A stretch of 64,000 nucleotides of DNA from Candidatus Eremiobacterota bacterium (GTDB lineage Bacteria > Vulcanimicrobiota > Vulcanimicrobiia > Vulcanimicrobiales > Vulcanimicrobiaceae). Both the position numbers and the translations under genes were made by a program. Shown here piece after piece: positions 1-64,000 of this stretch. The notes beneath the pieces were generated by a model, which was given only the letters and a program-made list of their open reading frames with translations, was not told where the DNA came from and did no database searches. The stretch covers positions 965,300 to 1,029,299 of the forward strand of contig JAFAYE010000001.1 in the NCBI GenBank assembly GCA_019240525.1, written 5' to 3'. Each line of letters starts with the position of its first letter. Within the stretch, counting starts at the first letter, position 1.

Positions 1-3
1 ATT

Positions 4-1341
4 ATGAAAACGATTGCCCTCGCCGCCGCGCTCTTGCTAGTCGCATTCGACGGCGACGCGCCGCTGCCGGAACTGACCCCATACCCGCCAATCGCGGCAA
101 TGGTCGGCGCGGTGCATGCCGATAGGTTGAAGGCCGACGTCGATCGGCTCGTAGCCTTCGGCACGCGCAACGATTTTTCGGAGCGATCGTCCACCTCCGA
201 TCGAGGCGTCTTCGGAGCACGGGATTGGATCGCGGGAGAGTTCCGAGAGATTGCCGCAAGGGCGGGCGGCCGCATGAGCGTCACCTTCGATACCTATCTC
301 CAGCCGATAACCCCGCGAACGCCTCGGGCCGTGCTCGAATCGAGCGTTCTGGCGACCTTGCGCGGCACGCAGCCGGGTCGGATCTACGTACTGTCGAGTC
401 ACTACGACGATTGCGATGGGCGTTGTACCGACGGAGCCGGTATTGCGCCCGGGGCAGACGACAACGGCTCGAGCGTCGCGGCAGTCCTGGAAGCGGCTCG
501 CGTGATGGCAGCCACCCGATTTTCCGGCACGATCGTCTTTGCTTGCTTCGACGGTGAAGAGCTCGGATTGTGGGGCTCGAATCATTATGCCCGCGAGATG
601 GCTGCGCGCCACGCGCCGATCGTCGCCGTGCTCAATAACGACATCATCGGCAACTCGGTCGGCGGCGATGGACGATCGGAGCCCGATGTCATCCGCGTCT
701 TCAGCGAAGGGCTTCCCGCCGGAGCCGGAATCGCCCAAGTCAACGCCGTCGGATCCGAAAACGACTCGCCGTCGCGCGAACTCTCGCGCTTCATCGCAGA
801 ACTCGTGCCGATTTACGTTCCGAACTTTACCGTCCGTCAAATCTTTCGGGCCGACCGATTTCTCCGAGGCGGAGATCAAGAATCGTTTCAAGATGCCGGG
901 TATGCCGCCGCCGTTCGGTTCGTCGAAGCGCATGAGAACTTCACCCATCAGCATCAGGACGTTCGCGTCGCCGGCGGCCAACAGTATGGCGACTTGCCGC
1001 AGTTTATCGACGCGCAGTATCTGCGACGTGCGACGCAGGCGAACGTTGCGGCGCTCGCAATGCTCGCGTTGGGTCCGGCTCCTCCGGGCGATGTTGCGAT
1101 GCCGCTGCGGAGCCTCGGCTACGATACCACGCTGAGCTGGCAGCGTGCCGCCGGCGCCGTCGCGTACGAAATACTCTGGCGGGCGACCGACGCCCCACAA
1201 TGGCAATACGCGCGCAACGTCGGCGACGTCACCCAAGCAACGGTGCCCGTCTCGAAGGACGATTTCATCCTCGGAGTGCGCAGCGTCGATCGGAACGGAC
1301 TTCGCAGCCCGGCCGTCTATCCGGTCGCCCGGCGGCAGTAG
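4..1341 (+). CDS. Exported M28-family zinc aminopeptidase
   Basis: A 445-residue secreted peptidase with an N-terminal hydrophobic leader in the first 15 residues. The M28 di-zinc site is readable: His133 in SSHYDD, Asp152 in GADDNGSS, the Glu185-Glu186 pair in DGEELGLWGS, Asp213 in NNDIIG and His315 near ENFTHQHQD. This family removes N-terminal amino acids from peptides outside the cytoplasm. The last 80 residues are not part of the peptidase fold and look like a short fibronectin-type-III-like beta domain, which is common in secreted M28 enzymes. The ATG at position 4 is followed directly by the leader, so the gene is probably complete although only three bases of upstream sequence are visible. 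The exact peptide substrate cannot be inferred. Confidence 0.88.
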   Translation: MKTIALAAALLLVAFDGDAPLPELTPYPPIAAMVGAVHADRLKADVDRLVAFGTRNDFSERSSTSDRGVFGARDWIAGEFREIAARAGGRMSVTFDTYLQPITPRTPRAVLESSVLATLRGTQPGRIYVLSSHYDDCDGRCTDGAGIAPGADDNGSSVAAVLEAARVMAATRFSGTIVFACFDGEELGLWGSNHYAREMAARHAPIVAVLNNDIIGNSVGGDGRSEPDVIRVFSEGLPAGAGIAQVNAVGSENDSPSRELSRFIAELVPIYVPNFTVRQIFRADRFLRGGDQESFQDAGYAAAVRFVEAHENFTHQHQDVRVAGGQQYGDLPQFIDAQYLRRATQANVAALAMLALGPAPPGDVAMPLRSLGYDTTLSWQRAAGAVAYEILWRATDAPQWQYARNVGDVTQATVPVSKDDFILGVRSVDRNGLRSPAVYPVARRQ

Positions 1342-1384
1342 CGAGAGTCACAGCCGCGGGGCTGGGAGCATTTCGAGAGTACGT

Positions 1385-2473
1385 ATGAAGGTAAAATCCT
1401 GTCGGTCGTTCGTTCTCCTGAGTGCGATTGTCGCTTGCCTCGTGACGGCCGTACACTTCCGGGTCTGCGCGGCGGCCGTCGATCAGCTGCAGGGTTTTGA
1501 AGGCGGCGCCGCCTGGATCAACAGCGCACCGCTGACGCCCCAAGAACTTCGCGGAAAGGTCGTCCTCGTTGATTTTTGGGAATACACGTGTATCAACTGC
1601 CTACGGACGGTGCCGTATTTGCGCGAATGGTATCGGCGCTATCGCGATGACGGTTTTACCATCGTTGGGGTACATACGCCGGAGTTCGGCTTTTCCGGAA
1701 ACCGTACGAACGTTACGGCGGCCGCTCAACGGCTCGGCATTACCTGGCCCATTGTGCTCGACGATCGCGCCGCAATTTGGAAGCGATACGGCAACGACAT
1801 CTGGCCGCACGAGTTCCTTTACGACCAGGACGGGCGACTGATCGAAAGCGTCCTGGGAGAAGGCGCATATCCGCAGACCGAAGCGCGCATTCAAGCGTTG
1901 TTAAAACGAGGCAATCCGCATCTTGCTCTGCCCCCGATCATGGCGCTGCTTCCGCAAGATAGCTACGACAAGCCGGGTGCGATGTGTTATCCGAAAACTC
2001 CCGAGCTCGTCGTGGGGCATCAGCCAGTCGCTAACGGCGGCGCCATCGAGACTCCTGCCCAGAACAACAACTATTCGTTCGCTGCGTCAAATCCGCAAGA
2101 CGGGGCGATCTATCTTCGAGGCTATTGGCGCCGCACCTCAGAGGCAATGGTCTCGGGCGAGAACAACGGCGGCTTGGTTCTTCGCTACCATGCCATCCAG
2201 GTGATCGCGGTAATGAAACCGGAAGACGGCGGTTCGATTCGTGTTGAGATCACTCAGGACGGTGCGCCGATTTCGCGCGGCGATGCCGGAAAAGACATTC
2301 GCTACGACAATCGAGGCAGTTCGTACGTTGAGGTGAATGCCGCGCGCGCCTACGACATCGTGATGAACGCGCAATATGCCTCGCGTACGTTGACGCTTCT
2401 TCCAAAGAGCGACGGTTTGGGAATCTACGACTTCGCTTTCGAGTCGTGCGAGATTCCCAAACGCGCAACTTGA
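1385..2473 (+). CDS. Exported thioredoxin-like protein with DipZ-type C-terminal domain
   Basis: A 362-residue protein with a signal peptide (about residues 8-30), then a TlpA/AhpC-like thioredoxin fold with the redox pair Cys69-Ile-Asn-Cys72, then a long C-terminal beta region resembling the carbohydrate-binding-like C-terminus of DipZ proteins. It probably acts as a periplasmic or surface thiol-disulfide reductant or oxidant. No membrane CcdA-like domain is fused, unlike full-length DipZ, so its electron donor must lie elsewhere. The ATG at 1385 is chosen because the signal peptide starts there; the frame is open further upstream but only into the preceding gene. Its 3' end overlaps the convergent hemL gene by 49 bases. 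Confidence 0.82.
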   Translation: MKVKSCRSFVLLSAIVACLVTAVHFRVCAAAVDQLQGFEGGAAWINSAPLTPQELRGKVVLVDFWEYTCINCLRTVPYLREWYRRYRDDGFTIVGVHTPEFGFSGNRTNVTAAAQRLGITWPIVLDDRAAIWKRYGNDIWPHEFLYDQDGRLIESVLGEGAYPQTEARIQALLKRGNPHLALPPIMALLPQDSYDKPGAMCYPKTPELVVGHQPVANGGAIETPAQNNNYSFAASNPQDGAIYLRGYWRRTSEAMVSGENNGGLVLRYHAIQVIAVMKPEDGGSIRVEITQDGAPISRGDAGKDIRYDNRGSSYVEVNAARAYDIVMNAQYASRTLTLLPKSDGLGIYDFAFESCEIPKRAT

Positions 2474-3732
2474 GCCAGCGATTCAGCGGCCGCCGCAAGC
2501 GTTTGGTCAATGTCCGCCGGCGAATGCGCCGTTGAAACGAACATAACTTCGTTCTGCGAAGGCGCCAGTAAGATCCCGCGCGAGAGCATCTCCCGGTAGT
2601 AGAGCGCGTAGGCGCGCGCGTCGGCGAGGCGGGCATCGTCGAAGTTTGCGCTCGGCGCTCCCGCGCGGAATTTGAAATCAACGATCGATTCCCGTTGCAC
2701 GACCGCGTACGGCAATCCATGACGGGCCAGAATATCGCCGAGGCCGTCGGCCAGCCGCCGCGCGAGAGCTCCCATCTCGGTGTAATACTCGGGGTAAGCT
2801 TCGAGCAGGTCGAGCACGCGGTGCGCCATCGCAACCGAGAACGGGTTTCCCGCATGCGTGCCTCCGGTAAAGGTTTGCCCACAAGGAGCCAGGGCGTCCA
2901 TGACCTCGGCGCGCCCGCCAAAGGCGGCGATCGGCACGCCGCCCCCCATGATCTTTCCGAGCGCCGTGAGATCGGGTCGCACGCCTAACCCTCCCTGAGC
3001 GCCACCCAAACCAAATCGAAGCCACGTCACGACTTCGTCGAAGATCAACAGCGCACCCCAGCGGCTGGCGCGCTCGCGCAAGCCTTCGAGAAACCCGTTT
3101 TGAGGAAGCACGAGCCCCATGTTCGCGGCAATCGGCTCGACTACAATGGCCGCAATCTCGTCTTCGCTCGCACTGCACCGGTCGTCCACCGAGGCGAGAT
3201 CGTTATAGCGCGCAACGATGACGTCGCGTCGCGTTGCCTCGGGAATTCCACTTCCTGCGGCGCCGGCAGCGCCTGCCGATGCGCCGGCCTCCAGCAGCGC
3301 AAGATCGAAATGGCCGTGATAGTTCCCCGCGAATTTGAGTACGCGAGTCCGTTGGGTGAAGGCGCGCGCAACCCGAACGGCGCTCATCATCGCCTCGCTA
3401 CCGCTCGTCACGAAGCGCATGCGCTGCATGGAAGGAAGATGCGCGCGAATCCGCTCGGCGAGTCGCACCTCTTCGGGATGCGTACAACCCCAGACGAAGC
3501 CGCGTTGCGCGAGTTCGTCCAAACCGCCGACCAGGGCCGGATGCGTATGACCGAAGAGCAGCGGCCCGTACGCCATGACGTAATCGACGTAGCGGCGGCT
3601 CTCTTCGTCGAAGGCGTACGCACCGCGGGCATCGCTTTGAACGAACATCTCGGCCCCGACGCCCCAACCCGAGCGAACGGGCGAATCGCAACCGCCCGCG
3701 AGGACGCCCCCAGCGCGCTCGATAAGGTGCAT
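2425..3732 (-). CDS. hemL: Glutamate-1-semialdehyde 2,1-aminomutase
   Basis: A 435-residue PLP-dependent class III aminotransferase that converts glutamate-1-semialdehyde to 5-aminolevulinate, the first committed tetrapyrrole precursor in the C5 pathway. Visible landmarks are SGSEAMMSAVRVAR (cofactor phosphate binding), NYHGHFD, the IFDEV motif with the PLP-binding Asp, the Schiff-base lysine at about residue 260 in ALGKIMGGGVP, and the FTGGTHAGNP segment typical of this enzyme rather than of other class III transaminases. The ATG at 3732 is preferred over an in-frame TTG six bases upstream. Its 3' end overlaps the convergent thioredoxin-like gene. The hemQ-type gene at 41.7-42.5 kb suggests the haem pathway goes on through coproporphyrin. 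Confidence 0.93.
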   Translation of the reverse strand: MHLIERAGGVLAGGCDSPVRSGWGVGAEMFVQSDARGAYAFDEESRRYVDYVMAYGPLLFGHTHPALVGGLDELAQRGFVWGCTHPEEVRLAERIRAHLPSMQRMRFVTSGSEAMMSAVRVARAFTQRTRVLKFAGNYHGHFDLALLEAGASAGAAGAAGSGIPEATRRDVIVARYNDLASVDDRCSASEDEIAAIVVEPIAANMGLVLPQNGFLEGLRERASRWGALLIFDEVVTWLRFGLGGAQGGLGVRPDLTALGKIMGGGVPIAAFGGRAEVMDALAPCGQTFTGGTHAGNPFSVAMAHRVLDLLEAYPEYYTEMGALARRLADGLGDILARHGLPYAVVQRESIVDFKFRAGAPSANFDDARLADARAYALYYREMLSRGILLAPSQNEVMFVSTAHSPADIDQTLAAAAESLAQVARLGISHDSKAKS

Positions 3733-3767
3733 ACGCAAACGCGATTCGCAGGTTCAACGGAGAAGCC

Positions 3768-4886
3768 ATGCCCCCGATCGAGATCGAGATCACCCCGCAA
3801 ACGAACATTCAAGAACTCGTCGCGCACGTTCCCATTGCGGCGCAGGTCATGAACGCGTTCGGGCTGGGATGCAGCGGCTGTGGCGTGAGTAAGTACGAGA
3901 CGATCGAGCAAGGCGCGCGCGCTCACGGCCTGCGCATCGAGCCGATCGTTGCCGCGCTCACGGAGGCGAAACGCCACGGGCGAGTCCCCGCGATTCGCGA
4001 GGAAGATCGTCGTCCCAATCGAGCGGCGCCCGGCGCGTTCAGCGGACGAGCGCGCATCGCGCATATCGTTCCGATTATGTCCGGCAAAGGCGGCGTCGGC
4101 AAATCGCTGGTCACCGCATTAATGGCCATCGGCCTGCGCCGGCGCCATCATCGAGTCGGAATCTTGGATGCCGATATCACCGGGCCGTCCATTCCGAAAC
4201 TCTTCGGCCTGCACGAGCCGCTCTCGATCAAAGCCGATCCCGTCAAGCGGACGCCTCAAGGTCAGCCGCAACCGCTTATTTTGCCGGCGATTTCGCGCAG
4301 CGCAATAGAAATCGTCAGCTCGAATTTGCTCAGCGAGAATGAAGACACGGCCATGATCTGGCGCGGTCCGATCGTCGCCGGCGTCATTCGCCAGTTCTAC
4401 GAACAGGTAACCTGGAGCGAACTCGACTTCTTACTGGTCGACCTTCCCCCGGGCACGTCCGACGCACCGCTGACAGTCTTGCAATCGCTCTCCATCGACG
4501 GCGTCGTACTGGTGACGATGCCGCAGGCTCTCGCGACCATGGTCGTTCGTAAAGCGGCGAACTTAGTGCATCAACTGAAGCGGCCAATTCTGGGGATCGT
4601 CGAGAACATGTCGTACTTCCAAGCCCCGGATACCGGCGTACGATACGATATCTACGGTCCGTCGTACGCGCAACGCGTCGCGGAGCTGGCACGCGCGCCC
4701 GTGCTCGCGCGCATTCCGATCGATCCGCTCAAAGCCAAACTCGCCGACGACGGCCGGATCGAGGAGCTCGACGATCCGATCTGCGACGTCTTAGCCGAAC
4801 GCCTGCTCGCGCAACTGGAGGCACACCCCAAGCCCAAAGAGACGATCTCGATCGTCGAAACGATGGGTACAATGGGGCGGCAATGA
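3768..4886 (+). CDS. Mrp/ApbC-family iron-sulfur carrier ATPase with N-terminal DUF1858-like domain
   Basis: A 372-residue P-loop ATPase of the Mrp/NBP35 group, which carries or inserts Fe-S clusters. The deviant Walker A is MSGKGGVGKS at about residues 104-113, followed by GILDADITGPSIPKLFG and LVDLPPGTSDAP, both typical of Mrp. Residues 1-60 form a small separate domain with CSGCG that resembles DUF1858, rather than the usual DUF59 N-terminus. The CxxC pair expected near the Mrp C-terminus for cluster bridging is not seen, so cluster binding may use the N-terminal cysteines instead; that is inference. The gene overlaps the next one by an ATGA junction, so the two are likely co-translated. 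Confidence 0.87.
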   Translation: MPPIEIEITPQTNIQELVAHVPIAAQVMNAFGLGCSGCGVSKYETIEQGARAHGLRIEPIVAALTEAKRHGRVPAIREEDRRPNRAAPGAFSGRARIAHIVPIMSGKGGVGKSLVTALMAIGLRRRHHRVGILDADITGPSIPKLFGLHEPLSIKADPVKRTPQGQPQPLILPAISRSAIEIVSSNLLSENEDTAMIWRGPIVAGVIRQFYEQVTWSELDFLLVDLPPGTSDAPLTVLQSLSIDGVVLVTMPQALATMVVRKAANLVHQLKRPILGIVENMSYFQAPDTGVRYDIYGPSYAQRVAELARAPVLARIPIDPLKAKLADDGRIEELDDPICDVLAERLLAQLEAHPKPKETISIVETMGTMGRQ

Positions 4887-6067
4887 CGGTTCGGAGCGCG
4901 ATGCTCGGCATCGGGAGCGGCCTCGCTGCTGGTTACGCCGCCGTGCATGCAGTGCAAGCGTTCCGCGAATGGGCCGAACCCTCGCCACCCCGCGACAAAG
5001 ACGCTCGAACGTACTCCCGCATTCGCCGCACTCTCGAGGTCGCCGACACGTTTCGATCGACGCTAGGATTTGTTTCATTTGCGTACGGGCCGCTCGCGCG
5101 GGCCGGCGACGAAGCTACGCGTCGTGCGCCGCGCTGGCTTCGTCCGGCGCTCTTTTTCGCGCCGCTCTCGATCCTGGGCGCACTCGCCGACCTGCCAATT
5201 GCGTTCGTGCAAGAGCATACGCTCGAGCGGCGTTTCGGTTTGACCCAGCAGCAGCGCGGCGACTGGCTCGCGGAGTACGCCAAGAGCTCCCTGCTCGCCG
5301 CCGGGCTGAGCGCGTTTCTGGCAACCTTGCTGGGTGCGGCGGTTCGGCACTTCCCGCGCCGATGGCCCTGGCTTGCGAGTCTCGGAATGCTGCCACTCTT
5401 TATTGCCGGCAACGTGCTCGTACCGCTCTACATCTTGCCGCTTTTCAACAAATTCGAGCCGGTCGAAGGCGGTCTCGAGGCGCGGCTGCGACAACTCGCA
5501 GCACGCTTTGGCGTCGGCGACGCGGCCATTCTGCGCATGGACATGAGCAAGCAGACCCGCAAGGCCAATGCCTTCGTCACCGGCATCGGAACGATCCATC
5601 GAATTGTCATCGGCGACACGCTCATCGAAGCCTTTCCCGATAACGAGACGGAGTTCGTGGTCGCGCACGAGTTAGGTCATTACGTCAACAAGGATACGTG
5701 GCGAATCATCGCCCTGGGCGAACTGCTGGCAACGACGCTTTTTCTCTTCGCCAATGCCGCGGCGTCGAAGGCCGAACGCGAAGAGCTTCGTTATCGACCG
5801 CTGCTGGTCGTACGCATCTACGCGCTCATGCTGATTGCGACCCAAGTGCTGCGGCCATTCCTCTTTGCATTCTCGCGCTCACGCGAATGGGCCGCCGATC
5901 GCTTTGCGATCGCTGCTACGCGCGACCCGCTGGTCGGCGCATCGGCGTTCCGTCGTCTTCGCGATCAGAACCTCGCCGACGAAGATCCGCCGGGTTGGTA
6001 TGAGTTCTTCTTCTCTTCGCATCCGTCGCTGCGGGCGCGCATCGCGGCGTTGGAGGATGCCCGCTAA
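4883..6067 (+). CDS. M48 family membrane metallopeptidase, Ste24/CAAX-protease-like
   Basis: A 394-residue integral-membrane zinc protease. Zinc ligands are HELGH at residues 262-266 plus the downstream Glu in SREWAADRF. The overall plan (several hydrophobic segments before the HELGH, the LPLFNKFEPVEGG segment and the KANAF(V)TG segment) follows the Ste24 branch of M48, which in eukaryotes cleaves prenylated proteins; bacterial members probably handle membrane-protein quality control. No prenylation system is evident nearby, so the CAAX role should not be carried over. It starts inside the stop codon of the Mrp-like gene. Its stop overlaps the convergent folK-folE2 fusion by four bases. Confidence 0.87.
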   Translation: MTVRSAMLGIGSGLAAGYAAVHAVQAFREWAEPSPPRDKDARTYSRIRRTLEVADTFRSTLGFVSFAYGPLARAGDEATRRAPRWLRPALFFAPLSILGALADLPIAFVQEHTLERRFGLTQQQRGDWLAEYAKSSLLAAGLSAFLATLLGAAVRHFPRRWPWLASLGMLPLFIAGNVLVPLYILPLFNKFEPVEGGLEARLRQLAARFGVGDAAILRMDMSKQTRKANAFVTGIGTIHRIVIGDTLIEAFPDNETEFVVAHELGHYVNKDTWRIIALGELLATTLFLFANAAASKAEREELRYRPLLVVRIYALMLIATQVLRPFLFAFSRSREWAADRFAIAATRDPLVGASAFRRLRDQNLADEDPPGWYEFFFSSHPSLRARIAALEDAR

Positions 6068-7485
6068 GCGAGTACCACCGACGGCCGCGTCCGCAGCCAA
6101 ACCGCAAGATCGGTTTTCGTCTGCGCGTATGCCCCGGTGCGCAACTCTTCGCGCAGCTCGCCGAAGAGCCCGAAGCCTTCCGCAAATGCGTCGTGCTTAT
6201 GAATCGACTCCTCATTCACTTGGCTGGCAAAGACGAACGTGTCGTCCCCAAGATCGGCATACATGTCGAGTGAACGCGCGAGAATCCCTCGCACGACGTC
6301 CTCGACGAATTTTGGGTTGTGATGCGCTTTGTTCACGACGAAGAACTCGTCTGGACGTTTCAACAGATCGTACGTCTCGCTCGACATCGAATTTTCGACG
6401 ATTTCGACCAGATCGTCCGCGCGAATCACCTCCGCGTGAGCGGCATCGACCCCGAGGAGGATCGCACCGCGCCCTCGTTGATTATGCGTCGCGACCGGAA
6501 GCGCATCGAGCGCCCGGCGAGCGTCGGTCGAGCTGAACCCGGCCTCGCGCAGTTCGTGCAGCGCGTGCTCTCGAACCATGGCCTGCGCGCACGGGCAGGC
6601 GGTCATGCCTTCGGCTTCGATACCAATGACGCAGCGCGTGCCCGCTTGGTCAGCATGGGCGATGCCGACGAGCGTGTACGTCTCCTCACCACGCCGACCG
6701 CTCACGGGCGTCCACCGCTCCAATCCAAACGTCGCCTTCAGACGAACGTCGGCGCGCACGGCGCGCTGGCTCTGCACGATCTCGCGGGCGATGGCTTCGA
6801 CAAGCCGCTCGATGCGGGCCGGCGGCGTTTCGCGAGCGAGTACCTCGAGCGTTGCCTCTTCCAGGATTTCGGTAAAGCGCGACATGTGCACGCCGGCCTT
6901 GTCCGGCGCTAAGTCGGCCACCATCGTAAACTCACCGTTGTAGACCTGGGGCCGTCCGTCGACCTCTAAATGCACGACCCGCCGCACGCGCGAGACACCG
7001 GCCCGGTCGAGTGACAAGCGAATGCCGGGCGCTTCCGACTGACGGTCGGTGTCGAAATGCAAGGCGCGCTCGCGGCGCCGCACCTCGCCATCGAGCGGAG
7101 CCGTCGCCAAGTGCGGAGCGATTTCGGCGAGCGGCGCGAGATTGTAAGGACGCATTGAAAGCTGGGGCTGCACGATTTCGCCGTCGTAGACGAGAAGGTC
7201 GATGTCGATCGGCCGTGCCGCGAGTCTCTCGCTCGTACGCGCGCGACCGACGGCCAATTCGACGTCGCGCGCAAAGCGCTCGAACGCCTGCGCGTCGAGA
7301 TCGCAGCGAAGCGCCACGGCGACATTGAGGTAGGCCGGCCCCTCCGCACCACCGGCCGCTTGCGACTCGTAAAACGACGAAACCGCGGTAATTTCCGTGC
7401 GAGTCCGCAAGCGTTGAAGCGCGGCGAGGATGTTACCTTGGCGATCCCCCAGATTCGAGCCTACGCCGATAAAGAGTTCGTGCAC
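6064..7485 (-). CDS. FolK-FolE2 fusion: HPPK joined to GTP cyclohydrolase IB/MptA-type
   Basis: A 473-residue two-domain protein of folate synthesis. Residues 1-160 are 6-hydroxymethyl-7,8-dihydropterin pyrophosphokinase: FIGVGSNLGDR at the start and the HPPK signature RPIDIDLLVYDG. From about residue 180 to the end it is a type IB GTP cyclohydrolase (FolE2/MptA): DLAPDKAGVHMSRF, the metal-site cysteine region MTACPCAQ, and a C-terminal ASQVNEESIHKHDAF segment. The first domain acts two steps after the second in the pathway, so the fusion joins the first enzyme with a later one. I chose the GTG at 7485 because HPPK proteins normally begin there; an in-frame ATG at 7548 would add 21 residues and share bases with the start of manA. 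Confidence 0.9.
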   Translation of the reverse strand: MHELFIGVGSNLGDRQGNILAALQRLRTRTEITAVSSFYESQAAGGAEGPAYLNVAVALRCDLDAQAFERFARDVELAVGRARTSERLAARPIDIDLLVYDGEIVQPQLSMRPYNLAPLAEIAPHLATAPLDGEVRRRERALHFDTDRQSEAPGIRLSLDRAGVSRVRRVVHLEVDGRPQVYNGEFTMVADLAPDKAGVHMSRFTEILEEATLEVLARETPPARIERLVEAIAREIVQSQRAVRADVRLKATFGLERWTPVSGRRGEETYTLVGIAHADQAGTRCVIGIEAEGMTACPCAQAMVREHALHELREAGFSSTDARRALDALPVATHNQRGRGAILLGVDAAHAEVIRADDLVEIVENSMSSETYDLLKRPDEFFVVNKAHHNPKFVEDVVRGILARSLDMYADLGDDTFVFASQVNEESIHKHDAFAEGFGLFGELREELRTGAYAQTKTDLAVWLRTRPSVVLA

Positions 7486-7546
7486 GCGACGATCTTCGCG
7501 GCGGCGGGCCGGAATTCCGCAGGAGCGCCGCGTAACGTAGCCGACC

Positions 7547-8608
7547 ATGGCAGCAGGCGCGATCTACCCGTACGTGCTCGATCCGAAGTTGACGACGCAA
7601 GTTTGGGGCGGCGACGAGCTCGTCCGCGTCTACGGAAAACACGGCGACCCCAACGCGCGTCTCGGTGAGTCCTGGGAGTGCTGGGATACCGATCATGTCA
7701 CCAACGGAGAGCTCAGCGGAGAAACCGTCGCCAATCTGCGTGCACGGCTGGGGCCACGCCTTCTCGGCACCATCGATGCCTCTCGGATTTTCCCCGTGCT
7801 CACCAAAATCATCACCGCGCACGATTGGCTGTCGGTGCAGGTTCATCCCGACGACGCCTACGCGCAACGAGTCGAACATCAGCCCTTTGGCAAAACCGAA
7901 TGCTGGTACGTGCTTGATGCGCAGCCGAACGCGCAGATCGTCTACGGCTGGACGCGCAATACTTCGCGGGAGGAGTACGAACGCCGCGTCGCCGACGGAA
8001 CGCTGGGCGACTTGCTGCGTCACATCGAACTGAAGACCGGCGACACGGTCTACATTCCGCATGGGCTCGTGCACGCGATCGGCCCAGGTTTGACGGTTTT
8101 CGAAACGCAACAAGCTTCCGATCTGACGTACCGCATGTTCGACTACAATCGTTTGGGCCTCGACGGCAAGCCGCGGGAGCTCAACGTACGTAAAGCCGCT
8201 GATGTATTGAACTATGAAGCGACGACTGCCGGAACGCTCGTGCAAATCGAGTATCGATTCAATGGTCTCGACCGCACGGCTCTGATCGCCGACGAGCACT
8301 TCGTCGTCGAACGAATCGTCGCGCGAACCGAACCCGCTTCGATTCCGACAGAGGGGCGCCCACTGATCGTGATGTCGCTTGACGCCCAACTCGAAGTTAG
8401 CAGCGACGACTGCGCGGTCGCGCTCGATCGATACACGACGGCGCTGATTCCGGCAGCCGCGCAGTGGTGCACGGTGCGCGCGGCCAACGGCGAGAGCGCC
8501 CCCTTCATGTTCGTCACGCCTCCCGAAAGCCGCGAAGAGCTGCCGCGGCGGCTGCTCGCAGCCGGCATAGCCCAAGCGCAGATCGACACGTTCATGGAGC
8601 AATTCTAA
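7547..8608 (+). CDS. manA: Mannose-6-phosphate isomerase, class I
   Basis: A 353-residue zinc cupin that interconverts fructose-6-phosphate and mannose-6-phosphate, feeding GDP-mannose and glycan synthesis. Zinc ligands are visible: Gln98 and His100 in LSVQVHPDD, Glu118 in GKTECWYVL, and His176 in IPHGLVHAIG. The length is that of the short bacterial form. The start ATG at 7547 is in a CATG that could also carry an antisense start for folK-folE2. It ends against the lysA reading frame, whose start is unclear (see that entry). Confidence 0.9.
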   Translation: MAAGAIYPYVLDPKLTTQVWGGDELVRVYGKHGDPNARLGESWECWDTDHVTNGELSGETVANLRARLGPRLLGTIDASRIFPVLTKIITAHDWLSVQVHPDDAYAQRVEHQPFGKTECWYVLDAQPNAQIVYGWTRNTSREEYERRVADGTLGDLLRHIELKTGDTVYIPHGLVHAIGPGLTVFETQQASDLTYRMFDYNRLGLDGKPRELNVRKAADVLNYEATTAGTLVQIEYRFNGLDRTALIADEHFVVERIVARTEPASIPTEGRPLIVMSLDAQLEVSSDDCAVALDRYTTALIPAAAQWCTVRAANGESAPFMFVTPPESREELPRRLLAAGIAQAQIDTFMEQF

Positions 8609-9897
8609 CGCAGCGCAATTCCAGCGGTCATCTGATCCTGGGGGAGATCGGCGCCGAGCGGCTCGCCGACGAATACGGCACGCCCCTGCTGGTCATCGAT
8701 CTCGACGTCGTCGACGCGGCCGTCGAGAGCCTGTCGCGCTGCGCGCCTGCCGGCGAGCTCGAGATATGCTACGCTGCGAAGGCCTTCGCCACGATCGAGT
8801 TTTTTCGGCATCTTAAAGCCCTGCCGATCGGGCTCGACGTCTGCTCGCTCGGCGAACTCGTTACCGCAGAGCGAGCGAACATCGCGCCCGAGCGGCTAAC
8901 CTTGCACGGAGCGGGGAAGAGCGATGCGGAGCTGCGCGCCGCATGCGACGCTCGCGTCGGCTTGATCGTCGTCGACGGGATCGAGGAGCTCGAGCGACTG
9001 GCTAGATTGGCACGCGACACCGGCGCGCGCGTGAACGCGATTTTGCGGCTCAACGTCGGCATTGAGGCGCGCACGCACGCGTTCGTGCGAACCGGCGGCG
9101 ATGACACCAAGTTCGGCATTCATCCGCGCGACGAAACCGCCGCGATCGCGATTCTGCAAGAACATCCTGGGCTGTTCTTTGCGGGCGTTCACGCGCACCT
9201 CGGCTCCCAAATTTTTCAACGCGACGCGTACGTCGCCCACGCACGAGCGCTTGTCGAAGCGGCCGCGCGCTTCGCCGCGGCTGGCTTGAACGCGCAGCGT
9301 ATCGTCGTCGGTGGCGGCTTCGGTGTGGGAACCCATCCCAACGCGGAATCGCTCGACATTCCGGCCACGCTCGGGGCAATGCTCGAGGTTCTGCGTGCGG
9401 GCGCGCGCGAACATCGTTTCCCCGTTCCGCTTTTGGGAATCGAACCGGGTCGCGCAATCGTCGCGCGCGCCGGCACGACGCTGTACCGAGTTCTCGCGGT
9501 CAAACGCCAATCCGAACGAATCTTCGTCATCGTTGACGGTGGCATCGCTGAAAATCCCCGCCCCGCGCTCTATGGCGCACGCCATCACGTCGTCGCCGGC
9601 CGCCTTCATTCAACCGCCACCGAGCCGATGACGCTCTGCGGACGCTCGTGCGAAAACGACGAACTCGGCACCGTCGCGCTTCCAACCGATATCCGCAGCG
9701 GCGATCTCTTAGCGATGTACGCTACCGGCGCATACACCTATAGCATGGCAGGAAACTACAACCGCTTTCCGCGGCCCGCCGTTGTCGGCGTCGCCGGCGG
9801 TTCGCAGCGGCTGCTCGCTCGGCGCGAGAGCCTCGACGACGTGCTTCGCAACGACGTCGAGCCAGTTGAATCCGACCGGGCTCGAGCGGCGTTCTAA
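8602..9897 (+). CDS. lysA: Diaminopimelate decarboxylase (start codon unresolved)
   Basis: A roughly 430-residue fold-III PLP decarboxylase that makes L-lysine from meso-diaminopimelate. Motifs: the PLP lysine in CYAAKAF, HAHLGSQIF, VVGGGFGVG, GIEPGRAIVA, RSCENDEL(G) with the substrate-facing Cys, and TGAYTYSMAGNYN near the end. The family usually begins just before the GHLILGEIGAERLA segment found here at 8626-8665. There is no ATG, GTG or TTG in frame between that point and GTG codons at 8464/8467, which would add about 46 Arg-rich residues inside manA. I set the left end at an ATT at 8602, overlapping the manA stop; this is a guess and could also be a sequence error. Confidence 0.87.
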   Translation: MLTQRNSSGHLILGEIGAERLADEYGTPLLVIDLDVVDAAVESLSRCAPAGELEICYAAKAFATIEFFRHLKALPIGLDVCSLGELVTAERANIAPERLTLHGAGKSDAELRAACDARVGLIVVDGIEELERLARLARDTGARVNAILRLNVGIEARTHAFVRTGGDDTKFGIHPRDETAAIAILQEHPGLFFAGVHAHLGSQIFQRDAYVAHARALVEAAARFAAAGLNAQRIVVGGGFGVGTHPNAESLDIPATLGAMLEVLRAGAREHRFPVPLLGIEPGRAIVARAGTTLYRVLAVKRQSERIFVIVDGGIAENPRPALYGARHHVVAGRLHSTATEPMTLCGRSCENDELGTVALPTDIRSGDLLAMYATGAYTYSMAGNYNRFPRPAVVGVAGGSQRLLARRESLDDVLRNDVEPVESDRARAAF

Positions 9898-9903
9898 GAA
9901 CGT

Positions 9904-10389
9904 ATGGGTACACAAAAGGCAATCTTTGCGGCCGGCTGTTTCTGGGGCGTCGAAGACGCCTTCCGCCGGGTTGACGGCGTCATCGACGCCGTGTCAGGCT
10001 ACACCGGCGGCCACCTCGAAAACCCCAACTACCGCCAAGTTTGCAGCCACGACACCGGTCACGCCGAAGCCGTCGAAGTAACCTTCGACCCGCAACGCGT
10101 TACCTATGAATCGCTGCTCGACGTTTTCTGGCAACTCCACGACCCGACCCAGCTCAACCGGCAGGGGCCGGACGTCGGCGATCAGTACCGCTCGGCGATC
10201 TTCACCCACGACCAGGAGCAAGAGCGCGCCGCGATTGCGTCGCGAGATCGGGAGCAGCCCCATCATTCACGTCCGATCGTCACCCAAATTCTACCCGCCT
10301 CGCGTTTCTGGCCGGCTGAAGATTACCACCAGCGCTATTTCGAAAAGAACGGCGGCGCGTGTCACATCGCACCGGCGGGTCGCCGATGA
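9904..10389 (+). CDS. msrA: Peptide methionine sulfoxide reductase A
   Basis: A 161-residue cytosolic enzyme that reduces the S-epimer of methionine sulfoxide in proteins. The catalytic GCFWG is at residues 11-15, with SGYTGGH and the conserved [20 protein letters not shown] segment following. There is no signal peptide. The stop codon overlaps the ATG of msrB (ATGA), so the two repair enzymes are co-translated. Six bases separate it from lysA. Confidence 0.95.
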
Positions 10390-10868
10390 AGCGCGCGCAG
10401 TTCGTCGCCACCGCTGCCGGCACAGCACTTTGCGCCGCCGTTCTCTCGATGCGCCGTTCGCCCGCCGCGCAGGCTTACGAGGTTACGCACAGCGATGCTC
10501 AATGGCGCGCCATGCTGGGAGCCGATCGCTACGACATTTTACGACAAGGCGGGACCGAAGCGCCGTTCTCGAGTCCGCTTATCAAAGAGTCGCGCGCGGG
10601 AACGTATCGCTGCGCCGGCTGCGATCTCGCGCTCTTTTCTTCAACGAACAAGTATGATAGCGGCGACGGCTGGCCGTCGTTTTGGGACGTACTCCACAAT
10701 GCGACCCGGACGCAAAGCGACTTCGCACTGGCGGAGGAGCGAACGGAGGTACATTGCCGCCGTTGCGGTGGCCATCTCGGCCACATTTTCGACGATGGTC
10801 CGACGCCGACGCATCTGCGTTACTGCATTGATGGCCTCGCGCTTCGCTTCGTGCCGGGTGTCGCCTAA
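10386..10868 (+). CDS. msrB: Exported peptide methionine sulfoxide reductase B
   Basis: A 160-residue MsrB that reduces the R-epimer of methionine sulfoxide. The two zinc-binding CxxC pairs (CAGC and CRRC) and the catalytic cysteine in [12 protein letters not shown] are present. The usual resolving Cys of the SGCGWPSF segment is replaced: this protein has SGDGWPSF, so regeneration probably uses another thiol or direct thioredoxin. Residues 1-30 form a signal peptide, starting KRAQF and ending at an AQA cleavage-like site, with a weak twin-arginine flavour. The pair thus has a cytosolic MsrA with an exported MsrB, which is inferred from the leader only. The start is the ATG overlapping the msrA stop. 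Confidence 0.9.
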
Positions 10869-10896
10869 CGCGCGTTGCTCGACGCCGTTCAGGCGG

Positions 10897-11820
10897 CTAT
10901 GCGAGATTTGACGCGCTATCGGTGCTGACGACGCGATAGCGCCGGGGGAGCCGCCGGCCGGCAAACTCGGCCATTGCCGCGAGTTGGCGCATGAGTCGCT
11001 CGAACTGCGCGCAGTTGAGCGACTGCGCGCCATCCGAGAGCGCGTTTGCCGGATCCGGATGGACCTCGATCAGTAGTCCGTGTGCGCCCGCGGCAACGCT
11101 CGCCAAGGCAGTCGGAGGCACCAAACGCGCGATGCCGACGGCGTGCGAAGGATCGACGATCACCGGTAGATGGGTCATCTCCTCGAGCAACGGCACGACG
11201 GAAATGTCGAGCAGATTGCGCGTCGCCACATCGAACGAACGCACGCCGCGCTCGCAAAGAACGACGCTCTCGTTGCCGCCGACCAGAATGTATTCGGCGG
11301 CGAGTAACCATTCTTGGACCGTTGCCGAAAGCCCACGCTTGAGCAGGACCGGTATCCGCATCGCACCGACCTCGCGCAGCAGCGAAAAGTTTTGCATGTT
11401 GCGCGCGCCGATTTGCAGCATGTCGGCATAGGTCGCGACCTTCTCGACATCGCGTGGGTCCATGACCTCGGTCACGACGCCCAAACCATGCCGGTCGCCG
11501 GCATAACGCAGCATCTTGAGCGCCTCTTCGCCAAGGCCTTGAAACGAATAGGGCGACGTCCGCGGCTTATATGCGCCACCACGTAACACGTTTGCGCCCG
11601 CCGCGGCAACGGCGCGCGCCGCTTGTTCGAGTTGTTCGGCCGATTCAACGCCGCAGGGACCGGCGCAGATGGCGAGCTCGTCGCCGCCAAAGGTCGCGCC
11701 GCTACGTAACTTCACGACCGTTCGTTCGCCGCGAGCGTCGCGGCGAACGAGCCGGTACGATTGCGGTACGTTGACTCCGCGTTCCACCCGCCCGGCTTCG
11801 ACATGCCGACAGCGCTTCAT
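10897..11820 (-). CDS. aroF: 3-deoxy-7-phosphoheptulonate synthase (AroF/AroA-beta type)
   Basis: A 307-residue DAHP synthase, the entry enzyme of the shikimate pathway, condensing erythrose-4-phosphate with phosphoenolpyruvate. Landmarks: AGPCGVES, the substrate-binding KPRTSPYSFQG, LKRG, the DPSH motif with metal-ligand His, and EVHPDP. Residues 1-40 may be a short ferredoxin-like remnant. It is read divergently, 45 bases from the ketoacyl synthase gene that opens the putative cyclohexanecarboxyl-CoA cassette, a shikimate-consuming pathway. It could equally be the housekeeping copy. It converges with msrB at its 3' end. Confidence 0.93.
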   Translation of the reverse strand: MKRCRHVEAGRVERGVNVPQSYRLVRRDARGERTVVKLRSGATFGGDELAICAGPCGVESAEQLEQAARAVAAAGANVLRGGAYKPRTSPYSFQGLGEEALKMLRYAGDRHGLGVVTEVMDPRDVEKVATYADMLQIGARNMQNFSLLREVGAMRIPVLLKRGLSATVQEWLLAAEYILVGGNESVVLCERGVRSFDVATRNLLDISVVPLLEEMTHLPVIVDPSHAVGIARLVPPTALASVAAGAHGLLIEVHPDPANALSDGAQSLNCAQFERLMRQLAAMAEFAGRRLPRRYRVVSTDSASNLA

Positions 11821-11865
11821 CCTCTCGACACTACCAACGAGGAGGCCGCCCGTATCGAGGCATGA

Positions 11866-13083
11866 ATGAGACCTTCAATGGAGCAGGTTGCCGTCACGGG
11901 ACTTGGAATCGTGTCGCCCCTCGGCAACACCACCGAGCTGTTTTGGCGCAATCTTCTCGACGGGAAACGCGCAATAGCGCCAATGGCCGCGGACGCGCGC
12001 GTTTCAGGAAACACTTTTTGGGCGGCGGTGGGTGATGATTTTCTCGACGAGAGTTTGTTGCCACGCGCCGCATTGCGCAATACCGATCGGTTCACACAAT
12101 ACGCAATGGCCGCAACGGCCGAGGCGCTCGATAGCGCGCGATTGACGCCGCCGCACGGCACCGCCGTCGTTCTCGGAAACACGATGGGCGGGTTCCCGCT
12201 CGTCGCCGAGTCACAGACGCGCTTTCTTGACGGAGCGCGCCAGGTCACTCCGAAACTGATGGCACTCGTCATTCCGAATATGGCGAGCGCCTCGATCGCG
12301 ATGCATTGGAAGCTTCACGGCCCGCAATTGGCGATCAGCACGGCCTGCGCCTCATCGCTCGATGCAATCGGTTTGGCCGCCGGCATGATCGAGCGCGGCG
12401 AGATCGAGGCCGCGATTACCGGTGGGAGCGAAACGCTGCTCAGCCCGCTCGTCTACGAAAGCCTCGTCCGCGCCGGCGCCCTCTCGCGCAACGACGACGT
12501 TACCTTGGCCTCCCGCCCCTTCGATGTCGATCGCGATGGTTTCGTAATGGGCGACGGTGCGGGCGTTCTCGTTCTCGAGCGCGTTGAGAGCGCGCAGGCG
12601 CGCGGCGTGCCAATTCTCGCTCGCATTCGCGGATACGGTTCGGTCGCCGATGCCTATCACATCACTTCGCCCGACCCGTCGGCGCGCTACGAAGTACGAG
12701 CGATGCGCGACGCCCTCGAACGATCCGGAGAGGCCGGCGATGAATGTCAGGTCGTTTACGCGCATGCAACCGGTACGATCGTGGGCGATGCGGCCGAGGC
12801 GAAAGCGATTGACGAGATTTACAGCGCCCGTCCCGCGATCGTCACGTCCATCAAGGGCCATCTGGGACACAGCATGGCAAGCTCCGGTGCGATGTGCGCG
12901 ATCGCGGGCATCAGAGGCATGCTCGAAGGCCGAATACCGCCGACGATCGGAACGCAGCGCGTCGATCGGCAAACGCGCTTCGATTTGGTGACCCGTGAAC
13001 CGCGCGTTCACCGCTATACGGCGATTCAAGTCAATGCTTTTGGCTTCGGCGGACAGAACGCGTCGCTGATTCTCTCCCGGTAA
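11866..13083 (+). CDS. Beta-ketoacyl-ACP synthase, FabF/KAS-II family
   Basis: A 405-residue condensing enzyme with the thiolase fold. The catalytic triad is visible: nucleophile Cys161 in STACASSLDAI, His in the HATGT segment and His in KGHLGHSMASS, as in elongating KAS I/II enzymes and polyketide ketosynthases rather than FabH-type initiators. It is the first gene of the five-gene cassette, 48 bases before the likely start of the next gene, with no ACP or acyltransferase beside it. It may extend an unusual starter or simply be an elongation KAS captured by the operon. An in-frame ATG at 11878 is an equally good start. Confidence 0.85.
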   Translation: MRPSMEQVAVTGLGIVSPLGNTTELFWRNLLDGKRAIAPMAADARVSGNTFWAAVGDDFLDESLLPRAALRNTDRFTQYAMAATAEALDSARLTPPHGTAVVLGNTMGGFPLVAESQTRFLDGARQVTPKLMALVIPNMASASIAMHWKLHGPQLAISTACASSLDAIGLAAGMIERGEIEAAITGGSETLLSPLVYESLVRAGALSRNDDVTLASRPFDVDRDGFVMGDGAGVLVLERVESAQARGVPILARIRGYGSVADAYHITSPDPSARYEVRAMRDALERSGEAGDECQVVYAHATGTIVGDAAEAKAIDEIYSARPAIVTSIKGHLGHSMASSGAMCAIAGIRGMLEGRIPPTIGTQRVDRQTRFDLVTREPRVHRYTAIQVNAFGFGGQNASLILSR

Positions 13084-13131
13084 CCCTGGGCAGGGCGCAT
13101 TTGATTGCGTTCGGAAGATGAGGTACGTCCC

Positions 13132-16100
13132 GTGAATCTTCTTGTCAAGGGTACGAGCGGGCCGCTGGCCGGCGAGGTCGTCGTTCCGAATTCAAAATAT
13201 CACGCGCACCGCGCGCTGATCTTGGCCTCACTTGCGCCGGGAACCAGCCGGATTCGTGGACTATCGGACGCACGCCACGTCCAGTTCACAATGGACGTTC
13301 TGCGCGCGCTCGGTACGAAGATCGAGGTCGACGATCAAACGCTGCTCGTGACGGGCGGTCCGTACCATGTGAAGCGCAAAGTCGTTTCGGTCGGAAGTTC
13401 GGGCTCGACGCTCTATTTCATGATTGGTCTGGCCGCGCTGGCCGACGCACCGATCACGCTGACGGCACAAAAATACTTTCAGCGCCGGCCAGTCGGGCCA
13501 CTCCTTGAAGCGCTCGCGCAACTGGGCGTCCGATTCGAATCGTCGAACGGCTGCCCGCCGATCGCGATTACTCCAGGCAAACCGCGCGGCGGCCGCATCG
13601 TTATTCCAGGAACGCTCTCACAGTGGATTTCCGGCCTGCTTTTACTCGCTCCGTTTGCGCGTATGCGAACGGTCATCGAGGTCGAAGGCGAACTTAACGA
13701 ACGCCCCTACATCGAGCTGACCGCCCAGATGATGCGCGCCTTCGATCTACACGTACGAATCGCGCCGGACTGGCGACGCTTCGAAATCGAGCCGGGACAG
13801 CAAGCGCGTCCGGCGACGGTCGAGCTGCCCGCCGACATCGGCTCGGTCGCCTTCGGACTGGCGGTCACAGCGCTGCATCCTTCAAACGTGCTCTTTCGCG
13901 GCCTGCGGACGCTCCCTGGCGAGCTCCCCGATCACCCGGAAGCCGCGTTTATGGAGATCGTGCGCGAAATGGGTCTGCCGATGACGTACGATTCCGATGC
14001 GCGTGCGGTGCGAGTGAAACACGAGGGAATCCAACTTTGCGGGGTGCGGGTCGATTGTCGCGATATCCCCGACATGCTACCGATTTTGTCGACGCTCGGC
14101 ACGTTCGCCCGCGGCGAGACGATTTTAGAGAATATCCGTCACGTGCGCCTTAAGGAATCGGATCGCGTTGCCGCGATGCTGCAGCTCAATCGGATGGGCG
14201 GGCGACTCGAGCTACACGACGATCGCCTCATAGCGCACGGCGTCACGAAACTTTTCGGCACGCATCTCTCCTCGTTCAACGATCACCGCATCCTCATGTC
14301 GCTCGCGGTTGCGGCCTCGCGCGCGCAAGGGCAGAGCACGCTGACGTACCCGCACGCCTATCGCATCTCGTATCCGCGTTTCCTCGAAGCAATGCGCAGT
14401 ATCGGGGTTCCTATGTCGATCTCCAACGCTCCGGGCAACGGCCGGCGCCATTTGGTCGAACGCGCGATGCTCAAGCCCGATCCAGCCGCGCAACTCACGC
14501 TCGACGAGCTTCTCCGGCGTCACGCGAGCGAGATGCCGCTCGAGCTCGCGGTCGTCGAGACGCGGGACGGGAACGACGCAACCTTAACTTGGCAGGAGCT
14601 ACTCGATCGCGTGGAACGCACGGCAACGCTGCTCCTGCAGCTCGGCGTCCGCGCCGGGGAGTGCGTCGCCTACCAGCTTCCCAACTGCTTGGAGTTTGTG
14701 GTCGTTTCGCTTGCAACACTGCGCGTCGGGGGCGTCTGCTGCCCGCTCATGCCGATCTTTCGCGAGCGCGAGGTCGCGTTCTCGCTCCGCCGTTCCGGGG
14801 CGCGCGTGCTTATCGTCCCCGACGAAGCCCGCGGCCGACGCCACGCCGACGAGATCGCATCGCTGCTCAGTGAGGCGTCGATCTTCAGCGGTGAGCTTCC
14901 GCTGCGTTTGGAGCACGTGATCGTTTCCTCGAGCGGACGCCACTTAGGGCCGCTTCCGAGCGCCAACGATTACGATAGCTCGGTGCATTGGCTTCGATTG
15001 CAAGAAGCGCTGCAAGACGTCCGTGTTGATACAAAGGCGCTCGAGGCACGCCGGAGCAAACCCGATGCGGTCGCGCAGCTTCTCTTCACCTCGGGAACGT
15101 CCGGCGAGCCCAAAGGCGTGCTGCATCGCAACGACGTTTTGATGCGGGCTGCCGCAATGGAAGTCGAACACATCGGCCTCAACGCGAGCGATCGCATTTT
15201 CGTTCCGTCGCCGCTGGCTCATCAGACGGGCTTTCTGTACGGGATGTGGCTGGCGATTCTGATGGGCGTTCCGCAGATCGTCCAGCCCGTCTGGAATCCG
15301 GCGCGGGCGCTGCGCGCGCTCAACGATTGGGACGGCACCTTCGTACAGGCCGCTACGCCCTTCTTGGCCGACCTCGTCGCCGCCGTCGAGCAAGGCGAAC
15401 GTCCGCCGGCGGCGCTGCGAATCTTCGTGGCAACCGGCGCGGCGGTACCGCGCGGATTGGCCGAACGTGCAACGCGCATTTTGGGCACCGCGGTCTGCGG
15501 CGCGTGGGGAACGACCGAATCGTGTCTTGGGTCGCTCGCCGCCCCCAATGACGAAGCGGCAAAGGTATGGGGAACCGACGGACGCGCCTTGCGCGGGATT
15601 CATTTACGCATTACCGACTCGCAGGGGCGCGTGCTGCCCCCCGGCGAGGAAGGGCACTTCGAGGTAAAGTCGCCGACGATGTTCGAGGGTTACGTCGATC
15701 GTCCGGAATGGACCGCAGCGGCCTTTACCGCGGACGGCTGGTTTCGAACCGGCGATCTCGGCGTCATGGACGAGTCGGGCTACGTTCGCATCACGGGTCG
15801 CGTTCGCGACGTCATCAATCGCGGCGGTGAGAAAATTCCCGTCGCCGAAGTCGAGCAGCTCTTGAGCGATCACCCCGCCGTTGCAGAGATCGCGATCGTT
15901 GCGATGCCCGATCCGCGGTTGGGCGAGCGCGCTTGCGCCTTTGTGGTGCTGCGTGGTGGCGCGACGCTCGGCTTCGAACGAATGCAACATTACCTCGATG
16001 CCTGCCAGGTCGCCAAACAATACTGGCCCGAGCGGCTCGAGATCATCGGCGACCTTCCGCGCACTCCGTCGGGCAAGGTTCAAAAGTACGTACTACGCGA

Positions 16101-16152
16101 GCGCGCGCGGACGTTGCGGCCGCACGAACGCGTCAAGGAATCGATCTCGTGA
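13132..16152 (+). CDS. EPSP-synthase-like domain fused to CoA ligase; probable shikimate-activating enzyme
   Basis: A 1006-residue fusion. Residues 1-435 have the EPSP synthase (AroA) fold: SKYHAHRAL at 21-29, RRPVGPL, LSQWISGLLL, RLKESDR and FNDHR. Residues equivalent to E. coli Lys22, Arg27, Asp313, Glu341, Arg344 and Arg386 are kept, but Arg100 is Tyr95, Ser23 is Tyr and Lys411 is Ile, so the phosphoenolpyruvate site looks altered. Residues about 470-1000 are an AMP-forming acyl-CoA synthetase: TSGTSGEPKGVL, WGTTES, GWFRTGDLG and the C-terminal catalytic Lys in PSGKVQKYVL. The inferred job is activation of shikimate or a derivative to a CoA thioester with an EPSP-like elimination. GTG 13132 has a GAGG site upstream. 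The stop overlaps the next gene. Confidence 0.85.
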   Translation: MNLLVKGTSGPLAGEVVVPNSKYHAHRALILASLAPGTSRIRGLSDARHVQFTMDVLRALGTKIEVDDQTLLVTGGPYHVKRKVVSVGSSGSTLYFMIGLAALADAPITLTAQKYFQRRPVGPLLEALAQLGVRFESSNGCPPIAITPGKPRGGRIVIPGTLSQWISGLLLLAPFARMRTVIEVEGELNERPYIELTAQMMRAFDLHVRIAPDWRRFEIEPGQQARPATVELPADIGSVAFGLAVTALHPSNVLFRGLRTLPGELPDHPEAAFMEIVREMGLPMTYDSDARAVRVKHEGIQLCGVRVDCRDIPDMLPILSTLGTFARGETILENIRHVRLKESDRVAAMLQLNRMGGRLELHDDRLIAHGVTKLFGTHLSSFNDHRILMSLAVAASRAQGQSTLTYPHAYRISYPRFLEAMRSIGVPMSISNAPGNGRRHLVERAMLKPDPAAQLTLDELLRRHASEMPLELAVVETRDGNDATLTWQELLDRVERTATLLLQLGVRAGECVAYQLPNCLEFVVVSLATLRVGGVCCPLMPIFREREVAFSLRRSGARVLIVPDEARGRRHADEIASLLSEASIFSGELPLRLEHVIVSSSGRHLGPLPSANDYDSSVHWLRLQEALQDVRVDTKALEARRSKPDAVAQLLFTSGTSGEPKGVLHRNDVLMRAAAMEVEHIGLNASDRIFVPSPLAHQTGFLYGMWLAILMGVPQIVQPVWNPARALRALNDWDGTFVQAATPFLADLVAAVEQGERPPAALRIFVATGAAVPRGLAERATRILGTAVCGAWGTTESCLGSLAAPNDEAAKVWGTDGRALRGIHLRITDSQGRVLPPGEEGHFEVKSPTMFEGYVDRPEWTAAAFTADGWFRTGDLGVMDESGYVRITGRVRDVINRGGEKIPVAEVEQLLSDHPAVAEIAIVAMPDPRLGERACAFVVLRGGATLGFERMQHYLDACQVAKQYWPERLEIIGDLPRTPSGKVQKYVLRERARTLRPHERVKESIS

Positions 16153-17327
16153 AGCAACTCGATCGCGCCGATCTTGCAGGGGACCAGGCCGATTCCGACT
16201 TCGCCCGACTCAAAGATGAGATCGCGGCTTACGTGGCCGGCCCGGCCGAGGAGTGGGCGCTGCGCATTGAAAGGGAACGTCGCGTTCCGCCCGAGCTATG
16301 GGAGGAACTGCGAGCGCGCGGTTATCTTTCGCTCGCCGCGCCGGTTGCCTATGGAGGGCGTGGAGTACCATTCGTTCGATATCTCGAGCTGATCGAGCTT
16401 TTCTCGATGTCGCACGCGTCGATCCGGATGATCGTGCATGTTGTCAATGGGACGTGGCGCGCGATGGATCGTTTTGCCGGCGAGGACCAGCGTCGCAAGT
16501 TCGTCATCCCCTCCGTCCGCGGCGAAATGAAGATCGCATTCACGTTGACGGAACCGACCGCGGGCACCGGTGCCGATCTGCGCTGCAGCGTCGTTCGCGA
16601 GGGCGATACGTATTATCTGAGCGGCGAAAAACATCTCATCACTTTTGGTACCATTTCCGACTATTGGCTGCTCTTCGCGCGGCTAGCTGGCACGCGCGGG
16701 GCCGACGGGACCCTCGCGCTGCTCGTCGATCGCCGCGCGCCGGGAGCGACGGTCGTCGAGATGGACGAATCGATGGGCGTGCGTGGCACGGATCATGCGC
16801 GGCTGCACTTCGACCGTACCCCCGTTCCGGTCGCGCAGCGGCTCGGCGAGGAGGGACAAGGTTTGGAAGTCGCACTCGGTGGTTTTTTAGTGCCGAGCCG
16901 AATCTCGGTGGCAATGAGCTGCGTCGGATTGGCCAGGCGCGCTCACGAACTCGCGATCGAGTACGCACGCAAGCGCGAAACGTTCGGAAAGAAGCTTGAG
17001 GAACGTCAGGCGATTCGCTTCATGATCGCCGAGAACGCGACCGACATCGAAGCGGCCCGGCAGCTCGTTTTGCATGCCGCGAACGCGTGGGAAACTCAAA
17101 GCCCGCAGGCACCGATGCTCTCCTCGATGTCTAAGCTCCAGGCGGTCGACATGCTCACGCGCGTTACCGACAAGGCCCTGCAGATTCACGGCGGCATCGG
17201 TTTTTGGCAGCCAAACGCAATCGAGCGCGTCTACCGCGACGCGCGGGCGCAGCGATTCGAAGAGGGCACGAACGAAATACAAAAGACGGTCATTGCCCGC
17301 GAGCTGCTCGGCGGAGGGCGCGCATGA
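16149..17327 (+). CDS. Acyl-CoA dehydrogenase family flavoprotein
   Basis: A 392-residue FAD enzyme with the standard three-part acyl-CoA dehydrogenase fold. Seen: [13 protein letters not shown] (substrate and flavin), [21 protein letters not shown] and the catalytic base Glu at about residue 372 in FEEGTNEIQ. It oxidises an acyl-CoA at the alpha-beta bond, or in this setting works on a cyclic acyl-CoA. The GTG start overlaps the stop of the fusion gene (GTGA), so these are co-translated. In the ansatrienin-type cyclohexanecarboxyl-CoA route an acyl-CoA dehydrogenase handles a ring intermediate; that role here is inferred from context. Confidence 0.9.
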
Positions 17328-18130
17328 GCCGCCGCTTCGAAGACAAGGTTTCACTCATCACCGGCAGCTCACGCGGGATCGGCCGCGCTTTGGCCCTCAC
17401 CTTGGCGCGCGAGGGAGCGTCGGTCGTCGTTAATTACGTGCGCAACGCCGATCTTGCGGCCGACGCCGTGCGGGAGATCGAGTCGCTTGGCTCGCGTGCG
17501 ATCGCGGTTCAGGCGAACATGGAGGCGGTTGAGGAGATCGACGTGCTTTTCGATCGCGTCGCCGCCGAGTTCGGGCGGCTCGATCATTTCGTCTCCAACG
17601 CCGCGGCGAGTTCGTTCAAAAAGATCGTCGATCTTAAAGCCAACAACCTCGATCGCTCGTTCGATTTGAACGTTCGCGCATTCGTGCTTGGAGCGCAGCG
17701 GGCAGTGAAGTTGATGACCGGCGGCGGCCGTATCGCCGTGCTCTCGAGTTATGGGAGCGTCCGCGCGTACCCGACCTACGCGAACCTCGGATCGAACAAA
17801 GCTGCCGTCGAGGCTTTCGTGCGTTATATGGCGGTCGAGTTCGCTCCGTACGGCATCAACGTGAATGCCATCAACGGTGGTTTGATCGATACGGAATCGT
17901 GCGCGTACTTTTACGAACGCGTGCCGGGAATGGCGGCAATGGAGTCGGTGCTTTCGAAGGTGCCCAAAGGGCGAATGGGGACCCCGCAGGAGGTCGCCGA
18001 CACGATCGCCTTTCTTCTCGCCCCGGAATCCGAATACATCACCGGTCAAACGATCGCGGTCGACGGAGGCCTGAGCGTGATCGCGCCGCCGTTTTACTCG
18101 GATACGTCGCCGCCCCTCTCGCTCACGTAG
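17324..18130 (+). CDS. SDR-family enoyl reductase, FabL-like (ChcA candidate)
   Basis: A 268-residue short-chain dehydrogenase/reductase. The nucleotide-binding TGSSRGIG is at residues 13-20. The catalytic spacing is Tyr152-x6-Lys159 (YANLGSNK), not the Tyr-x3-Lys of ordinary SDRs; Tyr-x6-Lys is the mark of FabL and FabI-type enoyl reductases, and the segment [19 protein letters not shown] continues the match with FabL. It should therefore reduce an enoyl thioester. In the cyclohexanecarboxyl-CoA pathway ChcA, also an SDR, reduces 1-cyclohexenylcarbonyl-CoA; this is the best candidate for that step. The ATG overlaps the stop of the dehydrogenase (ATGA). Confidence 0.85.
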
Positions 18131-18156
18131 GTCTCGCTGACCGTAGCACTGGCGCG

Positions 18157-20202
18157 ATGTTCGAATATGCAATGGCGCCCGGAGCGATCGGCGCTTTGCT
18201 TCTGCCCAATCGCATCGTCATGGGCTCGATGCATTTGGGTATCGAGCGCGACGCCGAGGCGTTGGCGGCCTTTTATTCGGAACGAGCGCGAGGTGGGGCC
18301 GGGCTGATCGTCACCGGCGGTTCCTCGGTCAATCGGGTCGGCGCCGGCGGGAGAAACTATAGCTTCATCAACGAATCGGACGGCGTTTGGCCGTTGCGCA
18401 AGGCGGCCATCGCCGTCCACGATGCCGGCGGTCGCATCGCCTTACAGCTTTTCCACGCCGGGCGTTACGCGTTGCAGTCGTCCTTCGGATTGACGCCCGT
18501 TGCGCCGTCAGCGGTACCGTCGCGCTTCTCGCCAACTCCGCCGCGCTCACTCGACGAAGCCGAAATCGAAAGTACGATTGAGGATTTCGCGCTCGGCGCC
18601 GCCCGAGCGCGCGAGTTCGGCTACGACGCCGTGGAGGTGATGGGGTCCGAAGGCTACCTCATCAACCAGTTCCTCTCGCCGCTCACGAATCGGCGCGACG
18701 ACGCCTGGGGCGGCGACCTCGAACGGCGCATGCGCTTTGCTCGCGCGGTCGTTCGTGCGATTCGACGCCGCGCCGGGCACGATTTTCCGGTGATCTTTCG
18801 CATGTCCGGCGCCGACTTGATGAGCGACTCAACGAGCGCGCAAGAAACGCTCGACTTCGCGCGCGTGCTGGCAGATGAGGGTGTCGATGCGCTCAATGTT
18901 GGAATCGGTTGGCACGAGTCATCGATACCGACCGTGCAGCATCTCGTGCCCAATGGTGTTTGGGTGCCGTATGCCGCCGCGATCAAGCGCGACGTTGGCG
19001 ATCTCCCGGTCATCGCCAGCAATCGCATGAACTCTCTCGCCGTGGCCGACGAAGTGCTCGCCGCTGGGAGCGTCGACTTTATCTCGATGGCGCGCCCGTT
19101 TCTTGCCGATTCGCAGATCGTCGCAAAAGCCGCTCGCGGGCAATCCCAGCTTATCAATACGTGCATCGCCTGCAATCAAGCGTGCATCGACCGCTCGCTA
19201 CTCGACGAACCGGTTTCGTGCATGGTCAATCCGCGCGCGGGCCGCGAGTTAGAGTTCGTTTCACCCTCTGTCACGCGCAAGGCGTCGGGCCGCTTTGCGG
19301 TCGTGGGAGGAGGTCCCGCCGGCATGGAGAGCGCCCGCGCGCTCGCGACGCTCGGCCATCGCGTGGAGCTCTTCGAAGCTCAATCTGAGCTGGGCGGTCA
19401 ATTTAGAATGGCTCGGCGCATTCCGGGCAAGCGCGATTTCGGTGAGACGATTCGCTACTTTACCAACGAACTCGCGCGCCTGCGCGTGGTCGTGCATCTC
19501 GACCGTGCGGTCGACGCCGCCGCACTGAGCGGATTCGACGGCATCGTGCTGGCCACCGGTGTCAACCCGCGAACTATTCGGCTGAGCGGCCACGACCTGC
19601 CGCACGTCGTTTCGTACGCCGACGTTCTGCTGCGCGATCGTGCGGTCGGCGAGCGGGTGGCAATCCTCGGCGCCGGCGGCATTGGCGTCGACGTTGCCCA
19701 CTATCTGAGTTTCGGTACAACGGAAAGCGACGAAGGCACGCGTTTTCTCTACGAGCATGGGTTAGCGACGGCGAACGACGGCGCAATCGTCGTGCGAGGA
19801 CGTAAACAAGTCGCCCTCATGCGCCGCGGCGCTACGATCGGCGAAGGAATTGGAAAGACAACGCGGTGGGCCGTGGTGCGCGCGCTACGCGCAGCCGGAG
19901 TCGAAACGTTACCGAACGTCGTTTACGAAGCGATCGTTGCGGGCGGAGTTCGCGTGCGCGCCGCCGACGGCTCGCAATGCACCATAGCGGCGGATACCGT
20001 CGTCGTTGCAGCGGGGCAGGAACGCAACGACGCGCTGCTCGAGCCCATTCGCACCCTGAACGTTCCCTTTCGCGTCGTCGGCGGTGCAAGGAACGCCGGC
20101 GAGCTCAACGCGGTGCGGGCCTTCGAAGAGGGCCTGCGGGCCGCGCATGAGCTCGCCGCAGGTTGGCGTTCAGCGCACGAGCGCCGAACCGCTGCCGGGT
20201 GA
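18157..20202 (+). CDS. 2,4-dienoyl-CoA reductase-like flavin/Fe-S oxidoreductase (FadH family)
   Basis: A 681-residue enzyme of the old-yellow-enzyme plus NAD(P)H-oxidoreductase type. The N-terminal half is a TIM barrel with FMN (LPNRIVMGSM, LQLFHAGR, GSEGYLINQFLSP). The linker carries four cysteines in CIACNQACIDR and the following VSCMVNPRAG for a 4Fe-4S cluster. The C-terminal half has an FAD dinucleotide fold (VVGGGPAGMES) and a second Rossmann motif (AILGAGGIGVD). FadH reduces conjugated dienoyl-CoAs; in this cassette a cyclic dienoyl-CoA derived from shikimate is a natural substrate. ATG 18157 lies 26 bases after the SDR stop and no strong ribosome site is seen. Its end overlaps the convergent lipoprotein gene by 33 bases. 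Confidence 0.9.
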   Translation: MFEYAMAPGAIGALLLPNRIVMGSMHLGIERDAEALAAFYSERARGGAGLIVTGGSSVNRVGAGGRNYSFINESDGVWPLRKAAIAVHDAGGRIALQLFHAGRYALQSSFGLTPVAPSAVPSRFSPTPPRSLDEAEIESTIEDFALGAARAREFGYDAVEVMGSEGYLINQFLSPLTNRRDDAWGGDLERRMRFARAVVRAIRRRAGHDFPVIFRMSGADLMSDSTSAQETLDFARVLADEGVDALNVGIGWHESSIPTVQHLVPNGVWVPYAAAIKRDVGDLPVIASNRMNSLAVADEVLAAGSVDFISMARPFLADSQIVAKAARGQSQLINTCIACNQACIDRSLLDEPVSCMVNPRAGRELEFVSPSVTRKASGRFAVVGGGPAGMESARALATLGHRVELFEAQSELGGQFRMARRIPGKRDFGETIRYFTNELARLRVVVHLDRAVDAAALSGFDGIVLATGVNPRTIRLSGHDLPHVVSYADVLLRDRAVGERVAILGAGGIGVDVAHYLSFGTTESDEGTRFLYEHGLATANDGAIVVRGRKQVALMRRGATIGEGIGKTTRWAVVRALRAAGVETLPNVVYEAIVAGGVRVRAADGSQCTIAADTVVVAAGQERNDALLEPIRTLNVPFRVVGGARNAGELNAVRAFEEGLRAAHELAAGWRSAHERRTAAG

Positions 20203-21456
20203 TCGGGCAGCCGTGGCCGACCACGTTTGTGGCGGCGAATGACCGATCGCGTCGTCTTTGACACTCGATGCGATGAGAACTTCGGTGCCGATCTGCTGAG
20301 AGCTCAGTCCGCCCCAGTCGCCCGGACTCATCACCCAACCGTTGGCGTACGTTTCGTTTCGGTACTTTTCCACGATGCAGCCAAACCAGTACTGACCGGG
20401 TGCGAGTTGAGCCAGGTAGTACCAGCTTTCGTAGGTGTTATAGAATCCTTGAACGGGATCTAAATTCGCGAAGCGTTCGAGGACTTCGGTCGACGCTTGC
20501 CCCGCGCGCTTTCCGCATAACGAGGGCATACTTGCCGGCCCCACGACATCGAAGCGATCGGAATAGAGCTGACTCGGTAACCGGCCCGCGGGATACCAAT
20601 CGGGCACCTTCACCGTGCCGCGTTTGTACGGCAACGGAGCGCGCCCCTTGGAGCGCACAGCGATAAAATTATCGTTCGGCAACTCGAAGATCTGCGTGAG
20701 CTTGTTGTAACCGGCCGCGCGCTCGGAGAGCGTATAGACCGATGGACCCTGGTTCGCTACGTCCGTCGTGGACGCGTAGTTGTCTTGGATTTTGCCTCCG
20801 TGCAGGTTCGAATATGAGGTCTGGCCCTGATACGTGCCGACGGCCGTTTCGGTATAGGCATCGTTCTCGGCAAAGGCGCCCTTGCCCGAGAGATACTCAT
20901 TGACGTATGACGTATGCGCTGCCGCAGCACTCCAGCGACGACCGGTTGTCAAGGGAAAATCGAAGGAGTTCTCTCCCTGCGGATACGTGTCCATTCCGGT
21001 TTCATCGAATGGGCCCGCGACATAGGTGTAGTCGTCGGAGAGAATGATCTGGGCGATGCCGCCGTCGTGCGGAAGAAATCCGATAGCGGAGTCGAGATTT
21101 TCGGTGTAGCCCAGTTTCGATTTGATCCGCTCCAGAACGTCGTAAATGCCGCTCTTTTTATCGAGCGCGAAGTTTACGGTGATAACGCCGTCATCGCTCC
21201 CCGTCGTCGGCATCGGCGAGGCGCTCGGGCCGGCCCAGGTCTTCGTCGTCCAGTGGTTGGTGTAAGGATAGGGAATCGTCACCGGCGCGGTGACGGGCGG
21301 CGTCGCCGAACTTCCGGGGACCCGATGACCGAATGTCGTCGATTCGAGGGGCGGCAGGCCGCTCGGCGAACCCGCGCCGCGACCCGAACACGCGACGAGT
21401 CCGACGAGCAAAGCGGCGCCGAGGACGGCGCCCGCAATTCCAATAGATCGCTGCAT
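20170..21456 (-). CDS. Putative lipoprotein of unknown function
   Basis: A 428-residue exported protein I do not recognise. It has a lipoprotein signal (about residues 6-23) with a lipobox ending VGLVAC, then a Pro/Ser/Thr-rich linker to about residue 85 and a globular, Tyr-, Gly- and Asn-rich part with few hydrophobic stretches, suggesting a secreted beta-rich domain. Two late cysteines (in LCGKRAG and FGCIVEK) could form a disulfide. ATG 21456 is preceded by a clear GGAGG seven bases upstream, so the TTG six bases further 5' is not the start. It has no operon partner: it converges with the cassette and sits 66 bases upstream of the ABC permease stop. Confidence 0.75.
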   Translation of the reverse strand: MQRSIGIAGAVLGAALLVGLVACSGRGAGSPSGLPPLESTTFGHRVPGSSATPPVTAPVTIPYPYTNHWTTKTWAGPSASPMPTTGSDDGVITVNFALDKKSGIYDVLERIKSKLGYTENLDSAIGFLPHDGGIAQIILSDDYTYVAGPFDETGMDTYPQGENSFDFPLTTGRRWSAAAAHTSYVNEYLSGKGAFAENDAYTETAVGTYQGQTSYSNLHGGKIQDNYASTTDVANQGPSVYTLSERAAGYNKLTQIFELPNDNFIAVRSKGRAPLPYKRGTVKVPDWYPAGRLPSQLYSDRFDVVGPASMPSLCGKRAGQASTEVLERFANLDPVQGFYNTYESWYYLAQLAPGQYWFGCIVEKYRNETYANGWVMSPGDWGGLSSQQIGTEVLIASSVKDDAIGHSPPQTWSATAARSPGSGSALVR

Positions 21457-21522
21457 GACCAATCCTCCGCTACGTGGGAATATGCTCGCATTCTACACGA
21501 CCGGCGGCAGCATGCCTAGGCG

Positions 21523-22266
21523 TTAGGCGTAGCGCGTTCGCTCGTCGCGGCGATATCCGATTGCGGCAATGACGGCGAACGCCACGGCATAAATTGCCAA
21601 GCCCGCCGCCGCGCGTCCGCCACCCGGATTTCCCAGCACGCTCCAGAGCAGATCGGCGAACTGGCGCGTCGGCAGATACGGTGAGATGCGCTGCACGAAT
21701 TCCGGAAGGTCGGAGGGAGGCATCCAAAGGCCGCCGGCATAGGCCAACAGCAAATTGACGGCAGTTGCGAACGGGACGGCGGCTCGCGGCGAGGTCCAAT
21801 AGCCGATCGAGATTCCGATCAAGACAAACGGCACGCCGCCGGCGAGCGCATAGAGCAGCACGCACAGCCATTGCGCAAAACTCAGATCGAGCGGCGTAAA
21901 CGCGCGTGCGACCAGCGCGACCACCAGTGCGGTCATCGTTCCGAAGAGCACGGCGGTCACGATTCGCGAGCTAAAGCGCACCGTGGTCGAGACCGCTAGC
22001 GTGCGCAGATAGCGTTCCCAGGGGCGGCCGCGTTCCTGCGCGATCGCGACGCCGAACTGATAGAGCGCCACGCCGACAATCGAAAAGACGATGAAGGCCA
22101 AGGTCGTAAAATCGGCAACCGCCGCACTGCGCCGCGCAAACGGCAGGTCGAAGAGCGCAAAGAACATCGCGGGGAACGCGACGGTCGGTACGACGTATCC
22201 GGGCCACCGCAAGAGATCCAGAAACGCGACGCGCGTGTGCGCGCGCAATAGTGTCAGCGAGTTCAT
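21523..22266 (-). CDS. ABC-2 type transporter permease
   Basis: A 247-residue membrane protein with about six predicted hydrophobic segments, beginning with the short cytoplasmic stretch MNSLTLLRAHTRVAFLDLLR. The layout, with a PxFF-like first segment, QERGRPWERYLRTL in the first cytosolic loop and a PPSDLPEFVQRISPYLPTRQ periplasmic helix, is that of the ABC-2 drug or lipid exporter permeases. It overlaps the ATPase gene by four bases. Together with the ATPase, regulator and membrane protein upstream it makes a four-gene minus-strand operon. Substrate unknown. Confidence 0.87.
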   Translation of the reverse strand: MNSLTLLRAHTRVAFLDLLRWPGYVVPTVAFPAMFFALFDLPFARRSAAVADFTTLAFIVFSIVGVALYQFGVAIAQERGRPWERYLRTLAVSTTVRFSSRIVTAVLFGTMTALVVALVARAFTPLDLSFAQWLCVLLYALAGGVPFVLIGISIGYWTSPRAAVPFATAVNLLLAYAGGLWMPPSDLPEFVQRISPYLPTRQFADLLWSVLGNPGGGRAAAGLAIYAVAFAVIAAIGYRRDERTRYA

Positions 22267-23096
22267 CGTGGACCCCCTGTCAGCGTGAGAAAGGCTTCTT
22301 CGAGCGATGGGCGCGCGATCTCCAAATCGGAGAAGGCGACGCCGTCACGAACCATCGAGCGAACGTAGGCATCCGCATCGGCGGTCGCGATCGAGACCGG
22401 GCCGTTGCTGCCGATGTACTGCACGCGGCGACCGCCAACGCGCTCGCGCAAGAGTTGCGGCGCGCCATCGAAGAGCAAACGTCCGCCGTCGACGACCAAG
22501 ATCCGCGTTGCGAGCGCTTGCGCCTCTTCGAGGTAGTGCGTCGTAAAAAGAATGGACCGGCCGCCGCCGAGATCGCGCACCAATTCCCACAACCGCCGTC
22601 GGGACTCGACATCGAGCCCGCTCGTCGGCTCGTCGAGCACGATCAGTTCGGGATCACCGACGAACGCGAGCGCGAGAGCTAACCGCCGCGACTCCCCACC
22701 GGAGAGCGTTCCGGCGCGGCGCTTTGACATCTCGGCGAGTCCGAAACGTTGCAGGGTTTCGCCGACGTCGGCCGGATGCGTGTAGTGCGCGGCAGCGAAC
22801 GTGACGATCTCGTCGACGCGTAGCATTTCGGGGAAACTGCTCTCTTGCGGCGTCGCGCCAAGCCGGCGCCGAACGGCGACGTTTCGCGGAGACGAGCCGA
22901 AGAGCTTGACGCGGCCGGAGTCGGCGCTGCGCAGCCCGAGTACGATCTCCAGCGCTGTCGTCTTTCCGGCGCCGTTGGGCCCGAGCAGTGCGACGATCTC
23001 GTCGCGACCAACCGCGAACGAGAGCGATTGCAGGGCGCAAACGTCGCCATAGGATTTCGTCACGTTCTCGCAGGTAAGAATTGTCGATTCCATCAT
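22263..23096 (-). CDS. ABC transporter ATP-binding protein
   Basis: A 277-residue exporter-type ATPase. Walker A GPNGAGKTT (about residues 39-47), Q-loop near GATPQESSFPE, signature LSGGESRRLALA, Walker B LIVLDEPTSGLD and the switch His in LFTTHYLEEAQ are all intact. It pairs with the ABC-2 permease that follows with a four-base overlap. The gene begins next to the stop of the winged-helix regulator, so regulator, ATPase and permease are one transcript. Confidence 0.92.
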   Translation of the reverse strand: MMESTILTCENVTKSYGDVCALQSLSFAVGRDEIVALLGPNGAGKTTALEIVLGLRSADSGRVKLFGSSPRNVAVRRRLGATPQESSFPEMLRVDEIVTFAAAHYTHPADVGETLQRFGLAEMSKRRAGTLSGGESRRLALALAFVGDPELIVLDEPTSGLDVESRRRLWELVRDLGGGRSILFTTHYLEEAQALATRILVVDGGRLLFDGAPQLLRERVGGRRVQYIGSNGPVSIATADADAYVRSMVRDGVAFSDLEIARPSLEEAFLTLTGGPR

Positions 23097-23375
23097 TTAC
23101 GTTGCTTCCTTGAGTAAGGCCTGAAGCTGGGAAACGTGGGCCGCAAACGCAGCGCGCCCTCGCGCAGTCAGTCGAAAACGCGTCAGCGGCCGGCGGTTGA
23201 CGAAACTCTTCACTTCCTCCACATAGCCGGCGTCGACGAGCTTGGTCATATGCGCGCCTAAGTTGCCGTTGCTGACGTCGAGCGCGCGTACGAGTTCCGA
23301 AAAGGCGACCCAATCGAAGTTCAACAACTCGGCCACGACACCGAGCCGCACTTTGGAGAGTAAGAGCTCGTCCAT
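23097..23375 (-). CDS. Winged-helix transcriptional regulator
   Basis: A 92-residue DNA-binding protein with one winged helix-turn-helix: SNGNLGAHMTKLVDAGYVEEVKSFVNRRPLTRFRLT covers the recognition helix and wing (quoted here as positions 34-70 in outline: NGNLGAHMTKL helix, NRRPLTRF wing). The fold matches the small ArsR/MarR-like regulators that precede ABC exporters in many Gram-positive and soil bacteria. It abuts the ATPase gene directly and probably controls its own operon. A 15-base direct repeat at 23986-24017, at the operon's 5' end, is a candidate binding site. Confidence 0.8.
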   Translation of the reverse strand: MDELLLSKVRLGVVAELLNFDWVAFSELVRALDVSNGNLGAHMTKLVDAGYVEEVKSFVNRRPLTRFRLTARGRAAFAAHVSQLQALLKEAT

Positions 23376-23388
23376 CGCGGGAAAATCG

Positions 23389-24003
23389 CTAATCGCGCGC
23401 CAGCAGTTCGCTCAGGCCGAAGCCGGCGTACCCGGCGAGCATGCCCGCGGCGAGAACGTACGCGGCGGCGCCTGGCTGCGCGAAGTTCGCCACCACGAGC
23501 GAAACGATCACCAGCAGTCCCGCGATCTGCGCGCGCCGATTACCGTGCATCCCGATGTAGAGCAGGACAATCGCCTGCGCGACGCTCCAGATCGCAGCGC
23601 CGGCCAAACCGGCGAAGATGCGATTGGCCGCGACGTTGACGATGAACGCCAATCCAAGCGTTACCCACAGGACGTTGAAAAACTCGCGTTCGATCAGCGA
23701 TGTCCGCGCAGCGACGCGTCGCGCCGCCCGGCTGCGTACGATCGAAAAGATCGTGCTGGCCGCCAGGACGATCGGTCCCGACCAGAGCGCCGCCGCCGGC
23801 AGCAAACCGCGCCCTACGAGATGCAAGAGAACCGTCATATAGGCCGAGGCAACGCCCCAGACGACGAAGTACTCGCCGCCCGAACAGAGCCGCGGCTGCC
23901 ATTCAGAAAGGATCCGATCGACCATTTCGAGGTGGTCGTGCGCATGCGCGGCGTCCAGCGGCAATCTGCCTGGCACATCCGGCCCTAGATTACTCTGTTT
24001 CAT
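23389..24003 (-). CDS. Hypothetical membrane protein heading the ABC/regulator operon
   Basis: A 204-residue protein with no family I recognise. Residues 1-40 are soluble and His/Asp-rich; the rest holds about five hydrophobic segments (near 47-65, 72-88, 112-130, 136-150 and 160-195). It ends 13 bases before the regulator gene and is the first gene of the operon. Membrane proteins of this size often accompany two-gene ABC-2 exporters and small winged-helix regulators, possibly as a sensor, but that is inference. The first codons, ATGAAACAGAGTAATCTA, are one copy of a tandem repeat. Confidence 0.65.
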   Translation of the reverse strand: MKQSNLGPDVPGRLPLDAAHAHDHLEMVDRILSEWQPRLCSGGEYFVVWGVASAYMTVLLHLVGRGLLPAAALWSGPIVLAASTIFSIVRSRAARRVAARTSLIEREFFNVLWVTLGLAFIVNVAANRIFAGLAGAAIWSVAQAIVLLYIGMHGNRRAQIAGLLVIVSLVVANFAQPGAAAYVLAAGMLAGYAGFGLSELLARD

Positions 24004-24017
24004 AGACTACTCTGTTT
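23986..24017. repeat. Two 15-base direct repeats at the start of the ABC operon
   Basis: TAGATTACTCTGTTT (23986-24000) and TAGACTACTCTGTTT (24003-24017) differ at one base and are spaced 17 bases start to start. On the minus strand the downstream copy contains the start codon region of the membrane protein gene. This could be an operator for the adjacent winged-helix regulator or a local duplication of the gene start. Confidence 0.6.
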
Positions 24018-24064
24018 TAGCATAGCTCGACGGCGCGGTCAAGATTTGGTATCGTACCGAGGTT

Positions 24065-24379
24065 ATGTACGCGATCATCGAAGCGGGCGGCAAGCAGTAT
24101 CGAGTTGCCGAGGGCGACGTTATCCGCTGCGATCTGGTCGCGAGCGAGGTCGGCTCCGATGTGACCTTCGACCGGGTCGTCTTCGCCGGCGGCGACGATG
24201 CCGCTCGCGTCGGCAGCCCGACCCTCGAAGGAGCGACGGTTTCGGGGACCGTGCTGCGCCAGGCCAAGGACAAAAAGATCTTGGTCTTTCGCTACAAGCC
24301 CAAGAAGCGCGTCCGCAAGCTGCGGGGCCACCGCCAACCGTACGCCGAGGTCAAGATCACAAAAATCACGCTGCCGTAG
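24065..24379 (+). CDS. rplU: 50S ribosomal protein L21
   Basis: A 104-residue ribosomal protein, full length for bL21, starting MYAIIEAGGKQYRV and containing KILVFRYKPKKRVRKLRGHRQPY in outline (basic rRNA-binding segment at about residues 72-94). It binds 23S rRNA in the large subunit. The following gene is the Prp protease that usually sits between rplU and rpmA. Confidence 0.97.
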   Translation: MYAIIEAGGKQYRVAEGDVIRCDLVASEVGSDVTFDRVVFAGGDDAARVGSPTLEGATVSGTVLRQAKDKKILVFRYKPKKRVRKLRGHRQPYAEVKITKITLP

Positions 24380-24387
24380 GCGGCGGG

Positions 24388-24756
24388 ATGCTTGAAGTTA
24401 CCGTCTATCGCGACGGCGATCGCCTGGCGGGTCTTTCCGCTTCGGGGCATACTGAGTTCGCGGCTCACGGCGAGGACATCGTCTGTGCCGCGGTGTCAGC
24501 GATACTGCAGGCGGTCCGACTCGGTTTGGCCGAGCACGCGCGGGCAGAGGTTGTGGCGCGTCAAGAGCCTGGCATGCTGGAGTTGAGTTGGGCGGAAGAT
24601 CGCCGCGACGACGAGAGCGTGCGGGCCATTGTCGCCACGGCCGAACTCGCGATCGAACAGATCGCCGTCAAATATCCCGATCACGTGCGTTTGCGTCGTA
24701 TCGACGTTCGCCCCTCGTCGCGTGGGACGCGGGCGCCCCGAACGGGTAACACCTGA
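24388..24756 (+). CDS. prp: Ribosomal-processing cysteine protease Prp
   Basis: A 122-residue protein of the YsxB/Prp family. His21 in SGHTEFA and Cys33 in DIVCAAVSA correspond to the catalytic pair that in Staphylococcus removes the N-terminal extension of ribosomal protein L27. It lies 8 bases after rplU, as in the classical rplU-prp-rpmA operon, but rpmA is not the next gene here. The C-terminal 20 residues are basic and probably disordered. Confidence 0.88.
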   Translation: MLEVTVYRDGDRLAGLSASGHTEFAAHGEDIVCAAVSAILQAVRLGLAEHARAEVVARQEPGMLELSWAEDRRDDESVRAIVATAELAIEQIAVKYPDHVRLRRIDVRPSSRGTRAPRTGNT

Positions 24757-24777
24757 GCTACCGAAGGAGAGTTGACG

Positions 24778-25065
24778 ATGTCTGAGAGCTTCCGAACGAC
24801 CCCGCCCGAGCAACCCTGGTCGAGTTCGACCAACCAAGGCAATGGCTATCAGGGCGCCTTCGGTGAGAAGGCAACTCCCGACGAAGCCGATGCCGGCGAC
24901 GCCGGCAAGGTGGTGCTGGTAGGGGTTCTCGGCGGTCTGCTATCGGCCGCCGGATACATGATCTATCGGCGGCTTCCCGACGAACAGAAGCAGCGCTTGA
25001 ACGCACAAGTACGTTCGATCGTGCAGCAGCGCATAACCGAAATCCGCCAAAACTTCAACATTTAG
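24778..25065 (+). CDS. Small single-span membrane protein, unknown
   Basis: A 95-residue protein with a hydrophilic Ser/Gln/Asn-rich N-terminus, one hydrophobic segment at about 43-62 (VVLVGVLGGLLSAAGYMIY) and a charged amphipathic C-terminus. No family recognised; the layout is like YtxH-type small membrane proteins. AAGGAG lies about eight bases before the ATG at 24778, and a TTG two codons upstream is unlikely to be the start. It occupies the place where rpmA would be expected. Its stop overlaps the convergent TatA/B-like gene by four bases. Confidence 0.65.
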   Translation: MSESFRTTPPEQPWSSSTNQGNGYQGAFGEKATPDEADAGDAGKVVLVGVLGGLLSAAGYMIYRRLPDEQKQRLNAQVRSIVQQRITEIRQNFNI

Positions 25066-25271
25066 GGCTTCGCAATCGGCTTCGCCCCCTCGTCGGGAGG
25101 CGGAGACTCAGCGTCGGCGGCGCGCTCCATTTCGGCGATGAATGACTGCGAGGTCTGCTGGACGTCGCGCATGAATCGGCCCGCCTGGCGCATGACCTTC
25201 GGCAGCCGCTCCGGCCCGAAGAGCAAGAGCGCCAGGATCGAAACGACGAGAATGTCGGGAACGGAAAACAT
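25062..25271 (-). CDS. TatA/TatB-family twin-arginine translocation protein
   Basis: A 69-residue protein: one N-terminal transmembrane helix (VPDILVVSILALLLFG), the FGPERLPKVMR hinge and an amphipathic helix, then a short Pro- and acid-rich tail. This is the TatA/TatB plan; the short tail and the GPERLP hinge fit either. It forms part of the pore that exports folded proteins with twin-arginine leaders. Several exported proteins in this window, such as the DUF1501 protein, carry such leaders. The start is ATG 25271; the frame continues 60 bases upstream but without Tat homology. Confidence 0.85.
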   Translation of the reverse strand: MFSVPDILVVSILALLLFGPERLPKVMRQAGRFMRDVQQTSQSFIAEMERAADAESPPPDEGAKPIAKP

Positions 25272-25320
25272 GCTTCGGAAGGGCTTACCTGCCCGGCCGT
25301 GCAAGCCATGGGGCCCGCCC

Positions 25321-25803
25321 GTGAAGATCATCTACACACGCGGCAACCGCACCGAAACGTTGGCTTCGCTGGCGACGCTGCGGAAGATCCTGAACCGGTT
25401 CGTTGCGCATCGCGTCTTCTACGAAGTCTCGAGCCGCAGCAAACGCGGTCACGAATTCTTTTCCGCAAAGAACGTTTTCGTCGTGGGCCTCATCGAAGTG
25501 ACCAACTTCGAGCATCTCAAGATTCTCTTCTTCGACGCAAACAGCCAGTCGCATTCGATCGAAATCCTCAATCCGCAGACCATGCGAATCTACGACGAGA
25601 TTCCGGGGCGCGGTTTCGCCGTCTCCTTCGTGAGCGGTGACGCGGATGCCGTGGAGACGCGCTGCTATATTCGCGACGAGGGCGAAGATGGTGCCGTCAT
25701 CGGCGAGCGAACTGCGCTGGAAAAAATTACGCTTCCGCAGCTCTTTGAGTATCTCGAAGAGATCACCGCCGCCGAGCCTGCTGCCAAGAACGCGCAGCGT
25801 TAG
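25321..25803 (+). CDS. Conserved-looking protein of unknown function
   Basis: A 160-residue soluble protein I cannot assign. It begins VKIIYTRGNRTETL, alternates beta-strand-like and short helical stretches, has a basic patch (RSKRGHEFF) near residue 40 and an acidic C-terminus, and has no signal peptide or membrane segment. The GTG at 25321 is chosen because codon use and composition are protein-like only from there. It is divergent from the TatA/B gene by 49 bases and overlaps the convergent TPR gene by 41 bases. Confidence 0.6.
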   Translation: MKIIYTRGNRTETLASLATLRKILNRFVAHRVFYEVSSRSKRGHEFFSAKNVFVVGLIEVTNFEHLKILFFDANSQSHSIEILNPQTMRIYDEIPGRGFAVSFVSGDADAVETRCYIRDEGEDGAVIGERTALEKITLPQLFEYLEEITAAEPAAKNAQR

Positions 25804-26263
25804 CTCGCACTTCTAAGCGCTGCGCATGGCGCAGCGCGCGAACGCCTTCGGCGACGCGCCCGGCGCGCTTATACGCAACGCCCAAGTTCAAATGGGCGAT
25901 TGCATACTCGGGATCCACGGCGATCGCCCGCTCGTACCCAGCAATGGCCGTTTCGACGTCGCCCTCTTCGAGCGAGAGGTTGGCAAGATTCGTCAGCGCC
26001 GGCGCGTGCCCGGCGTCCAACGCGAGCGCCTCTTTAAAATCTACCCTGGCCTCTCCGCGGCGCTCCAGTCCGATGCGCGCGACGCCGCGTTTATTCAAGA
26101 GAACGGCTCGGTCTTTCGCGTTGAAACGAGCGTCGGCAAGCAGTTGCGAAAACGCGAGCTCGGCAGCGGCAAAATCGCGCCGATCCAGCGCGCGCAACGC
26201 GCAAGCAAATTGGCCTTCATCCCGAATCACGCTCTGCCCCATGTTCACGATTGATATCGTCAC
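25763..26263 (-). CDS. Tetratricopeptide-repeat protein
   Basis: A 166-residue soluble helical protein with about three to four TPR units; the clearest is the ALTNLANLSLEEGDVETAIAGYERAIAVDP-like unit (about residues 86-115), followed by AIAHLNLGVAYKRAGRVAEGVRAL. TPRs mediate protein contacts, so no catalytic role is expected. Two starts are possible: GTG 26263, with GGGGAAGAG upstream, or ATG 26242, whose bases overlap the start codon of trmD on the other strand. It overlaps the end of the preceding convergent gene. Confidence 0.75.
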   Translation of the reverse strand: MTISIVNMGQSVIRDEGQFACALRALDRRDFAAAELAFSQLLADARFNAKDRAVLLNKRGVARIGLERRGEARVDFKEALALDAGHAPALTNLANLSLEEGDVETAIAGYERAIAVDPEYAIAHLNLGVAYKRAGRVAEGVRALRHAQRLEVRANAARSWQQARRR

Positions 26264-26951
26264 GCTCTTCCCCGAGCTCTTCGCGCCCTTCGTCGGGCTC
26301 TCGATCGTCGGGCGCGCCGTCGAAAACGGGATCGCTTCGGTGCACTATCACCATTTGCTCGACGAGCTTGGCGAGGGCGAGCGGGCCGACGACGCACCGT
26401 TTGGCGGTGGCCCGGGGATGGTGATGCGAGTCGAGCCGATCGCGCGTGTTCTCGACCGAATCGTGGCCCAGGCCGGCCCCGCCGAGCGCGGCGCGATCGT
26501 CGTTCCTAGCCCGAGCGGCGAGCGTTTCACACAACACCATGCCCGACACTGGGCATCGCTCGACCGCTTGATCGTCGTCTGCGGCCACTACGAAGGCATC
26601 GACGATCGCCTCTCGCAGATCTATTCCGTCGAGGAGTTGTCGCTCGGCGACTTCGTCCTGACCGGCGGCGAGATCCCGGCGTTGGCGTTCATGGATGCAA
26701 CGGTCCGCCTCTTGGAGGGGGCATTGACCGAGGAATCCTTGGCCAGCGAGTCGTTCACCGGGGGACTGCTCGATCACCCGAGCTTTACTAGACCCGCCAC
26801 CTTCCGTGGGGTCGACGTGCCGGCGGTATTGCTCTCCGGAGACCACGCGAAGATTGCGGAATGGCGCCGCGCGCAATCCCGGCTGCGCACGGCAGCGCGC
26901 CGTCGCGATCTGTGCGACGATGCCGCCTTGCAGGGGGAGGAAGAGCCGTGA
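26241..26951 (+). CDS. trmD: tRNA (guanine-N1-)-methyltransferase
   Basis: A 236-residue SPOUT methyltransferase that methylates G37 of tRNAs to prevent frameshifting, using S-adenosylmethionine. Motifs: IVTLFPELF at the N-terminus, DDAPFGGGPGMVM, VVCGHYEGIDDR, the trefoil-knot segment SLGDFVLTGGE, and LLDHPSFTRPATFRG. The ATG at 26241 fits the family start exactly. It precedes rplS, a conserved gene order. Confidence 0.95.
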   Translation: MFTIDIVTLFPELFAPFVGLSIVGRAVENGIASVHYHHLLDELGEGERADDAPFGGGPGMVMRVEPIARVLDRIVAQAGPAERGAIVVPSPSGERFTQHHARHWASLDRLIVVCGHYEGIDDRLSQIYSVEELSLGDFVLTGGEIPALAFMDATVRLLEGALTEESLASESFTGGLLDHPSFTRPATFRGVDVPAVLLSGDHAKIAEWRRAQSRLRTAARRRDLCDDAALQGEEEP

Positions 26952-26968
26952 TAGGATACGGTGGTTTT

Positions 26969-26988
26969 GCCGGGCTCTCGTGCCCGGC
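26969..26988 (+). terminator. GC hairpin between trmD and rplS
   Basis: GCCGGGC (26969-26975) and GCCCGGC (26982-26988) make a 7-base perfect stem with a TCTCGT loop, preceded by TTTT and followed by TCTTG. It lies in the rplS leader and could be a partial terminator or an attenuator-like L19 leader structure; the lack of a clean U-run argues against a strong terminator. Confidence 0.4.
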
Positions 26989-27033
26989 TCTTGCTTGCGC
27001 CCAGCGCTTCGTGCCCACATTTAGGATTGAGTT

Positions 27034-27387
27034 ATGAACGTCATCGATGTCCTCAACCGCGAGCAGCTCAAGGACGGCATCCCGCAATTCCGCCCTGGGG
27101 ATACCGTCAAAGTTTACTCGAAGGTGCTCGAAGGCGGAAAAGAACGCACGCAGATGTTCGAGGGCGTGGTCATCGTTCGCAAAGGCGGCGGCACGCGCGA
27201 GTCGATCACCGTTCGGCGAATCGCCCACGGCGTGGGCGTCGAGAAGACCTTCCTGCTGCAAAGCCCGCGCGTCGAGCGAATCGAGGTCGGCAAACGTGGC
27301 GTCGTCTCGCGCAGCCGCCTCTATTACTTGAGCGAGAAGGTCGGCAAAGCCGCCCGTATCAAGGAAAAGAAGGCCAAAGGAACATAG
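27034..27387 (+). CDS. rplS: 50S ribosomal protein L19
   Basis: A 117-residue ribosomal protein, full length for bL19, with [35 protein letters not shown] and [22 protein letters not shown] (split here into recognisable blocks). It sits at the ribosomal subunit interface. An AAAGG sequence at its 3' end (27376-27380) could serve as ribosome site for the following signal peptidase gene. Confidence 0.97.
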
Positions 27388-27426
27388 CCCGCGACACCGC
27401 TGCTGCTGGTCGGACTGATCTGCGTC

Positions 27427-28077
27427 TTGGGGATCGCGCGGCTCGCACTCTCGGCTCAACCTCTCGCACGCCGGCCGCTGGCCGTGGCGCGTGGATATCT
27501 CGACGCGTTGATCGCTGCCGCCCTCCTGGCGCTTTTCTTGATTACGTTCGTTATCCGAACGTTTTACATTCCGTCGGTTTCGATGGTGCCAACCTTGCAA
27601 GTGCGCGACGTGCTCCTTGTCGACGAAATCGCATATCGCCTGGGCCGGCCGGCCGACGGCGACGTCGCGGTTTTCACGCTGCCCACCGGCGCTAAGGGAA
27701 CCGACTACATCAAACGCGTTATCGGCACTCCAGGCGAGAGCATCGAAGTTGCGAACGGCACCGTCTATCGCAACGGGAACGCGCTGAGCGAGCCCTATGA
27801 GAACGAGGCGCCAACGTACGATTTGAAAATCATGCGGTATGGAATCTACGTCAACGGCCGCGCCCTAAATCGCCGCGCCGCGCAAATTCCGCCTCGCGCG
27901 CTCTGGCAGTCGCCGGATCGTGTTCCCGAGGGATTTTATTTTCTGCTCGGCGATAACCGTAACTATTCCGACGATTCACACGTATGGGGATTCGTGCGGA
28001 AAAGCAATTTCATCGGAAGAGCGTTTCTGATTCTCTGGCCGCTCAACCGCCTTGGAATCTTACAGAAATGGCGCTGA
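27427..28077 (+). CDS. Signal peptidase I, first of three
   Basis: A type I signal peptidase (S26), 216 residues from the TTG at 27427. It has an N-terminal membrane anchor, the catalytic serine motif PSVSMVPTLQ, the lysine box DYIKRVIGTPGE, and the family box LLGDNRNYSDDSH. It cleaves leaders of exported proteins at the outer face of the membrane. Sequence similarity to the second copy continues upstream of TTG: TPLLLVGLICVLG here matches TPYELLAIVAVIG there. The matching start in copy 2 is GTG, but in this copy the position (27391-27393) is GCG, so the true start is uncertain. Confidence 0.88.
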   Translation: MGIARLALSAQPLARRPLAVARGYLDALIAAALLALFLITFVIRTFYIPSVSMVPTLQVRDVLLVDEIAYRLGRPADGDVAVFTLPTGAKGTDYIKRVIGTPGESIEVANGTVYRNGNALSEPYENEAPTYDLKIMRYGIYVNGRALNRRAAQIPPRALWQSPDRVPEGFYFLLGDNRNYSDDSHVWGFVRKSNFIGRAFLILWPLNRLGILQKWR

Positions 28078-28084
28078 GCCGACG

Positions 28085-28819
28085 GTGACGCCGTACGAGT
28101 TGCTCGCGATCGTTGCCGTCATCGGCGTGGCTCGCGCGATTCTGTCGCTTCGCCCAGTCGTTGCCGGTTCCGGGGGGCGCAGCACCGCGATGGCGCGCGA
28201 GTTCCTCGATCCTTTCATTATTGCGGGCATCGCAGCCTGGGTTCTCATAACGTTCGTCGCACGCACCTACTACATTCCCTCGGGGTCGATGCTGCCGACC
28301 TTGCAGATTCACGACGTTTTACTCGTGGACAAATTCGAATACCGCTTTCATGCGCCGAATGAAGGTGACGTCGTGGTCTTTCCACCGCCTGTACCGACCC
28401 CCGACGATTTCATCAAGCGCGTCATCGGCCGCCCAGGGGACACGCTTGCGGTCGCGGGTGGTACCGTCTATCTCAACGGGAGGGCGCTCGTCGAACCATA
28501 CGTCGCCGAAAAGCCCGCGTACAACCTGCAGATTCGGAATTACGGGATCTATGTGAGCTACGGTACGGAATGGCAGCGTCTAGACCAAAGCGAGGCCAAC
28601 GTTCCGCCGGCGGGCGCGTGGGCTGCGCCGAATCGAATTCCGCCACACTGCTACATCATGCTGGGCGATAATCGCAACGACTCCGAAGATTCGCACATCT
28701 GGGGCTTCGCGCAGGATTCGGGAAGCTTCGCCAGTGGTTCACGCCGCGGTGGGGGCGCGGGATTCACCGGACGCGCCTTCCTCATTTTTTGGCCGCCCGG
28801 GCAAGCCAAGATTCTCTAA
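28085..28819 (+). CDS. Signal peptidase I, second of three
   Basis: A 244-residue S26 signal peptidase. It carries the catalytic PSGSMLPTLQ, the lysine in DDFIKRVIGRPGD and the box MLGDNRNDSEDSHIWG. It is longer than copy 1, with an inserted Gly/Ser-rich loop (FASGSRRGGGAGF) before the last hydrophobic segment. The GTG at 28085 opens directly on the first hydrophobic helix, and lies seven bases after the stop of copy 1. The three copies lie between rplS and the rbgA-type GTPase, where many bacteria have one. Confidence 0.9.
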   Translation: MTPYELLAIVAVIGVARAILSLRPVVAGSGGRSTAMAREFLDPFIIAGIAAWVLITFVARTYYIPSGSMLPTLQIHDVLLVDKFEYRFHAPNEGDVVVFPPPVPTPDDFIKRVIGRPGDTLAVAGGTVYLNGRALVEPYVAEKPAYNLQIRNYGIYVSYGTEWQRLDQSEANVPPAGAWAAPNRIPPHCYIMLGDNRNDSEDSHIWGFAQDSGSFASGSRRGGGAGFTGRAFLIFWPPGQAKIL

Positions 28820-28833
28820 GCACTTTCGCGAAG

Positions 28834-29352
28834 TTGCCGTTCGTGGTCCGCTTCGTGCGATGGCGACCGGTAGCGAACCTGGCGTTGCAGTTGGCGGTGC
28901 TCGCCGCGCTGATCGCAGCCTTCTTCGTCCGTCTGCCGCAGGTGACGGGGCTCTCGATGGAACCACACATTCGCTCGGGCGAATACGTCCTCATCAATAC
29001 GTTTGCGTACCGTTTTGGCGTGCCTGCGCATGGAGAGATCGTCGCCTTTCGTCACGAGGGCGACGCGCGCGCAGTTTTCATCAAACGCGTGATCGGCGTG
29101 CCCGGGGATCGCATTCGCATCGAGCGAGGCCGCGTCTACGTCAATGACACTGCACTCGACGAACCGTACGTGCGCCATTTCGACAATCGAACCTTCGCCG
29201 AAGTCAAGGTACCGGCGTCGTCGGTCTACGTGCTCGGCGACAACCGCGCGGAGAGCGAGGATTCTCGTGCCTTCGGTCCGGTGAGCGACTCGATGCTGGT
29301 CGGCCGCGCGATCGCCGGCATTTGGCCCCCGCGCATGCTCGGCGGCCTGTGA
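28834..29352 (+). CDS. Signal peptidase I, third of three
   Basis: A shorter S26 peptidase, 172 residues from TTG 28834 (GTG codons at 28843 and 28855 are also possible; the frame is open back to 28789 inside the previous gene). The active-site serine is in TGLSMEPHIRSG and the lysine in VFIKRVIGVPGD, with VLGDNRAESEDSR at the family box. It has diverged from copies 1 and 2 around the active-site serine (GLSMEP against PSGSMLP), which suggests a different substrate range rather than recent duplication. Confidence 0.85.
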   Translation: MPFVVRFVRWRPVANLALQLAVLAALIAAFFVRLPQVTGLSMEPHIRSGEYVLINTFAYRFGVPAHGEIVAFRHEGDARAVFIKRVIGVPGDRIRIERGRVYVNDTALDEPYVRHFDNRTFAEVKVPASSVYVLGDNRAESEDSRAFGPVSDSMLVGRAIAGIWPPRMLGGL

Positions 29353-29383
29353 CGCTCGCATAGGGCGGTCTGGGAATATCGAC

Positions 29384-30190
29384 ATGGAGCGACAGATTGC
29401 ATGGTACCCCGGACATATGGCCAAGGCGGCGCGACGCATTCGCGACGACTTGCGTACGATCGACATCGTCGTCGAAGTGGTCGATGCGCGGATCGGGCGC
29501 AGCGGTCGCAATCCGCTGCTCGACGAGCTCGCCGCACGCCGCACGCGCATCGTCGCGCTCAACCGGCACGACCTGGCCGATCCCAGCACGACCAAGCGCT
29601 GGCTGAACGTTCTCGCGGCGAACGGCTTGCATGCGATCGCCGTCGACGGCCGCCAACCGCGCAGCGTCGCCGCGCTCGCATCCGCAATCGCCTTATCATC
29701 CAAGCAACGGCGCGCGCGCCCGGGTTACGCCCGAGCAATGATCGTCGGCATTCCCAACTCAGGAAAATCTTCAATCGTCAACTCCTTGCTGGGGCGCGCC
29801 TCGGCAAAGACCGAAGACCGAGCGGGCGTTACGCGCCATGCGCAGTGGTTTCGGCTGGATCGCGGCGTCGAGCTGCTCGACACGCCGGGTGTGCTGCCAC
29901 CCAGGATCGCGAGCGGCGCCGCACAATGGAAGCTCGCGCTATGTGGAGCCGTGCCGCGCGAACGTTACGACCCTCAAGAAGTTGCCGCCGCCTTTCATTG
30001 CTGGCTCTTCGAGCGAAGCCCACGGACGAAGGTGCCAGATTTAGCCTCGTTCGCCGCGAGCCGCGGGTTCAAACGGCGCGGCGGCGAGCCGGATTTCCAC
30101 AACGCAGCGCAGTCGTACATCCGCGCGTTCAACGACGGCGCTTTCGGCCGCATCTCATTGGAGGCTCCCGATGACCCCCAAGCAGCGTAA
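29384..30190 (+). CDS. YlqF/RbgA-type ribosome biogenesis GTPase
   Basis: A 268-residue circularly permuted GTPase that helps assemble the large ribosomal subunit. The order of motifs is permuted: G4 first (ALNRHDLAD, with Arg in place of the usual Lys of NKxD), then G1 GIPNSGKSS, then G3 DTPGVLPP. The N-terminal WYPGHMAKA is diagnostic. It lies between signal peptidase genes and rnhB, the standard order rplS-lepB-ylqF-rnhB. Its 3' end overlaps rnhB by 20 bases. Confidence 0.93.
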   Translation: MERQIAWYPGHMAKAARRIRDDLRTIDIVVEVVDARIGRSGRNPLLDELAARRTRIVALNRHDLADPSTTKRWLNVLAANGLHAIAVDGRQPRSVAALASAIALSSKQRRARPGYARAMIVGIPNSGKSSIVNSLLGRASAKTEDRAGVTRHAQWFRLDRGVELLDTPGVLPPRIASGAAQWKLALCGAVPRERYDPQEVAAAFHCWLFERSPRTKVPDLASFAASRGFKRRGGEPDFHNAAQSYIRAFNDGAFGRISLEAPDDPQAA

Positions 30191-30878
30191 GGCAAAGACC
30201 GCCTACGAGCGCGAGCGGCGGCGCCTGCATCGCCTGCACCATTTCGAGAATGCGGCGCGATCGCGGGGCTTTTCGTTGGTCGGCGGCGTGGACGAAGTGG
30301 GACGCGGGCCATTGGCCGGGCCCGTCGTCGCCGCCTGTGTCGTCGCTGCCGAACCACTCTTCATCAAGGGCTTGAATGATTCGAAACAGGTTCGGCCCGA
30401 GTTGCGGATTGAGATCGCCGAAATCGTCAAAGTGCGCGCGACGGCGTGGGCGATCGGCAGCGCATGCGTCGCCGAGATCGATCGCCTCAATATTTATTGG
30501 GCGAGCGTTTTGGCGATGGAACGCGCCATCGCCCGGCTCGCGGCCATTCCGGAGTATCTCATCACCGATGCCGTACGCATCCGGTCGTTCGAGGGTCCGC
30601 AGGAGCCGTTGATCCACGGCGACGCGCGCTGTGCCGTGGTCGCGGCCGCCTCGATCATGGCGAAGGTGCACCGCGACGCGCTCATGATCGAACTCGACCG
30701 GGAAGATGGCCGCTACGGCTATGCGCTGCACAAAGGTTATTCCACGCCGCATCACCTTGCGGCGCTGCGCGAGCACGGACCGAGCATTCATCACCGCGCG
30801 AACTGGGCGCGCGTGCGCGACGCGCAGATCGCACTCGGCCTGGAAACGCTCGATGCGTTCGAAGCCATTGCCCAATAG
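30171..30878 (+). CDS. rnhB: Ribonuclease HII
   Basis: A 235-residue RNase HII that cuts RNA from RNA-DNA hybrids and removes misincorporated ribonucleotides. The Asp-Glu of the active site is in GGVDEVGRGPLAGPVV; other acidic residues are in LITDAVRI and the later HGDARCAVVAAASIMAKVHRD region (split: HGDARCAVVAAAS and IMAKVHRD). A basic N-terminal 35-residue extension precedes the catalytic core. ATG 30171 is within the end of the GTPase gene. Confidence 0.94.
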   Translation: MTPKQRKAKTAYERERRRLHRLHHFENAARSRGFSLVGGVDEVGRGPLAGPVVAACVVAAEPLFIKGLNDSKQVRPELRIEIAEIVKVRATAWAIGSACVAEIDRLNIYWASVLAMERAIARLAAIPEYLITDAVRIRSFEGPQEPLIHGDARCAVVAAASIMAKVHRDALMIELDREDGRYGYALHKGYSTPHHLAALREHGPSIHHRANWARVRDAQIALGLETLDAFEAIAQ

Positions 30879-31206
30879 CGGCAAGAAAGGCGCGCAGGGC
30901 GAGAATCGTGCCAGCGGCTTTCTGAAAGCAAACGGCTATCGCGTGCTCGCTCGCAATGTGCGCCTACCCGGCGGGGAGATCGACGCCGTCTGTCTTGACG
31001 GACCAACCCTCGTCTTCGTCGAGGTCAAACGCCGCGATTCGCGTACGTTCGGGTCGGCGATTGCGGCCGTCGATGCTCGCAAACGCGCCATTCTGCGCGC
31101 GATCGCGGCCGACTACGCGCAGATCGTTGCGCCGTCATCGCCGATCCGATTCGACGTCGTCGCGCTCGACGGCGATCGCATCAACCTTCACCGCGACGCT
31201 TTTTAA
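30853..31206 (+). CDS. yraN: YraN/UPF0102 family nuclease-fold protein
   Basis: A 117-residue protein of the endonuclease-like UPF0102 family, with KKGAQGENRASGFL at the start, and the PD-(D/E)xK-type core GGEIDAVCLDGPTLVFVEVKRR. The family usually follows rnhB, as here, with a 26-base overlap. The biochemical role is not settled; a DNA-processing role is suspected. The next gene begins at the base after its stop. Confidence 0.9.
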   Translation: MRSKPLPNSGKKGAQGENRASGFLKANGYRVLARNVRLPGGEIDAVCLDGPTLVFVEVKRRDSRTFGSAIAAVDARKRAILRAIAADYAQIVAPSSPIRFDVVALDGDRINLHRDAF

Positions 31207-32835
31207 ATGTCGACGCGCGCCAAGACCGCCGAGCCTGAGTTACGCCGCAGCGTCACCCCGTGGGGCTCCTTTTCGTGGGGATATTCGGACGTCGGCGCCG
31301 ACATTTTCGTCGGACTCGGCTTGGTACTCGCCTGGGGGGCCGGCGCGTCGAACGTCGCGTTCCTCTTCGCCGGCGTCGTCTACGTCTGCATCGGTCTTGC
31401 CTATACCGAGCTCGCCGCTACATATCCGGTCGCCGGAGGCGGACAGTACTTCGTCATGCGCGGACTCGGCGATATCTTTGGTTTCATCGCCGGATGGGCG
31501 GTGCTGCTCGATTTCACCATCGACGTCACGCTTTTTGCCTGGAGTTCGGTGGATTATACCAGCCAGCTGCTGCCGGCTCTCGTCAACTCGGCTCACCCAT
31601 GGCTTCACTTTCTCGTCGTGCTCGGGCTCGTTCTCGCGCTCTGCCTGCTTAACGTCGTGGGCGTGCGCGAAAGCACCGCCTTCAACGGCGTTATTTCGGC
31701 ACTCGACGTCATCAGCGAGACTTGCATCCTGTGCTTCGGGTTTCTCTTCGCATTTCGGCCGCATCTGCTGATCCACGCGATGCAGTTCAGCTGGCCGAGC
31801 CCCTATCACCTGATGCTTGCCACCTCGCTGGCCATCGTCTCGTTCGTCGGGCTCGAGTCGATTTCGCAGGCGGCCCAAGAGACGCAGCGGCCCGCGTCGA
31901 TCATTCCGCGTACCTCGGTCGCCTTAATTCTCACGATCCTCATCTTTGCATTGGCCTATTCGAACCTTGCGCTGGGCCTGCACCCCTGGCACCCCATCAC
32001 CGACGCGGCGGGGCATCCACAGCAGTTCTGGCAAATTTTTCCGCACAATGCCGACAATCAAGGAAAGGCGGTCGCGCTGCTCGCCGAACAGGTGCCGTTC
32101 TACGGCGCCTTTGCCGCATTGTACGTTCCGATTCTTGGCGCGGTGCTGCTTTTGATTTCGTCGAATTCAGGCGTTTTCGGCAGCTCGCGCATTGCCTATG
32201 CGATGAGCAGCAGCAACTTGCTCCCATCGCTCTTCCAACGCGTGCATAGCAAGTTTCGCACGCCGGTGATTTCGATCGCGTTCTTCTCGGCAATCGCGGT
32301 GATCGAACTTCTCTTCGCGGCGATTCCCGCTCTCTTTCCGCCAATCGCTTCGCTCTACGGCCGCTTTTTCCACGGCGAGGGCGGGCTCGATTTCCTCGCC
32401 GACCTCTATGCATTCGGTGCAGCGACGAGTTATTCGTTCGTCTTTCTCGGCTTGATCGCGCTGCGTCTGAACGACCCGCTGAGCCCGCGCAAATTCAAGA
32501 TTCCGCTCAACGTGCCGGTGCGCTTTCGCGGGGAACGCGCCGAGTTTCCGGTCATCGCCGTGATCGGGTTCATCGGCATCTTCTCGATTCTCATGTTTAC
32601 GCTGCGCACGCACGAGCTGGGGCGCATCTTCGGGCCGAGCTGGTTGCTGCTCGGCGTCATCTTGTATATTCTCTATCGAAATCATCGGCGGCTTCCGATC
32701 TTGCGCTCCGAGCGCCGGAACTGGCGAGCCGCACAAATTGACATCCTTCGCCGCGCCGGCGAGCTCGAGCTCATGGACGAATACGTCGCCAATCTCAAGG
32801 CGAGTGATGAGCGGCGCGCCGCGGGCGCGACGTAA
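31207..32835 (+). CDS. APC-superfamily amino acid permease
   Basis: A 542-residue transporter with about twelve hydrophobic segments. The GADIFVGLGLVLAWGAGAS stretch in the first helix and the YPVAGGGQYFVMRGLGD loop belong to the amino acid-polyamine-organocation superfamily, which moves amino acids in symport or exchange. The C-terminal 60 residues are cytosolic and charged. It begins directly at the base after yraN. Substrate not predictable. Confidence 0.88.
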   Translation: MSTRAKTAEPELRRSVTPWGSFSWGYSDVGADIFVGLGLVLAWGAGASNVAFLFAGVVYVCIGLAYTELAATYPVAGGGQYFVMRGLGDIFGFIAGWAVLLDFTIDVTLFAWSSVDYTSQLLPALVNSAHPWLHFLVVLGLVLALCLLNVVGVRESTAFNGVISALDVISETCILCFGFLFAFRPHLLIHAMQFSWPSPYHLMLATSLAIVSFVGLESISQAAQETQRPASIIPRTSVALILTILIFALAYSNLALGLHPWHPITDAAGHPQQFWQIFPHNADNQGKAVALLAEQVPFYGAFAALYVPILGAVLLLISSNSGVFGSSRIAYAMSSSNLLPSLFQRVHSKFRTPVISIAFFSAIAVIELLFAAIPALFPPIASLYGRFFHGEGGLDFLADLYAFGAATSYSFVFLGLIALRLNDPLSPRKFKIPLNVPVRFRGERAEFPVIAVIGFIGIFSILMFTLRTHELGRIFGPSWLLLGVILYILYRNHRRLPILRSERRNWRAAQIDILRRAGELELMDEYVANLKASDERRAAGAT

Positions 32836-32837
32836 CC

Positions 32838-33032
32838 ATGCTTCTTCTGCGAACGGTACTTGCGGTGGCAATGATCGCCGTCGGCATCGTCATTCTCGCC
32901 GAAACTCTTTCCCAGCTGAAAGCGGGCTTTGCCATTCTGCCCGGCGTCGTGTTGGCAGGTGCGATGATTGCACTCGGCGCTCACCGGATCGCGCTCATCC
33001 GGCGCGTTCGAGGGGGAACGTGGCTCCGGTGA
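32838..33032 (+). CDS. Small membrane protein, unknown
   Basis: A 64-residue protein with two hydrophobic helices (about residues 4-22 and 30-50) and a basic C-terminus. No family recognised. It starts 2 bases after the permease stop and overlaps the start of the next gene by 13 bases, so it belongs to the same transcript. Confidence 0.6.
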   Translation: MLLLRTVLAVAMIAVGIVILAETLSQLKAGFAILPGVVLAGAMIALGAHRIALIRRVRGGTWLR

Positions 33033-33646
33033 ACGCGGTCCACGTCACCGCGACCGGCGGAGTGATCGCCACCGTTATCGCGGCAACGATCGGAACGACG
33101 CTGTGGTGGATGCTTCATCCACCGTCGTCATACGTCCAGCGAATTGCCGCGCTCGCCGAGAGCGAGCTCGAACGCATGGTGGGCAGTCTCATCGTCGCTT
33201 TTTCGCCGGAGATCGACTCGTCACACATGCTCGCGCTCGCGGTGAAGCTCGCCCGCGGCGAACGTTCCGAACTTTTGGCCATCTACGTTATCGAAGTCCC
33301 TTATACGCTACCCCCCGACGCCGCAATGCCCTCTGAAGAGCGCGCCGCGCTCGACGCACTCGGGGCTGCGGAAACGATCGCAAACAATTACAACGTCACG
33401 ATTCGAACCGAAATCGTCAAGACGCGTTCCACCCAGCAAGCCGTTCTGGATGTTGCCAAAAGGGTGAAGGCCAATATGATTATTTTGGGATCATTCCGCG
33501 AAGGGAAGTATAGCGGCGCACCGCTCGGCCGCACGATCGAGGAGATCGCTGCCGATGCAAAATGCGATGTGCTTATCGGTGTCGAAGGAAAGCACGGAAC
33601 GCTGCTCATTGACGAAAGCGCGCAAGCCAGCTCGCAGCCGACCTGA
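33020..33646 (+). CDS. Membrane-anchored universal stress protein
   Basis: A 208-residue protein: a single hydrophobic helix near residues 9-28, then a UspA fold. The alpha/beta core has SLIVAFSPEIDSSHML at its start and ends with ANMIILGSFREGKYSGAPLG and KCDVLIGV, the nucleotide-binding G-rich loop of ATP-binding UspA proteins (GSF...G). The membrane anchor is unusual for a UspA protein, but UspA-type domains do accompany transporters of the APC type, as here. GTG 33020 has AGGGGGA just upstream. Confidence 0.8.
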   Translation: MAPVNAVHVTATGGVIATVIAATIGTTLWWMLHPPSSYVQRIAALAESELERMVGSLIVAFSPEIDSSHMLALAVKLARGERSELLAIYVIEVPYTLPPDAAMPSEERAALDALGAAETIANNYNVTIRTEIVKTRSTQQAVLDVAKRVKANMIILGSFREGKYSGAPLGRTIEEIAADAKCDVLIGVEGKHGTLLIDESAQASSQPT

Positions 33647-33664
33647 CGTTTCGAGGAGAAATTT

Positions 33665-34342
33665 GTGAACTTTAGTCGTTCATTCGCGCTCGTCCGTGCC
33701 GTCGCGGCCGGTCTCGCATTCGTGCTCGGCGCGAGCACCGCACTCCGCGCCGCAAACTCGGCGCCGGCGATTACGGCTTTCGATCAGGCTTTCGCGGCCG
33801 TCAACGATTACACGGCGATCCTGCACGTGCACGAAGCGAAGGGCGATCAAACGCAGGACCGCGTTTATCAGTATCAGTTCATGAAGCCGCATTACGCAAA
33901 GACGCTCATCCTCGATGGCGACAGCAAAGGTTCGGGCGCCGTTTGGGCGGGCGGAGATCAAGTCAGCGGCCATCAGGGTGGCATTCTCTCGGGCTTCCAT
34001 CGCACGGTCTCGGTCGACGATCCGCGCGCCGTCTCGCTGCGCGGCGTGACGATTCCGCAAGGCTTACTGCAGCGCATCGTCGAGAACTACGCAACGATTT
34101 CCGGAAAACTCACACAGACCGACGGTGGCAAGATCGGAGGTATTCCGACAGATCGGCTCGAGCTTAAAGTCGCCGATCCCGCGGCCAACGGCGGCGTGAC
34201 CGAGCAGATTCTCTACCTCTCGAAGGAGACGCACTGGCCGATCCGCCAGGTCATGTACGCCGGCTCGCAAATCGTCCTCGACGAAACGGTCACCGATTTC
34301 AAAACGAACGTCGGCCTAAAGGAATCGGACTTCCCGTTCTAG
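33665..34342 (+). CDS. Exported LolA/DUF1571-like protein
   Basis: A 225-residue protein with a signal peptide (to about residue 30, ending LRAAN) and a beta-rich body of about 190 residues with the DYTAILHVHEAKGDQ... and ETHWPIRQVMYAGSQIVLDETVTD patterns (shown in parts) typical of DUF1571/LolA-like lipid-binding proteins. It may bind lipoprotein or lipid in the periplasm. GTG 33665 has GAGGAG eight bases upstream. A repeat cluster follows its stop. Confidence 0.7.
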   Translation: MNFSRSFALVRAVAAGLAFVLGASTALRAANSAPAITAFDQAFAAVNDYTAILHVHEAKGDQTQDRVYQYQFMKPHYAKTLILDGDSKGSGAVWAGGDQVSGHQGGILSGFHRTVSVDDPRAVSLRGVTIPQGLLQRIVENYATISGKLTQTDGGKIGGIPTDRLELKVADPAANGGVTEQILYLSKETHWPIRQVMYAGSQIVLDETVTDFKTNVGLKESDFPF

Positions 34343-34343
34343 T

Positions 34344-34558
34344 GTCATCCTGAGCCTGTCGAAGGACGATCCTGTCGAAGGATGAGCCTGTCGAACGGCC
34401 TTGTCATCCTGAGCCTGTCGAAGGATGCGCCTGTCGAAGGGCTATGTCATCCTGAGCCTGTCGAAGGATGACATAGCGCATCATGCTTCGACAAGCTCAG
34501 CATGACACAATGCCACAATGCACGTAGGCGTCGTTTTGTCATCCTGAGCATGACGCGA
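34344..34558. repeat. Palindromic tandem repeat cluster, GTCATCCTGAGCCTGTCGAAGG family
   Basis: Three near-identical units of GTCATCCTGAGCCTGTCGAA begin at 34344, 34403 and 34446; a partial unit is at 34538, extra CCTGTCGAAGG pieces lie between, and an inverted copy (CTTCGACAAGCTCAGCATGA) is at 34486-34505. The spacing is uneven, so it is not a CRISPR array. It lies between two convergent genes. It looks like a REP/BIME-type intergenic element; I believe similar sequences recur in many environmental genomes, but have not checked. Confidence 0.85.
34441..34477. terminator. 13-base perfect hairpin within the repeat cluster
   Basis: GCTATGTCATCCT (34441-34453) and AGGATGACATAGC (34465-34477) form a perfect 13-base stem with an 11-base loop. 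It lies between the convergent LolA-like and permease genes and could act as a two-way transcription end, although there is no U-run. Confidence 0.5.
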
Positions 34559-34571
34559 GGGCGCGAGGCAA

Positions 34572-35567
34572 CTAGCGGGTTACGTAGCGCTTGCGCAGTT
34601 CGTCGAGCACGACGGCGAGTAGGATGACGACGCCAAGCAGAACCTTTTGCAGATAGGAATCGACGTTGAGCAGGTTCATCGCGTTATAGAGCACGCCGAT
34701 AAGCAACGCGCCGAAAAACGTACCGATGACGCTGCCGCGTCCGCCCATCAAACTCGTGCCGCCGACGACTACGGCAGCGATGGACTCGAGCAGTTCGTCG
34801 CCGGTGCCCGTCTGCGGTGAGCCCGACGAAAAGAGCGCCATGTAGAGAAAACCAACGATCGCGGCGCCGGCGCCGCTGATCATGTAGACGGCGGTTTTAA
34901 CGCGCGCGACGTTGATGCCGGCTAAGCGCGCCGCCTCTTCGTTACCGCCGATGGCAAAAACGTAGCGCCCGAAGCGCGTACGATTCAAGACCACGGAAGC
35001 AACCGCAATCACCACGATCATCCAAATCACGGGGATCGGTAAGCTCGGCAGGTGCAGCGTACGGGTCACGCCGCCGAGGAACGAGCCGATGCCCGTATTC
35101 TGGAAGTCGTTGCCGGCCAATGCAACGGGCCGCCCATGTGAAAGGATGAATGCGGCGCCGACGGCCATTTCCAGCATCGCGAGCGTCGTGATGAAGGGCG
35201 GTAGATTGAGCTTGACGACCGGAAGCGCATTAACCCACCCCGCGGCGCAGCCCACTGCCACCGCCACGATCAACGTCGCCGCGATGAGCGGAAATCCGCT
35301 CAAGTGAACGGAGTTGGCGAAGAGAGCGGCCACGACGCCGGTGAGCGCGACCAGCGATCCGACCGAAAGATCGATTCCCGCGGTAATGATCACGAACGTC
35401 TGACCGACGCCGAGGATACAGTTGTAGGTAATTTGGCGCAGCACGCGCACGATGTTGCTGGGCTCGAGAAACGCGCCGCGCGACGCGGCGTCGACCAAGG
35501 CGACGAGCACCGCCAGAAATGCCGCCGCGCCGAGAATGCGCAGCCAGTACGCGCGACGGTCGGTCAT
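34572..35567 (-). CDS. rbsC: Ribose-type sugar ABC transporter permease
   Basis: A 331-residue permease of the RbsC/XylH family with about ten hydrophobic segments, including GQTFVIITAGIDLSVGSL and AAVVVGGTSLMGGRGSVIGTFFGA (split: VVVGGTSLMGGRGSV). It moves a pentose-like sugar or related solute. It overlaps rbsA by four bases and is the last gene of a three-gene operon read leftwards. The solute cannot be told from sequence; there is no kinase beside it. Confidence 0.87.
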   Translation of the reverse strand: MTDRRAYWLRILGAAAFLAVLVALVDAASRGAFLEPSNIVRVLRQITYNCILGVGQTFVIITAGIDLSVGSLVALTGVVAALFANSVHLSGFPLIAATLIVAVAVGCAAGWVNALPVVKLNLPPFITTLAMLEMAVGAAFILSHGRPVALAGNDFQNTGIGSFLGGVTRTLHLPSLPIPVIWMIVVIAVASVVLNRTRFGRYVFAIGGNEEAARLAGINVARVKTAVYMISGAGAAIVGFLYMALFSSGSPQTGTGDELLESIAAVVVGGTSLMGGRGSVIGTFFGALLIGVLYNAMNLLNVDSYLQKVLLGVVILLAVVLDELRKRYVTR

Positions 35568-37057
35568 GCGGCCGCGCCAGTCGCGGCGGCGATCACCCGG
35601 TCGGGCGTCGCATCGGCGCGTCCGAACGCCGCGACGATGCGGCCGCCGCGCACGACAAGGATGCGGTGTGACATGCCCAGCACCTCGGGCAAATCGCTGG
35701 ATACCATCACGATCGCCGCACCGCGCGCCGCAAGCTCGATCATCAGCTTATAAATTTCGCTCTTCGCGCCAACGTCGATGCCGCGCGTCGGCTCGTCGAA
35801 GAGAAAAACACTTGCTCTGCCGAGGAGCCATTTCGCAAGCACGACCTTTTGTTGGGTTCCGCCCGACAAATTGCGCGCGAGCTGCTCCATGCCCGGCGTT
35901 CGAATGCGAAGCTCGTCGACCATCCGTTTGGTCGCGGCGCGCTCGCGTACTCGATCGACGAGCTGATCGCGGTCCACGAACTCGGCGAGGTGCGCGAGCG
36001 TCACATTCTCCCGCACCGTCATGCCGAGTATTAAACCCTGCGCCTTACGGTCTTCGGGTATCAGGGCGATTCCGGCGCCAATCGCGGCGCCAATACGGCC
36101 CGGCGGCACCCGCGACCCGTCGATGCAAACCTCACCTCGCTCGGGCGAGTCGGCGCCGGCGATCGCGCGCACGATCTCGGTTCTTCCCGCGCCGATCAAT
36201 CCGGCAAGACCGACGATTTCTCCGGCGCGAACGGCGAAGCTGACGTCAACGACGGTGTTGTCCCGGCGCAAGTTGCGCACGTCCAACCGTGTGGGCGCGT
36301 CGTCAGGGATCGCCGGCAGCTCGGGGAAATGCGCGTCCAGACGCCGGCCAACCATCGCTGCAATGATATCGGCCGGCGGGAATTCACTCGCTCGGCGCGT
36401 TTCGACGACACGGCCATCACGCATAACGACCACTCGATCGGCGATGCGCGCCAGCTCCTCCATGCGATGCGAGATGTAGATTATGCCCGCGCCGGCGGCT
36501 CGAAGGCGCGCGACGATCGAAAAGAGCCGTTCGATTTCGCGATCGGAGAGCGCGGCTGTCGGTTCGTCCATAACGATAATACGGGCCGATCTTGCCAACG
36601 CTTTCGCAATTTCAACAAGTTGTTGCGCGGCAACCGAGAGCTGCGAGACGGGGACGTCGAACGGAAGCTCCAGCCCCAGCTCGTCGAAGACGCGGCGTGC
36701 CCGCGCGCGTGCCACCGCCGAGTCAATGAGACCGGCACGCGTCGGTTCGGCGCCCAGCGAGACGTTTGCCGGTACGGTGAGCTGAGGCACGAGCATGAAC
36801 TCTTGATAAATCATCCCGATGCCTAAGCGTTGGGCGGTTTGCGGCGAGTCGATTCGCACGGTGCTGCCATCGATGACGATCTCGCCCTCGTCGGCTTGCA
36901 GCGCGCCGGCGAGTATTTTCATCAGCGTCGACTTTCCCGCGCCGTTTTCACCAACCAGAACGAGAACTTCGCCGGCATCGAGCGTGAGCGATACGTCGGC
37001 GAGCGCGCGCACGCCCGGAAAATTCTTTCCGATGCCGCGCATTTCCAAAAGAGGCAC
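35564..37057 (-). CDS. rbsA: Sugar ABC transporter ATPase with two ATP-binding domains
   Basis: A 497-residue RbsA-type protein with two nucleotide-binding domains. Domain 1 has a full Walker A (GENGAGKST) and signature (VSQLSVAAQQLVEIAKAL); domain 2 has a degenerate Walker A (GLIGAGRTE), normal for this family, and NLSGGTQQKVVLAKWLL. It energises the RbsC permease. The start is GTG at 37057, one base overlapping the rbsB stop; the two are likely co-translated. Confidence 0.92.
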   Translation of the reverse strand: MPLLEMRGIGKNFPGVRALADVSLTLDAGEVLVLVGENGAGKSTLMKILAGALQADEGEIVIDGSTVRIDSPQTAQRLGIGMIYQEFMLVPQLTVPANVSLGAEPTRAGLIDSAVARARARRVFDELGLELPFDVPVSQLSVAAQQLVEIAKALARSARIIVMDEPTAALSDREIERLFSIVARLRAAGAGIIYISHRMEELARIADRVVVMRDGRVVETRRASEFPPADIIAAMVGRRLDAHFPELPAIPDDAPTRLDVRNLRRDNTVVDVSFAVRAGEIVGLAGLIGAGRTEIVRAIAGADSPERGEVCIDGSRVPPGRIGAAIGAGIALIPEDRKAQGLILGMTVRENVTLAHLAEFVDRDQLVDRVRERAATKRMVDELRIRTPGMEQLARNLSGGTQQKVVLAKWLLGRASVFLFDEPTRGIDVGAKSEIYKLMIELAARGAAIVMVSSDLPEVLGMSHRILVVRGGRIVAAFGRADATPDRVIAAATGAAA

Positions 37058-38019
37058 TACGGCGTTGCTTGAGCGCTCGAGCGAACAAATGCGCCGACCG
37101 GGATCTTGACGATCGCCGCCGGTTTCTGACCCGCAAAATACTCGTGGATGACGTCGATGGTCGTCGATCCGATCTTTGCGGGATATTGAATTGCATCGCC
37201 GTACATGTCGCCTTTGGCAATAGCGGCCCGTGCCTCGGGCGTCGCGTCGTAGCCGACGATCGCAATCTTTCCGTTCAAACCCGCCGCTTTGACCGCCGCC
37301 AGTGCTCCGAGTGCCGAGTCGTCGTTTATTCCGAAGATGCCTCGCAGATCGCGGTGCGCCTGTAAGATGTCGCCGGTGTCGCTGCTGGCTTTGTCACGCG
37401 TTCCACCGGAATCGACGTCGGCGACGACCATCACACCGGGACAGACTTGCGCAATCGCTTGTTTGAAGCCCTTGACGCGATCTTGCACGCTGGTTACCTC
37501 CGGCTCGTCAACGATCGCTACGGTACCGCGGTTGCCGGCGGCCTGGCAGATCAGCTTCCCGGCTTGGTAGCCGCCTTCGACGTTATCGCTCGCGATGTGC
37601 GCGACGACACGGCCCTCTCGACTGGCGCTAGCGATGTCGGCTGTGAAAACGGGTATACCGGCGTTGTTCGCCTCTGCAATCGCGCTTCCGATCGCCTGCG
37701 AATCGTACGGCGTCAACACGATGGCGTCGATACGCTTGGATATGAAGTCCTCGACTTGGCTCTGCTGCTTGGCATTGTCTCGGCTGGCGTCGACGACGGT
37801 GATCGTGTAGCCGTACTTGGCCGCCTCGGCACGCATTCCCGATTCCATGTCTTGATAGAATTGCGCTTCGCGGTTCTGGATCGATACGCCGATCGTTTTT
37901 TGAGCCCCGCTCCCGCCGGCCGCCGGGGACGAGGTCGATTGTGACGTACCGCGCGAACACGCGGCAAACGCGCTGCAAGCCGCAACGAACAAAGCAGCGC
38001 GAGCGAGCCCTATTTTCAA
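37057..38019 (-). CDS. rbsB: Sugar ABC transporter substrate-binding lipoprotein
   Basis: A 320-residue periplasmic binding protein of the RbsB/PBP1 type. The lipobox is FAACS at about residues 18-22, followed by a Ser/Thr/Gly linker and a fold containing IGVSIQNREAQFYQDMESGM, GVMVVADVDSGGTRDKAS and ALAAVKAAGLNGKIAIVGYDATPEA (short pieces). Start is TTG 38019, with GGGAGAAG eight bases upstream. It is the first gene of the operon, so a promoter or operator should lie in 38020-38090; see the inverted repeat there. Confidence 0.88.
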   Translation of the reverse strand: MKIGLARAALFVAACSAFAACSRGTSQSTSSPAAGGSGAQKTIGVSIQNREAQFYQDMESGMRAEAAKYGYTITVVDASRDNAKQQSQVEDFISKRIDAIVLTPYDSQAIGSAIAEANNAGIPVFTADIASASREGRVVAHIASDNVEGGYQAGKLICQAAGNRGTVAIVDEPEVTSVQDRVKGFKQAIAQVCPGVMVVADVDSGGTRDKASSDTGDILQAHRDLRGIFGINDDSALGALAAVKAAGLNGKIAIVGYDATPEARAAIAKGDMYGDAIQYPAKIGSTTIDVIHEYFAGQKPAAIVKIPVGAFVRSSAQATP

Positions 38020-38040
38020 ATGCTTCTCCCTTTTTGATTA

Positions 38041-38083
38041 TTGTCCACAGCCTGTGACATTATCTTGTGCAATCTGTGGAGAA
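38041..38083. promoter_or_regulatory. Inverted repeat upstream of the sugar ABC operon
   Basis: TTGTCCACAG (38041-38050) and CTGTGGAGAA (38074-38083) are inverted with nine of ten positions pairing, 23 bases apart. It lies in the leader of rbsB and could be a repressor operator. The left half, TTGTCCACA, also matches the DnaA-box form used in GC-rich genomes. Confidence 0.4.
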
Positions 38084-38098
38084 ATGTACTTTGTCGCC

Positions 38099-38671
38099 TC
38101 ATTTTTGGTCCATTTCCGCCCATCGGTCGGGCAACGGCGATCGCGAAAACGACTTAGGGAAGGTGCCGCTTGGGTTCTGCTTCAACCAGGCCGCCGCACG
38201 TAGCGCCAGATACTCGAAATCGTGGTACTGGGTCGGGCCGCGCGTGCGACGCATAATCGCGATTGCCGGGGCAAGCTGACGCCAGCAGTGCGCGATCAGC
38301 CGCGCGAACAGATCCATGAACGTATCTTCCGAAACGAGTTCCCGCTTGACGAGCGTCCCCATCTCGTTGAGCCAATTGCACGCAATCATCTCCGGATGCA
38401 GTTCGGGATCAACGTAACCGATCGTTTCCAATTCCCGCCGGTATGCCGCATCTTCGAGGCGCCGCGGCAGTTGCTCTTGAATGTAGCTGAGCGCCGCTTG
38501 CAGCTTCGGCTCGCGAAAATCCCGTTCGAGCGCGAGGAGCGCTTGCAATTGATTCCCGGCGCGAATATGGCGAAGTTGAATCAGCGCGGCAGCGACGCTG
38601 ATCAAGATCACGAAGAACGTTCCAACCTGAGCTAACGCGGCGATCGTATCGGCGCTCATTGCCGCCGTCAT
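38099..38671 (-). CDS. Hypothetical protein, DUF4760-like
   Basis: A 190-residue protein with one N-terminal hydrophobic segment (about residues 11-30) and a soluble helical part. The layout, LRHIRAGNQLQALLALERDF followed by a Trp/Glu-rich helix, resembles DUF4760, a family of membrane-anchored proteins of unknown role. Start ATG 38671 or 38659. It is divergent from yifB and lies upstream of the rbsB leader. Confidence 0.65.
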   Translation of the reverse strand: MTAAMSADTIAALAQVGTFFVILISVAAALIQLRHIRAGNQLQALLALERDFREPKLQAALSYIQEQLPRRLEDAAYRRELETIGYVDPELHPEMIACNWLNEMGTLVKRELVSEDTFMDLFARLIAHCWRQLAPAIAIMRRTRGPTQYHDFEYLALRAAAWLKQNPSGTFPKSFSRSPLPDRWAEMDQK

Positions 38672-38751
38672 TCTTGGCGCGACCGCCGGAGCCTACATTG
38701 CGACCTCAGCGGCCCCTAGACGTTCTTCATGCGACGCGCAGAAGAACTCCG

Positions 38752-40287
38752 ATGCTCTCCGTCGCCTTCTCGGCTGCGATGCTCGGCATCGAAGGCTATG
38801 TCGTGCGCGTCGAAGCCGACAGCGCCGCGGGCACGCCTGGATTTGCAATCATTGGCCTGCCCGATCGCGCACTGGGTGAAGCGCGCGAACGCGTCCGAGC
38901 GGCCATCATCAATTCCGGTTTCGCCTATCCGCCCGGACGGCTGCTGGTGAATCTGTCGCCGGCCGACGTTCGCAAGGCGGGTCCAGCGTTCGATCTCGCG
39001 ATCGCCCTTGCGCTCATGGGCATCGAAGAGCAGTTCGAACGCGCCGCGCTATGCGAGTTCATCGCGCTCGGCGAACTGGCGTTGGATGGCAAGTTACAGC
39101 CGGTCAGCGGAATTCTACCAATGGTTCTGGGTGCGCGCAATGCAGGGTTTACGAAACTCATGGTTCCGGCGAGCAACGCCGACGAAGCCGCGCTCGTCGG
39201 CGACATCGAACTCTACGCCGTGGAATCGCTGCAATCCGCAGTCGCCGTTCTTTCGGGGAGCGGTGCGAAATGGCGCCGGCGCACGGTCACTCCCGCGATC
39301 GATTGCGACGGCGAGTTCGTGCACGGCGACTTGGCTGACGTGCGCGGGCATCTCGCGGCCAAACGCGCGCTCGAGGTCGCGGCCGCCGGCGGTCACAACC
39401 TGCTGATGGTGGGACCGCCGGGATGCGGAAAAACGATGCTGGCCCGGCGGCTTCCCTCGATTCTGCCTCCGATGTCCCTCAAGGAAGCGCTCGACGTAAC
39501 GAAAATTTACAGCGTCGCCGGATTTCTCGTTGCACGTGCCGGCATCGTTCGCGCTCGTCCGTTTCGCTTTCCTCATCATACCATCAGCCAAACCGCGCTC
39601 GTCGGTGGCGGCGCGCTGGCAAAGCCCGGTGAAATTTCGCTCGCGCACCACGGCGTTCTCTTTCTCGACGAGCTTCCCGAGTTTACGCGCAGCGCGATCG
39701 AGGTAATGCGACAGCCGCTCGAAGAGGGAACGGTCACGATTGCCCGTGCCGCCGGCACGTTTACGTATCCGGCGCGCTTTCAGCTCGTCGCTTCCATGAA
39801 TCCGTGTCCCTGCGGCTACCGCGGGGCGCGTAGCGCCGAATGCCGCTGCGACGATGCGACGGTTGCCAAATATGTCGGCAAGCTTTCGGGACCATTGCTC
39901 GATCGCATCGACCTGCAAATCGAGATCGGGCGCGTGCCCTTCGACGACATGGTACGCTGCGATGGCGCCGAACGATCGGCGCAAATTCGCAAGCGCGTTC
40001 TGACGGCGCGCGAACGTCAGCACGCCCGCTTTGCCGGCACAGGTCCAAGCTGCAACGCCGAGATTCCCGGAAACGCGATGCGCCGTTATTGTGCCCTCGA
40101 CGCGCCCGCGCTGCAACTGCTGGCGCATGCCAGCGCGCGACGGCAGTTTTCGGCACGCGCGCTCGACCGAATCGCGCGAGTTGCTCGCACAATTGCCGAC
40201 TTAAGCGGTGACGAAGCGATTCGGGGCGAGCACGTGGCCGAGGCGATCCAATACCGTAGTCTGGAGCGCCTCGGCGCTGCTGCGTGA
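38752..40287 (+). CDS. comM: YifB/ComM family Mg-chelatase-like AAA+ ATPase
   Basis: A 511-residue AAA+ ATPase. The start MLSVAFSAAMLGIEGYVV is the family's usual opening. Walker A is MVGPPGCGKTMLARR, followed by the Mg-chelatase-like PFRFPHHTISQTALVGGG, Walker B GVLFLDELPEF and a four-Cys zinc patch near PCPCGYRGARSAECRC. In Vibrio and Haemophilus ComM promotes branch migration in natural transformation. With dprA in this window, DNA uptake capacity is plausible but not shown. The ATG at 38752 is preferred. Confidence 0.92.
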   Translation: MLSVAFSAAMLGIEGYVVRVEADSAAGTPGFAIIGLPDRALGEARERVRAAIINSGFAYPPGRLLVNLSPADVRKAGPAFDLAIALALMGIEEQFERAALCEFIALGELALDGKLQPVSGILPMVLGARNAGFTKLMVPASNADEAALVGDIELYAVESLQSAVAVLSGSGAKWRRRTVTPAIDCDGEFVHGDLADVRGHLAAKRALEVAAAGGHNLLMVGPPGCGKTMLARRLPSILPPMSLKEALDVTKIYSVAGFLVARAGIVRARPFRFPHHTISQTALVGGGALAKPGEISLAHHGVLFLDELPEFTRSAIEVMRQPLEEGTVTIARAAGTFTYPARFQLVASMNPCPCGYRGARSAECRCDDATVAKYVGKLSGPLLDRIDLQIEIGRVPFDDMVRCDGAERSAQIRKRVLTARERQHARFAGTGPSCNAEIPGNAMRRYCALDAPALQLLAHASARRQFSARALDRIARVARTIADLSGDEAIRGEHVAEAIQYRSLERLGAAA

Positions 40288-41574
40288 TTAGAAGGCTTTG
40301 ACTCCGTTCGGAGTGCCCAGGCCGGTAGGCCCGTCGTAGCCTTTTTCTGCAGTACAGAGATATGCCGGCGAGCACGAGCCATTGCTGCCGGTCGTGACAT
40401 CGTGAAGATGCCGTTTCTCGCCGTACGCGATTGCGGCTGGTATGCCGTAGGTATTGTGCGAGAGCGCGTAGATCGCCGCGATCGCGGGTGAACCAACGCT
40501 GGTTCCCCCCCAGACTTGCCAGCCCGGCGGCTCTTCGTCGTTCTCGTATGACTCGTATGCCGCGACGCCGGTATATGGGTTGGCGACGTACGATACGTCC
40601 GACACGATGCGGTTCTTGCATCCTCCTAGGGCTTCTTCGATGGCCTGTTGCCACGTCGGCACCGGGATGTAGGCGCTACACCCGCTGCCCGCGCCACTCC
40701 AGGCGGTCTCGGTGTAGCCGCGCGGGTTCGTGGCGGTGTGGAGACTCGTACCGCCGATTGCGGTCACCGTGCCGGCAGCCGAAGGAAAGATCACGCCGTA
40801 TCCACCGTCTCCGGAAGAGGCCGTAATGGCGATGTCCGGATGGTAAAAGACTCTGACCGCGGCGCGCCGTTCGCCCTTATACTCGGGGCCGCCCCAGCTA
40901 TTGGAAATTGCGTCCGGATGCATGCGTGCCGCGGCGTGCTCGGCAGTATAGAGATTCGATGACGCCTCCACCATGATGATGTGGCAGTTGGGACAGTTCG
41001 CCGAGGCCATATCCACGTCGATTGCTTGTTCGCCGAGCCAGCCGACATCCGAGGGCGGCGGAGGCGAGGGCAGCGGGCTAGTTTGGCCATTCTGATTGAC
41101 AATGGTCAGACAACCTGAGGCCGAGCTGCACTTTGGCAATCCGAAGGCCTTGCGATAGACCGCAAGATCTTTTTCCAAGGTCGGATATCCGTACGCATCG
41201 ACGATGGCCACGGTGCCCCCAGTATCGTTCTTAGCATCGGCCGTTAGTTCATAGGCCGCCTCCAACTGAGTTGCTCCATAGCCTTTGATCGAGCTCGAGT
41301 CGCGAGTTTCCGCTGTTGGTGCGAGCGCCTGGTTTCGCAAGCCGAGCGCCATGCAGCGCGCTTGATGAAAGGTCAAGGCCGGGCAAGCCTCGATAAAATT
41401 GCCGGCTGCAATTTGCTCTCGCACGTAGTTGGTGCGCGCGAAGCTCTGCATCGCGGCAGGATTGGCGCCCGAAACCGGAGTGACGCCGGAGCCGCCGCAA
41501 CCGGCAATTAGCGCAGCGAGAAAGCACGGTGCCGACCAGCTCACAACGTTGCGCGCGGTGACGTGTATTCGCAT
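40288..41574 (-). CDS. Sedolisin-like (S53) peptidase lipoprotein
   Basis: A 428-residue exported serine peptidase. The lipobox is LIAGCG at residues 21-26. The Glu-Asp-Ser triad of sedolisins is readable: Glu182 and Asp186 in GEQAIDVDMA, Ser in WGGTSVGSPA; the oxyanion Asp is in ASSGDGGYG and the Ca-binding Asp region in SDVSYVANPYTG. The long propeptide that activates most S53 enzymes is missing, with only about 70 residues between lipobox and catalytic domain. ATG 41574 has GAGGAA nine bases upstream. Its stop abuts that of yifB. Confidence 0.82.
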   Translation of the reverse strand: MRIHVTARNVVSWSAPCFLAALIAGCGGSGVTPVSGANPAAMQSFARTNYVREQIAAGNFIEACPALTFHQARCMALGLRNQALAPTAETRDSSSIKGYGATQLEAAYELTADAKNDTGGTVAIVDAYGYPTLEKDLAVYRKAFGLPKCSSASGCLTIVNQNGQTSPLPSPPPPSDVGWLGEQAIDVDMASANCPNCHIIMVEASSNLYTAEHAAARMHPDAISNSWGGPEYKGERRAAVRVFYHPDIAITASSGDGGYGVIFPSAAGTVTAIGGTSLHTATNPRGYTETAWSGAGSGCSAYIPVPTWQQAIEEALGGCKNRIVSDVSYVANPYTGVAAYESYENDEEPPGWQVWGGTSVGSPAIAAIYALSHNTYGIPAAIAYGEKRHLHDVTTGSNGSCSPAYLCTAEKGYDGPTGLGTPNGVKAF

Positions 41575-41668
41575 AGCATTGTTCCTCACACGAGAAGATG
41601 GGTCGGCAGCGTTCCGTGCAGCGACTCCTGGTCCCTCGAATTTCGTGATTTATGGCTCGAAGCGAGGG

Positions 41669-42520
41669 CTAGGAATTCATTCCGTCGAGCTGCGGGATGG
41701 CATCGCCATCCAGGAATGCGCTTAACTCGCTCGGCGAAAACTGCAAGCCGGCCCAAAACGATCCAAATTCGCCGTAACGAGCGCTTGCCTCGTCGAAGCG
41801 CATCTCATAGATGAGCTTCTTGAAGACGAGCGGATCGTCGGCATAGAGATCGACGCCCCACTCGAAATCGTCGAAGCCGACCGATCCCGAAATCACTTGG
41901 GTCACGCGACCGTGATACGACCGACCGACGACCCCGTGTTCGCTCATCATTTTTGCGCGCGCTTCGAAGCCGAGAATATACCAGTTTTGCACTTCGCCGC
42001 GCCGTTTGCTCATCGGATAAAAGCATTGATACCGACGCGTCGGAATCTTCGCCCAGAGGCGCGGACCGATATATGAGCTCTCGGCCTGCTTGCGAATGAG
42101 CTCGTCGAAACCGGCGATCCATTCGGGCGACTGCGGCGCCAGCCCACGTTGATTGAGCTCGGCATGAATCTTGCCCGTCGCATCGTAGAGGCCGAGCTCC
42201 AAAACCGAAACGTACGAGCCGTGCGGCCGCAAGAACTCTCGCAACTCGAGTTTGTCGACGAGCGTCTGCGCGTAGGCGAGCCCGTCGAAGGTGCGGGCAT
42301 AGTGCGTCAGCATGAGATCGCCCTTGTGCCCGACGATCTGCGTGAGCCCAACATCGCCGTCGTCGCTGCCTTTGAGGTGATCGACGAGGTCTGCAGCATG
42401 GCCGGCGTATTTGTCGCGCCGCTTTTCCGGAAGCGCATCCCATCTCCGCCGGTCGAATGCGAAGATGCGATGGAGAATCCACCAGCCTTCGAGCGATTCG
42501 GGAACGTTGGGGTCGCGCAT
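41669..42520 (-). CDS. hemQ: Coproheme decarboxylase HemQ/ChdC
   Basis: A 283-residue chlorite-dismutase-fold protein of the HemQ branch, which converts coproheme III to haem b using hydrogen peroxide. The active Tyr is in CFYPMSKRR, the haem-ligand His in SEHGVVGRSY, and VISGSVGFDDFEWGVDLYADD with MRFDEASARYGEFGSFW follows the Gram-positive-type HemQ closely. So this lineage probably uses the coproporphyrin branch of haem synthesis. It is the last gene of a minus-strand run starting at nrdR. Confidence 0.92.
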   Translation of the reverse strand: MRDPNVPESLEGWWILHRIFAFDRRRWDALPEKRRDKYAGHAADLVDHLKGSDDGDVGLTQIVGHKGDLMLTHYARTFDGLAYAQTLVDKLELREFLRPHGSYVSVLELGLYDATGKIHAELNQRGLAPQSPEWIAGFDELIRKQAESSYIGPRLWAKIPTRRYQCFYPMSKRRGEVQNWYILGFEARAKMMSEHGVVGRSYHGRVTQVISGSVGFDDFEWGVDLYADDPLVFKKLIYEMRFDEASARYGEFGSFWAGLQFSPSELSAFLDGDAIPQLDGMNS

Positions 42521-42533
42521 AACCTCCGGCCCT

Positions 42534-43505
42534 TTAACGAGCCAATACCTTCGCGCGTTTCACCTCGGCCTCGACCTCGGCCTCCAACCGGTCCGGATGC
42601 TCGCGATACTTCGCCCAGAGCGGCGGCGTGTGGGCGATGTCGTTGAGCACGCGCGTGTAGACCGCATTGACCGGCGTCGGCACGCGATGTTCGAGTCCCG
42701 CGGAAGCGACCGCGCCGTTGAGGACGTCGACCTCGGTCTGCGGCCGCGCACGGCGCAAATCGAGCAAGAGCGACGGAGGTTTTGTACCGCGCGCGCCCGC
42801 GATATTGTGCGCCAAGAGCGTACGCGACAGCGGGCTCGGTAGGGCGGCCAGCGCGAAAAGCGCTCGTACCGGATAGCGAGGCAAGTCGATCGGCTCGATC
42901 TTCATCGCCTGCATCACCGCGCGTACCTCGCGGATCATCCGAATCTCGAGCGTAAAAATCTTGTCAAAATGGACGAAGCGATTTGGTAAGACGTTGAGAA
43001 TCGCGCAACTGGCATTCGCAACGACGTTGAGCGCTAGTTTGCTCCATTTGAGCGCGCGCCAGTCCTCGACGACTTTAACGGCGACTCCCGTTGCCGCGAA
43101 GGTCGCCGAAAGCCAATTATACGCGTTGCCTCCGATCGGCGCGACCGCTAAGCCGCCTTCCTTCGCCGGCCGCGCGTTGCCGTCACGATCGCGATCGACC
43201 GGCGTCGTGAGCGCGGCTGCCACCACGTTATCCGCGCCGAACGCGCCGGCGAGCTTTTCTTCATTGCCGACGCCGTTCTGCGGAGAGACAAAAACGCACT
43301 TTTCAGGATAGGCAATCGCCTTGCGCAACGTTTCGATCGCGCCGTCGGTATCGTACGCCTTCGTCGCGACCAGCGCGACGTCGGCGTCGAACTCGCTCAC
43401 CGCCTCCAACGATCGCGGCGCGTAAGCAACGTTGACGCCGCCGGCGCGCAGCAGATCGCCCAAATACGTCCCGACCGCGCCTTTGCCGACGATATAGACA
43501 TTCAT
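42534..43505 (-). CDS. panE: 2-dehydropantoate 2-reductase (ketopantoate reductase family)
   Basis: A 323-residue NADPH-dependent reductase of pantothenate synthesis. Motifs: nucleotide binding [16 protein letters not shown], the ATKAYDT segment, [11 protein letters not shown] and the catalytic Lys in [11 protein letters not shown], and the C-terminal helical domain. It reduces ketopantoate to pantoate. Paralogues act on other 2-oxo acids, so the symbol is likely but not certain. It overlaps dut by four bases and is 13 bases before hemQ. Confidence 0.85.
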
Positions 43506-43957
43506 GCGGAAACGCCGGTCGAGCCGAAGCCGCCCCCTCCGCGCGTAGTCGGCGGCAGTTCGTCGACGAGTTCGAAAGACGCGCGGGCAACGGGAGCGAC
43601 GACGATTTGCGCGATGCGATCGCCACGATTGATCACGAACGGCTCGCTTCCGAAATTGGCAAGCACGACCTGCACCTCACCGCGATAATCGGCATCGATG
43701 GTGCCGGGAGCGTTGAGACACGTCACGCCGCAGCGAACGGCCAGACCGCTTCGCGGGCGGACTTGCGCTTCGTATCCTGCCGGCAGCGCGATCGAAAAGC
43801 CGGTTGGGACGAGCGCGCGCGCTCCGGGCAAGAGCGTGAGCTGCTCGCGAATAGCGGCGCAAAGATCGGCACCGGCTGCATGCTCGCTCATGTAGCCAGG
43901 CGCCGGCAATCCTTCGCCGCGCGGCAGGCGCACGAGCGCGACGCGCACGTTCTGCAT
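43502..43957 (-). CDS. dut: dUTP diphosphatase
   Basis: A 151-residue trimeric dUTPase that hydrolyses dUTP to dUMP, keeping uracil out of DNA. The five motifs are visible: [39 protein letters not shown] and the C-terminal GGGGFGSTG phosphate loop. The start MQNVRVAL is the family start; an upstream frame extension has no homology. It follows nrdR by 13 bases and overlaps panE by four. Confidence 0.95.
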
Positions 43958-43970
43958 TAACGAATCCGCA

Positions 43971-44432
43971 CTATAAGTGGGCGAGTTCTTCGCGGAAGCT
44001 TTCGATGTCTCGGAACGAGCGATAGACGCTCGCAAAACGAATGTAGGCGACCGGATCGAGCGCGCGCAACGCTTCCATCAGCTTTTCCCCGACGAGTGCC
44101 GAGGCAACTTCGCTTTCGCCGCGCGCGAAGAGGACGCGCTCGAGATCGGCGGCGACGGCCTCCATGCGGCTCTCGGAGATCGGCCGCTTTTCGCATGCCT
44201 TTCGCAGCCCGGTGAGAATTTTGTCGCGGCTATACTGTTCGCGCCGCCCGTCCTTCTTGACGACGAAGAGCCTGGGGACTTCCATGCGCTCGTAGGTCGT
44301 AAAACGATGCTTGCAGCGCGGATCTAAACATTCGCGCCGCCGCCGTACGACGGTCTCGTCGTCGCGCGAGTCGACGACCCGCGTCTCACTCTTGCGACAA
44401 GTCGGACAAGTCAGCGGAAATCTCTCCCCCAC
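43971..44432 (-). CDS. nrdR: Transcriptional repressor NrdR
   Basis: A 153-residue ATP/dATP-sensing repressor of ribonucleotide reductase genes. It has the zinc ribbon CPTC...[10 protein letters not shown], the RRRREC and TTYER segments and an ATP-cone region ([20 protein letters not shown]). Start is GTG 44432, with a promoter just upstream. It heads a minus-strand run with dut, panE and hemQ, so nucleotide pool genes lead the unit. Confidence 0.95.
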
Positions 44433-44454
44433 GGCATATCTTGTGGGTGTCCGT

Positions 44455-44484
44455 ATTATACGTCACTATGGGTAGGTAACGCAA
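44455..44484 (-). promoter_or_regulatory. Putative sigma-70-type promoter of nrdR
   Basis: On the minus strand a -35-like TTGCGT (44484-44479) and a perfect -10 TATAAT (44460-44455) are 18 bases apart. Transcription would begin near 44448, about 16 bases before the GTG of nrdR, giving a very short leader. The upstream end overlaps the terminator of the DUF5679 gene. Confidence 0.55.
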
Positions 44485-44515
44485 AAAAGCCCCAACGCGT
44501 GTGAGCGTTTGGGGC
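44483..44515 (-). terminator. Rho-independent terminator of the DUF5679 gene
   Basis: On the minus strand GCCCCAAACGC (44515-44505) pairs with GCGTTGGGGC (44498-44489) around a six-base loop, followed by TTTTTT (44488-44483). It starts 22 bases after the DUF5679 stop and isolates that gene from nrdR. Confidence 0.85.
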
Positions 44516-44536
44516 CTTGCTGGGATCGCTTCTGCC

Positions 44537-44683
44537 TTACGCGGCGCCGATTTTGAACATTTTAGTACCACAGGTGGGGCACTTGCCTTGCACCGCGGGA
44601 CGACCGTTCTTCATCTGTATTTGGACCGCGTCTTTGATTTCGCGCTTGGCCTTGCACTTGACGCAATACGCTTCTGCTGCCAC
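44537..44683 (-). CDS. Small zinc-ribbon protein, DUF5679
   Basis: A 48-residue protein with two CxxC pairs (YCVKCKAK and KCPTCGTKMFKIG) making a zinc ribbon, matching the short DUF5679 family. Function unknown; ribosome or nucleic-acid contact is possible. GGAGG lies eight bases before the GTG at 44683, and a terminator follows, so it is a one-gene transcription unit. Divergent from dprA. Confidence 0.82.
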   Translation of the reverse strand: MAAEAYCVKCKAKREIKDAVQIQMKNGRPAVQGKCPTCGTKMFKIGAA

Positions 44684-44758
44684 CGTTGGTACCTCCGCTG
44701 CGGCCAGGCTATTCCGTGGATGCCGCCGATTCCCCCCAACGTGCTCGTCGTCTAGCCC

Positions 44759-45682
44759 ATGCTTTGCCTGGACGTGATGGAAGGGCGCATGCGGGAACCG
44801 GCCTACGAAACCCGCGAACGCCTTGCCGCTGAACGTGCCGGGCGCGGCTTCGAGGCGAGCGTTCCGGGCCTTTGGTGCTGTGGCGAGCTCGCCGCTCTCG
44901 CGCAATCCTGCGTCGCGATCGTCGGTACGCGCGCGCCGACCCCCTACGGCAGAGGCCTGGCCCACGCGTTTGCTGCCGACCTCGGACGCGCCGGCTGCTG
45001 CATCGTCTCGGGCCTGGCGCTCGGCATTGACGCAGCCGCGCACGAGGGCGCGCTGAGCGTTGCGGCTCCGACCGTGGGTGTCCTCGGCGGGGGCCATCGC
45101 CATTTTTTTCCGCCGCGCAACCGTGATCTGGGTGACCGCATCGTCGCCGCCGGGGGCGCCGTACTCTCGCCCTACCAACCCGACCAGCCCGCCAGGCCAT
45201 GGCAGTTTCTGCAGCGCAATGCCATCGTCGCCGCTCTCGCCGATGCGGTGGTCGTCATCGAAGCCCCCGCCCGTAGCGGGGCCTTGAACACCGCCGGCTG
45301 GGCCGCCGGAAGAATTCCGGTCCTTGCCGTGCCCGGCGACGTCGATCGCCGGCATGTCCAGGGATGCCTCGCACTGATTCGCGACGGCGCTACGCTCGCC
45401 CGGTCGCCCGACGACGTGCTCGAGGCGCTGGGACGTTTGCATCTTGGCGCACCGGCGCGAGCACCGGTCATTGCGCGCGATCCGGTCGCGGGCGCTCTGC
45501 TTGCCGCAATGGAGGGCGGCATCGCCGAATTTGACGACCTGGTCGGCGCTGCCAGAGTGTCGGCCGCCGCCGCATTGGCGGCATTGACCATGCTCGAGCT
45601 CAACGGCATCATTGAAGTGCGCGGCGCATCGAGTTACGCGCGGGTCGCTGCTCTATCGCGCGGCGAAGAGCCGACGCGATGA
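44759..45682 (+). CDS. dprA: DNA-processing protein DprA
   Basis: A 307-residue DprA/Smf protein that loads RecA on incoming single-stranded DNA during transformation. The Rossmann core is clear: VAIVGTRAPTPYGRGLA, IVSGLALGIDAAAH(E)GAL, GVLGGGHRHFFPPRN and the C-terminal winged helix of DprA at about residues 245-300. The N-terminal SAM-like domain is absent or reduced. It overlaps argS by ATGA. comM also occurs in this window. Confidence 0.9.
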   Translation: MLCLDVMEGRMREPAYETRERLAAERAGRGFEASVPGLWCCGELAALAQSCVAIVGTRAPTPYGRGLAHAFAADLGRAGCCIVSGLALGIDAAAHEGALSVAAPTVGVLGGGHRHFFPPRNRDLGDRIVAAGGAVLSPYQPDQPARPWQFLQRNAIVAALADAVVVIEAPARSGALNTAGWAAGRIPVLAVPGDVDRRHVQGCLALIRDGATLARSPDDVLEALGRLHLGAPARAPVIARDPVAGALLAAMEGGIAEFDDLVGAARVSAAAALAALTMLELNGIIEVRGASSYARVAALSRGEEPTR

Positions 45683-47358
45683 AGTCACGCGCGGATAATG
45701 CGCCGCCGCTCGAGGACGCGCTAGGTTCGTTCGCCGATGTCGCCGCCGAGGTCGTCACGAAAACGTACGGCGTGGAGGCGCCCGCGATCGTCTTCGAATC
45801 GCCGCGCCGTCCGGAGTTCGGCGATTTTTCAACGAACGTTGCATTTTCGCTCACGAAGGCGGCGAGGCGCTCGCCGCAGGACGTTGCCACGCAACTGGTC
45901 GGCGATATTTACGAGCGCGCTCCCGCACTCCAAGATAGTTTCAGCAGCATTGAAGCCGTGGCCGGCTTTGTCAACGTGCGCGTCGCGCCCCCGGTCTGGC
46001 AGGCCGTCATTGCGCAGATCCAGCGGCAAGGAGAACGCTTTGGGGAAATGCCGGCAAACGGCCGGCGCGTCTCGCTGGAGTTCGGCAGCGCCAATCCGAC
46101 GGGTCCGCTCGTCGTCGTTCAAGGACGCTCGATGTCGATCGGCGCCACGCTCGCTAATGCGATGCGCTTTCGTGGTTACGACGTTTTCTGCGAATGGATC
46201 ATCAACGACGCGGGGGGCCAACTCGACGCGCTCGGCCGCTCGCTCTACGCGCGCTATCGTCAAGCCTGCGGCGACGACTATCCGCTGCCCCCGGACGGCT
46301 ATCCCGGCGAGTACTTGATCGCGATCGCGCGGCAAATTGTGCGCCTCGACGGCAACCGCTGGGTCGACGCGAGCGAATCGCAATGGCTCCCGCGCTTCTC
46401 GAAAGTTGGACGCGACGAAATCGTCGCGCAACAACAGCAGACGGCCCGCCGTTTCGGCGTGGAGTACGACCGTTGGCAGAGCGAAGCCGAGCTACATGAA
46501 ACGGGCCAAGTACGCGAAGGTCTGGAGCGTTTGCGTGAACTGGGCCTCACCTACGAACGTGACGGCGCGATTTTCTTTTGCGCCACGCAGTTCGGCGACG
46601 ACAAAGACCGCGTACTCGTGCGCAGTGACGGGCGACCAACGTACTTCTGCATGGATGTTGCCTATCATTATCAGAAACTCAAAGCGAACGATCGGGTGGT
46701 CGACATCCTCGGCCCAGACCACCACGGCTACATCGAGCGCATCCAAGGAATGGCCACGGCGCTGGGCTACCCGGGCCGGCTCGAAGTCGCCATCGCGCAG
46801 CAAGTCGCGCTGATGCGCGGCAGCGAGCAGGTCAGCATGAGCAAACGCGCCGGCGACATCGTGCCGCTGGACGAAATTCTCGACGAAGTCGGCGTCGATG
46901 CGGCGCGCTTCTTCTTTATCCTGCTCGCCATTGACTCCCCGCTCTCGTTCGATCTAAAGCTCGCGGTAGAAAAAGTGAGCGATAACCCCGTCTATTACGT
47001 GCAATACGGCCACGCGCGCATCGCGTCGGTCTTGCGTCGCGCACTCGCCGACGACGTGCAATCGGCGCGAAACTGCGATCTCTCGCGATTGTTGCACCCT
47101 GCGGAACTGCGCCTCGCGCGGCGTTTGGCGGAGTTCCCCGGCGTCGTCGCGGGCGTCGTCGAATTTCTCGCTCCGCACCGATTGGCGCGCTACGCGCGCG
47201 ACGTCGCTTCGGATTTCCATCAGTTCTACACCGAGTGCAAGATTCTCGACGACGATCGTCCGGTACGTCTCGCGCGGCTGGCCCTTTGCTCGGCAGCACA
47301 GAACGTCTTGGCGCGCAGCCTCGCGCTCGCGGGCGTCAGCGCGCCAGACTCGATGTAA
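45679..47358 (+). CDS. argS: Arginyl-tRNA synthetase with altered HIGH motif
   Basis: A 559-residue class I synthetase that charges tRNA-Arg. The N-terminal add-1 domain, the ArgRS segment SANPTGPL (137-144), INDAGGQLDALG, HHGYIERIQGMA, KMSKS-type VSMSKRAGD and the anticodon-binding C-terminal domain with DFHQFYTECKI are present. The HIGH equivalent, normally HVGH after ANPTGPL, reads VVVQ at 145-148, so both catalytic histidines are missing. Some ArgRS lineages may share this; it needs checking. The ATG overlaps the stop of dprA. Confidence 0.9.
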   Translation: MKSRADNAPPLEDALGSFADVAAEVVTKTYGVEAPAIVFESPRRPEFGDFSTNVAFSLTKAARRSPQDVATQLVGDIYERAPALQDSFSSIEAVAGFVNVRVAPPVWQAVIAQIQRQGERFGEMPANGRRVSLEFGSANPTGPLVVVQGRSMSIGATLANAMRFRGYDVFCEWIINDAGGQLDALGRSLYARYRQACGDDYPLPPDGYPGEYLIAIARQIVRLDGNRWVDASESQWLPRFSKVGRDEIVAQQQQTARRFGVEYDRWQSEAELHETGQVREGLERLRELGLTYERDGAIFFCATQFGDDKDRVLVRSDGRPTYFCMDVAYHYQKLKANDRVVDILGPDHHGYIERIQGMATALGYPGRLEVAIAQQVALMRGSEQVSMSKRAGDIVPLDEILDEVGVDAARFFFILLAIDSPLSFDLKLAVEKVSDNPVYYVQYGHARIASVLRRALADDVQSARNCDLSRLLHPAELRLARRLAEFPGVVAGVVEFLAPHRLARYARDVASDFHQFYTECKILDDDRPVRLARLALCSAAQNVLARSLALAGVSAPDSM

Positions 47359-47369
47359 CCTTCGCCGAA

Positions 47370-49097
47370 GTGGCCGGATTACTCGCAGCGCTCTGGCTCC
47401 TGGGCCTCTTCGCCGCCGCGCCGGTGCTGCGTTCCCGCTCGCGCGACGACGTTGTGGATCGGTTGCGTGACGCACTTATCCTTGGTATCGCGATACCGTT
47501 CGCGCTGGCGCTCTTGCACGCGCTCTATCCGCTCGCGTGTTGGTGCGCTCTAGCAATCTGCATTGGTCTCGCGTACCGCCGGCGCCCGATGGAGAGCGAT
47601 CTGCGCGACCGAGGCGCGCCGATTCCGTATCTTTTGATCGGTTCGATCGTAGCGGTAACGTGGCCCCAACTCATGCGTCCGCTGCTCGACGGCGATTCTC
47701 TCTCGTACCATTTGCCCAATGCGGCGTCGTGGGTGCAGGCACATTCGCTCTGGACGTCGGCAACGCGATATTGGTGGTATCCTCCGGCGTCGGAGTTTTT
47801 CGCCGCCGGACTCTACGCGACGGGGGGTCCATTTGCATTGCCCTGGAGCGGGTTCGGAGCACTTGCGCTGTTAGGATTGCGCATTTGGGCGTGGGCGCGA
47901 GAAGCGTATTCTTTGCCGCCCCTGCTTGCCGACACGCTCGCCGCTGCGACCATAACGATCTATCCGATCGCGATTCAAGGCTCGACCTTGCAGAATGACG
48001 TCTGGCTCGCCGCATTCTTTCTTGAAAGCCTCTGGGTGTTACGGACGGCGGCAAACGCGACCGCGGTGCGAACCCTGGCCACCACAGCGCTGATCAAGCC
48101 GCAAGGCTGGATCCTTGCCGTACTCGCCGCCGCGGCCGGCCGGGCACCGCGCCGCGTTTGGTTCGCGGCCGCCGCGGCGCCGGCGATTTGGATCGTTCAC
48201 GATGCAATCGTGTGGCAGCGCAGCTCGGTCGAACCGCAAAACTTTCTCGCTGCACGTGCGTTCGGAACGACGATCGTAGCGCACGGCGTCCCGGCGTTCG
48301 TGTTGTTGGCCCGGGTGCTCGCGTCGCAGTCGCCGTTTGCGTCGATCGCGCTGCTGGCCGCATTGCTGGGGCCGGTGATAGCACGCAAAGACCCGCGTTT
48401 GGGCTGGGCGGGGTGCGCGTGCGCCCTGTTGTTTTTGTTTTTGCCGTTCGGTTACGCCACCGCGGTCGCCCAGCTCGCGACCGGCGCCTCGTTGCGATTC
48501 GCCGCGCCCGCCATCGCCGTAGGCACGATCGTGCTTGCGGCACCGCTCCGGCGCGCGGTCCCGCTCGCGACGGCCGCGCTCCTTCTCTCGACGCTGTACG
48601 GCATTTGGTACGTGCTCGCGATTTTCTGGAACGACGGCGGCACGCACGTGGCGATCGTCCTCGCGGTTCTGGTCGTCGCGATTGCCGCGCTCGTTCGCTC
48701 GCCGCACGTTATTTGGCTCAAGGCGGTTGGCTTTGGCCTTGGCGTCGTCGTCGCGGTGCATCTGGCCGCGCGACATGCGCTGGATTATTACGACGACGCC
48801 CTTCGGGTCGGGCCAGCATCGCCTGGCGTCTATCGGTGGATCGCGAGCAACGAGCCACCGGCAGTTGGCGGGTGGGGCCTGCGGTTGGGTGTGGTCAACG
48901 TGCTATCGCCCTCGACGCGCACGCTCGATCTCTCCGATACCGGCGCCTGTTTGGAAGCACGACGTAACGGCGTGCTGCTCGTTGCCGTGGCGCAGCCCGA
49001 CCTCGAGCCCGGTCAGAACGAAAGCCGGCTCATCGCGGCCGCCCGCTGCGGAAGGACGCTCTTCAAGGATGGCATTGGGATGGTTACTCGGCCTTAA
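47370..49097 (+). CDS. Polytopic membrane protein, GT-C glycosyltransferase-like
   Basis: A 575-residue protein with about twelve hydrophobic segments and a soluble C-terminus of about 80 residues. A GT-C-type first loop with acidic residue and aromatic (LLDGDSLSYHLPNAASW) lies after the first helices, as in polyprenyl-phosphate sugar transferases of the ArnT/PMT type; no clear sugar specificity. GTG 47370 lies 11 bases after argS. It could also be a general membrane protein without transferase activity. Confidence 0.6.
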   Translation: MAGLLAALWLLGLFAAAPVLRSRSRDDVVDRLRDALILGIAIPFALALLHALYPLACWCALAICIGLAYRRRPMESDLRDRGAPIPYLLIGSIVAVTWPQLMRPLLDGDSLSYHLPNAASWVQAHSLWTSATRYWWYPPASEFFAAGLYATGGPFALPWSGFGALALLGLRIWAWAREAYSLPPLLADTLAAATITIYPIAIQGSTLQNDVWLAAFFLESLWVLRTAANATAVRTLATTALIKPQGWILAVLAAAAGRAPRRVWFAAAAAPAIWIVHDAIVWQRSSVEPQNFLAARAFGTTIVAHGVPAFVLLARVLASQSPFASIALLAALLGPVIARKDPRLGWAGCACALLFLFLPFGYATAVAQLATGASLRFAAPAIAVGTIVLAAPLRRAVPLATAALLLSTLYGIWYVLAIFWNDGGTHVAIVLAVLVVAIAALVRSPHVIWLKAVGFGLGVVVAVHLAARHALDYYDDALRVGPASPGVYRWIASNEPPAVGGWGLRLGVVNVLSPSTRTLDLSDTGACLEARRNGVLLVAVAQPDLEPGQNESRLIAAARCGRTLFKDGIGMVTRP

Positions 49098-49151
49098 CCC
49101 CGAATGCGGAAAACGCTTCGAAGTTGGGAACAACCACAGCACCGACCCATC

Positions 49152-49190
49152 TGGCTACTTCTCTGTACGTCGGAACACTTGGCTACTTCT
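49152..49190. repeat. 11-base direct repeat before lipoprotein gene
   Basis: TGGCTACTTCT occurs at 49152-49162 and 49180-49190, a 28-base period, in the 113-base leader of the following gene. Possibly a pair of regulator sites; nothing else is distinct in this gap. Confidence 0.4.
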
Positions 49191-49210
49191 GTTGAGAGGA
49201 GACCCAGTAT

Positions 49211-50290
49211 ATGCGTCTAGCAACTTCAGCGCTTTGCGCGACGGTTGCCGTTGGAATGCTCGCAGGCTGCTCCGGAAACGGCGCGTCAACGAGCTCGGTA
49301 CCAAGCGCCGCGAGCGCAGACTTCCGCGGCGGTCAAGGCCGCCTCATCCCGCATTGGTCAAAGCTCGCATCCGCCATTCCAGAGTCGCTCCGGCCGGCCG
49401 GCTCCATGCCACTCCATGGGCGTCCCGCCCCGCTCTTCATGTCGACTGCGGGCGGCATTTATGTTAGCGAGTTCTACTCGACCGACATCTTTGCGTACAC
49501 GCGCGGGAACACATCGAATAATCCGCCCACGTGCACGATACCCAACGTATTGTATCTCAACGACGTCGCGGCCGATGCCCGCGGCAACGTCATCGATCCC
49601 GACGGCGGCAGCCGCACCATTCAGGTGTTCGGCGGCTCGGGCCAGTGTGGGAAACAGATCGGAAACATCAGCGATCCGTACGGCCAGCCTGCCGACGCTT
49701 CCAGTATGAACGTTGAAAACGGCACGATTGCCGTCGCCAACATCTTCTCGACCTATCAGGGCGGCGGCACGATTACGCTCTGCACGTTAAAAGGCGGCTG
49801 CAGCACCAATCTGGTCAATTCGAACATGTATGAAGTCATCGCCGTCGCGATGGCGCGCAACGGTGACTGCTGGGCAGACTCGTATGACGCAAGCGGCAAG
49901 GCCTGGCTCACGTACTTTCAAGGTTGCGCCGGAACCGGACAAAGCGCCACCGGCTTTAACAACACCTACGCCGGCGGCTTGGATATCGACAAGCAAGGCA
50001 ATCTCATAGCAATCGATTCCTACAACAATCAGGTCTCCGTCTACTCGGGCTGCAATCCGAATTGTACGCTCGTATCGGGACCGTTCACGCTGAACGGCGA
50101 AGCCATCTACGGTCACCTGAATCGCCAAAGCATGTCCTACGCGACCGCCGACTTTCAGTACGGCCAAATTGACGTGTACGACTACGATCTCAATCATCAC
50201 AGCTTTAAGTACATGTACAGCTTCAACAATGGCCTAACGGCGTCGGACGAAGTGGACGGCGTCGCCTACGCGCCCCGCTCGCACGAATAG
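49211..50290 (+). CDS. Beta-propeller-like lipoprotein of unknown function
   Basis: A 359-residue exported protein. The lipobox MLAGC is at residues 16-20. The body holds repeated strand patterns with NHL/YVTN-like character: GGIYVSEFYSTDIFAYTR, LNDVAADARGNVI, GGLDIDKQGNLIAIDSYNNQVSVY (in short pieces), typical of a six-bladed propeller. Likely binds a ligand or surface component. Ribosome site GAGGAGA is upstream of ATG 49211. A strong terminator follows. Confidence 0.72.
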   Translation: MRLATSALCATVAVGMLAGCSGNGASTSSVPSAASADFRGGQGRLIPHWSKLASAIPESLRPAGSMPLHGRPAPLFMSTAGGIYVSEFYSTDIFAYTRGNTSNNPPTCTIPNVLYLNDVAADARGNVIDPDGGSRTIQVFGGSGQCGKQIGNISDPYGQPADASSMNVENGTIAVANIFSTYQGGGTITLCTLKGGCSTNLVNSNMYEVIAVAMARNGDCWADSYDASGKAWLTYFQGCAGTGQSATGFNNTYAGGLDIDKQGNLIAIDSYNNQVSVYSGCNPNCTLVSGPFTLNGEAIYGHLNRQSMSYATADFQYGQIDVYDYDLNHHSFKYMYSFNNGLTASDEVDGVAYAPRSHE

Positions 50291-50312
50291 TCGCTTCGGA
50301 TAAATCCGCTCG

Positions 50313-50365
50313 TTAGGGTGAGCGAAAAGGCGGGCCCGCCGCCTTTCGCTCACCCTAATTTTTTT
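50313..50365 (+). terminator. Rho-independent terminator
   Basis: TTAGGGTGAGCGAAAaGGCGG (from 50313) pairs with the following CCGCCTTTCGCTCACCCTAA (to 50358), a stem of about 20 bases with one bulge, followed by seven T (50359-50365). It ends the lipoprotein transcript; its right arm includes the stop of the convergent AI-2E gene. Confidence 0.9.
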
Positions 50366-51428
50366 CGAACTGTGCCGTGATCCAGGGCGCCATAAAGTAG
50401 CGCCAGAGAATCTTAATCAGCGCTGCCGCCGGGATTCCTAAGATCAACCCCGGAACGCCAAAGATCTCGCCTCCGGCAAAGACGGCGAACATCGCGCCGA
50501 TCGGCGAGACGCCCACGGACTGACCCATGATCTTTGGCACGAGCACGTTGTCGCTGATGCGCGCCATGACGAACATCACGATCTGCACTCCGACGGTGAT
50601 CCAAAGGCCTTGTGGCACGCTCAACGGCAGTGCGATCAACTGCGCGATAAGCATGCCGATGATCGGAATGGCGTATGCGACACCGGATATGATTCCGATA
50701 ATGAGCGAGAACTTGAATCCCATGATCGCGGTCACGATCGCAATGACCGCGCCGGTGATCGCGCTGACGATGACTTGGCCGGAAATGTAGTGACCGAAGA
50801 GTTCCGTCACTTCGGCGGCAAGGCGCTGGGCGGTCTGCCGTTTGCCGGGCGGAAACATTGCCGTGAACCACTCGGCGATTTGGCTATCGTTCAAGAGAAA
50901 GAAGAACGATAGGATGATCGCCGAGAATGCGATGAACAGGCCGGTGGCGGTATTGAGGGCAATCGCGCCCAGCGATGCTACCGTCGCGGCCACGACTCCC
51001 GATATCTGCGCCGCGCCGATCCTTCCGAAATTGAGCTCCGCGGTCGGAATCTTCAACGTCGGAAAGTGTTGTTCGAGTGAGATCTCCATGGAAATCAGCC
51101 AGGTTTGAGCGGTCGTTGCATACGTCGGGAAGTTCACAGCTAGGAGCTGCACCTGATTGATCGTCAACGGCACGACGATGACCAAGAATAACGCGACGAC
51201 GAGCAACAAGCCGAAAAAAACGATCGAGATGGCCACTGCTTTGGGCATGTGGCGTTCCAGGCGCGCTGCGATCGGCTGAACGCCGAACGCAATGAAGGCG
51301 GCCGTCACGAAAATTGCGATCGTGCGTGGGATGTGCGCCGCAAACCAGAGCGCCGCGGCGGCCACCGCGATGCCCCCGGCAATCCAAGCGATGCGCCGCC
51401 AACGGTCGGCGGCTACAGTCGTTTGCAT
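50355..51428 (-). CDS. AI-2E family transporter
   Basis: A 357-residue membrane protein of the PF01594 (AI-2E, formerly PerM) family, with about eight hydrophobic segments. Segments: PRTIAIFVTAAFIAFGVQPI, LSFFFLLNDSQIAEWF and GVSPIGAMFAVFAGGEIFGVPGLILGIPAA (shown in parts). Some members export AI-2 or act as Na/H antiporters. It is the last gene of the pyrimidine operon run, overlapping the GNAT gene by 16 bases; its link with pyrimidine synthesis is positional only. Confidence 0.88.
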   Translation of the reverse strand: MQTTVAADRWRRIAWIAGGIAVAAAALWFAAHIPRTIAIFVTAAFIAFGVQPIAARLERHMPKAVAISIVFFGLLLVVALFLVIVVPLTINQVQLLAVNFPTYATTAQTWLISMEISLEQHFPTLKIPTAELNFGRIGAAQISGVVAATVASLGAIALNTATGLFIAFSAIILSFFFLLNDSQIAEWFTAMFPPGKRQTAQRLAAEVTELFGHYISGQVIVSAITGAVIAIVTAIMGFKFSLIIGIISGVAYAIPIIGMLIAQLIALPLSVPQGLWITVGVQIVMFVMARISDNVLVPKIMGQSVGVSPIGAMFAVFAGGEIFGVPGLILGIPAAALIKILWRYFMAPWITAQFEKN

Positions 51429-51892
51429 AAGAGGCGCCGTTCCGTATGGTAGCCGCTGCGCTCATAGAGTCCGCGGGCCGGCTCGTTCTCCTCGGTGACC
51501 ATCAGCGATATATACGGTAAGCGACAGCGCCTTGCCTCATCTTCGGCCGCGGCAAGCAGGGCCGCGCCGATTCCTTGGCGCGCGAGCCCGGGTTCCACGG
51601 CCATGTATGCGACGAAGGCTTGGGGGCTTAACGTCACTTCGTCCGGCAGCTCGTCGAGCAGCAGCAGGAACCCGACGCGCCCGTCATTATGATGCGCAAC
51701 AAACGTAACGTGCGATTGTCCCTCGACGATGTCACAGAGCCGTTGGAAAGCCTCGACGGCATCGGCTTCACTCCCCGGACGCATCGAGCTGACGCTCGAC
51801 ATCACACATCTCTGCCCGAGTTCGCGCACAAACGCGCGATCGGCCTGCGCCCCCGCACCGGCGGACTCGCTGCGGCGAACCTCAAGGCTCAC
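51413..51892 (-). CDS. GNAT family N-acetyltransferase
   Basis: A 159-residue acetyltransferase. The acetyl-CoA loop is ARQGIGAALLAAAEDEARR, preceded by VAYMAVEP and followed by LMVTEENEPARGLYERSGY, both typical of GNAT. Acceptor unknown. GTG 51892 overlaps the pyrE stop (GTGA); a frame extension upstream to 51946 has no homology. Confidence 0.85.
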   Translation of the reverse strand: MSLEVRRSESAGAGAQADRAFVRELGQRCVMSSVSSMRPGSEADAVEAFQRLCDIVEGQSHVTFVAHHNDGRVGFLLLLDELPDEVTLSPQAFVAYMAVEPGLARQGIGAALLAAAEDEARRCRLPYISLMVTEENEPARGLYERSGYHTERRLLCKRL

Positions 51893-52467
51893 GCGCGGCG
51901 CGAACCCGGATCGGTTAAGGGCAGACCGGCGCGGCATTGCGGGCACTCCGTTTCGTCGTAGGACTGCAGTGGAAGTTCGAGCAGCACGTGCGTGCGCACC
52001 GACTCACTTGCAACCGGCTCGCCTCGCGCGATAATCGCGCCCAATCCAACGATCCGCGCGCCGTAGCTCCGCACGACCTCGATGGTCTCCCGCATCGAAA
52101 GGCCGGTGGTCAGAACATCTTCGACCAACAGCGCGCGGTCATCGGCACCGAGGGTGAATCCGCGGCGCAATACGGGCGACCCGTGCTCCTTCTCGACGAA
52201 GATCGCCTTCGTGCCCAGGTGCCGCGCGACTTCATAGGCCAGCAGAATGCCGCCAACGGCGGCGCCAACCACGACCGTTGGCTCGAAGGTGCGAAAACGC
52301 TGCGCGATCTCGCTGGCGATCGGTTCCAACAGCGCCGGATCTTCCAAAATGCGAAATTTTTGGATAAAGCGATCGCTATGGCGGCCCGAGCTCAAGCGAA
52401 AGTGTCCTTCGAGAAGCGCCCCTCGCCGCGAGAGCAGATCGCGCAGATCGAGCTCGGCGGAGCTCAT
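51889..52467 (-). CDS. pyrE: Orotate phosphoribosyltransferase
   Basis: A 192-residue enzyme that joins orotate with PRPP to make OMP. The PRPP loop is ALLVEDVLTTGLSM at about residues 113-126; SSGRHSDRFIQKF near the start is typical. A C-terminal extension has CPQCRAGLPL, a possible zinc knuckle. ATG 52467 overlaps pyrF by four bases. Confidence 0.93.
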   Translation of the reverse strand: MSSAELDLRDLLSRRGALLEGHFRLSSGRHSDRFIQKFRILEDPALLEPIASEIAQRFRTFEPTVVVGAAVGGILLAYEVARHLGTKAIFVEKEHGSPVLRRGFTLGADDRALLVEDVLTTGLSMRETIEVVRSYGARIVGLGAIIARGEPVASESVRTHVLLELPLQSYDETECPQCRAGLPLTDPGSRRA

Positions 52468-53174
52468 ACGCGGAGCGACATTTCCTCGAGAATCGCTTTG
52501 GTAGCCGCCACCGGATCGGCAGCTTCGACAATGGGCCGGCCCACGACGATATAATCCGCGCCGGCAGCAACGGCCTGGGCGGGTGTGGTAACGCGCTTCT
52601 GATCGGCATGCGCGCTTCCCGTCGGACGAATGCCGGGCGTTAACGCAAGGAAGTCCAGGCCAAAGAAACGCTTGAGATCGCCGACCTCGTGAGCGCTGCA
52701 AATGACCCCCGCACAACCGGCATCACGCGCGAGCGCCGCCAAACGAATTGCATTCTCGCCGGGTCCGCCCGCAAGGCCAAGCTCGTTGAGATCTTCGGGA
52801 GCGATGCTCGTGAGCAATGTCACCGCAAGCACGTGCGGCGGTTCCATTCCCAGCTGCTCCGCGCGTTCGTTTGCCGCATCGACGGCCGCCCGCATCATCT
52901 CCAGGCCTCCGAGAGCGTGAACGTTGACAAGATGGACGGTCGGCCGCACGAGCTGCGCCATCGCAGCGCCGACGGTACGCGGGATATCGTGCAGCTTTGC
53001 ATCCACAAACGTGCGCACGTCGCGCGCTTCGCAATAGGCGAGGATACGCTGGGGATATCCGCACAGCGCCTCCAATCCGATTTTGACGATGACATCGAGC
53101 TCGTAGAGCCGATCGATGAGCGCCTCGGCCATCTCCGCGCTCGGAACGTCGAGAGCGACGATCAATTGCGCCAT
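52464..53174 (-). CDS. pyrF: Orotidine-5'-phosphate decarboxylase
   Basis: A 236-residue TIM-barrel decarboxylase that makes UMP from OMP. The catalytic DAKLHDIP (Asp-x-Lys-x-x-Asp) is present, along with VHALGG and LTPGIRPTG and the phosphate-binding VVGRPI. The four-gene pyrK-D-F-E order is compact. Confidence 0.95.
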   Translation of the reverse strand: MAQLIVALDVPSAEMAEALIDRLYELDVIVKIGLEALCGYPQRILAYCEARDVRTFVDAKLHDIPRTVGAAMAQLVRPTVHLVNVHALGGLEMMRAAVDAANERAEQLGMEPPHVLAVTLLTSIAPEDLNELGLAGGPGENAIRLAALARDAGCAGVICSAHEVGDLKRFFGLDFLALTPGIRPTGSAHADQKRVTTPAQAVAAGADYIVVGRPIVEAADPVAATKAILEEMSLRV

Positions 53175-53177
53175 TGG

Positions 53178-54137
53178 TTACCCTTCGTCGCCTTCATATT
53201 GATGCGGCGTCGCGAAACCAACGTTCGCCTTGCCGACGATCGCCTCAAGATTGGAGCAAGCGCGCCGCGCAAGATATGCCTCAAGCTCGATCGCGATACG
53301 CTCGGGGACGCGCGGATCGGTGAAGTTCGCCGTACCGATTGAAATAGCGCTCGCACCCGCCAAGAAAAATTCCAGCGCATCGCTCAATGTCTCGATGCCT
53401 CCCTGGCCAACGATGGGTATCGTTACGGCTTGCGCGACCTCGTAGACGGCGAGCACCGCGATCGGGCGTATCGCGGGGCCCGAGAGGCCGCCGCTCACGT
53501 TGCCCAAGCGTGGACGCCATGCTTCGACGTCGACGGACATTCCCCGAACGGTATTGATGACCGCCAAGGCGTCGGCCCCCGCGGCCTGTGCTTCTCGCGC
53601 GACCGCGCAGATGTCGGTGACGTTGGGCGAAAGCTTGACGATGAGCGGCTTGTCCGTCGTCGCGCGGGCGACGCGCACGACCTTTGCGGTCAATTCCGGA
53701 TCGCAGGCAAAGGTTTCCCCTTCACTCGCGACGTTCGGGCACGAGACGTTGAGCTCGATGGCGGCGATCTCATCGCGCGCCGCGAGTCCCTCGCAGACAT
53801 ACGCATAGTCGTCAATAGAAAAACCGGCGACGCTACCGACGATCTTGCACGGACGCTGGGCGTACTTCGCTACCTCGTGCGACAGATACCAATCAAGGCC
53901 GGGATTTTGCAGTCCAATCGCATTGAGCATGCCGGCGGGCGTGTGAACGATGCGCGGCATGGGATTGCCCAATCTCGGTTGTCGCGTGACGCTTTTGAGG
54001 ACGATTGCGCCAATTTTGCTCAGGTCGGCAAAGGGCGCGAACTCCTCACCCGTACCGTAACAGCCGCTGGCCATCAGGGTTGGATACGCCAATTCGAGCC
54101 TGCCGAGATGAGTGGCGAGGCTCGGCGCGCTTACCAT
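53178..54137 (-). CDS. pyrD: Dihydroorotate dehydrogenase, class 1B catalytic subunit
   Basis: A 319-residue FMN enzyme that oxidises dihydroorotate to orotate. Seen: NAIGLQNPGLDWYL, VSCPN with the catalytic Cys of class 1, KLSPNVTDI and VGQGGIETLSDALEF. It works with PyrK, whose gene precedes it, passing electrons to NAD. ATG 54137 overlaps the pyrK stop by seven bases; an upstream frame extension is not needed. Confidence 0.93.
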   Translation of the reverse strand: MVSAPSLATHLGRLELAYPTLMASGCYGTGEEFAPFADLSKIGAIVLKSVTRQPRLGNPMPRIVHTPAGMLNAIGLQNPGLDWYLSHEVAKYAQRPCKIVGSVAGFSIDDYAYVCEGLAARDEIAAIELNVSCPNVASEGETFACDPELTAKVVRVARATTDKPLIVKLSPNVTDICAVAREAQAAGADALAVINTVRGMSVDVEAWRPRLGNVSGGLSGPAIRPIAVLAVYEVAQAVTIPIVGQGGIETLSDALEFFLAGASAISIGTANFTDPRVPERIAIELEAYLARRACSNLEAIVGKANVGFATPHQYEGDEG

Positions 54138-54949
54138 CGAAGCTCGTGCGCCCAAAAAACCGGACCCTCCCGGCATATCCGTGCGTTGACCACGTCGCTG
54201 CCGCCGGCACTCAGCGGCGGAAAACTCGGCGCCTGCGCACTCTCACGAACGATGGGAACGACGCAGCCCCAGCAACCGCCGATTCCGCACCCGAAAGTTT
54301 CTTCAAGCGAGAGCTGCGCGGGCACGCTCTTCTCGGCGGCGATCCGCGCGACGGTGCGCAGCATGGGTGTCGGACCACACGCATAGATCGCTTGCGGCGC
54401 CGGCGCGCGTTCGAGTTCGGCTGTAATAAATCCGGATGCGCCGCGAGTTCCATCGTCGGTCGTCATCACCAGCTCGCATCCGGCATCGGCAAAGCGTTGC
54501 GCATCGACGAGCAGCTGCGCGGTTCGCGCGCCGTAAAAGAGGCGAACGCGCGCTCCGTTGCGCAGAAGCGCTCGCGCCGCGAGTAACACGGATGCGATGC
54601 CAACGCCGCCGGCGACGATCGCGACGTCACGCGCATCGCTCGTACAATCGAAGCCGTTGCCGAGGGGCCCGACCACATCGAGAGAATCGCCTTCGCGCAG
54701 CTCGCTTAATTCACGCGTACGTTTACCTGAAACAAAGAAGAGCAGGCTCGCGAGCTTGCCTTGAGTTTCGTATATGGCAAGCGCGGTGGCGGCCGTTTGC
54801 GCGCTCGGTGGAATGGCCATAACGTATTGGCCGGGTCGCGTTGCACGCGCCAGTCGCGGCGCCTCGAGAGCAACGAAGACGACGCCGGGTGCCAGCACGC
54901 GATGTTCGATTACCGTCGTCGCATGCACTGCCGCGTTCTGCGTCGCCAT
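54131..54949 (-). CDS. pyrK: Dihydroorotate dehydrogenase electron transfer subunit
   Basis: A 272-residue ferredoxin-reductase-like protein with an FAD domain, an NAD domain (AIVAGGVGIASVLLAARAL) and a C-terminal 2Fe-2S site CGIGGCWGC. It carries electrons from PyrD to NAD+. It is the first gene of the pyr operon. ATG 54949 preferred over ATG 54970. Confidence 0.92.
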   Translation of the reverse strand: MATQNAAVHATTVIEHRVLAPGVVFVALEAPRLARATRPGQYVMAIPPSAQTAATALAIYETQGKLASLLFFVSGKRTRELSELREGDSLDVVGPLGNGFDCTSDARDVAIVAGGVGIASVLLAARALLRNGARVRLFYGARTAQLLVDAQRFADAGCELVMTTDDGTRGASGFITAELERAPAPQAIYACGPTPMLRTVARIAAEKSVPAQLSLEETFGCGIGGCWGCVVPIVRESAQAPSFPPLSAGGSDVVNARICREGPVFWAHELRW

Positions 54950-55006
54950 TTCTTCAGGGTTTTTCAACAAATTCTTACGAAAATCTCTGGAAACGGGTGC
55001 ACGCTC

Positions 55007-55035
55007 TTGCTACCGGAGCCGTTATACTGTATAGA
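55007..55035 (+). promoter_or_regulatory. Putative promoter of the 46-residue protein gene
   Basis: TTGCTA (55007-55012), 17-base spacer, TATAGA (55030-55035), with an overlapping TATACT at 55023-55028. A start point near 55042 would leave a leader of about 28 bases before the ATG. Confidence 0.5.
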
Positions 55036-55069
55036 GAGCGTAAATAATGACAGAAAGGAGGGTCCCCCG

Positions 55070-55210
55070 ATGGCAGGTCTTATCGTCTTCAAATCGCTAG
55101 CCGACGCACTCAGAGCGGGCTATCAGGTTTACGATCGGACTGCAGATGGATATCTGGTCAGGACCCGTACCGCCGCGGGCTGGGCCATGGCCTTGGTCTC
55201 CTGCAAGTAA
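55070..55210 (+). CDS. 46-residue conserved-looking small protein, unknown
   Basis: A 46-residue protein, MAGLIVFKSLADALRAGYQV at the start, with a mildly hydrophobic first strand, a helical stretch and a strand-rich half (GYLVRTRTAAGWAMALVSCK). No signal peptide, no family recognised. It has a near-perfect Shine-Dalgarno, AAAGGAGG (55054-55061), eight bases before ATG, a plausible promoter and a strong terminator. This packaging points to a well-expressed real gene. Divergent from pyrK. Confidence 0.75.
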   Translation: MAGLIVFKSLADALRAGYQVYDRTADGYLVRTRTAAGWAMALVSCK

Positions 55211-55232
55211 TATCGTCTTTATTCGACACATA

Positions 55233-55267
55233 ATGCCGCCGGTCAATTGACCGGCGGCATTTATTTT
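55233..55267 (+). terminator. Rho-independent terminator of the small gene
   Basis: A 28-base perfect palindrome, ATGCCGCCGGTCAA paired with TTGACCGGCGGCAT (55233-55260), followed by TTATTTT. Begins 22 bases after the small gene's stop. Confidence 0.9.
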
Positions 55268-55281
55268 GGTCGCCTCTCGAT

Positions 55282-55881
55282 TCAAGTCCGGTAATCGGGC
55301 GGGGAGGCCGGCTTCTCAATCTCCGGCGTGGAGCCGGGACGCCAGCCACCGTACGCCGGCCCCGGCGGCACCGTCGCGCCCGGCTGCGGATCGGGAGGCG
55401 GAGTGCTCGGGGCACCCATCGGGCCGAAACGCGGCCGGCCCGCAAGCGGCGTGAAACTGGCCCCGCTTAGAACGGCTCCGATCACTTGGGCAATGCCCAC
55501 AAAGAGCGGAATGAGGCCGCCGAGCAGCCAGGGTCCGGGATAAAAGATGCCGTCGCCGCGATATCCGATAAAGCCCAGGCCGATGAGCAGCGCCAAACCG
55601 ATGAACGCGATCTGCATGCCTTTGCGCAGCTGCTGCTGGGCGGCAAAGTCGTACTGATAGGGGACGCCATAGGGTCGGGAAGCATCGGACGTTGCGCCGG
55701 GAGTCCAACCGTACTTCATAGCGCGTCGCATGTCGCGCGCGTTCGGCGGCGGAACCACGCCCATGCGCAACATTTCCATGCGCTCGCGATGTCCGAGCAC
55801 GCGTGAGATACACCATACGGCGCAGGGCGCACCGAAGATGACGAGGAGTGCCGTAAAGGCAACGAAATCGCTAGAGTCCAT
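55282..55881 (-). CDS. Hypothetical membrane protein
   Basis: A 199-residue protein with three hydrophobic segments (about residues 8-26, 88-106 and 118-140), a cytosolic loop (RERMEMLRMGVVPPPNARDM) and a Pro/Gly-rich tail. No family recognised with confidence; the RxEMLRMG(V)PPP pattern is like DUF6249 proteins. It overlaps the start-proximal part of the upstream DUF4097 gene's 3' end by 11 bases and is co-transcribed with it. Confidence 0.65.
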   Translation of the reverse strand: MDSSDFVAFTALLVIFGAPCAVWCISRVLGHRERMEMLRMGVVPPPNARDMRRAMKYGWTPGATSDASRPYGVPYQYDFAAQQQLRKGMQIAFIGLALLIGLGFIGYRGDGIFYPGPWLLGGLIPLFVGIAQVIGAVLSGASFTPLAGRPRFGPMGAPSTPPPDPQPGATVPPGPAYGGWRPGSTPEIEKPASPPDYRT

Positions 55882-56797
55882 GAGCTTCTCCGTTGGTAAT
55901 AATGTGAATCGATCCGTCCGCGGTCATGACCTTCATTTGCCCAGTGCCCGCGCCGAGGCGGATCGTGCGTTGTGCCGCGTCGTCAGTTCGATCGACGGAC
56001 GTTCCGTCAACCGAAATATTGCCGTCGCGGGTCGTTGCGTCAATCGTCAAATCGGCGTCGGGCGCAAGGTGGAGGCGCACTGGGCCGTCATCGGTTTGGA
56101 GCGTCGCCGTGCCGGAAACGTTGAGGTTGTCCCCCTCGATGCGCCCGTCGTTGGTGGTCGCCAGCAGCGAGGCGACCGCGACGTCTTGCAGCGCGATATG
56201 CCCGTCCATCGATACCAGCGAAAGGCGCCCGCCGCGCACGTTCGTCGCATTGACGTATCCGTCGTCGCTGCGGACGTCGACGGAACCATCGACGTCGCTC
56301 AAGGTCACATGGCCGTCCACCGAGTGGACGTTCACACCGCCTGTAATCCCGCGCACGTCGGCGCCCGCACATCGAGCAATCTCCAGTTGAGCACTCGGCG
56401 GCACTTGGACTTCGATGGCTTCGGTAGTAAAACCGAAGATATCGAGCGAGCTGCTCGGCGCCGGCGGACGCTCGATGCGCACCCCGTCGGCCGTGCGAGA
56501 GACCACGAGCTGCGGATACTTTCCGCTCGAAAAGACGGCACCGTGGATCTGTGTCAAATCGCGCACGTGGACGAGCTCGTCATTCGACGTATCGATATGC
56601 ACGCGCGATTCGACGTCGTCGACGACGACGTGCGGCGCGGCTCCGGCGGCGATCGGCGCGATCGTGGTCGCCGCGAAGTCACTTCGATGCAAGCCGGCCG
56701 CGAACGATCGGTTGCCGCGGCCGAGCGCGTAGATGCCCATTCCGACAATCACGACTTCTGCCGCCACGAGCATTACGACGATCGATACTCTCGACAC
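55871..56797 (-). CDS. DUF4097-family membrane-anchored beta-repeat protein
   Basis: A 308-residue protein with one N-terminal transmembrane helix (about 5-25) and a right-handed-helix-like array of short strands with DGxVxx... repeats: SVDGHVTLSDVDGSVDV, SDDGYVNATNVRGG, SMDGHIALQDV, TNDGRIEGDNL, the DUF4097 pattern. Such proteins sit at the envelope beside ECF sigma or two-component systems. Divergent from the sigma factor gene. Confidence 0.8.
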   Translation of the reverse strand: MSRVSIVVMLVAAEVVIVGMGIYALGRGNRSFAAGLHRSDFAATTIAPIAAGAAPHVVVDDVESRVHIDTSNDELVHVRDLTQIHGAVFSSGKYPQLVVSRTADGVRIERPPAPSSSLDIFGFTTEAIEVQVPPSAQLEIARCAGADVRGITGGVNVHSVDGHVTLSDVDGSVDVRSDDGYVNATNVRGGRLSLVSMDGHIALQDVAVASLLATTNDGRIEGDNLNVSGTATLQTDDGPVRLHLAPDADLTIDATTRDGNISVDGTSVDRTDDAAQRTIRLGAGTGQMKVMTADGSIHIITNGEAHGL

Positions 56798-57003
56798 GTA
56801 AGCGTCCTAAATTCTCGGGCCCCAGCCGTCGAAGGTGGGCCGCAGCGCTTGCGCGGCGTTCCGGGCGCCTGCCGGGGTGGTTTTGTTTGGGAGCGTAATC
56901 ATCTGGGGTTTGGCCTCCGTTTCTGTCCTAGCTACGGTCCGTGCACCCAGATGTTTCGAAACAATGCCCTCCGCGCGCGCGTAACGGTGGCGTGTCGGCA
57001 CTC

Positions 57004-57576
57004 ATGGCGGAGGCTCCCGTTCGGGTGAGCGCTCAGCCGCAGGACGGCGACCTAGTAGCGATTGCGCTTCGAGGCAACTCGGATGCCTTCGCGATACTCG
57101 TCGAACGCTACGACCGCGCGGTCTATCACCTCGCTTACCGGACGCTACACGACGTGGAAGAGGCCCGCGACGCAACCCAGGAGGCCTTTTTCAAGGCTTT
57201 TCGCAGCCTGCGAACGTTCAAGCCGGGATCGAAGTTTTCGACCTGGATCTTTGCAATCGCGTACCACGCCTGTTGCGACCGGCTCAATCGGCGGAAGCGA
57301 TTTAGCGGCGACGAGCTTCCGGACCGAGCCGACGTTTCGCCTGGGCCCGAGCAGCAAGTTATCGCGCTCGACGAGGCCACGCGGCTGCGCGCCGCTATCG
57401 ACGCACTGCCCGAGAAGTATCGCACCGTGGTGACCCTCTTTCACTTACAAGGACGTCAGTACGAGGAGATCGCGACGGTGCTTGGGCTTCCGATGGGTAC
57501 GGTAAAGACTCACTTATTTCGCGCGAAGGAGCAGCTACGCAGGCTTCTGAGCGGAGCGGAGGTAACCGAATTATGA
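57004..57576 (+). CDS. ECF-type RNA polymerase sigma factor
   Basis: A 190-residue sigma factor with regions 2 and 4 only. Region 2 contains RDATQEAFFKAFRSLRTF and KFSTWIFAIAYHACCDRLNR; region 4 contains LPEKYRTVVTLFHLQGRQYEE and LGLPMGTVKTHLFRAKEQL. It is RpoE-like. It directs RNA polymerase to envelope or stress promoters. The frame is open to GTG 56941; I prefer ATG 57004. It overlaps its likely regulator gene by four bases. Confidence 0.9.
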   Translation: MAEAPVRVSAQPQDGDLVAIALRGNSDAFAILVERYDRAVYHLAYRTLHDVEEARDATQEAFFKAFRSLRTFKPGSKFSTWIFAIAYHACCDRLNRRKRFSGDELPDRADVSPGPEQQVIALDEATRLRAAIDALPEKYRTVVTLFHLQGRQYEEIATVLGLPMGTVKTHLFRAKEQLRRLLSGAEVTEL

Positions 57577-57953
57577 CCATGGACGATCGAGAACTCGAAC
57601 GAGCGATTCTTGGGCTTCCCCTCGAGGAACCGCCCCAAGGGTTGCGCGCCTCGATCTTGCTGGCGACCGCATATCGTCCGGGACCGGCCTTTTCGGTTGG
57701 CGAGCTCGTCGCGCTGGGGTCGCTCGGCGCGGTGGCACTCTGGCTCGGGATCATGCTCGTGCTGGGGGGCGGCTCGCTCTTCGTGCATACGCTCCAAACG
57801 ATCGGTTCGACGCTTTCGCGCACCCTCTCCAACGCCGGCGTGCTCGCCTGGCTGGCAGCCGGTGGCGCGACGGCAATTTGGCTCACCCTTTTTTCGGGCT
57901 GGCAACCCGTTGCCGCCGTATCGCACAGGTCCGAGCGGAGTGCCAGCCGATAA
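57573..57953 (+). CDS. Probable membrane anti-sigma-like protein
   Basis: A 126-residue protein with a short cytosolic N-terminus (about 40 residues, LERAILGLPLEEPPQGLRAS) and two hydrophobic segments (about 46-68 and 88-106). Co-translated with the sigma factor gene (ATGA overlap), a position typical of anti-sigma factors. No zinc-binding HxxxCxxC motif is seen, so it is not a ZAS-type anti-sigma; the role is inferred from context. Confidence 0.6.
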   Translation: MTMDDRELERAILGLPLEEPPQGLRASILLATAYRPGPAFSVGELVALGSLGAVALWLGIMLVLGGGSLFVHTLQTIGSTLSRTLSNAGVLAWLAAGGATAIWLTLFSGWQPVAAVSHRSERSASR

Positions 57954-57962
57954 TGTATCGCT

Positions 57963-58655
57963 ATGGAGAAGCAGATGCCCCAGGAGCGGCGTCCCTATAG
58001 GGTCCTCGTCATCGAAGACGACGCCGCCATCAGCCGCGTCCTACAACTAGAGCTCGAACACGAGCGCTACGACGTCGAAGTAGCCCGGGACGGATTGTCG
58101 GGCCTGGAAAAAGCGCTCAAAGAACCCGATTTGGTCATTCTCGATCTCATGTTGCCGCGCATGGATGGGATCGAAGTCTGCAAGCGCATCCGCGCGAAGA
58201 GCCGCGTTCCCATCATTATGCTCACCGCACGCGATCGAGTGCCCGACCGCGTGACCGGCCTCGACGCCGGGGCCGACGACTATCTCACCAAGCCTTTCTC
58301 CACCGAGGAGCTGTTAGCGCGCGTTCGAGCGCGCCTGCGCGAGCGCATACCGCATGGCAATGTCATCGAGTATCGCGACGTCGTTATGGACCGCGATCGC
58401 CACGAGGTCCATCGTGGAGGCCAAGCGATCCAGCTGACCGCCAAAGAGTACGCCTTGCTCGAATATTTGCTCTTGCACCGCAATAAAGTCCACACGCGCG
58501 ACGAACTCTTCAACGGCGTCTGGGGCAGCGATTTTCTGGGCGACTCGAATCTGATCGACGTCTACATTCGTTACCTTCGCGGTAAGATCGACGATGGCTT
58601 CGACGACAAACTCATCACGACCGTGCGAGGCGTTGGGTACACCATCAAAGATTAG
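57963..58655 (+). CDS. OmpR-family response regulator
   Basis: A 230-residue regulator with receiver domain (phospho-acceptor Asp61 in LVILDLMLPRMDG, acidic pocket EDD at 18-20, Lys in YLTKPFS) and a C-terminal OmpR winged helix (LTAKEYALLEYLLLHRNKVH). It binds DNA on phosphorylation by the kinase encoded 31 bases downstream. A 10-base gap separates it from the anti-sigma-like gene. Confidence 0.95.
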   Translation: MEKQMPQERRPYRVLVIEDDAAISRVLQLELEHERYDVEVARDGLSGLEKALKEPDLVILDLMLPRMDGIEVCKRIRAKSRVPIIMLTARDRVPDRVTGLDAGADDYLTKPFSTEELLARVRARLRERIPHGNVIEYRDVVMDRDRHEVHRGGQAIQLTAKEYALLEYLLLHRNKVHTRDELFNGVWGSDFLGDSNLIDVYIRYLRGKIDDGFDDKLITTVRGVGYTIKD

Positions 58656-58686
58656 CCCATTGCCATCAGCGCAGATCGAATAAGCA

Positions 58687-60138
58687 ATGTCTCTACGATG
58701 GCGAATCACAACCGGATATTCGATTTTGCTGATCGTGGCCATTACCGCGATGAGCGGCATCATCGTCTGGCGGTTTCAGCAAATTCTTTACGATCAGGCT
58801 GCTGCCAGCGTCAATGCCACGATGCGCGCGATCGTGCAATTTGCACAGCAATCCGCAACGCCGTTTTCGCTCGAAGATCCCTCTCTGGGAACGCTGCAAT
58901 TTCTCTTTAACAGCGCGAACTTGGCGACGTGGAACTCCGCAAGCAGTTACGTTCAGGTCGATTCGGGGGACGGTTATCCGTTAGCGAAAACCGCAAACCT
59001 GGGCGCCTTGACCATCCCGCCGAATCCCAAGCTCTCAGCGGTTCACGACGTGGAGTACCGGGAAATCACGCTCGGAAGCCGTTCCTTTTTCGTGGAGGAC
59101 CGCTTTCTCAAAGAGGGAGTCAACGCGGCGATCATCCACGTGGCCGAGCCGCTCGACACGCTCGAGCGGACGTTCAGCGCCGCGCGCGAAGCGATCGCTA
59201 TCGTGCTCGGCGTTACCGCCGCCGCAGTCGTCGCCTTTTCGATCGTGCTCGCATCGCAGGCCACAACGCCGATCAACGAGCTTTCGCGCGAAATGCGGGA
59301 AATCAGCTCCGATCGGCTCGCGCTGGCAGCGGGCACGTTCGAGGGGCGCGCGAGCGGCGTCGCATTGCGGCGCCGCCGCGATGAGATCGGGAGGTTGGCC
59401 AAGAGCTTCAACGATCTGCTTGCACGGCTCGCCGAAGCCTTTGCGCGCGAGCGTCAGTTCATTTCCGACGCCTCGCACGAGCTCAAGACGCCGCTCACGT
59501 CCATCAACGCCAACGCGCAGATGCTGCTACGCTGGGGCGATCGGGACGCAACGATTCGGCGCGAAAGCTTGGAGACGATCGCGCGAGAAAGCGCCGATTT
59601 GGCGGGGATGGTCAACGGCATGCTGACTCTGGCCAAAGCCGATAGCGGCGACGAAATTCCAAAAGAACCGCTCTCACTCACGCAGATCGTTAGCGAGGTA
59701 TCGCAGAATGCGGCTCCTCGCGCGGCGGAAAAAGGAATCGAGCTGACGTTTACTCACGATGGAATGCCGATCGTTGAAGGCGACCCGCACCTGTTACGGC
59801 AGCTCGTCGGCAATCTGATCGATAATGCGATCAAATTCACCGAACGAGGCAGCATCGACGTGGGGGTAGGACAAACTCAGGACGCGGCGTGGATCGAAGT
59901 CGCCGACAGCGGGCCGGGAATCGCCGAGACCGAGCGCCCCCACCTCTTCGATCGCTTTTATCGCGCGGACAAAGCGCGCTCTCGCAGCGTGCCGGGGACG
60001 GGGCTTGGCCTAGCGATCGTCCGCTCGATTGCTCGGGTCCATGGGGGCGAGGCGACCGCCGGCAAGGCGGCGAGCGGCGGGGCCGTGTTTCGGGTCTCCC
60101 TACCGCGCGTGATGCCTCCGTTCACCGGTCTTTCATGA
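58687..60138 (+). CDS. Sensor histidine kinase
   Basis: A 483-residue membrane kinase. N-terminal helix (about 10-28), periplasmic sensor of about 140 residues, second helix (about 172-195), HAMP, then the H-box FISDASHELKTPLTSI with His264, N-box LIDNAIKFTERG, G-boxes DSGPGIAETE and GTGLGLAIV. It is the partner of the upstream OmpR-type regulator. The gene ends in an ATGA overlap with the DUF4097-like gene, so the sensed or controlled envelope protein is likely coupled. Confidence 0.94.
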   Translation: MSLRWRITTGYSILLIVAITAMSGIIVWRFQQILYDQAAASVNATMRAIVQFAQQSATPFSLEDPSLGTLQFLFNSANLATWNSASSYVQVDSGDGYPLAKTANLGALTIPPNPKLSAVHDVEYREITLGSRSFFVEDRFLKEGVNAAIIHVAEPLDTLERTFSAAREAIAIVLGVTAAAVVAFSIVLASQATTPINELSREMREISSDRLALAAGTFEGRASGVALRRRRDEIGRLAKSFNDLLARLAEAFARERQFISDASHELKTPLTSINANAQMLLRWGDRDATIRRESLETIARESADLAGMVNGMLTLAKADSGDEIPKEPLSLTQIVSEVSQNAAPRAAEKGIELTFTHDGMPIVEGDPHLLRQLVGNLIDNAIKFTERGSIDVGVGQTQDAAWIEVADSGPGIAETERPHLFDRFYRADKARSRSVPGTGLGLAIVRSIARVHGGEATAGKAASGGAVFRVSLPRVMPPFTGLS

Positions 60139-61187
60139 TAGGTCTCACCGGGCATCGGTACAATGGATTCGTGTACGGGGGATGGTGGCGGGGAGCACTC
60201 GTAACGCTCGCCGCCTCGATGTGTTGCCTGGCTTACGCGGCGCCGGTGCGTGCCGACGAGCAGCTTGACGTTGGCGCCTCGCCCGTGCTCAACGTCAACG
60301 TCACGCGCGGGCAAGTCACGATTCAGACGTGGGATCGCCCCCAAATCGAAATTTCGTCGGAAAACCAAGCGGATGTGCGCCACTTTCCGCCGTCGGACGT
60401 CGATCCCGGCATCCCCAAGCAAATGCAAATGCCGTCGCATGAGATTCAGACCGAACACGGCCCGGTGACATTGCCTGCCGAATCGTTCGTGCTTCCCGAG
60501 CTTCCCGGTGGCCCCCACGACGCGGTGGTCGTTCGCGGCGCCGGCAGAATGACGATCATGATTCCGCGCGCCACGGCGATGGTGATCGCACACCTTCGCG
60601 CCGGGCATCTCAACCTCACGAACTACCACGGCGTCTTCGTGACGCACGTGAGATCGGCGGAAATCTTTTTGGATCATGTCGGCGGAACAGGGTACGTCGA
60701 ATCGCTCCGCGGAGGAATCGTCGCGATCGACTCGACGTTCGACCGGTTGCGTGCGCGAACCGCCAGCGGCAGCATGTTCTTTCAGCGATGTACCTCGCAC
60801 CAGATTCAGGCGACGAGCACTTACGGTTCCATCGTCTACGACAACGGCGATTTCCAAGCCGGCCTCGCGCGCTTTGAATCCGAGCACGGCAACGTGGCCT
60901 TGGGCGTACGGGGCAGCGCGCAAATAGGCGCACATAGCGGTGCGGGCCACGTCATCTCCAGCTTCGACGACGGCGCTCAAGTTCGCGGCGACCCCACCAC
61001 TCAGCAGGCGACGGTTCGGGGCGGTGGCCCCGTCGTGACCGCGACGTCAAAAAATGGGTCGGTCTATCTCTACAGCGGATCCATGAACGAACATCCACAC
61101 GTCCGCCAAGAGCTCAGCGGCAGCACGCAGCTTCCGATGCGTCCGCGGAGCGAGCCGCCGCCTCAGCCCGACCGGCCACCGGCCTAA
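60135..61187 (+). CDS. Exported DUF4097-like beta-repeat protein
   Basis: A 350-residue exported protein with signal peptide (about 20-42, ending VRADE) and a beta-rich repeat body like DUF4097 (SPVLNVNVTRGQVTIQTWDR, then ASGSMFF, TYGSIVY, EHGNVAL, KNGSVYLY type strands). Proline-rich tail. ATG 60135 overlaps the histidine kinase stop. It may be the surface component watched by the kinase. Overlaps the convergent MBL gene by four bases. Confidence 0.75.
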   Translation: MIGLTGHRYNGFVYGGWWRGALVTLAASMCCLAYAAPVRADEQLDVGASPVLNVNVTRGQVTIQTWDRPQIEISSENQADVRHFPPSDVDPGIPKQMQMPSHEIQTEHGPVTLPAESFVLPELPGGPHDAVVVRGAGRMTIMIPRATAMVIAHLRAGHLNLTNYHGVFVTHVRSAEIFLDHVGGTGYVESLRGGIVAIDSTFDRLRARTASGSMFFQRCTSHQIQATSTYGSIVYDNGDFQAGLARFESEHGNVALGVRGSAQIGAHSGAGHVISSFDDGAQVRGDPTTQQATVRGGGPVVTATSKNGSVYLYSGSMNEHPHVRQELSGSTQLPMRPRSEPPPQPDRPPA

Positions 61188-61981
61188 CCGGCGACGGCCG
61201 CGACCTCCGTTTCAACGTCCAGAAGATAGCCGTCGTGCGCGGCGATCACTCGTAAGCCGAGCTCGTCCTCGAGCTGGGCGGCGAGTCGCGGCGGATCCGC
61301 TTCGAGCATACTCGTTCCGAAATGAGCGAAGACGGCGACTTTCGGACGGACTCCGGCCACGGTGTTTCGCGCATCCGCCCAACTGAAATGATCGACGTTC
61401 ATGTCGTCGCGATACCGCAGCACGTTAACGATCAAAACGTCGGGACGATGTTTTGCGTAATCGGCGACAAGCTCGTCGAAATAGCGGCCGCAGGGGAGAT
61501 AGGCAACGCGCATTCCGGCGTGCTCGAAAATGAGTCCGTGCGTCTGCACCGCATGGCGATGGCGCATCGAGGTGTAGAGCGCGACGTCGCCGATCCAATA
61601 GGGTCCGCTGCTCGGCTCGAGTCGTTCCACGCGCTCGACGAACCGGCGCGCATACGGCAAGACGACCGGCTCGTGATCGAAGACATCGGCCGGGGCGAGC
61701 ACCGCGCCGCGACGGTGAAACCCTCCCGACGTCATCGCTTCGATCAAGACGTTGACGTCACCGGAATGATCGAGGTGTTTGTGTGAGAGGACGATCGCTT
61801 CGAGCTCGCGTGGATTGCAGGGCGGTACGTGGGAGAGCGCGCGGACGAGCGCGCCGGGGCCGGGATCCACGTGAATTTGCGTTTGGTCGAATCGCATCCA
61901 GATTCCGCCGGAGGCGCGCAACTGCCGTGCAACGACGAATCGAGCGCCGCCGCTGCCGAGAAAAAGAACCGAAGCGCTCAA
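61184..61981 (-). CDS. MBL-fold metallo-hydrolase
   Basis: A 265-residue metallo-beta-lactamase-fold hydrolase. The HxHxDH metal site is VLSHKHLDHSGD (about residues 63-74), with DPGPGALV before it, and later metal residues in the HFSWADA and VFAHFG regions. Substrate unknown. Start TTG 61981, one base after the DUF1501 stop; upstream open frame has no homology. Convergent with the DUF4097-like gene. Confidence 0.82.
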   Translation of the reverse strand: MSASVLFLGSGGARFVVARQLRASGGIWMRFDQTQIHVDPGPGALVRALSHVPPCNPRELEAIVLSHKHLDHSGDVNVLIEAMTSGGFHRRGAVLAPADVFDHEPVVLPYARRFVERVERLEPSSGPYWIGDVALYTSMRHRHAVQTHGLIFEHAGMRVAYLPCGRYFDELVADYAKHRPDVLIVNVLRYRDDMNVDHFSWADARNTVAGVRPKVAVFAHFGTSMLEADPPRLAAQLEDELGLRVIAAHDGYLLDVETEVAAVAG

Positions 61982-61982
61982 A

Positions 61983-63212
61983 CTATCCGAGGACCGGCAG
62001 CTTGCCGAACTCGCCGTTGAGCACCGGGGCGGCCGGGCGTCCGAGCCAGCGCTCGAGCACCGTCGCGTAAACGCTCCGAAAATCGACGGTGAAACGCACG
62101 TTGCCCATGTTCGTGTCGGCAAGGTCGGGTGCCGCGCCGTAGAGACCACCCCGCACGCCGCCGCCGACGATGAAGAGCGGCGATGCCTCGCCGTGGTCGG
62201 TGCCGCGGCTGCCGTTCTCTTCGATACGACGACCAAACTCGCTGAAAGTCACCGTCAAGACGCGGCGATCGTTCCCATGCGCGGCGAGATCTTCGTAAAA
62301 CGCGCCGACGGCGTTCGAGAACTCCGTGAGCAACAAGTTTTGCGTCGTTTTTTGACTGACATGCGTGTCGAACGACCCGTGCTCGACGTAGATCGCTTTC
62401 GTGCCGAGATTGCTGCCGATGATTTGCGCGGCCAGCGCGAGACTTCGTCCCAGCGCGCTCGCGGGATAGGATGCTTTCGTCGTATAGCCCGCGACGAGCT
62501 TGGGCAGTTCCTCTGAGCTGCGCTGAGCATCGCCCTCGATTTCCATCACGTGCGCGAGGTACGGCGATTGGAAGGGCAGGCTTCGGTCGCGGGCCTGCGC
62601 CGAGAACGCGTCGCGCGCCACCGCGTTGCGATCGGCCATCATCGCGTACTCGTTCAAGCCCGGAATTGCCGGGATGTCCGTGCGTTCGGAGACGAGCGCT
62701 TCGGGCAAGACTTTGGAGACGGCGATGCCCTTAAAGAGATTCTCGCGTGGAAGTTCCGCCGCATCGAAGTAACGACCCAGCCAGCCCGTATGCTCGTAAC
62801 GGTCGGGTGCCGCAGTCTGCCAAATTTCGGTCGAACGAAAATGCGAGTGATCGGGATTCGGGTAACCGACGCCCTGAACGATGGCCACCATGCCTCGGTC
62901 GTAGAGCGACTTGAACGACTGCATACCAGGGTTCAATCCCACGGTCGAATTGATCGCGAGAACCTCGCTCCGATCGATGGCAAGGGCGGGGCGCAGCTGA
63001 TAGTAACGTGGATCGCCGTGCGGAACGACGCAATTCAATCCGTCGTTCCCACCATAGAGATTAATCAAGACCAAGCAGCGGTTCTGACTGCCCGGCAAAC
63101 CCGGCAGCGGCGTTTGCGCGAGCGCTCGCGCAAAGACGTGTTCGGTATTCGCAACCACGGCGAGCCCCGAGGCGGTCGCCAGCAAAAAATTTCGTCGCTT
63201 CATCATTGACAT
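61983..63212 (-). CDS. DUF1501 family exported protein
   Basis: A 409-residue protein with a twin-arginine-type leader (MKRRNFLLATASGLAVVA). Body with the sulfatase-like alkaline-phosphatase-fold pattern of DUF1501: LINLYGGNDGLN, DHSHFRSTEIWQT, THVSQKTTQ, VTFSEFGRR and RGTDHGEASPLF. Common in soil bacteria and often next to DUF1800, as here, where it may degrade or bind a polymer; function not established. ATG 63212. Confidence 0.88.
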   Translation of the reverse strand: MSMMKRRNFLLATASGLAVVANTEHVFARALAQTPLPGLPGSQNRCLVLINLYGGNDGLNCVVPHGDPRYYQLRPALAIDRSEVLAINSTVGLNPGMQSFKSLYDRGMVAIVQGVGYPNPDHSHFRSTEIWQTAAPDRYEHTGWLGRYFDAAELPRENLFKGIAVSKVLPEALVSERTDIPAIPGLNEYAMMADRNAVARDAFSAQARDRSLPFQSPYLAHVMEIEGDAQRSSEELPKLVAGYTTKASYPASALGRSLALAAQIIGSNLGTKAIYVEHGSFDTHVSQKTTQNLLLTEFSNAVGAFYEDLAAHGNDRRVLTVTFSEFGRRIEENGSRGTDHGEASPLFIVGGGVRGGLYGAAPDLADTNMGNVRFTVDFRSVYATVLERWLGRPAAPVLNGEFGKLPVLG

Positions 63213-63216
63213 GCCA

Positions 63217-64000
63217 TCAATTCAACTGGTAGGCCGGCGTGGCCATCGCAAGATAGACCGCTCCGCTGACACGCTGCTCGTAGTTCTCCGCCGATAGCGA
63301 CGCGAGCGCCGCACTTCCCGAACCAGCCAGGTAGCCTTCCAGCTCCAGCAACGACGCCGGAGCGACATCGCGCTGCAGGATCTGCTGCGCGAGCGTTTGC
63401 GCCGCGCCCTTCGACGCGATCGGTACGGTTCGCAACCACGACGATGCCGCCAGGGTCTGCGAACCGAGCAAGCGCGTAAGAAAATTTTGCCGCGCGATCA
63501 TCGTGCCGCTCGTCAGCCAATTCTGGCCACCCGGCCAACCCGCGACACTGGGCGGATAGAAGAGCCGTTGGCCCATCTGTTGGAGCGCCACAACTGCGGG
63601 CTCGTCGATTTTGGTCAGCCCGAGTGCCTTATAGGTACCGATGACGAATTCGATCGGACTCTTGACCAACGCTCGATAGGAGCGCGGCGAATAAAACACG
63701 TTTGCGCAAAGAAGCAGTCGCAGAACGGGCGTCAACTCGTAGTTATGGCGGCGTATTTCGCCGGCAACCGCGTCGACGAGTTCCGGCTCGGGATCGTTAT
63801 AGAGCAACCAGTTCAGCAGGCTAGTGGCGAAGAATCGCGCGCACTGCGGCTGATCGAAGATAATGTCGACGATGTCGTTGCCGTCGAAGTATCCGCTATG
63901 CCCGAGAAAGAGTTTTCGACCGCCGTCGTGCAGACGGGGATCGAAATGAACCGCGCCCGTCTTTCGAGCGACGCGCCAGCCAGTCCAGGCGCGGGCCGAC
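63217..64000 (-). CDS. DUF1800 family protein, 5' end beyond window
   Basis: The C-terminal about 260 residues of a DUF1800 protein; the frame stays open to the window end, so the N-terminus is missing. Landmarks: TGWRVARKTGAVHFDP, HDGGRKLFLGHSGYFDGNDI, VDIIFDQPQCARFFATSL, YELTPVLRLLLCANVFYSPR and PPSVAGWPGG. Its stop is 4 bases before the ATG of the DUF1501 gene, so the two are one transcript. Function unknown; the pair is often co-located. Confidence 0.9.
   Translation of the reverse strand, partial: SARAWTGWRVARKTGAVHFDPRLHDGGRKLFLGHSGYFDGNDIVDIIFDQPQCARFFATSLLNWLLYNDPEPELVDAVAGEIRRHNYELTPVLRLLLCANVFYSPRSYRALVKSPIEFVIGTYKALGLTKIDEPAVVALQQMGQRLFYPPSVAGWPGGQNWLTSGTMIARQNFLTRLLGSQTLAASSWLRTVPIASKGAAQTLAQQILQRDVAPASLLELEGYLAGSGSAALASLSAENYEQRVSGAVYLAMATPAYQLN

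What the first reader, a model, noticed from the sequence alone, without database searches (positions are those of the whole stretch)
13132..16152. EPSP-synthase fold fused to an acyl-CoA ligase, with PEP site residues replaced
EPSP synthase and CoA ligase domains in one chain is unusual. The EPSP half keeps residues equivalent to E. coli Lys22, Arg27, Asp313, Glu341, Arg344 and Arg386, but Arg100 is Tyr, Lys411 is Ile and Ser23 is Tyr; Arg100 and Lys411 are phosphoenolpyruvate-site residues in E. coli AroA (knowledge plus hand alignment). This suggests the fold was kept for shikimate binding or elimination, not normal EPSP formation.
Basis: partly seen in the sequence, partly recalled or inferred. 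Interest (0 to 1): 0.75.

Follow-up and report, generated by a model that had tools for sequence, protein, structure and literature searches.

The report
Shikimate-to-cyclohexane-ring operon in uncultured Eremiobacterota
An uncultured soil bacterium carries an operon, led by a fused 'EPSP-synthase-like + CoA-ligase' enzyme, that matches the genes Streptomyces uses to turn shikimate into a cyclohexane-ring building block; here it probably makes cyclohexyl-tipped membrane fatty acids rather than aromatic amino acids.

Summary
The fusion is real: one 1006-aa gene (GTG start, 13132-16152) with a full EPSP-synthase-fold domain and a full acyl-CoA ligase. It is not the housekeeping AroA, because a separate canonical aroA exists in the genome. 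The fusion, an acyl-CoA dehydrogenase, a FabL-like enoyl reductase (SDR) and a 2,4-dienoyl-CoA-reductase-like flavoenzyme form a tight operon. Homologous operons occur in Actinomycetota; in six Streptomyces they sit beside AHBA synthase, as expected for ansatrienin-type clusters, whose cyclohexanecarboxyl-CoA (CHC-CoA) unit comes from shikimate. I therefore assign the operon to CHC-CoA synthesis, a known pathway newly seen in Eremiobacterota. The residue argument is largely reversed: the PEP contacts (K22, G96, R124, Q171, R344, R386) are unchanged in 80/80 relatives, and K411 is V, I or T in 25 of 32 ordinary AroAs. What changed, identically in 80/80, is the shikimate-3-phosphate side (S23Y, S169L, S197E, plus D49H, N94S, R100Y), suggesting an unphosphorylated substrate. 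Whether the domain dehydrates shikimate directly or still uses PEP is open. No modular PKS was detected and a dedicated KAS heads the operon, so omega-cyclohexyl fatty acids are the likeliest product. No activity was measured.

The parts
13132..16152 (+). EPSP-synthase-like / acyl-CoA ligase fusion, 1006 aa, GTG start
   Evidence: found in 17 of 18 genus genomes searched (G053 copy frameshifted, some copies cut by contig ends), plus one other genus of the family and one genus of a second family
13132..14421 (+). EPSP-synthase-fold domain (about residues 1-430) with signature K22-Y23-x-x-H26-R27, H49, S89, Y95, L162-S163-Q164, N189-E190, D314, H337, K341-E342, R345, D384-H385-R386, I412
14488..16116 (+). 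Acyl-CoA ligase (ANL) domain, about residues 453-995; best NCBIfam hit TIGR03208 cyclohexanecarboxylate-CoA ligase, 481 bits, below its 792 cut-off
11866..13083 (+). FabF-like beta-ketoacyl synthase (KAS), divergent from the genome's main FabF
   Evidence: adjacent in the genus and in Gammaproteobacteria MAGs
16149..17327 (+). Acyl-CoA dehydrogenase family protein (AnsL-like by position), overlaps the fusion's stop by 4 bp
17324..18130 (+). SDR enoyl-thioester reductase (ChcA-like), Y-x6-K motif, nearest solved structure FabL (3oic); 4-bp overlap with the previous gene
18157..20202 (+). Old-yellow-enzyme / 2,4-dienoyl-CoA-reductase-like flavoprotein with C-x2-C-x3-C-x11-C motif
   Evidence: motif read directly from the translation
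10897..11820 (-). DAHP synthase (first enzyme of the shikimate pathway), divergently transcribed, 45 bp from the KAS start; the only PF00793 DAHP synthase in the genome

Best explanation
The gene is the entry enzyme of a shikimate-to-cyclohexanecarboxyl-CoA (CHC-CoA) operon. The EPSP-fold half binds unphosphorylated shikimate and removes its first hydroxyl (dehydration). The ligase half makes the CoA thioester of shikimate or of the dehydrated acid. The acyl-CoA dehydrogenase-type, OYE-type and FabL-like SDR enzymes then complete alternating dehydrations and reductions to CHC-CoA. In this organism CHC-CoA is most likely used as a fatty-acid starter, with the operon's own KAS, to give omega-cyclohexyl fatty acids. 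Shown by sequence: the domains, the operon, its conservation, the altered 3-phosphate site, the separate aroA, and the AHBA-cluster context in Streptomyces. Inferred: the substrate, the order of the first two steps, the chemistry of the EPSP half, and the end product.
For: Separate canonical aroA, also in the other fusion-bearing genomes sampled, G049, G050 and G031. The fusion operon with ACAD, SDR and OYE recurs in Actinomycetota, and in split form in Gammaproteobacteria MAGs. In S. rishiriensis, S. humidus, S. cinerochromogenes and three other Streptomyces it lies next to AHBA synthase (1b9h, E 1e-188) and a class II DAHP synthase. The ligase's best family is cyclohexanecarboxylate-CoA ligase. 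The SDR is nearest FabL and has the Y-x6-K enoyl-reductase motif. Fixed S23Y, S169L and S197E in 80/80 relatives point to loss of 3-phosphate binding. The family is a single clade on a 2.5-substitution branch, support 100. Arthrobacter and Cellulomonas operons that lack the SDR carry a 60-65% identical SDR elsewhere. Only two FabF-type KAS and no modular-PKS KS were detected in the genome. Literature: a CHC-CoA gene cassette enables doramectin production without CHC feeding (PMC4581413); CHC-CoA is the precursor of omega-cyclohexyl fatty acids in the asukamycin producer (PMC4147253).
Against: No enzyme was assayed. I could not fetch the S. collinus ans or phoslactomycin plm genes by name, so the link to them rests on gene content and AHBA context. 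Strict conservation of the PEP contacts is hard to explain if the EPSP half no longer uses PEP. The only cultured Eremiobacterota isolate I found reports iso-branched, not cyclohexyl, major fatty acids (PMC9758169); whether it carries the operon was not checked. The ligase and dehydrogenase score below NCBIfam cut-offs for the CHC enzymes.
Confidence: 0.74

Rival explanations
1. PEP-dependent version: the EPSP half still binds PEP and puts an enolpyruvyl group on a hydroxyl of unphosphorylated shikimate or shikimyl-CoA; the group then leaves as pyruvate, so PEP pays for the dehydration.
For: K22, G96, R124, Q171, R344 and R386, plus D313 and E341, are identical in 80/80 members and in 32/32 AroAs; the predicted model superposes on closed, S3P-bound AroA.
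Against: R100, D49 and N94, invariant or nearly so in AroA, are replaced; no enolpyruvyl intermediate is known to me in CHC biosynthesis; no lyase gene for pyruvate removal was seen in the operon.
Confidence: 0.2
2. Housekeeping or duplicate EPSP synthase that happens to be fused to a ligase.
For: TIGR01356 score of 300.6 exceeds its cut-off of 287.25; catalytic K22, D313 and E341 are kept.
Against: Separate canonical aroA in the same genome; fixed substitutions at the S3P phosphate site; constant linkage to acyl-CoA redox genes across phyla.
Confidence: 0.04
3. Catabolic operon: activation and oxidation of cyclohexanecarboxylate or shikimate for growth (like the ali/bad pathway).
For: Weak hits to cyclohexanecarboxylate-CoA ligase and cyclohexanecarboxyl-CoA dehydrogenase models.
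Against: Scores far below those cut-offs (481 of 792; 142 of 575); an EPSP-fold domain has no role in that route; linkage to AHBA antibiotic clusters, KAS genes and DAHP synthase points to synthesis.
Confidence: 0.06
4. The operon makes CHC-CoA or a partly reduced relative that starts a small unknown secondary metabolite rather than membrane fatty acids.
For: A dedicated KAS, not FabH, is in the operon; in Streptomyces the pathway serves polyketides.
Against: No modular-PKS KS was detected in the genome; the operon is kept across the whole genus, unlike typical secondary metabolism.
Confidence: 0.2

Closest known systems
CHC-CoA gene set of Streptomyces (ansJKLM-chcA of ansatrienin, plm genes of phoslactomycin; Cropp et al. 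2000)
   Same: EPSP homologue, acyl-CoA ligase, ACAD, OYE-type oxidoreductase and SDR enoyl reductase; in six Streptomyces the same operon is next to AHBA synthase
   Different: Host is an uncultured Eremiobacterota with no PKS detected; a FabF-like KAS heads the operon; gene names of the S. collinus set are recalled, not compared by sequence
EPSP synthase AroA (TIGR01356, PDB 1G6S, 7TM5)
   Same: Fold (TM 0.86-0.89), catalytic K22, D313, E341, PEP contacts
   Different: S3P-phosphate and carboxylate residues S23, S169, S197 plus D49, N94, R100 replaced; about 26-28% identity; fused to a ligase
Cyclohexanecarboxylate-CoA ligase AliA type (TIGR03208)
   Same: Best-scoring ligase family
   Different: 481 bits against a cut-off of 792; fused downstream of an EPSP-fold domain
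FabL enoyl-ACP reductase / ChcA-type SDR
   Same: Y-x6-K motif, best PDB match 3oic
   Different: 266 bits against a cut-off of 328 for FabL; neighbours imply a CoA-thioester cyclohexenyl substrate

Membership tests
EPSP synthase (AroA) | EPSP-synthase fold | tested here: met
EPSP synthase (AroA) | PEP contacts K22, G96, R124, Q171, R344, R386 and catalytic D313, E341 | tested here: met
   80/80 identical; contact list recalled from 1G6S
EPSP synthase (AroA) | Shikimate-3-phosphate contacts S23, S169, S197 | tested here: not met
   Y, L, E in 80/80; canonical 32/32 S, 32/32 S, S or T
EPSP synthase (AroA) | Sole or housekeeping aroA of the genome | tested here: not met
   canonical aroA at G000:C1:117839-119068
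EPSP synthase (AroA) | EPSP formation from S3P and PEP | not testable with these tools
   needs enzyme assay
CHC-CoA biosynthesis operon | EPSP homologue + acyl-CoA ligase + ACAD + OYE reductase + SDR reductase clustered | tested here: met
CHC-CoA biosynthesis operon | Homologous operon inside a cluster for a CHC-containing product | tested here: inconclusive
   six Streptomyces loci with AHBA synthase fit ansatrienin-type clusters; PKS and product not checked
CHC-CoA biosynthesis operon | SDR reduces 1-cyclohexenylcarbonyl-CoA (ChcA activity) | not testable with these tools
   only enoyl-reductase motif and FabL similarity
CHC-CoA biosynthesis operon | ChcB delta3-delta2-enoyl-CoA isomerase elsewhere in the genome | not tested
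   unlinked in S. collinus (recalled)
Cyclohexanecarboxylate degradation (ali/bad) | AliA ligase and CHC-CoA dehydrogenase at family cut-offs | tested here: not met
   481 of 792 and 142 of 575 bits

The most novel reading that the evidence does not exclude
The EPSP-fold half is an enolpyruvyl transferase re-aimed at unphosphorylated shikimate (or shikimyl-CoA) that uses PEP to turn a hydroxyl into a pyruvate leaving group: a PEP-paid dehydration that opens the route from shikimate to saturated rings, fused to the CoA ligase that takes the product.
Probability: 0.2. Interest if true: 0.8.

Novelty: new member of a known kind. Interest (0 to 1): 0.5.

Why it matters
To my knowledge the enzyme that performs the first committed step from shikimate to cyclohexanecarboxylate has not been characterised biochemically. 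A fixed residue signature at the 3-phosphate site of an otherwise intact EPSP-synthase active site, fused to the CoA ligase, makes that step directly testable. The operon also predicts omega-cyclohexyl membrane lipids, known from acid- and heat-loving Alicyclobacillus, in Eremiobacterota, where nearest relatives come partly from permafrost peat. In addition, the gene scores above the NCBIfam aroA cut-off, so it can be mis-annotated as AroA.

Tried and rejected
2) Housekeeping aroA: rejected. 3) Chance fusion or assembly artefact: rejected; fused in 73 of 80 related loci, many from isolates. The six Gammaproteobacteria MAG loci have the EPSP-like gene unfused, five of them with the ligase gene next to it. 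4) Plasmid search for Streptomyces ans/plm-type operons: the hits inspected were ordinary or unrelated AroA homologues. 5) My first OYE query was read in the wrong frame (lysA too); repeated correctly for OYE. 6) Literature searches for ansJ/ansK/plmJK details and for published S3P contacts found no open-access primary paper, so those points are marked as recalled.

Full report
Observation. Translation of 13132-16152 gives a single 1006-residue protein starting with GTG. Relatives begin at the same residue with M. Pfam finds EPSP synthase at 9-421, AMP-binding at 462-854 and its C-terminal domain at 906-982. AlphaFold2 with 37 relatives gives mean pLDDT 85.5 and a weak linker at 435-443. The EPSP half alone gives 93.2 and pTM 0.91, and matches S3P-bound AroA from Klebsiella and E. 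coli at TM 0.86-0.89, far better than open AroA 1eps (TM 0.59-0.61). The ligase half matches aryl-acid adenylating enzymes.

Not the housekeeping enzyme. The genome has another full aroA at C1:117839-119068, above the TIGR01356 cut-off, and a weakly matching third homologue, probably murA. All 58 phylum genomes sampled have an aroA-family match. The fusion-bearing ones in that sample (G000, G049, G050, G031) have both genes.

Residues. I aligned 80 family members with 32 canonical AroAs. By standard knowledge of the E. coli ternary complex (1G6S, recalled), PEP is held by K22, G96, R124, Q171, R344, R386 and K411. S3P is held by K22, S23, R27, S169, S170, Q171, S197, D313, N336 and K340. The first six PEP residues are identical in 80/80 members. 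Position 411 is V, I or T in 25 of 32 canonical AroAs, so Ile there is not informative. The fixed changes are S23Y, S169L and S197E (S3P contacts) and D49H, N94S and R100Y (otherwise near-invariant AroA positions). N336 is His in 80/80 but is variable in AroA. A glutamate where the 3-phosphate's serine sits argues against a 3-phosphorylated substrate.

Distribution. In the phylum search the fusion occurs in 17 of 18 genomes of the same genus (including G053, where it is frameshifted, and copies cut by contig ends), in one other genus of the family and in one genus of another family. A scan of 84,980 species genomes gave 106 relatives, of which 80 were kept: Eremiobacterota, Streptomyces, Arthrobacter, Cellulomonas, Sinomonas, Solirubrobacterales, Acidothermus and others, plus Gammaproteobacteria MAGs. 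EPSP and ligase are one frame in 73 of 80. They are not fused in the six Gammaproteobacteria loci, and frame-broken in Microbacterium elymi. The EPSP domains form one clade (support 100, branch 2.53) apart from the canonical AroAs. The family is rare in Actinomycetes: one other genome among the 198 sampled around Arthrobacter citreus.

Operon. Downstream genes overlap by 4 bp: ACAD 16149-17327 and SDR 17324-18130, then OYE 18157-20202; a FabF-like KAS (11866-13083) lies upstream. ACAD is next to the fusion in 72 of 80 loci, SDR in 57 and OYE in 58; many absences are contig ends. Where Arthrobacter and Cellulomonas lack the SDR in the operon, a 60-65% identical SDR exists elsewhere beside a ligase and a FabF gene. 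The SDR is closest to FabL and carries Y-x6-K, the enoyl-reductase spacing. The OYE has a four-cysteine Fe-S motif, read directly from its translation.

Pathway. In six Streptomyces loci (L079, L087, L090, L099, L103, L116) the operon lies about 4-5 kb from the start of AHBA synthase (L090: PDB 1b9h, E 1e-188), with an aDAHP-type class II DAHP synthase between them; L090 also has a dehydroquinate dehydratase and a ROK kinase. AHBA plus a shikimate-derived CHC unit is the hallmark of ansatrienin/mycotrienin (recalled; S. rishiriensis is recalled as a mycotrienin producer). A CHC-CoA gene cassette is documented to support doramectin synthesis without CHC feeding (PMC4581413, citing Cropp et al. 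2000). CHC-CoA feeds both asukamycin and omega-cyclohexyl fatty acids (PMC4147253).

Fate here. A fabF search finds only the main FabF and the operon's KAS (plus one trivial 18-bit match), so no modular PKS was detected; one true FabH exists. The only PF00793 DAHP synthase of the genome is 45 bp away, divergent, and this neighbourhood is kept through the genus. I infer omega-cyclohexyl fatty acids. The first cultured Eremiobacterota has iso-branched fatty acids (PMC9758169), which shows that the phylum can use branched starters but does not test the prediction.

Mechanism. Most likely (about 0.55 given the pathway) the EPSP half dehydrates shikimate. The kept K22/D313/E341 group would act on the C5-C6 side, and the new E190 (E. 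coli 197) and H337 would assist loss of the 3-hydroxyl. The conserved R27 suggests a free carboxylate, so I favour dehydration before ligation. The PEP-dependent alternative remains open because the PEP pocket is intact. None of the chemistry has been shown.

Noticed in passing
L164:4410-8619, L165:4182-7944, L166:4557-8342; also L089:17398-20386 and similar Streptomyces loci: A FabF plus second acyl-CoA ligase pair travels with this pathway: next to the ChcA-like SDR in Arthrobacter/Cellulomonas, and directly after the fusion operon in several Streptomyces. It may mark a shared acyl product.
   Followed up: partly
L092 (9968-12979) and L118 (9968-12943): Orphan copies of the fusion in Streptomyces albus NRRL B-1811 and S. 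sulphureus without ACAD/SDR/OYE neighbours; S. albus also has a complete operon (L062).
   Followed up: no
window 10897-11820 (-): The only PF00793-type DAHP synthase of the genome is divergent from and 45 bp away from the operon, an arrangement kept across the genus.
   Followed up: partly
window 13132-16152: The fusion passes the NCBIfam aroA equivalog cut-off (300.6 of 287.25 bits), so automatic annotation may call it AroA.
   Followed up: yes
L047 (G053:C263) and L114: Fusion genes broken by frameshifts in one genus member and in Microbacterium elymi; sequencing error or pseudogene not resolved.
   Followed up: no
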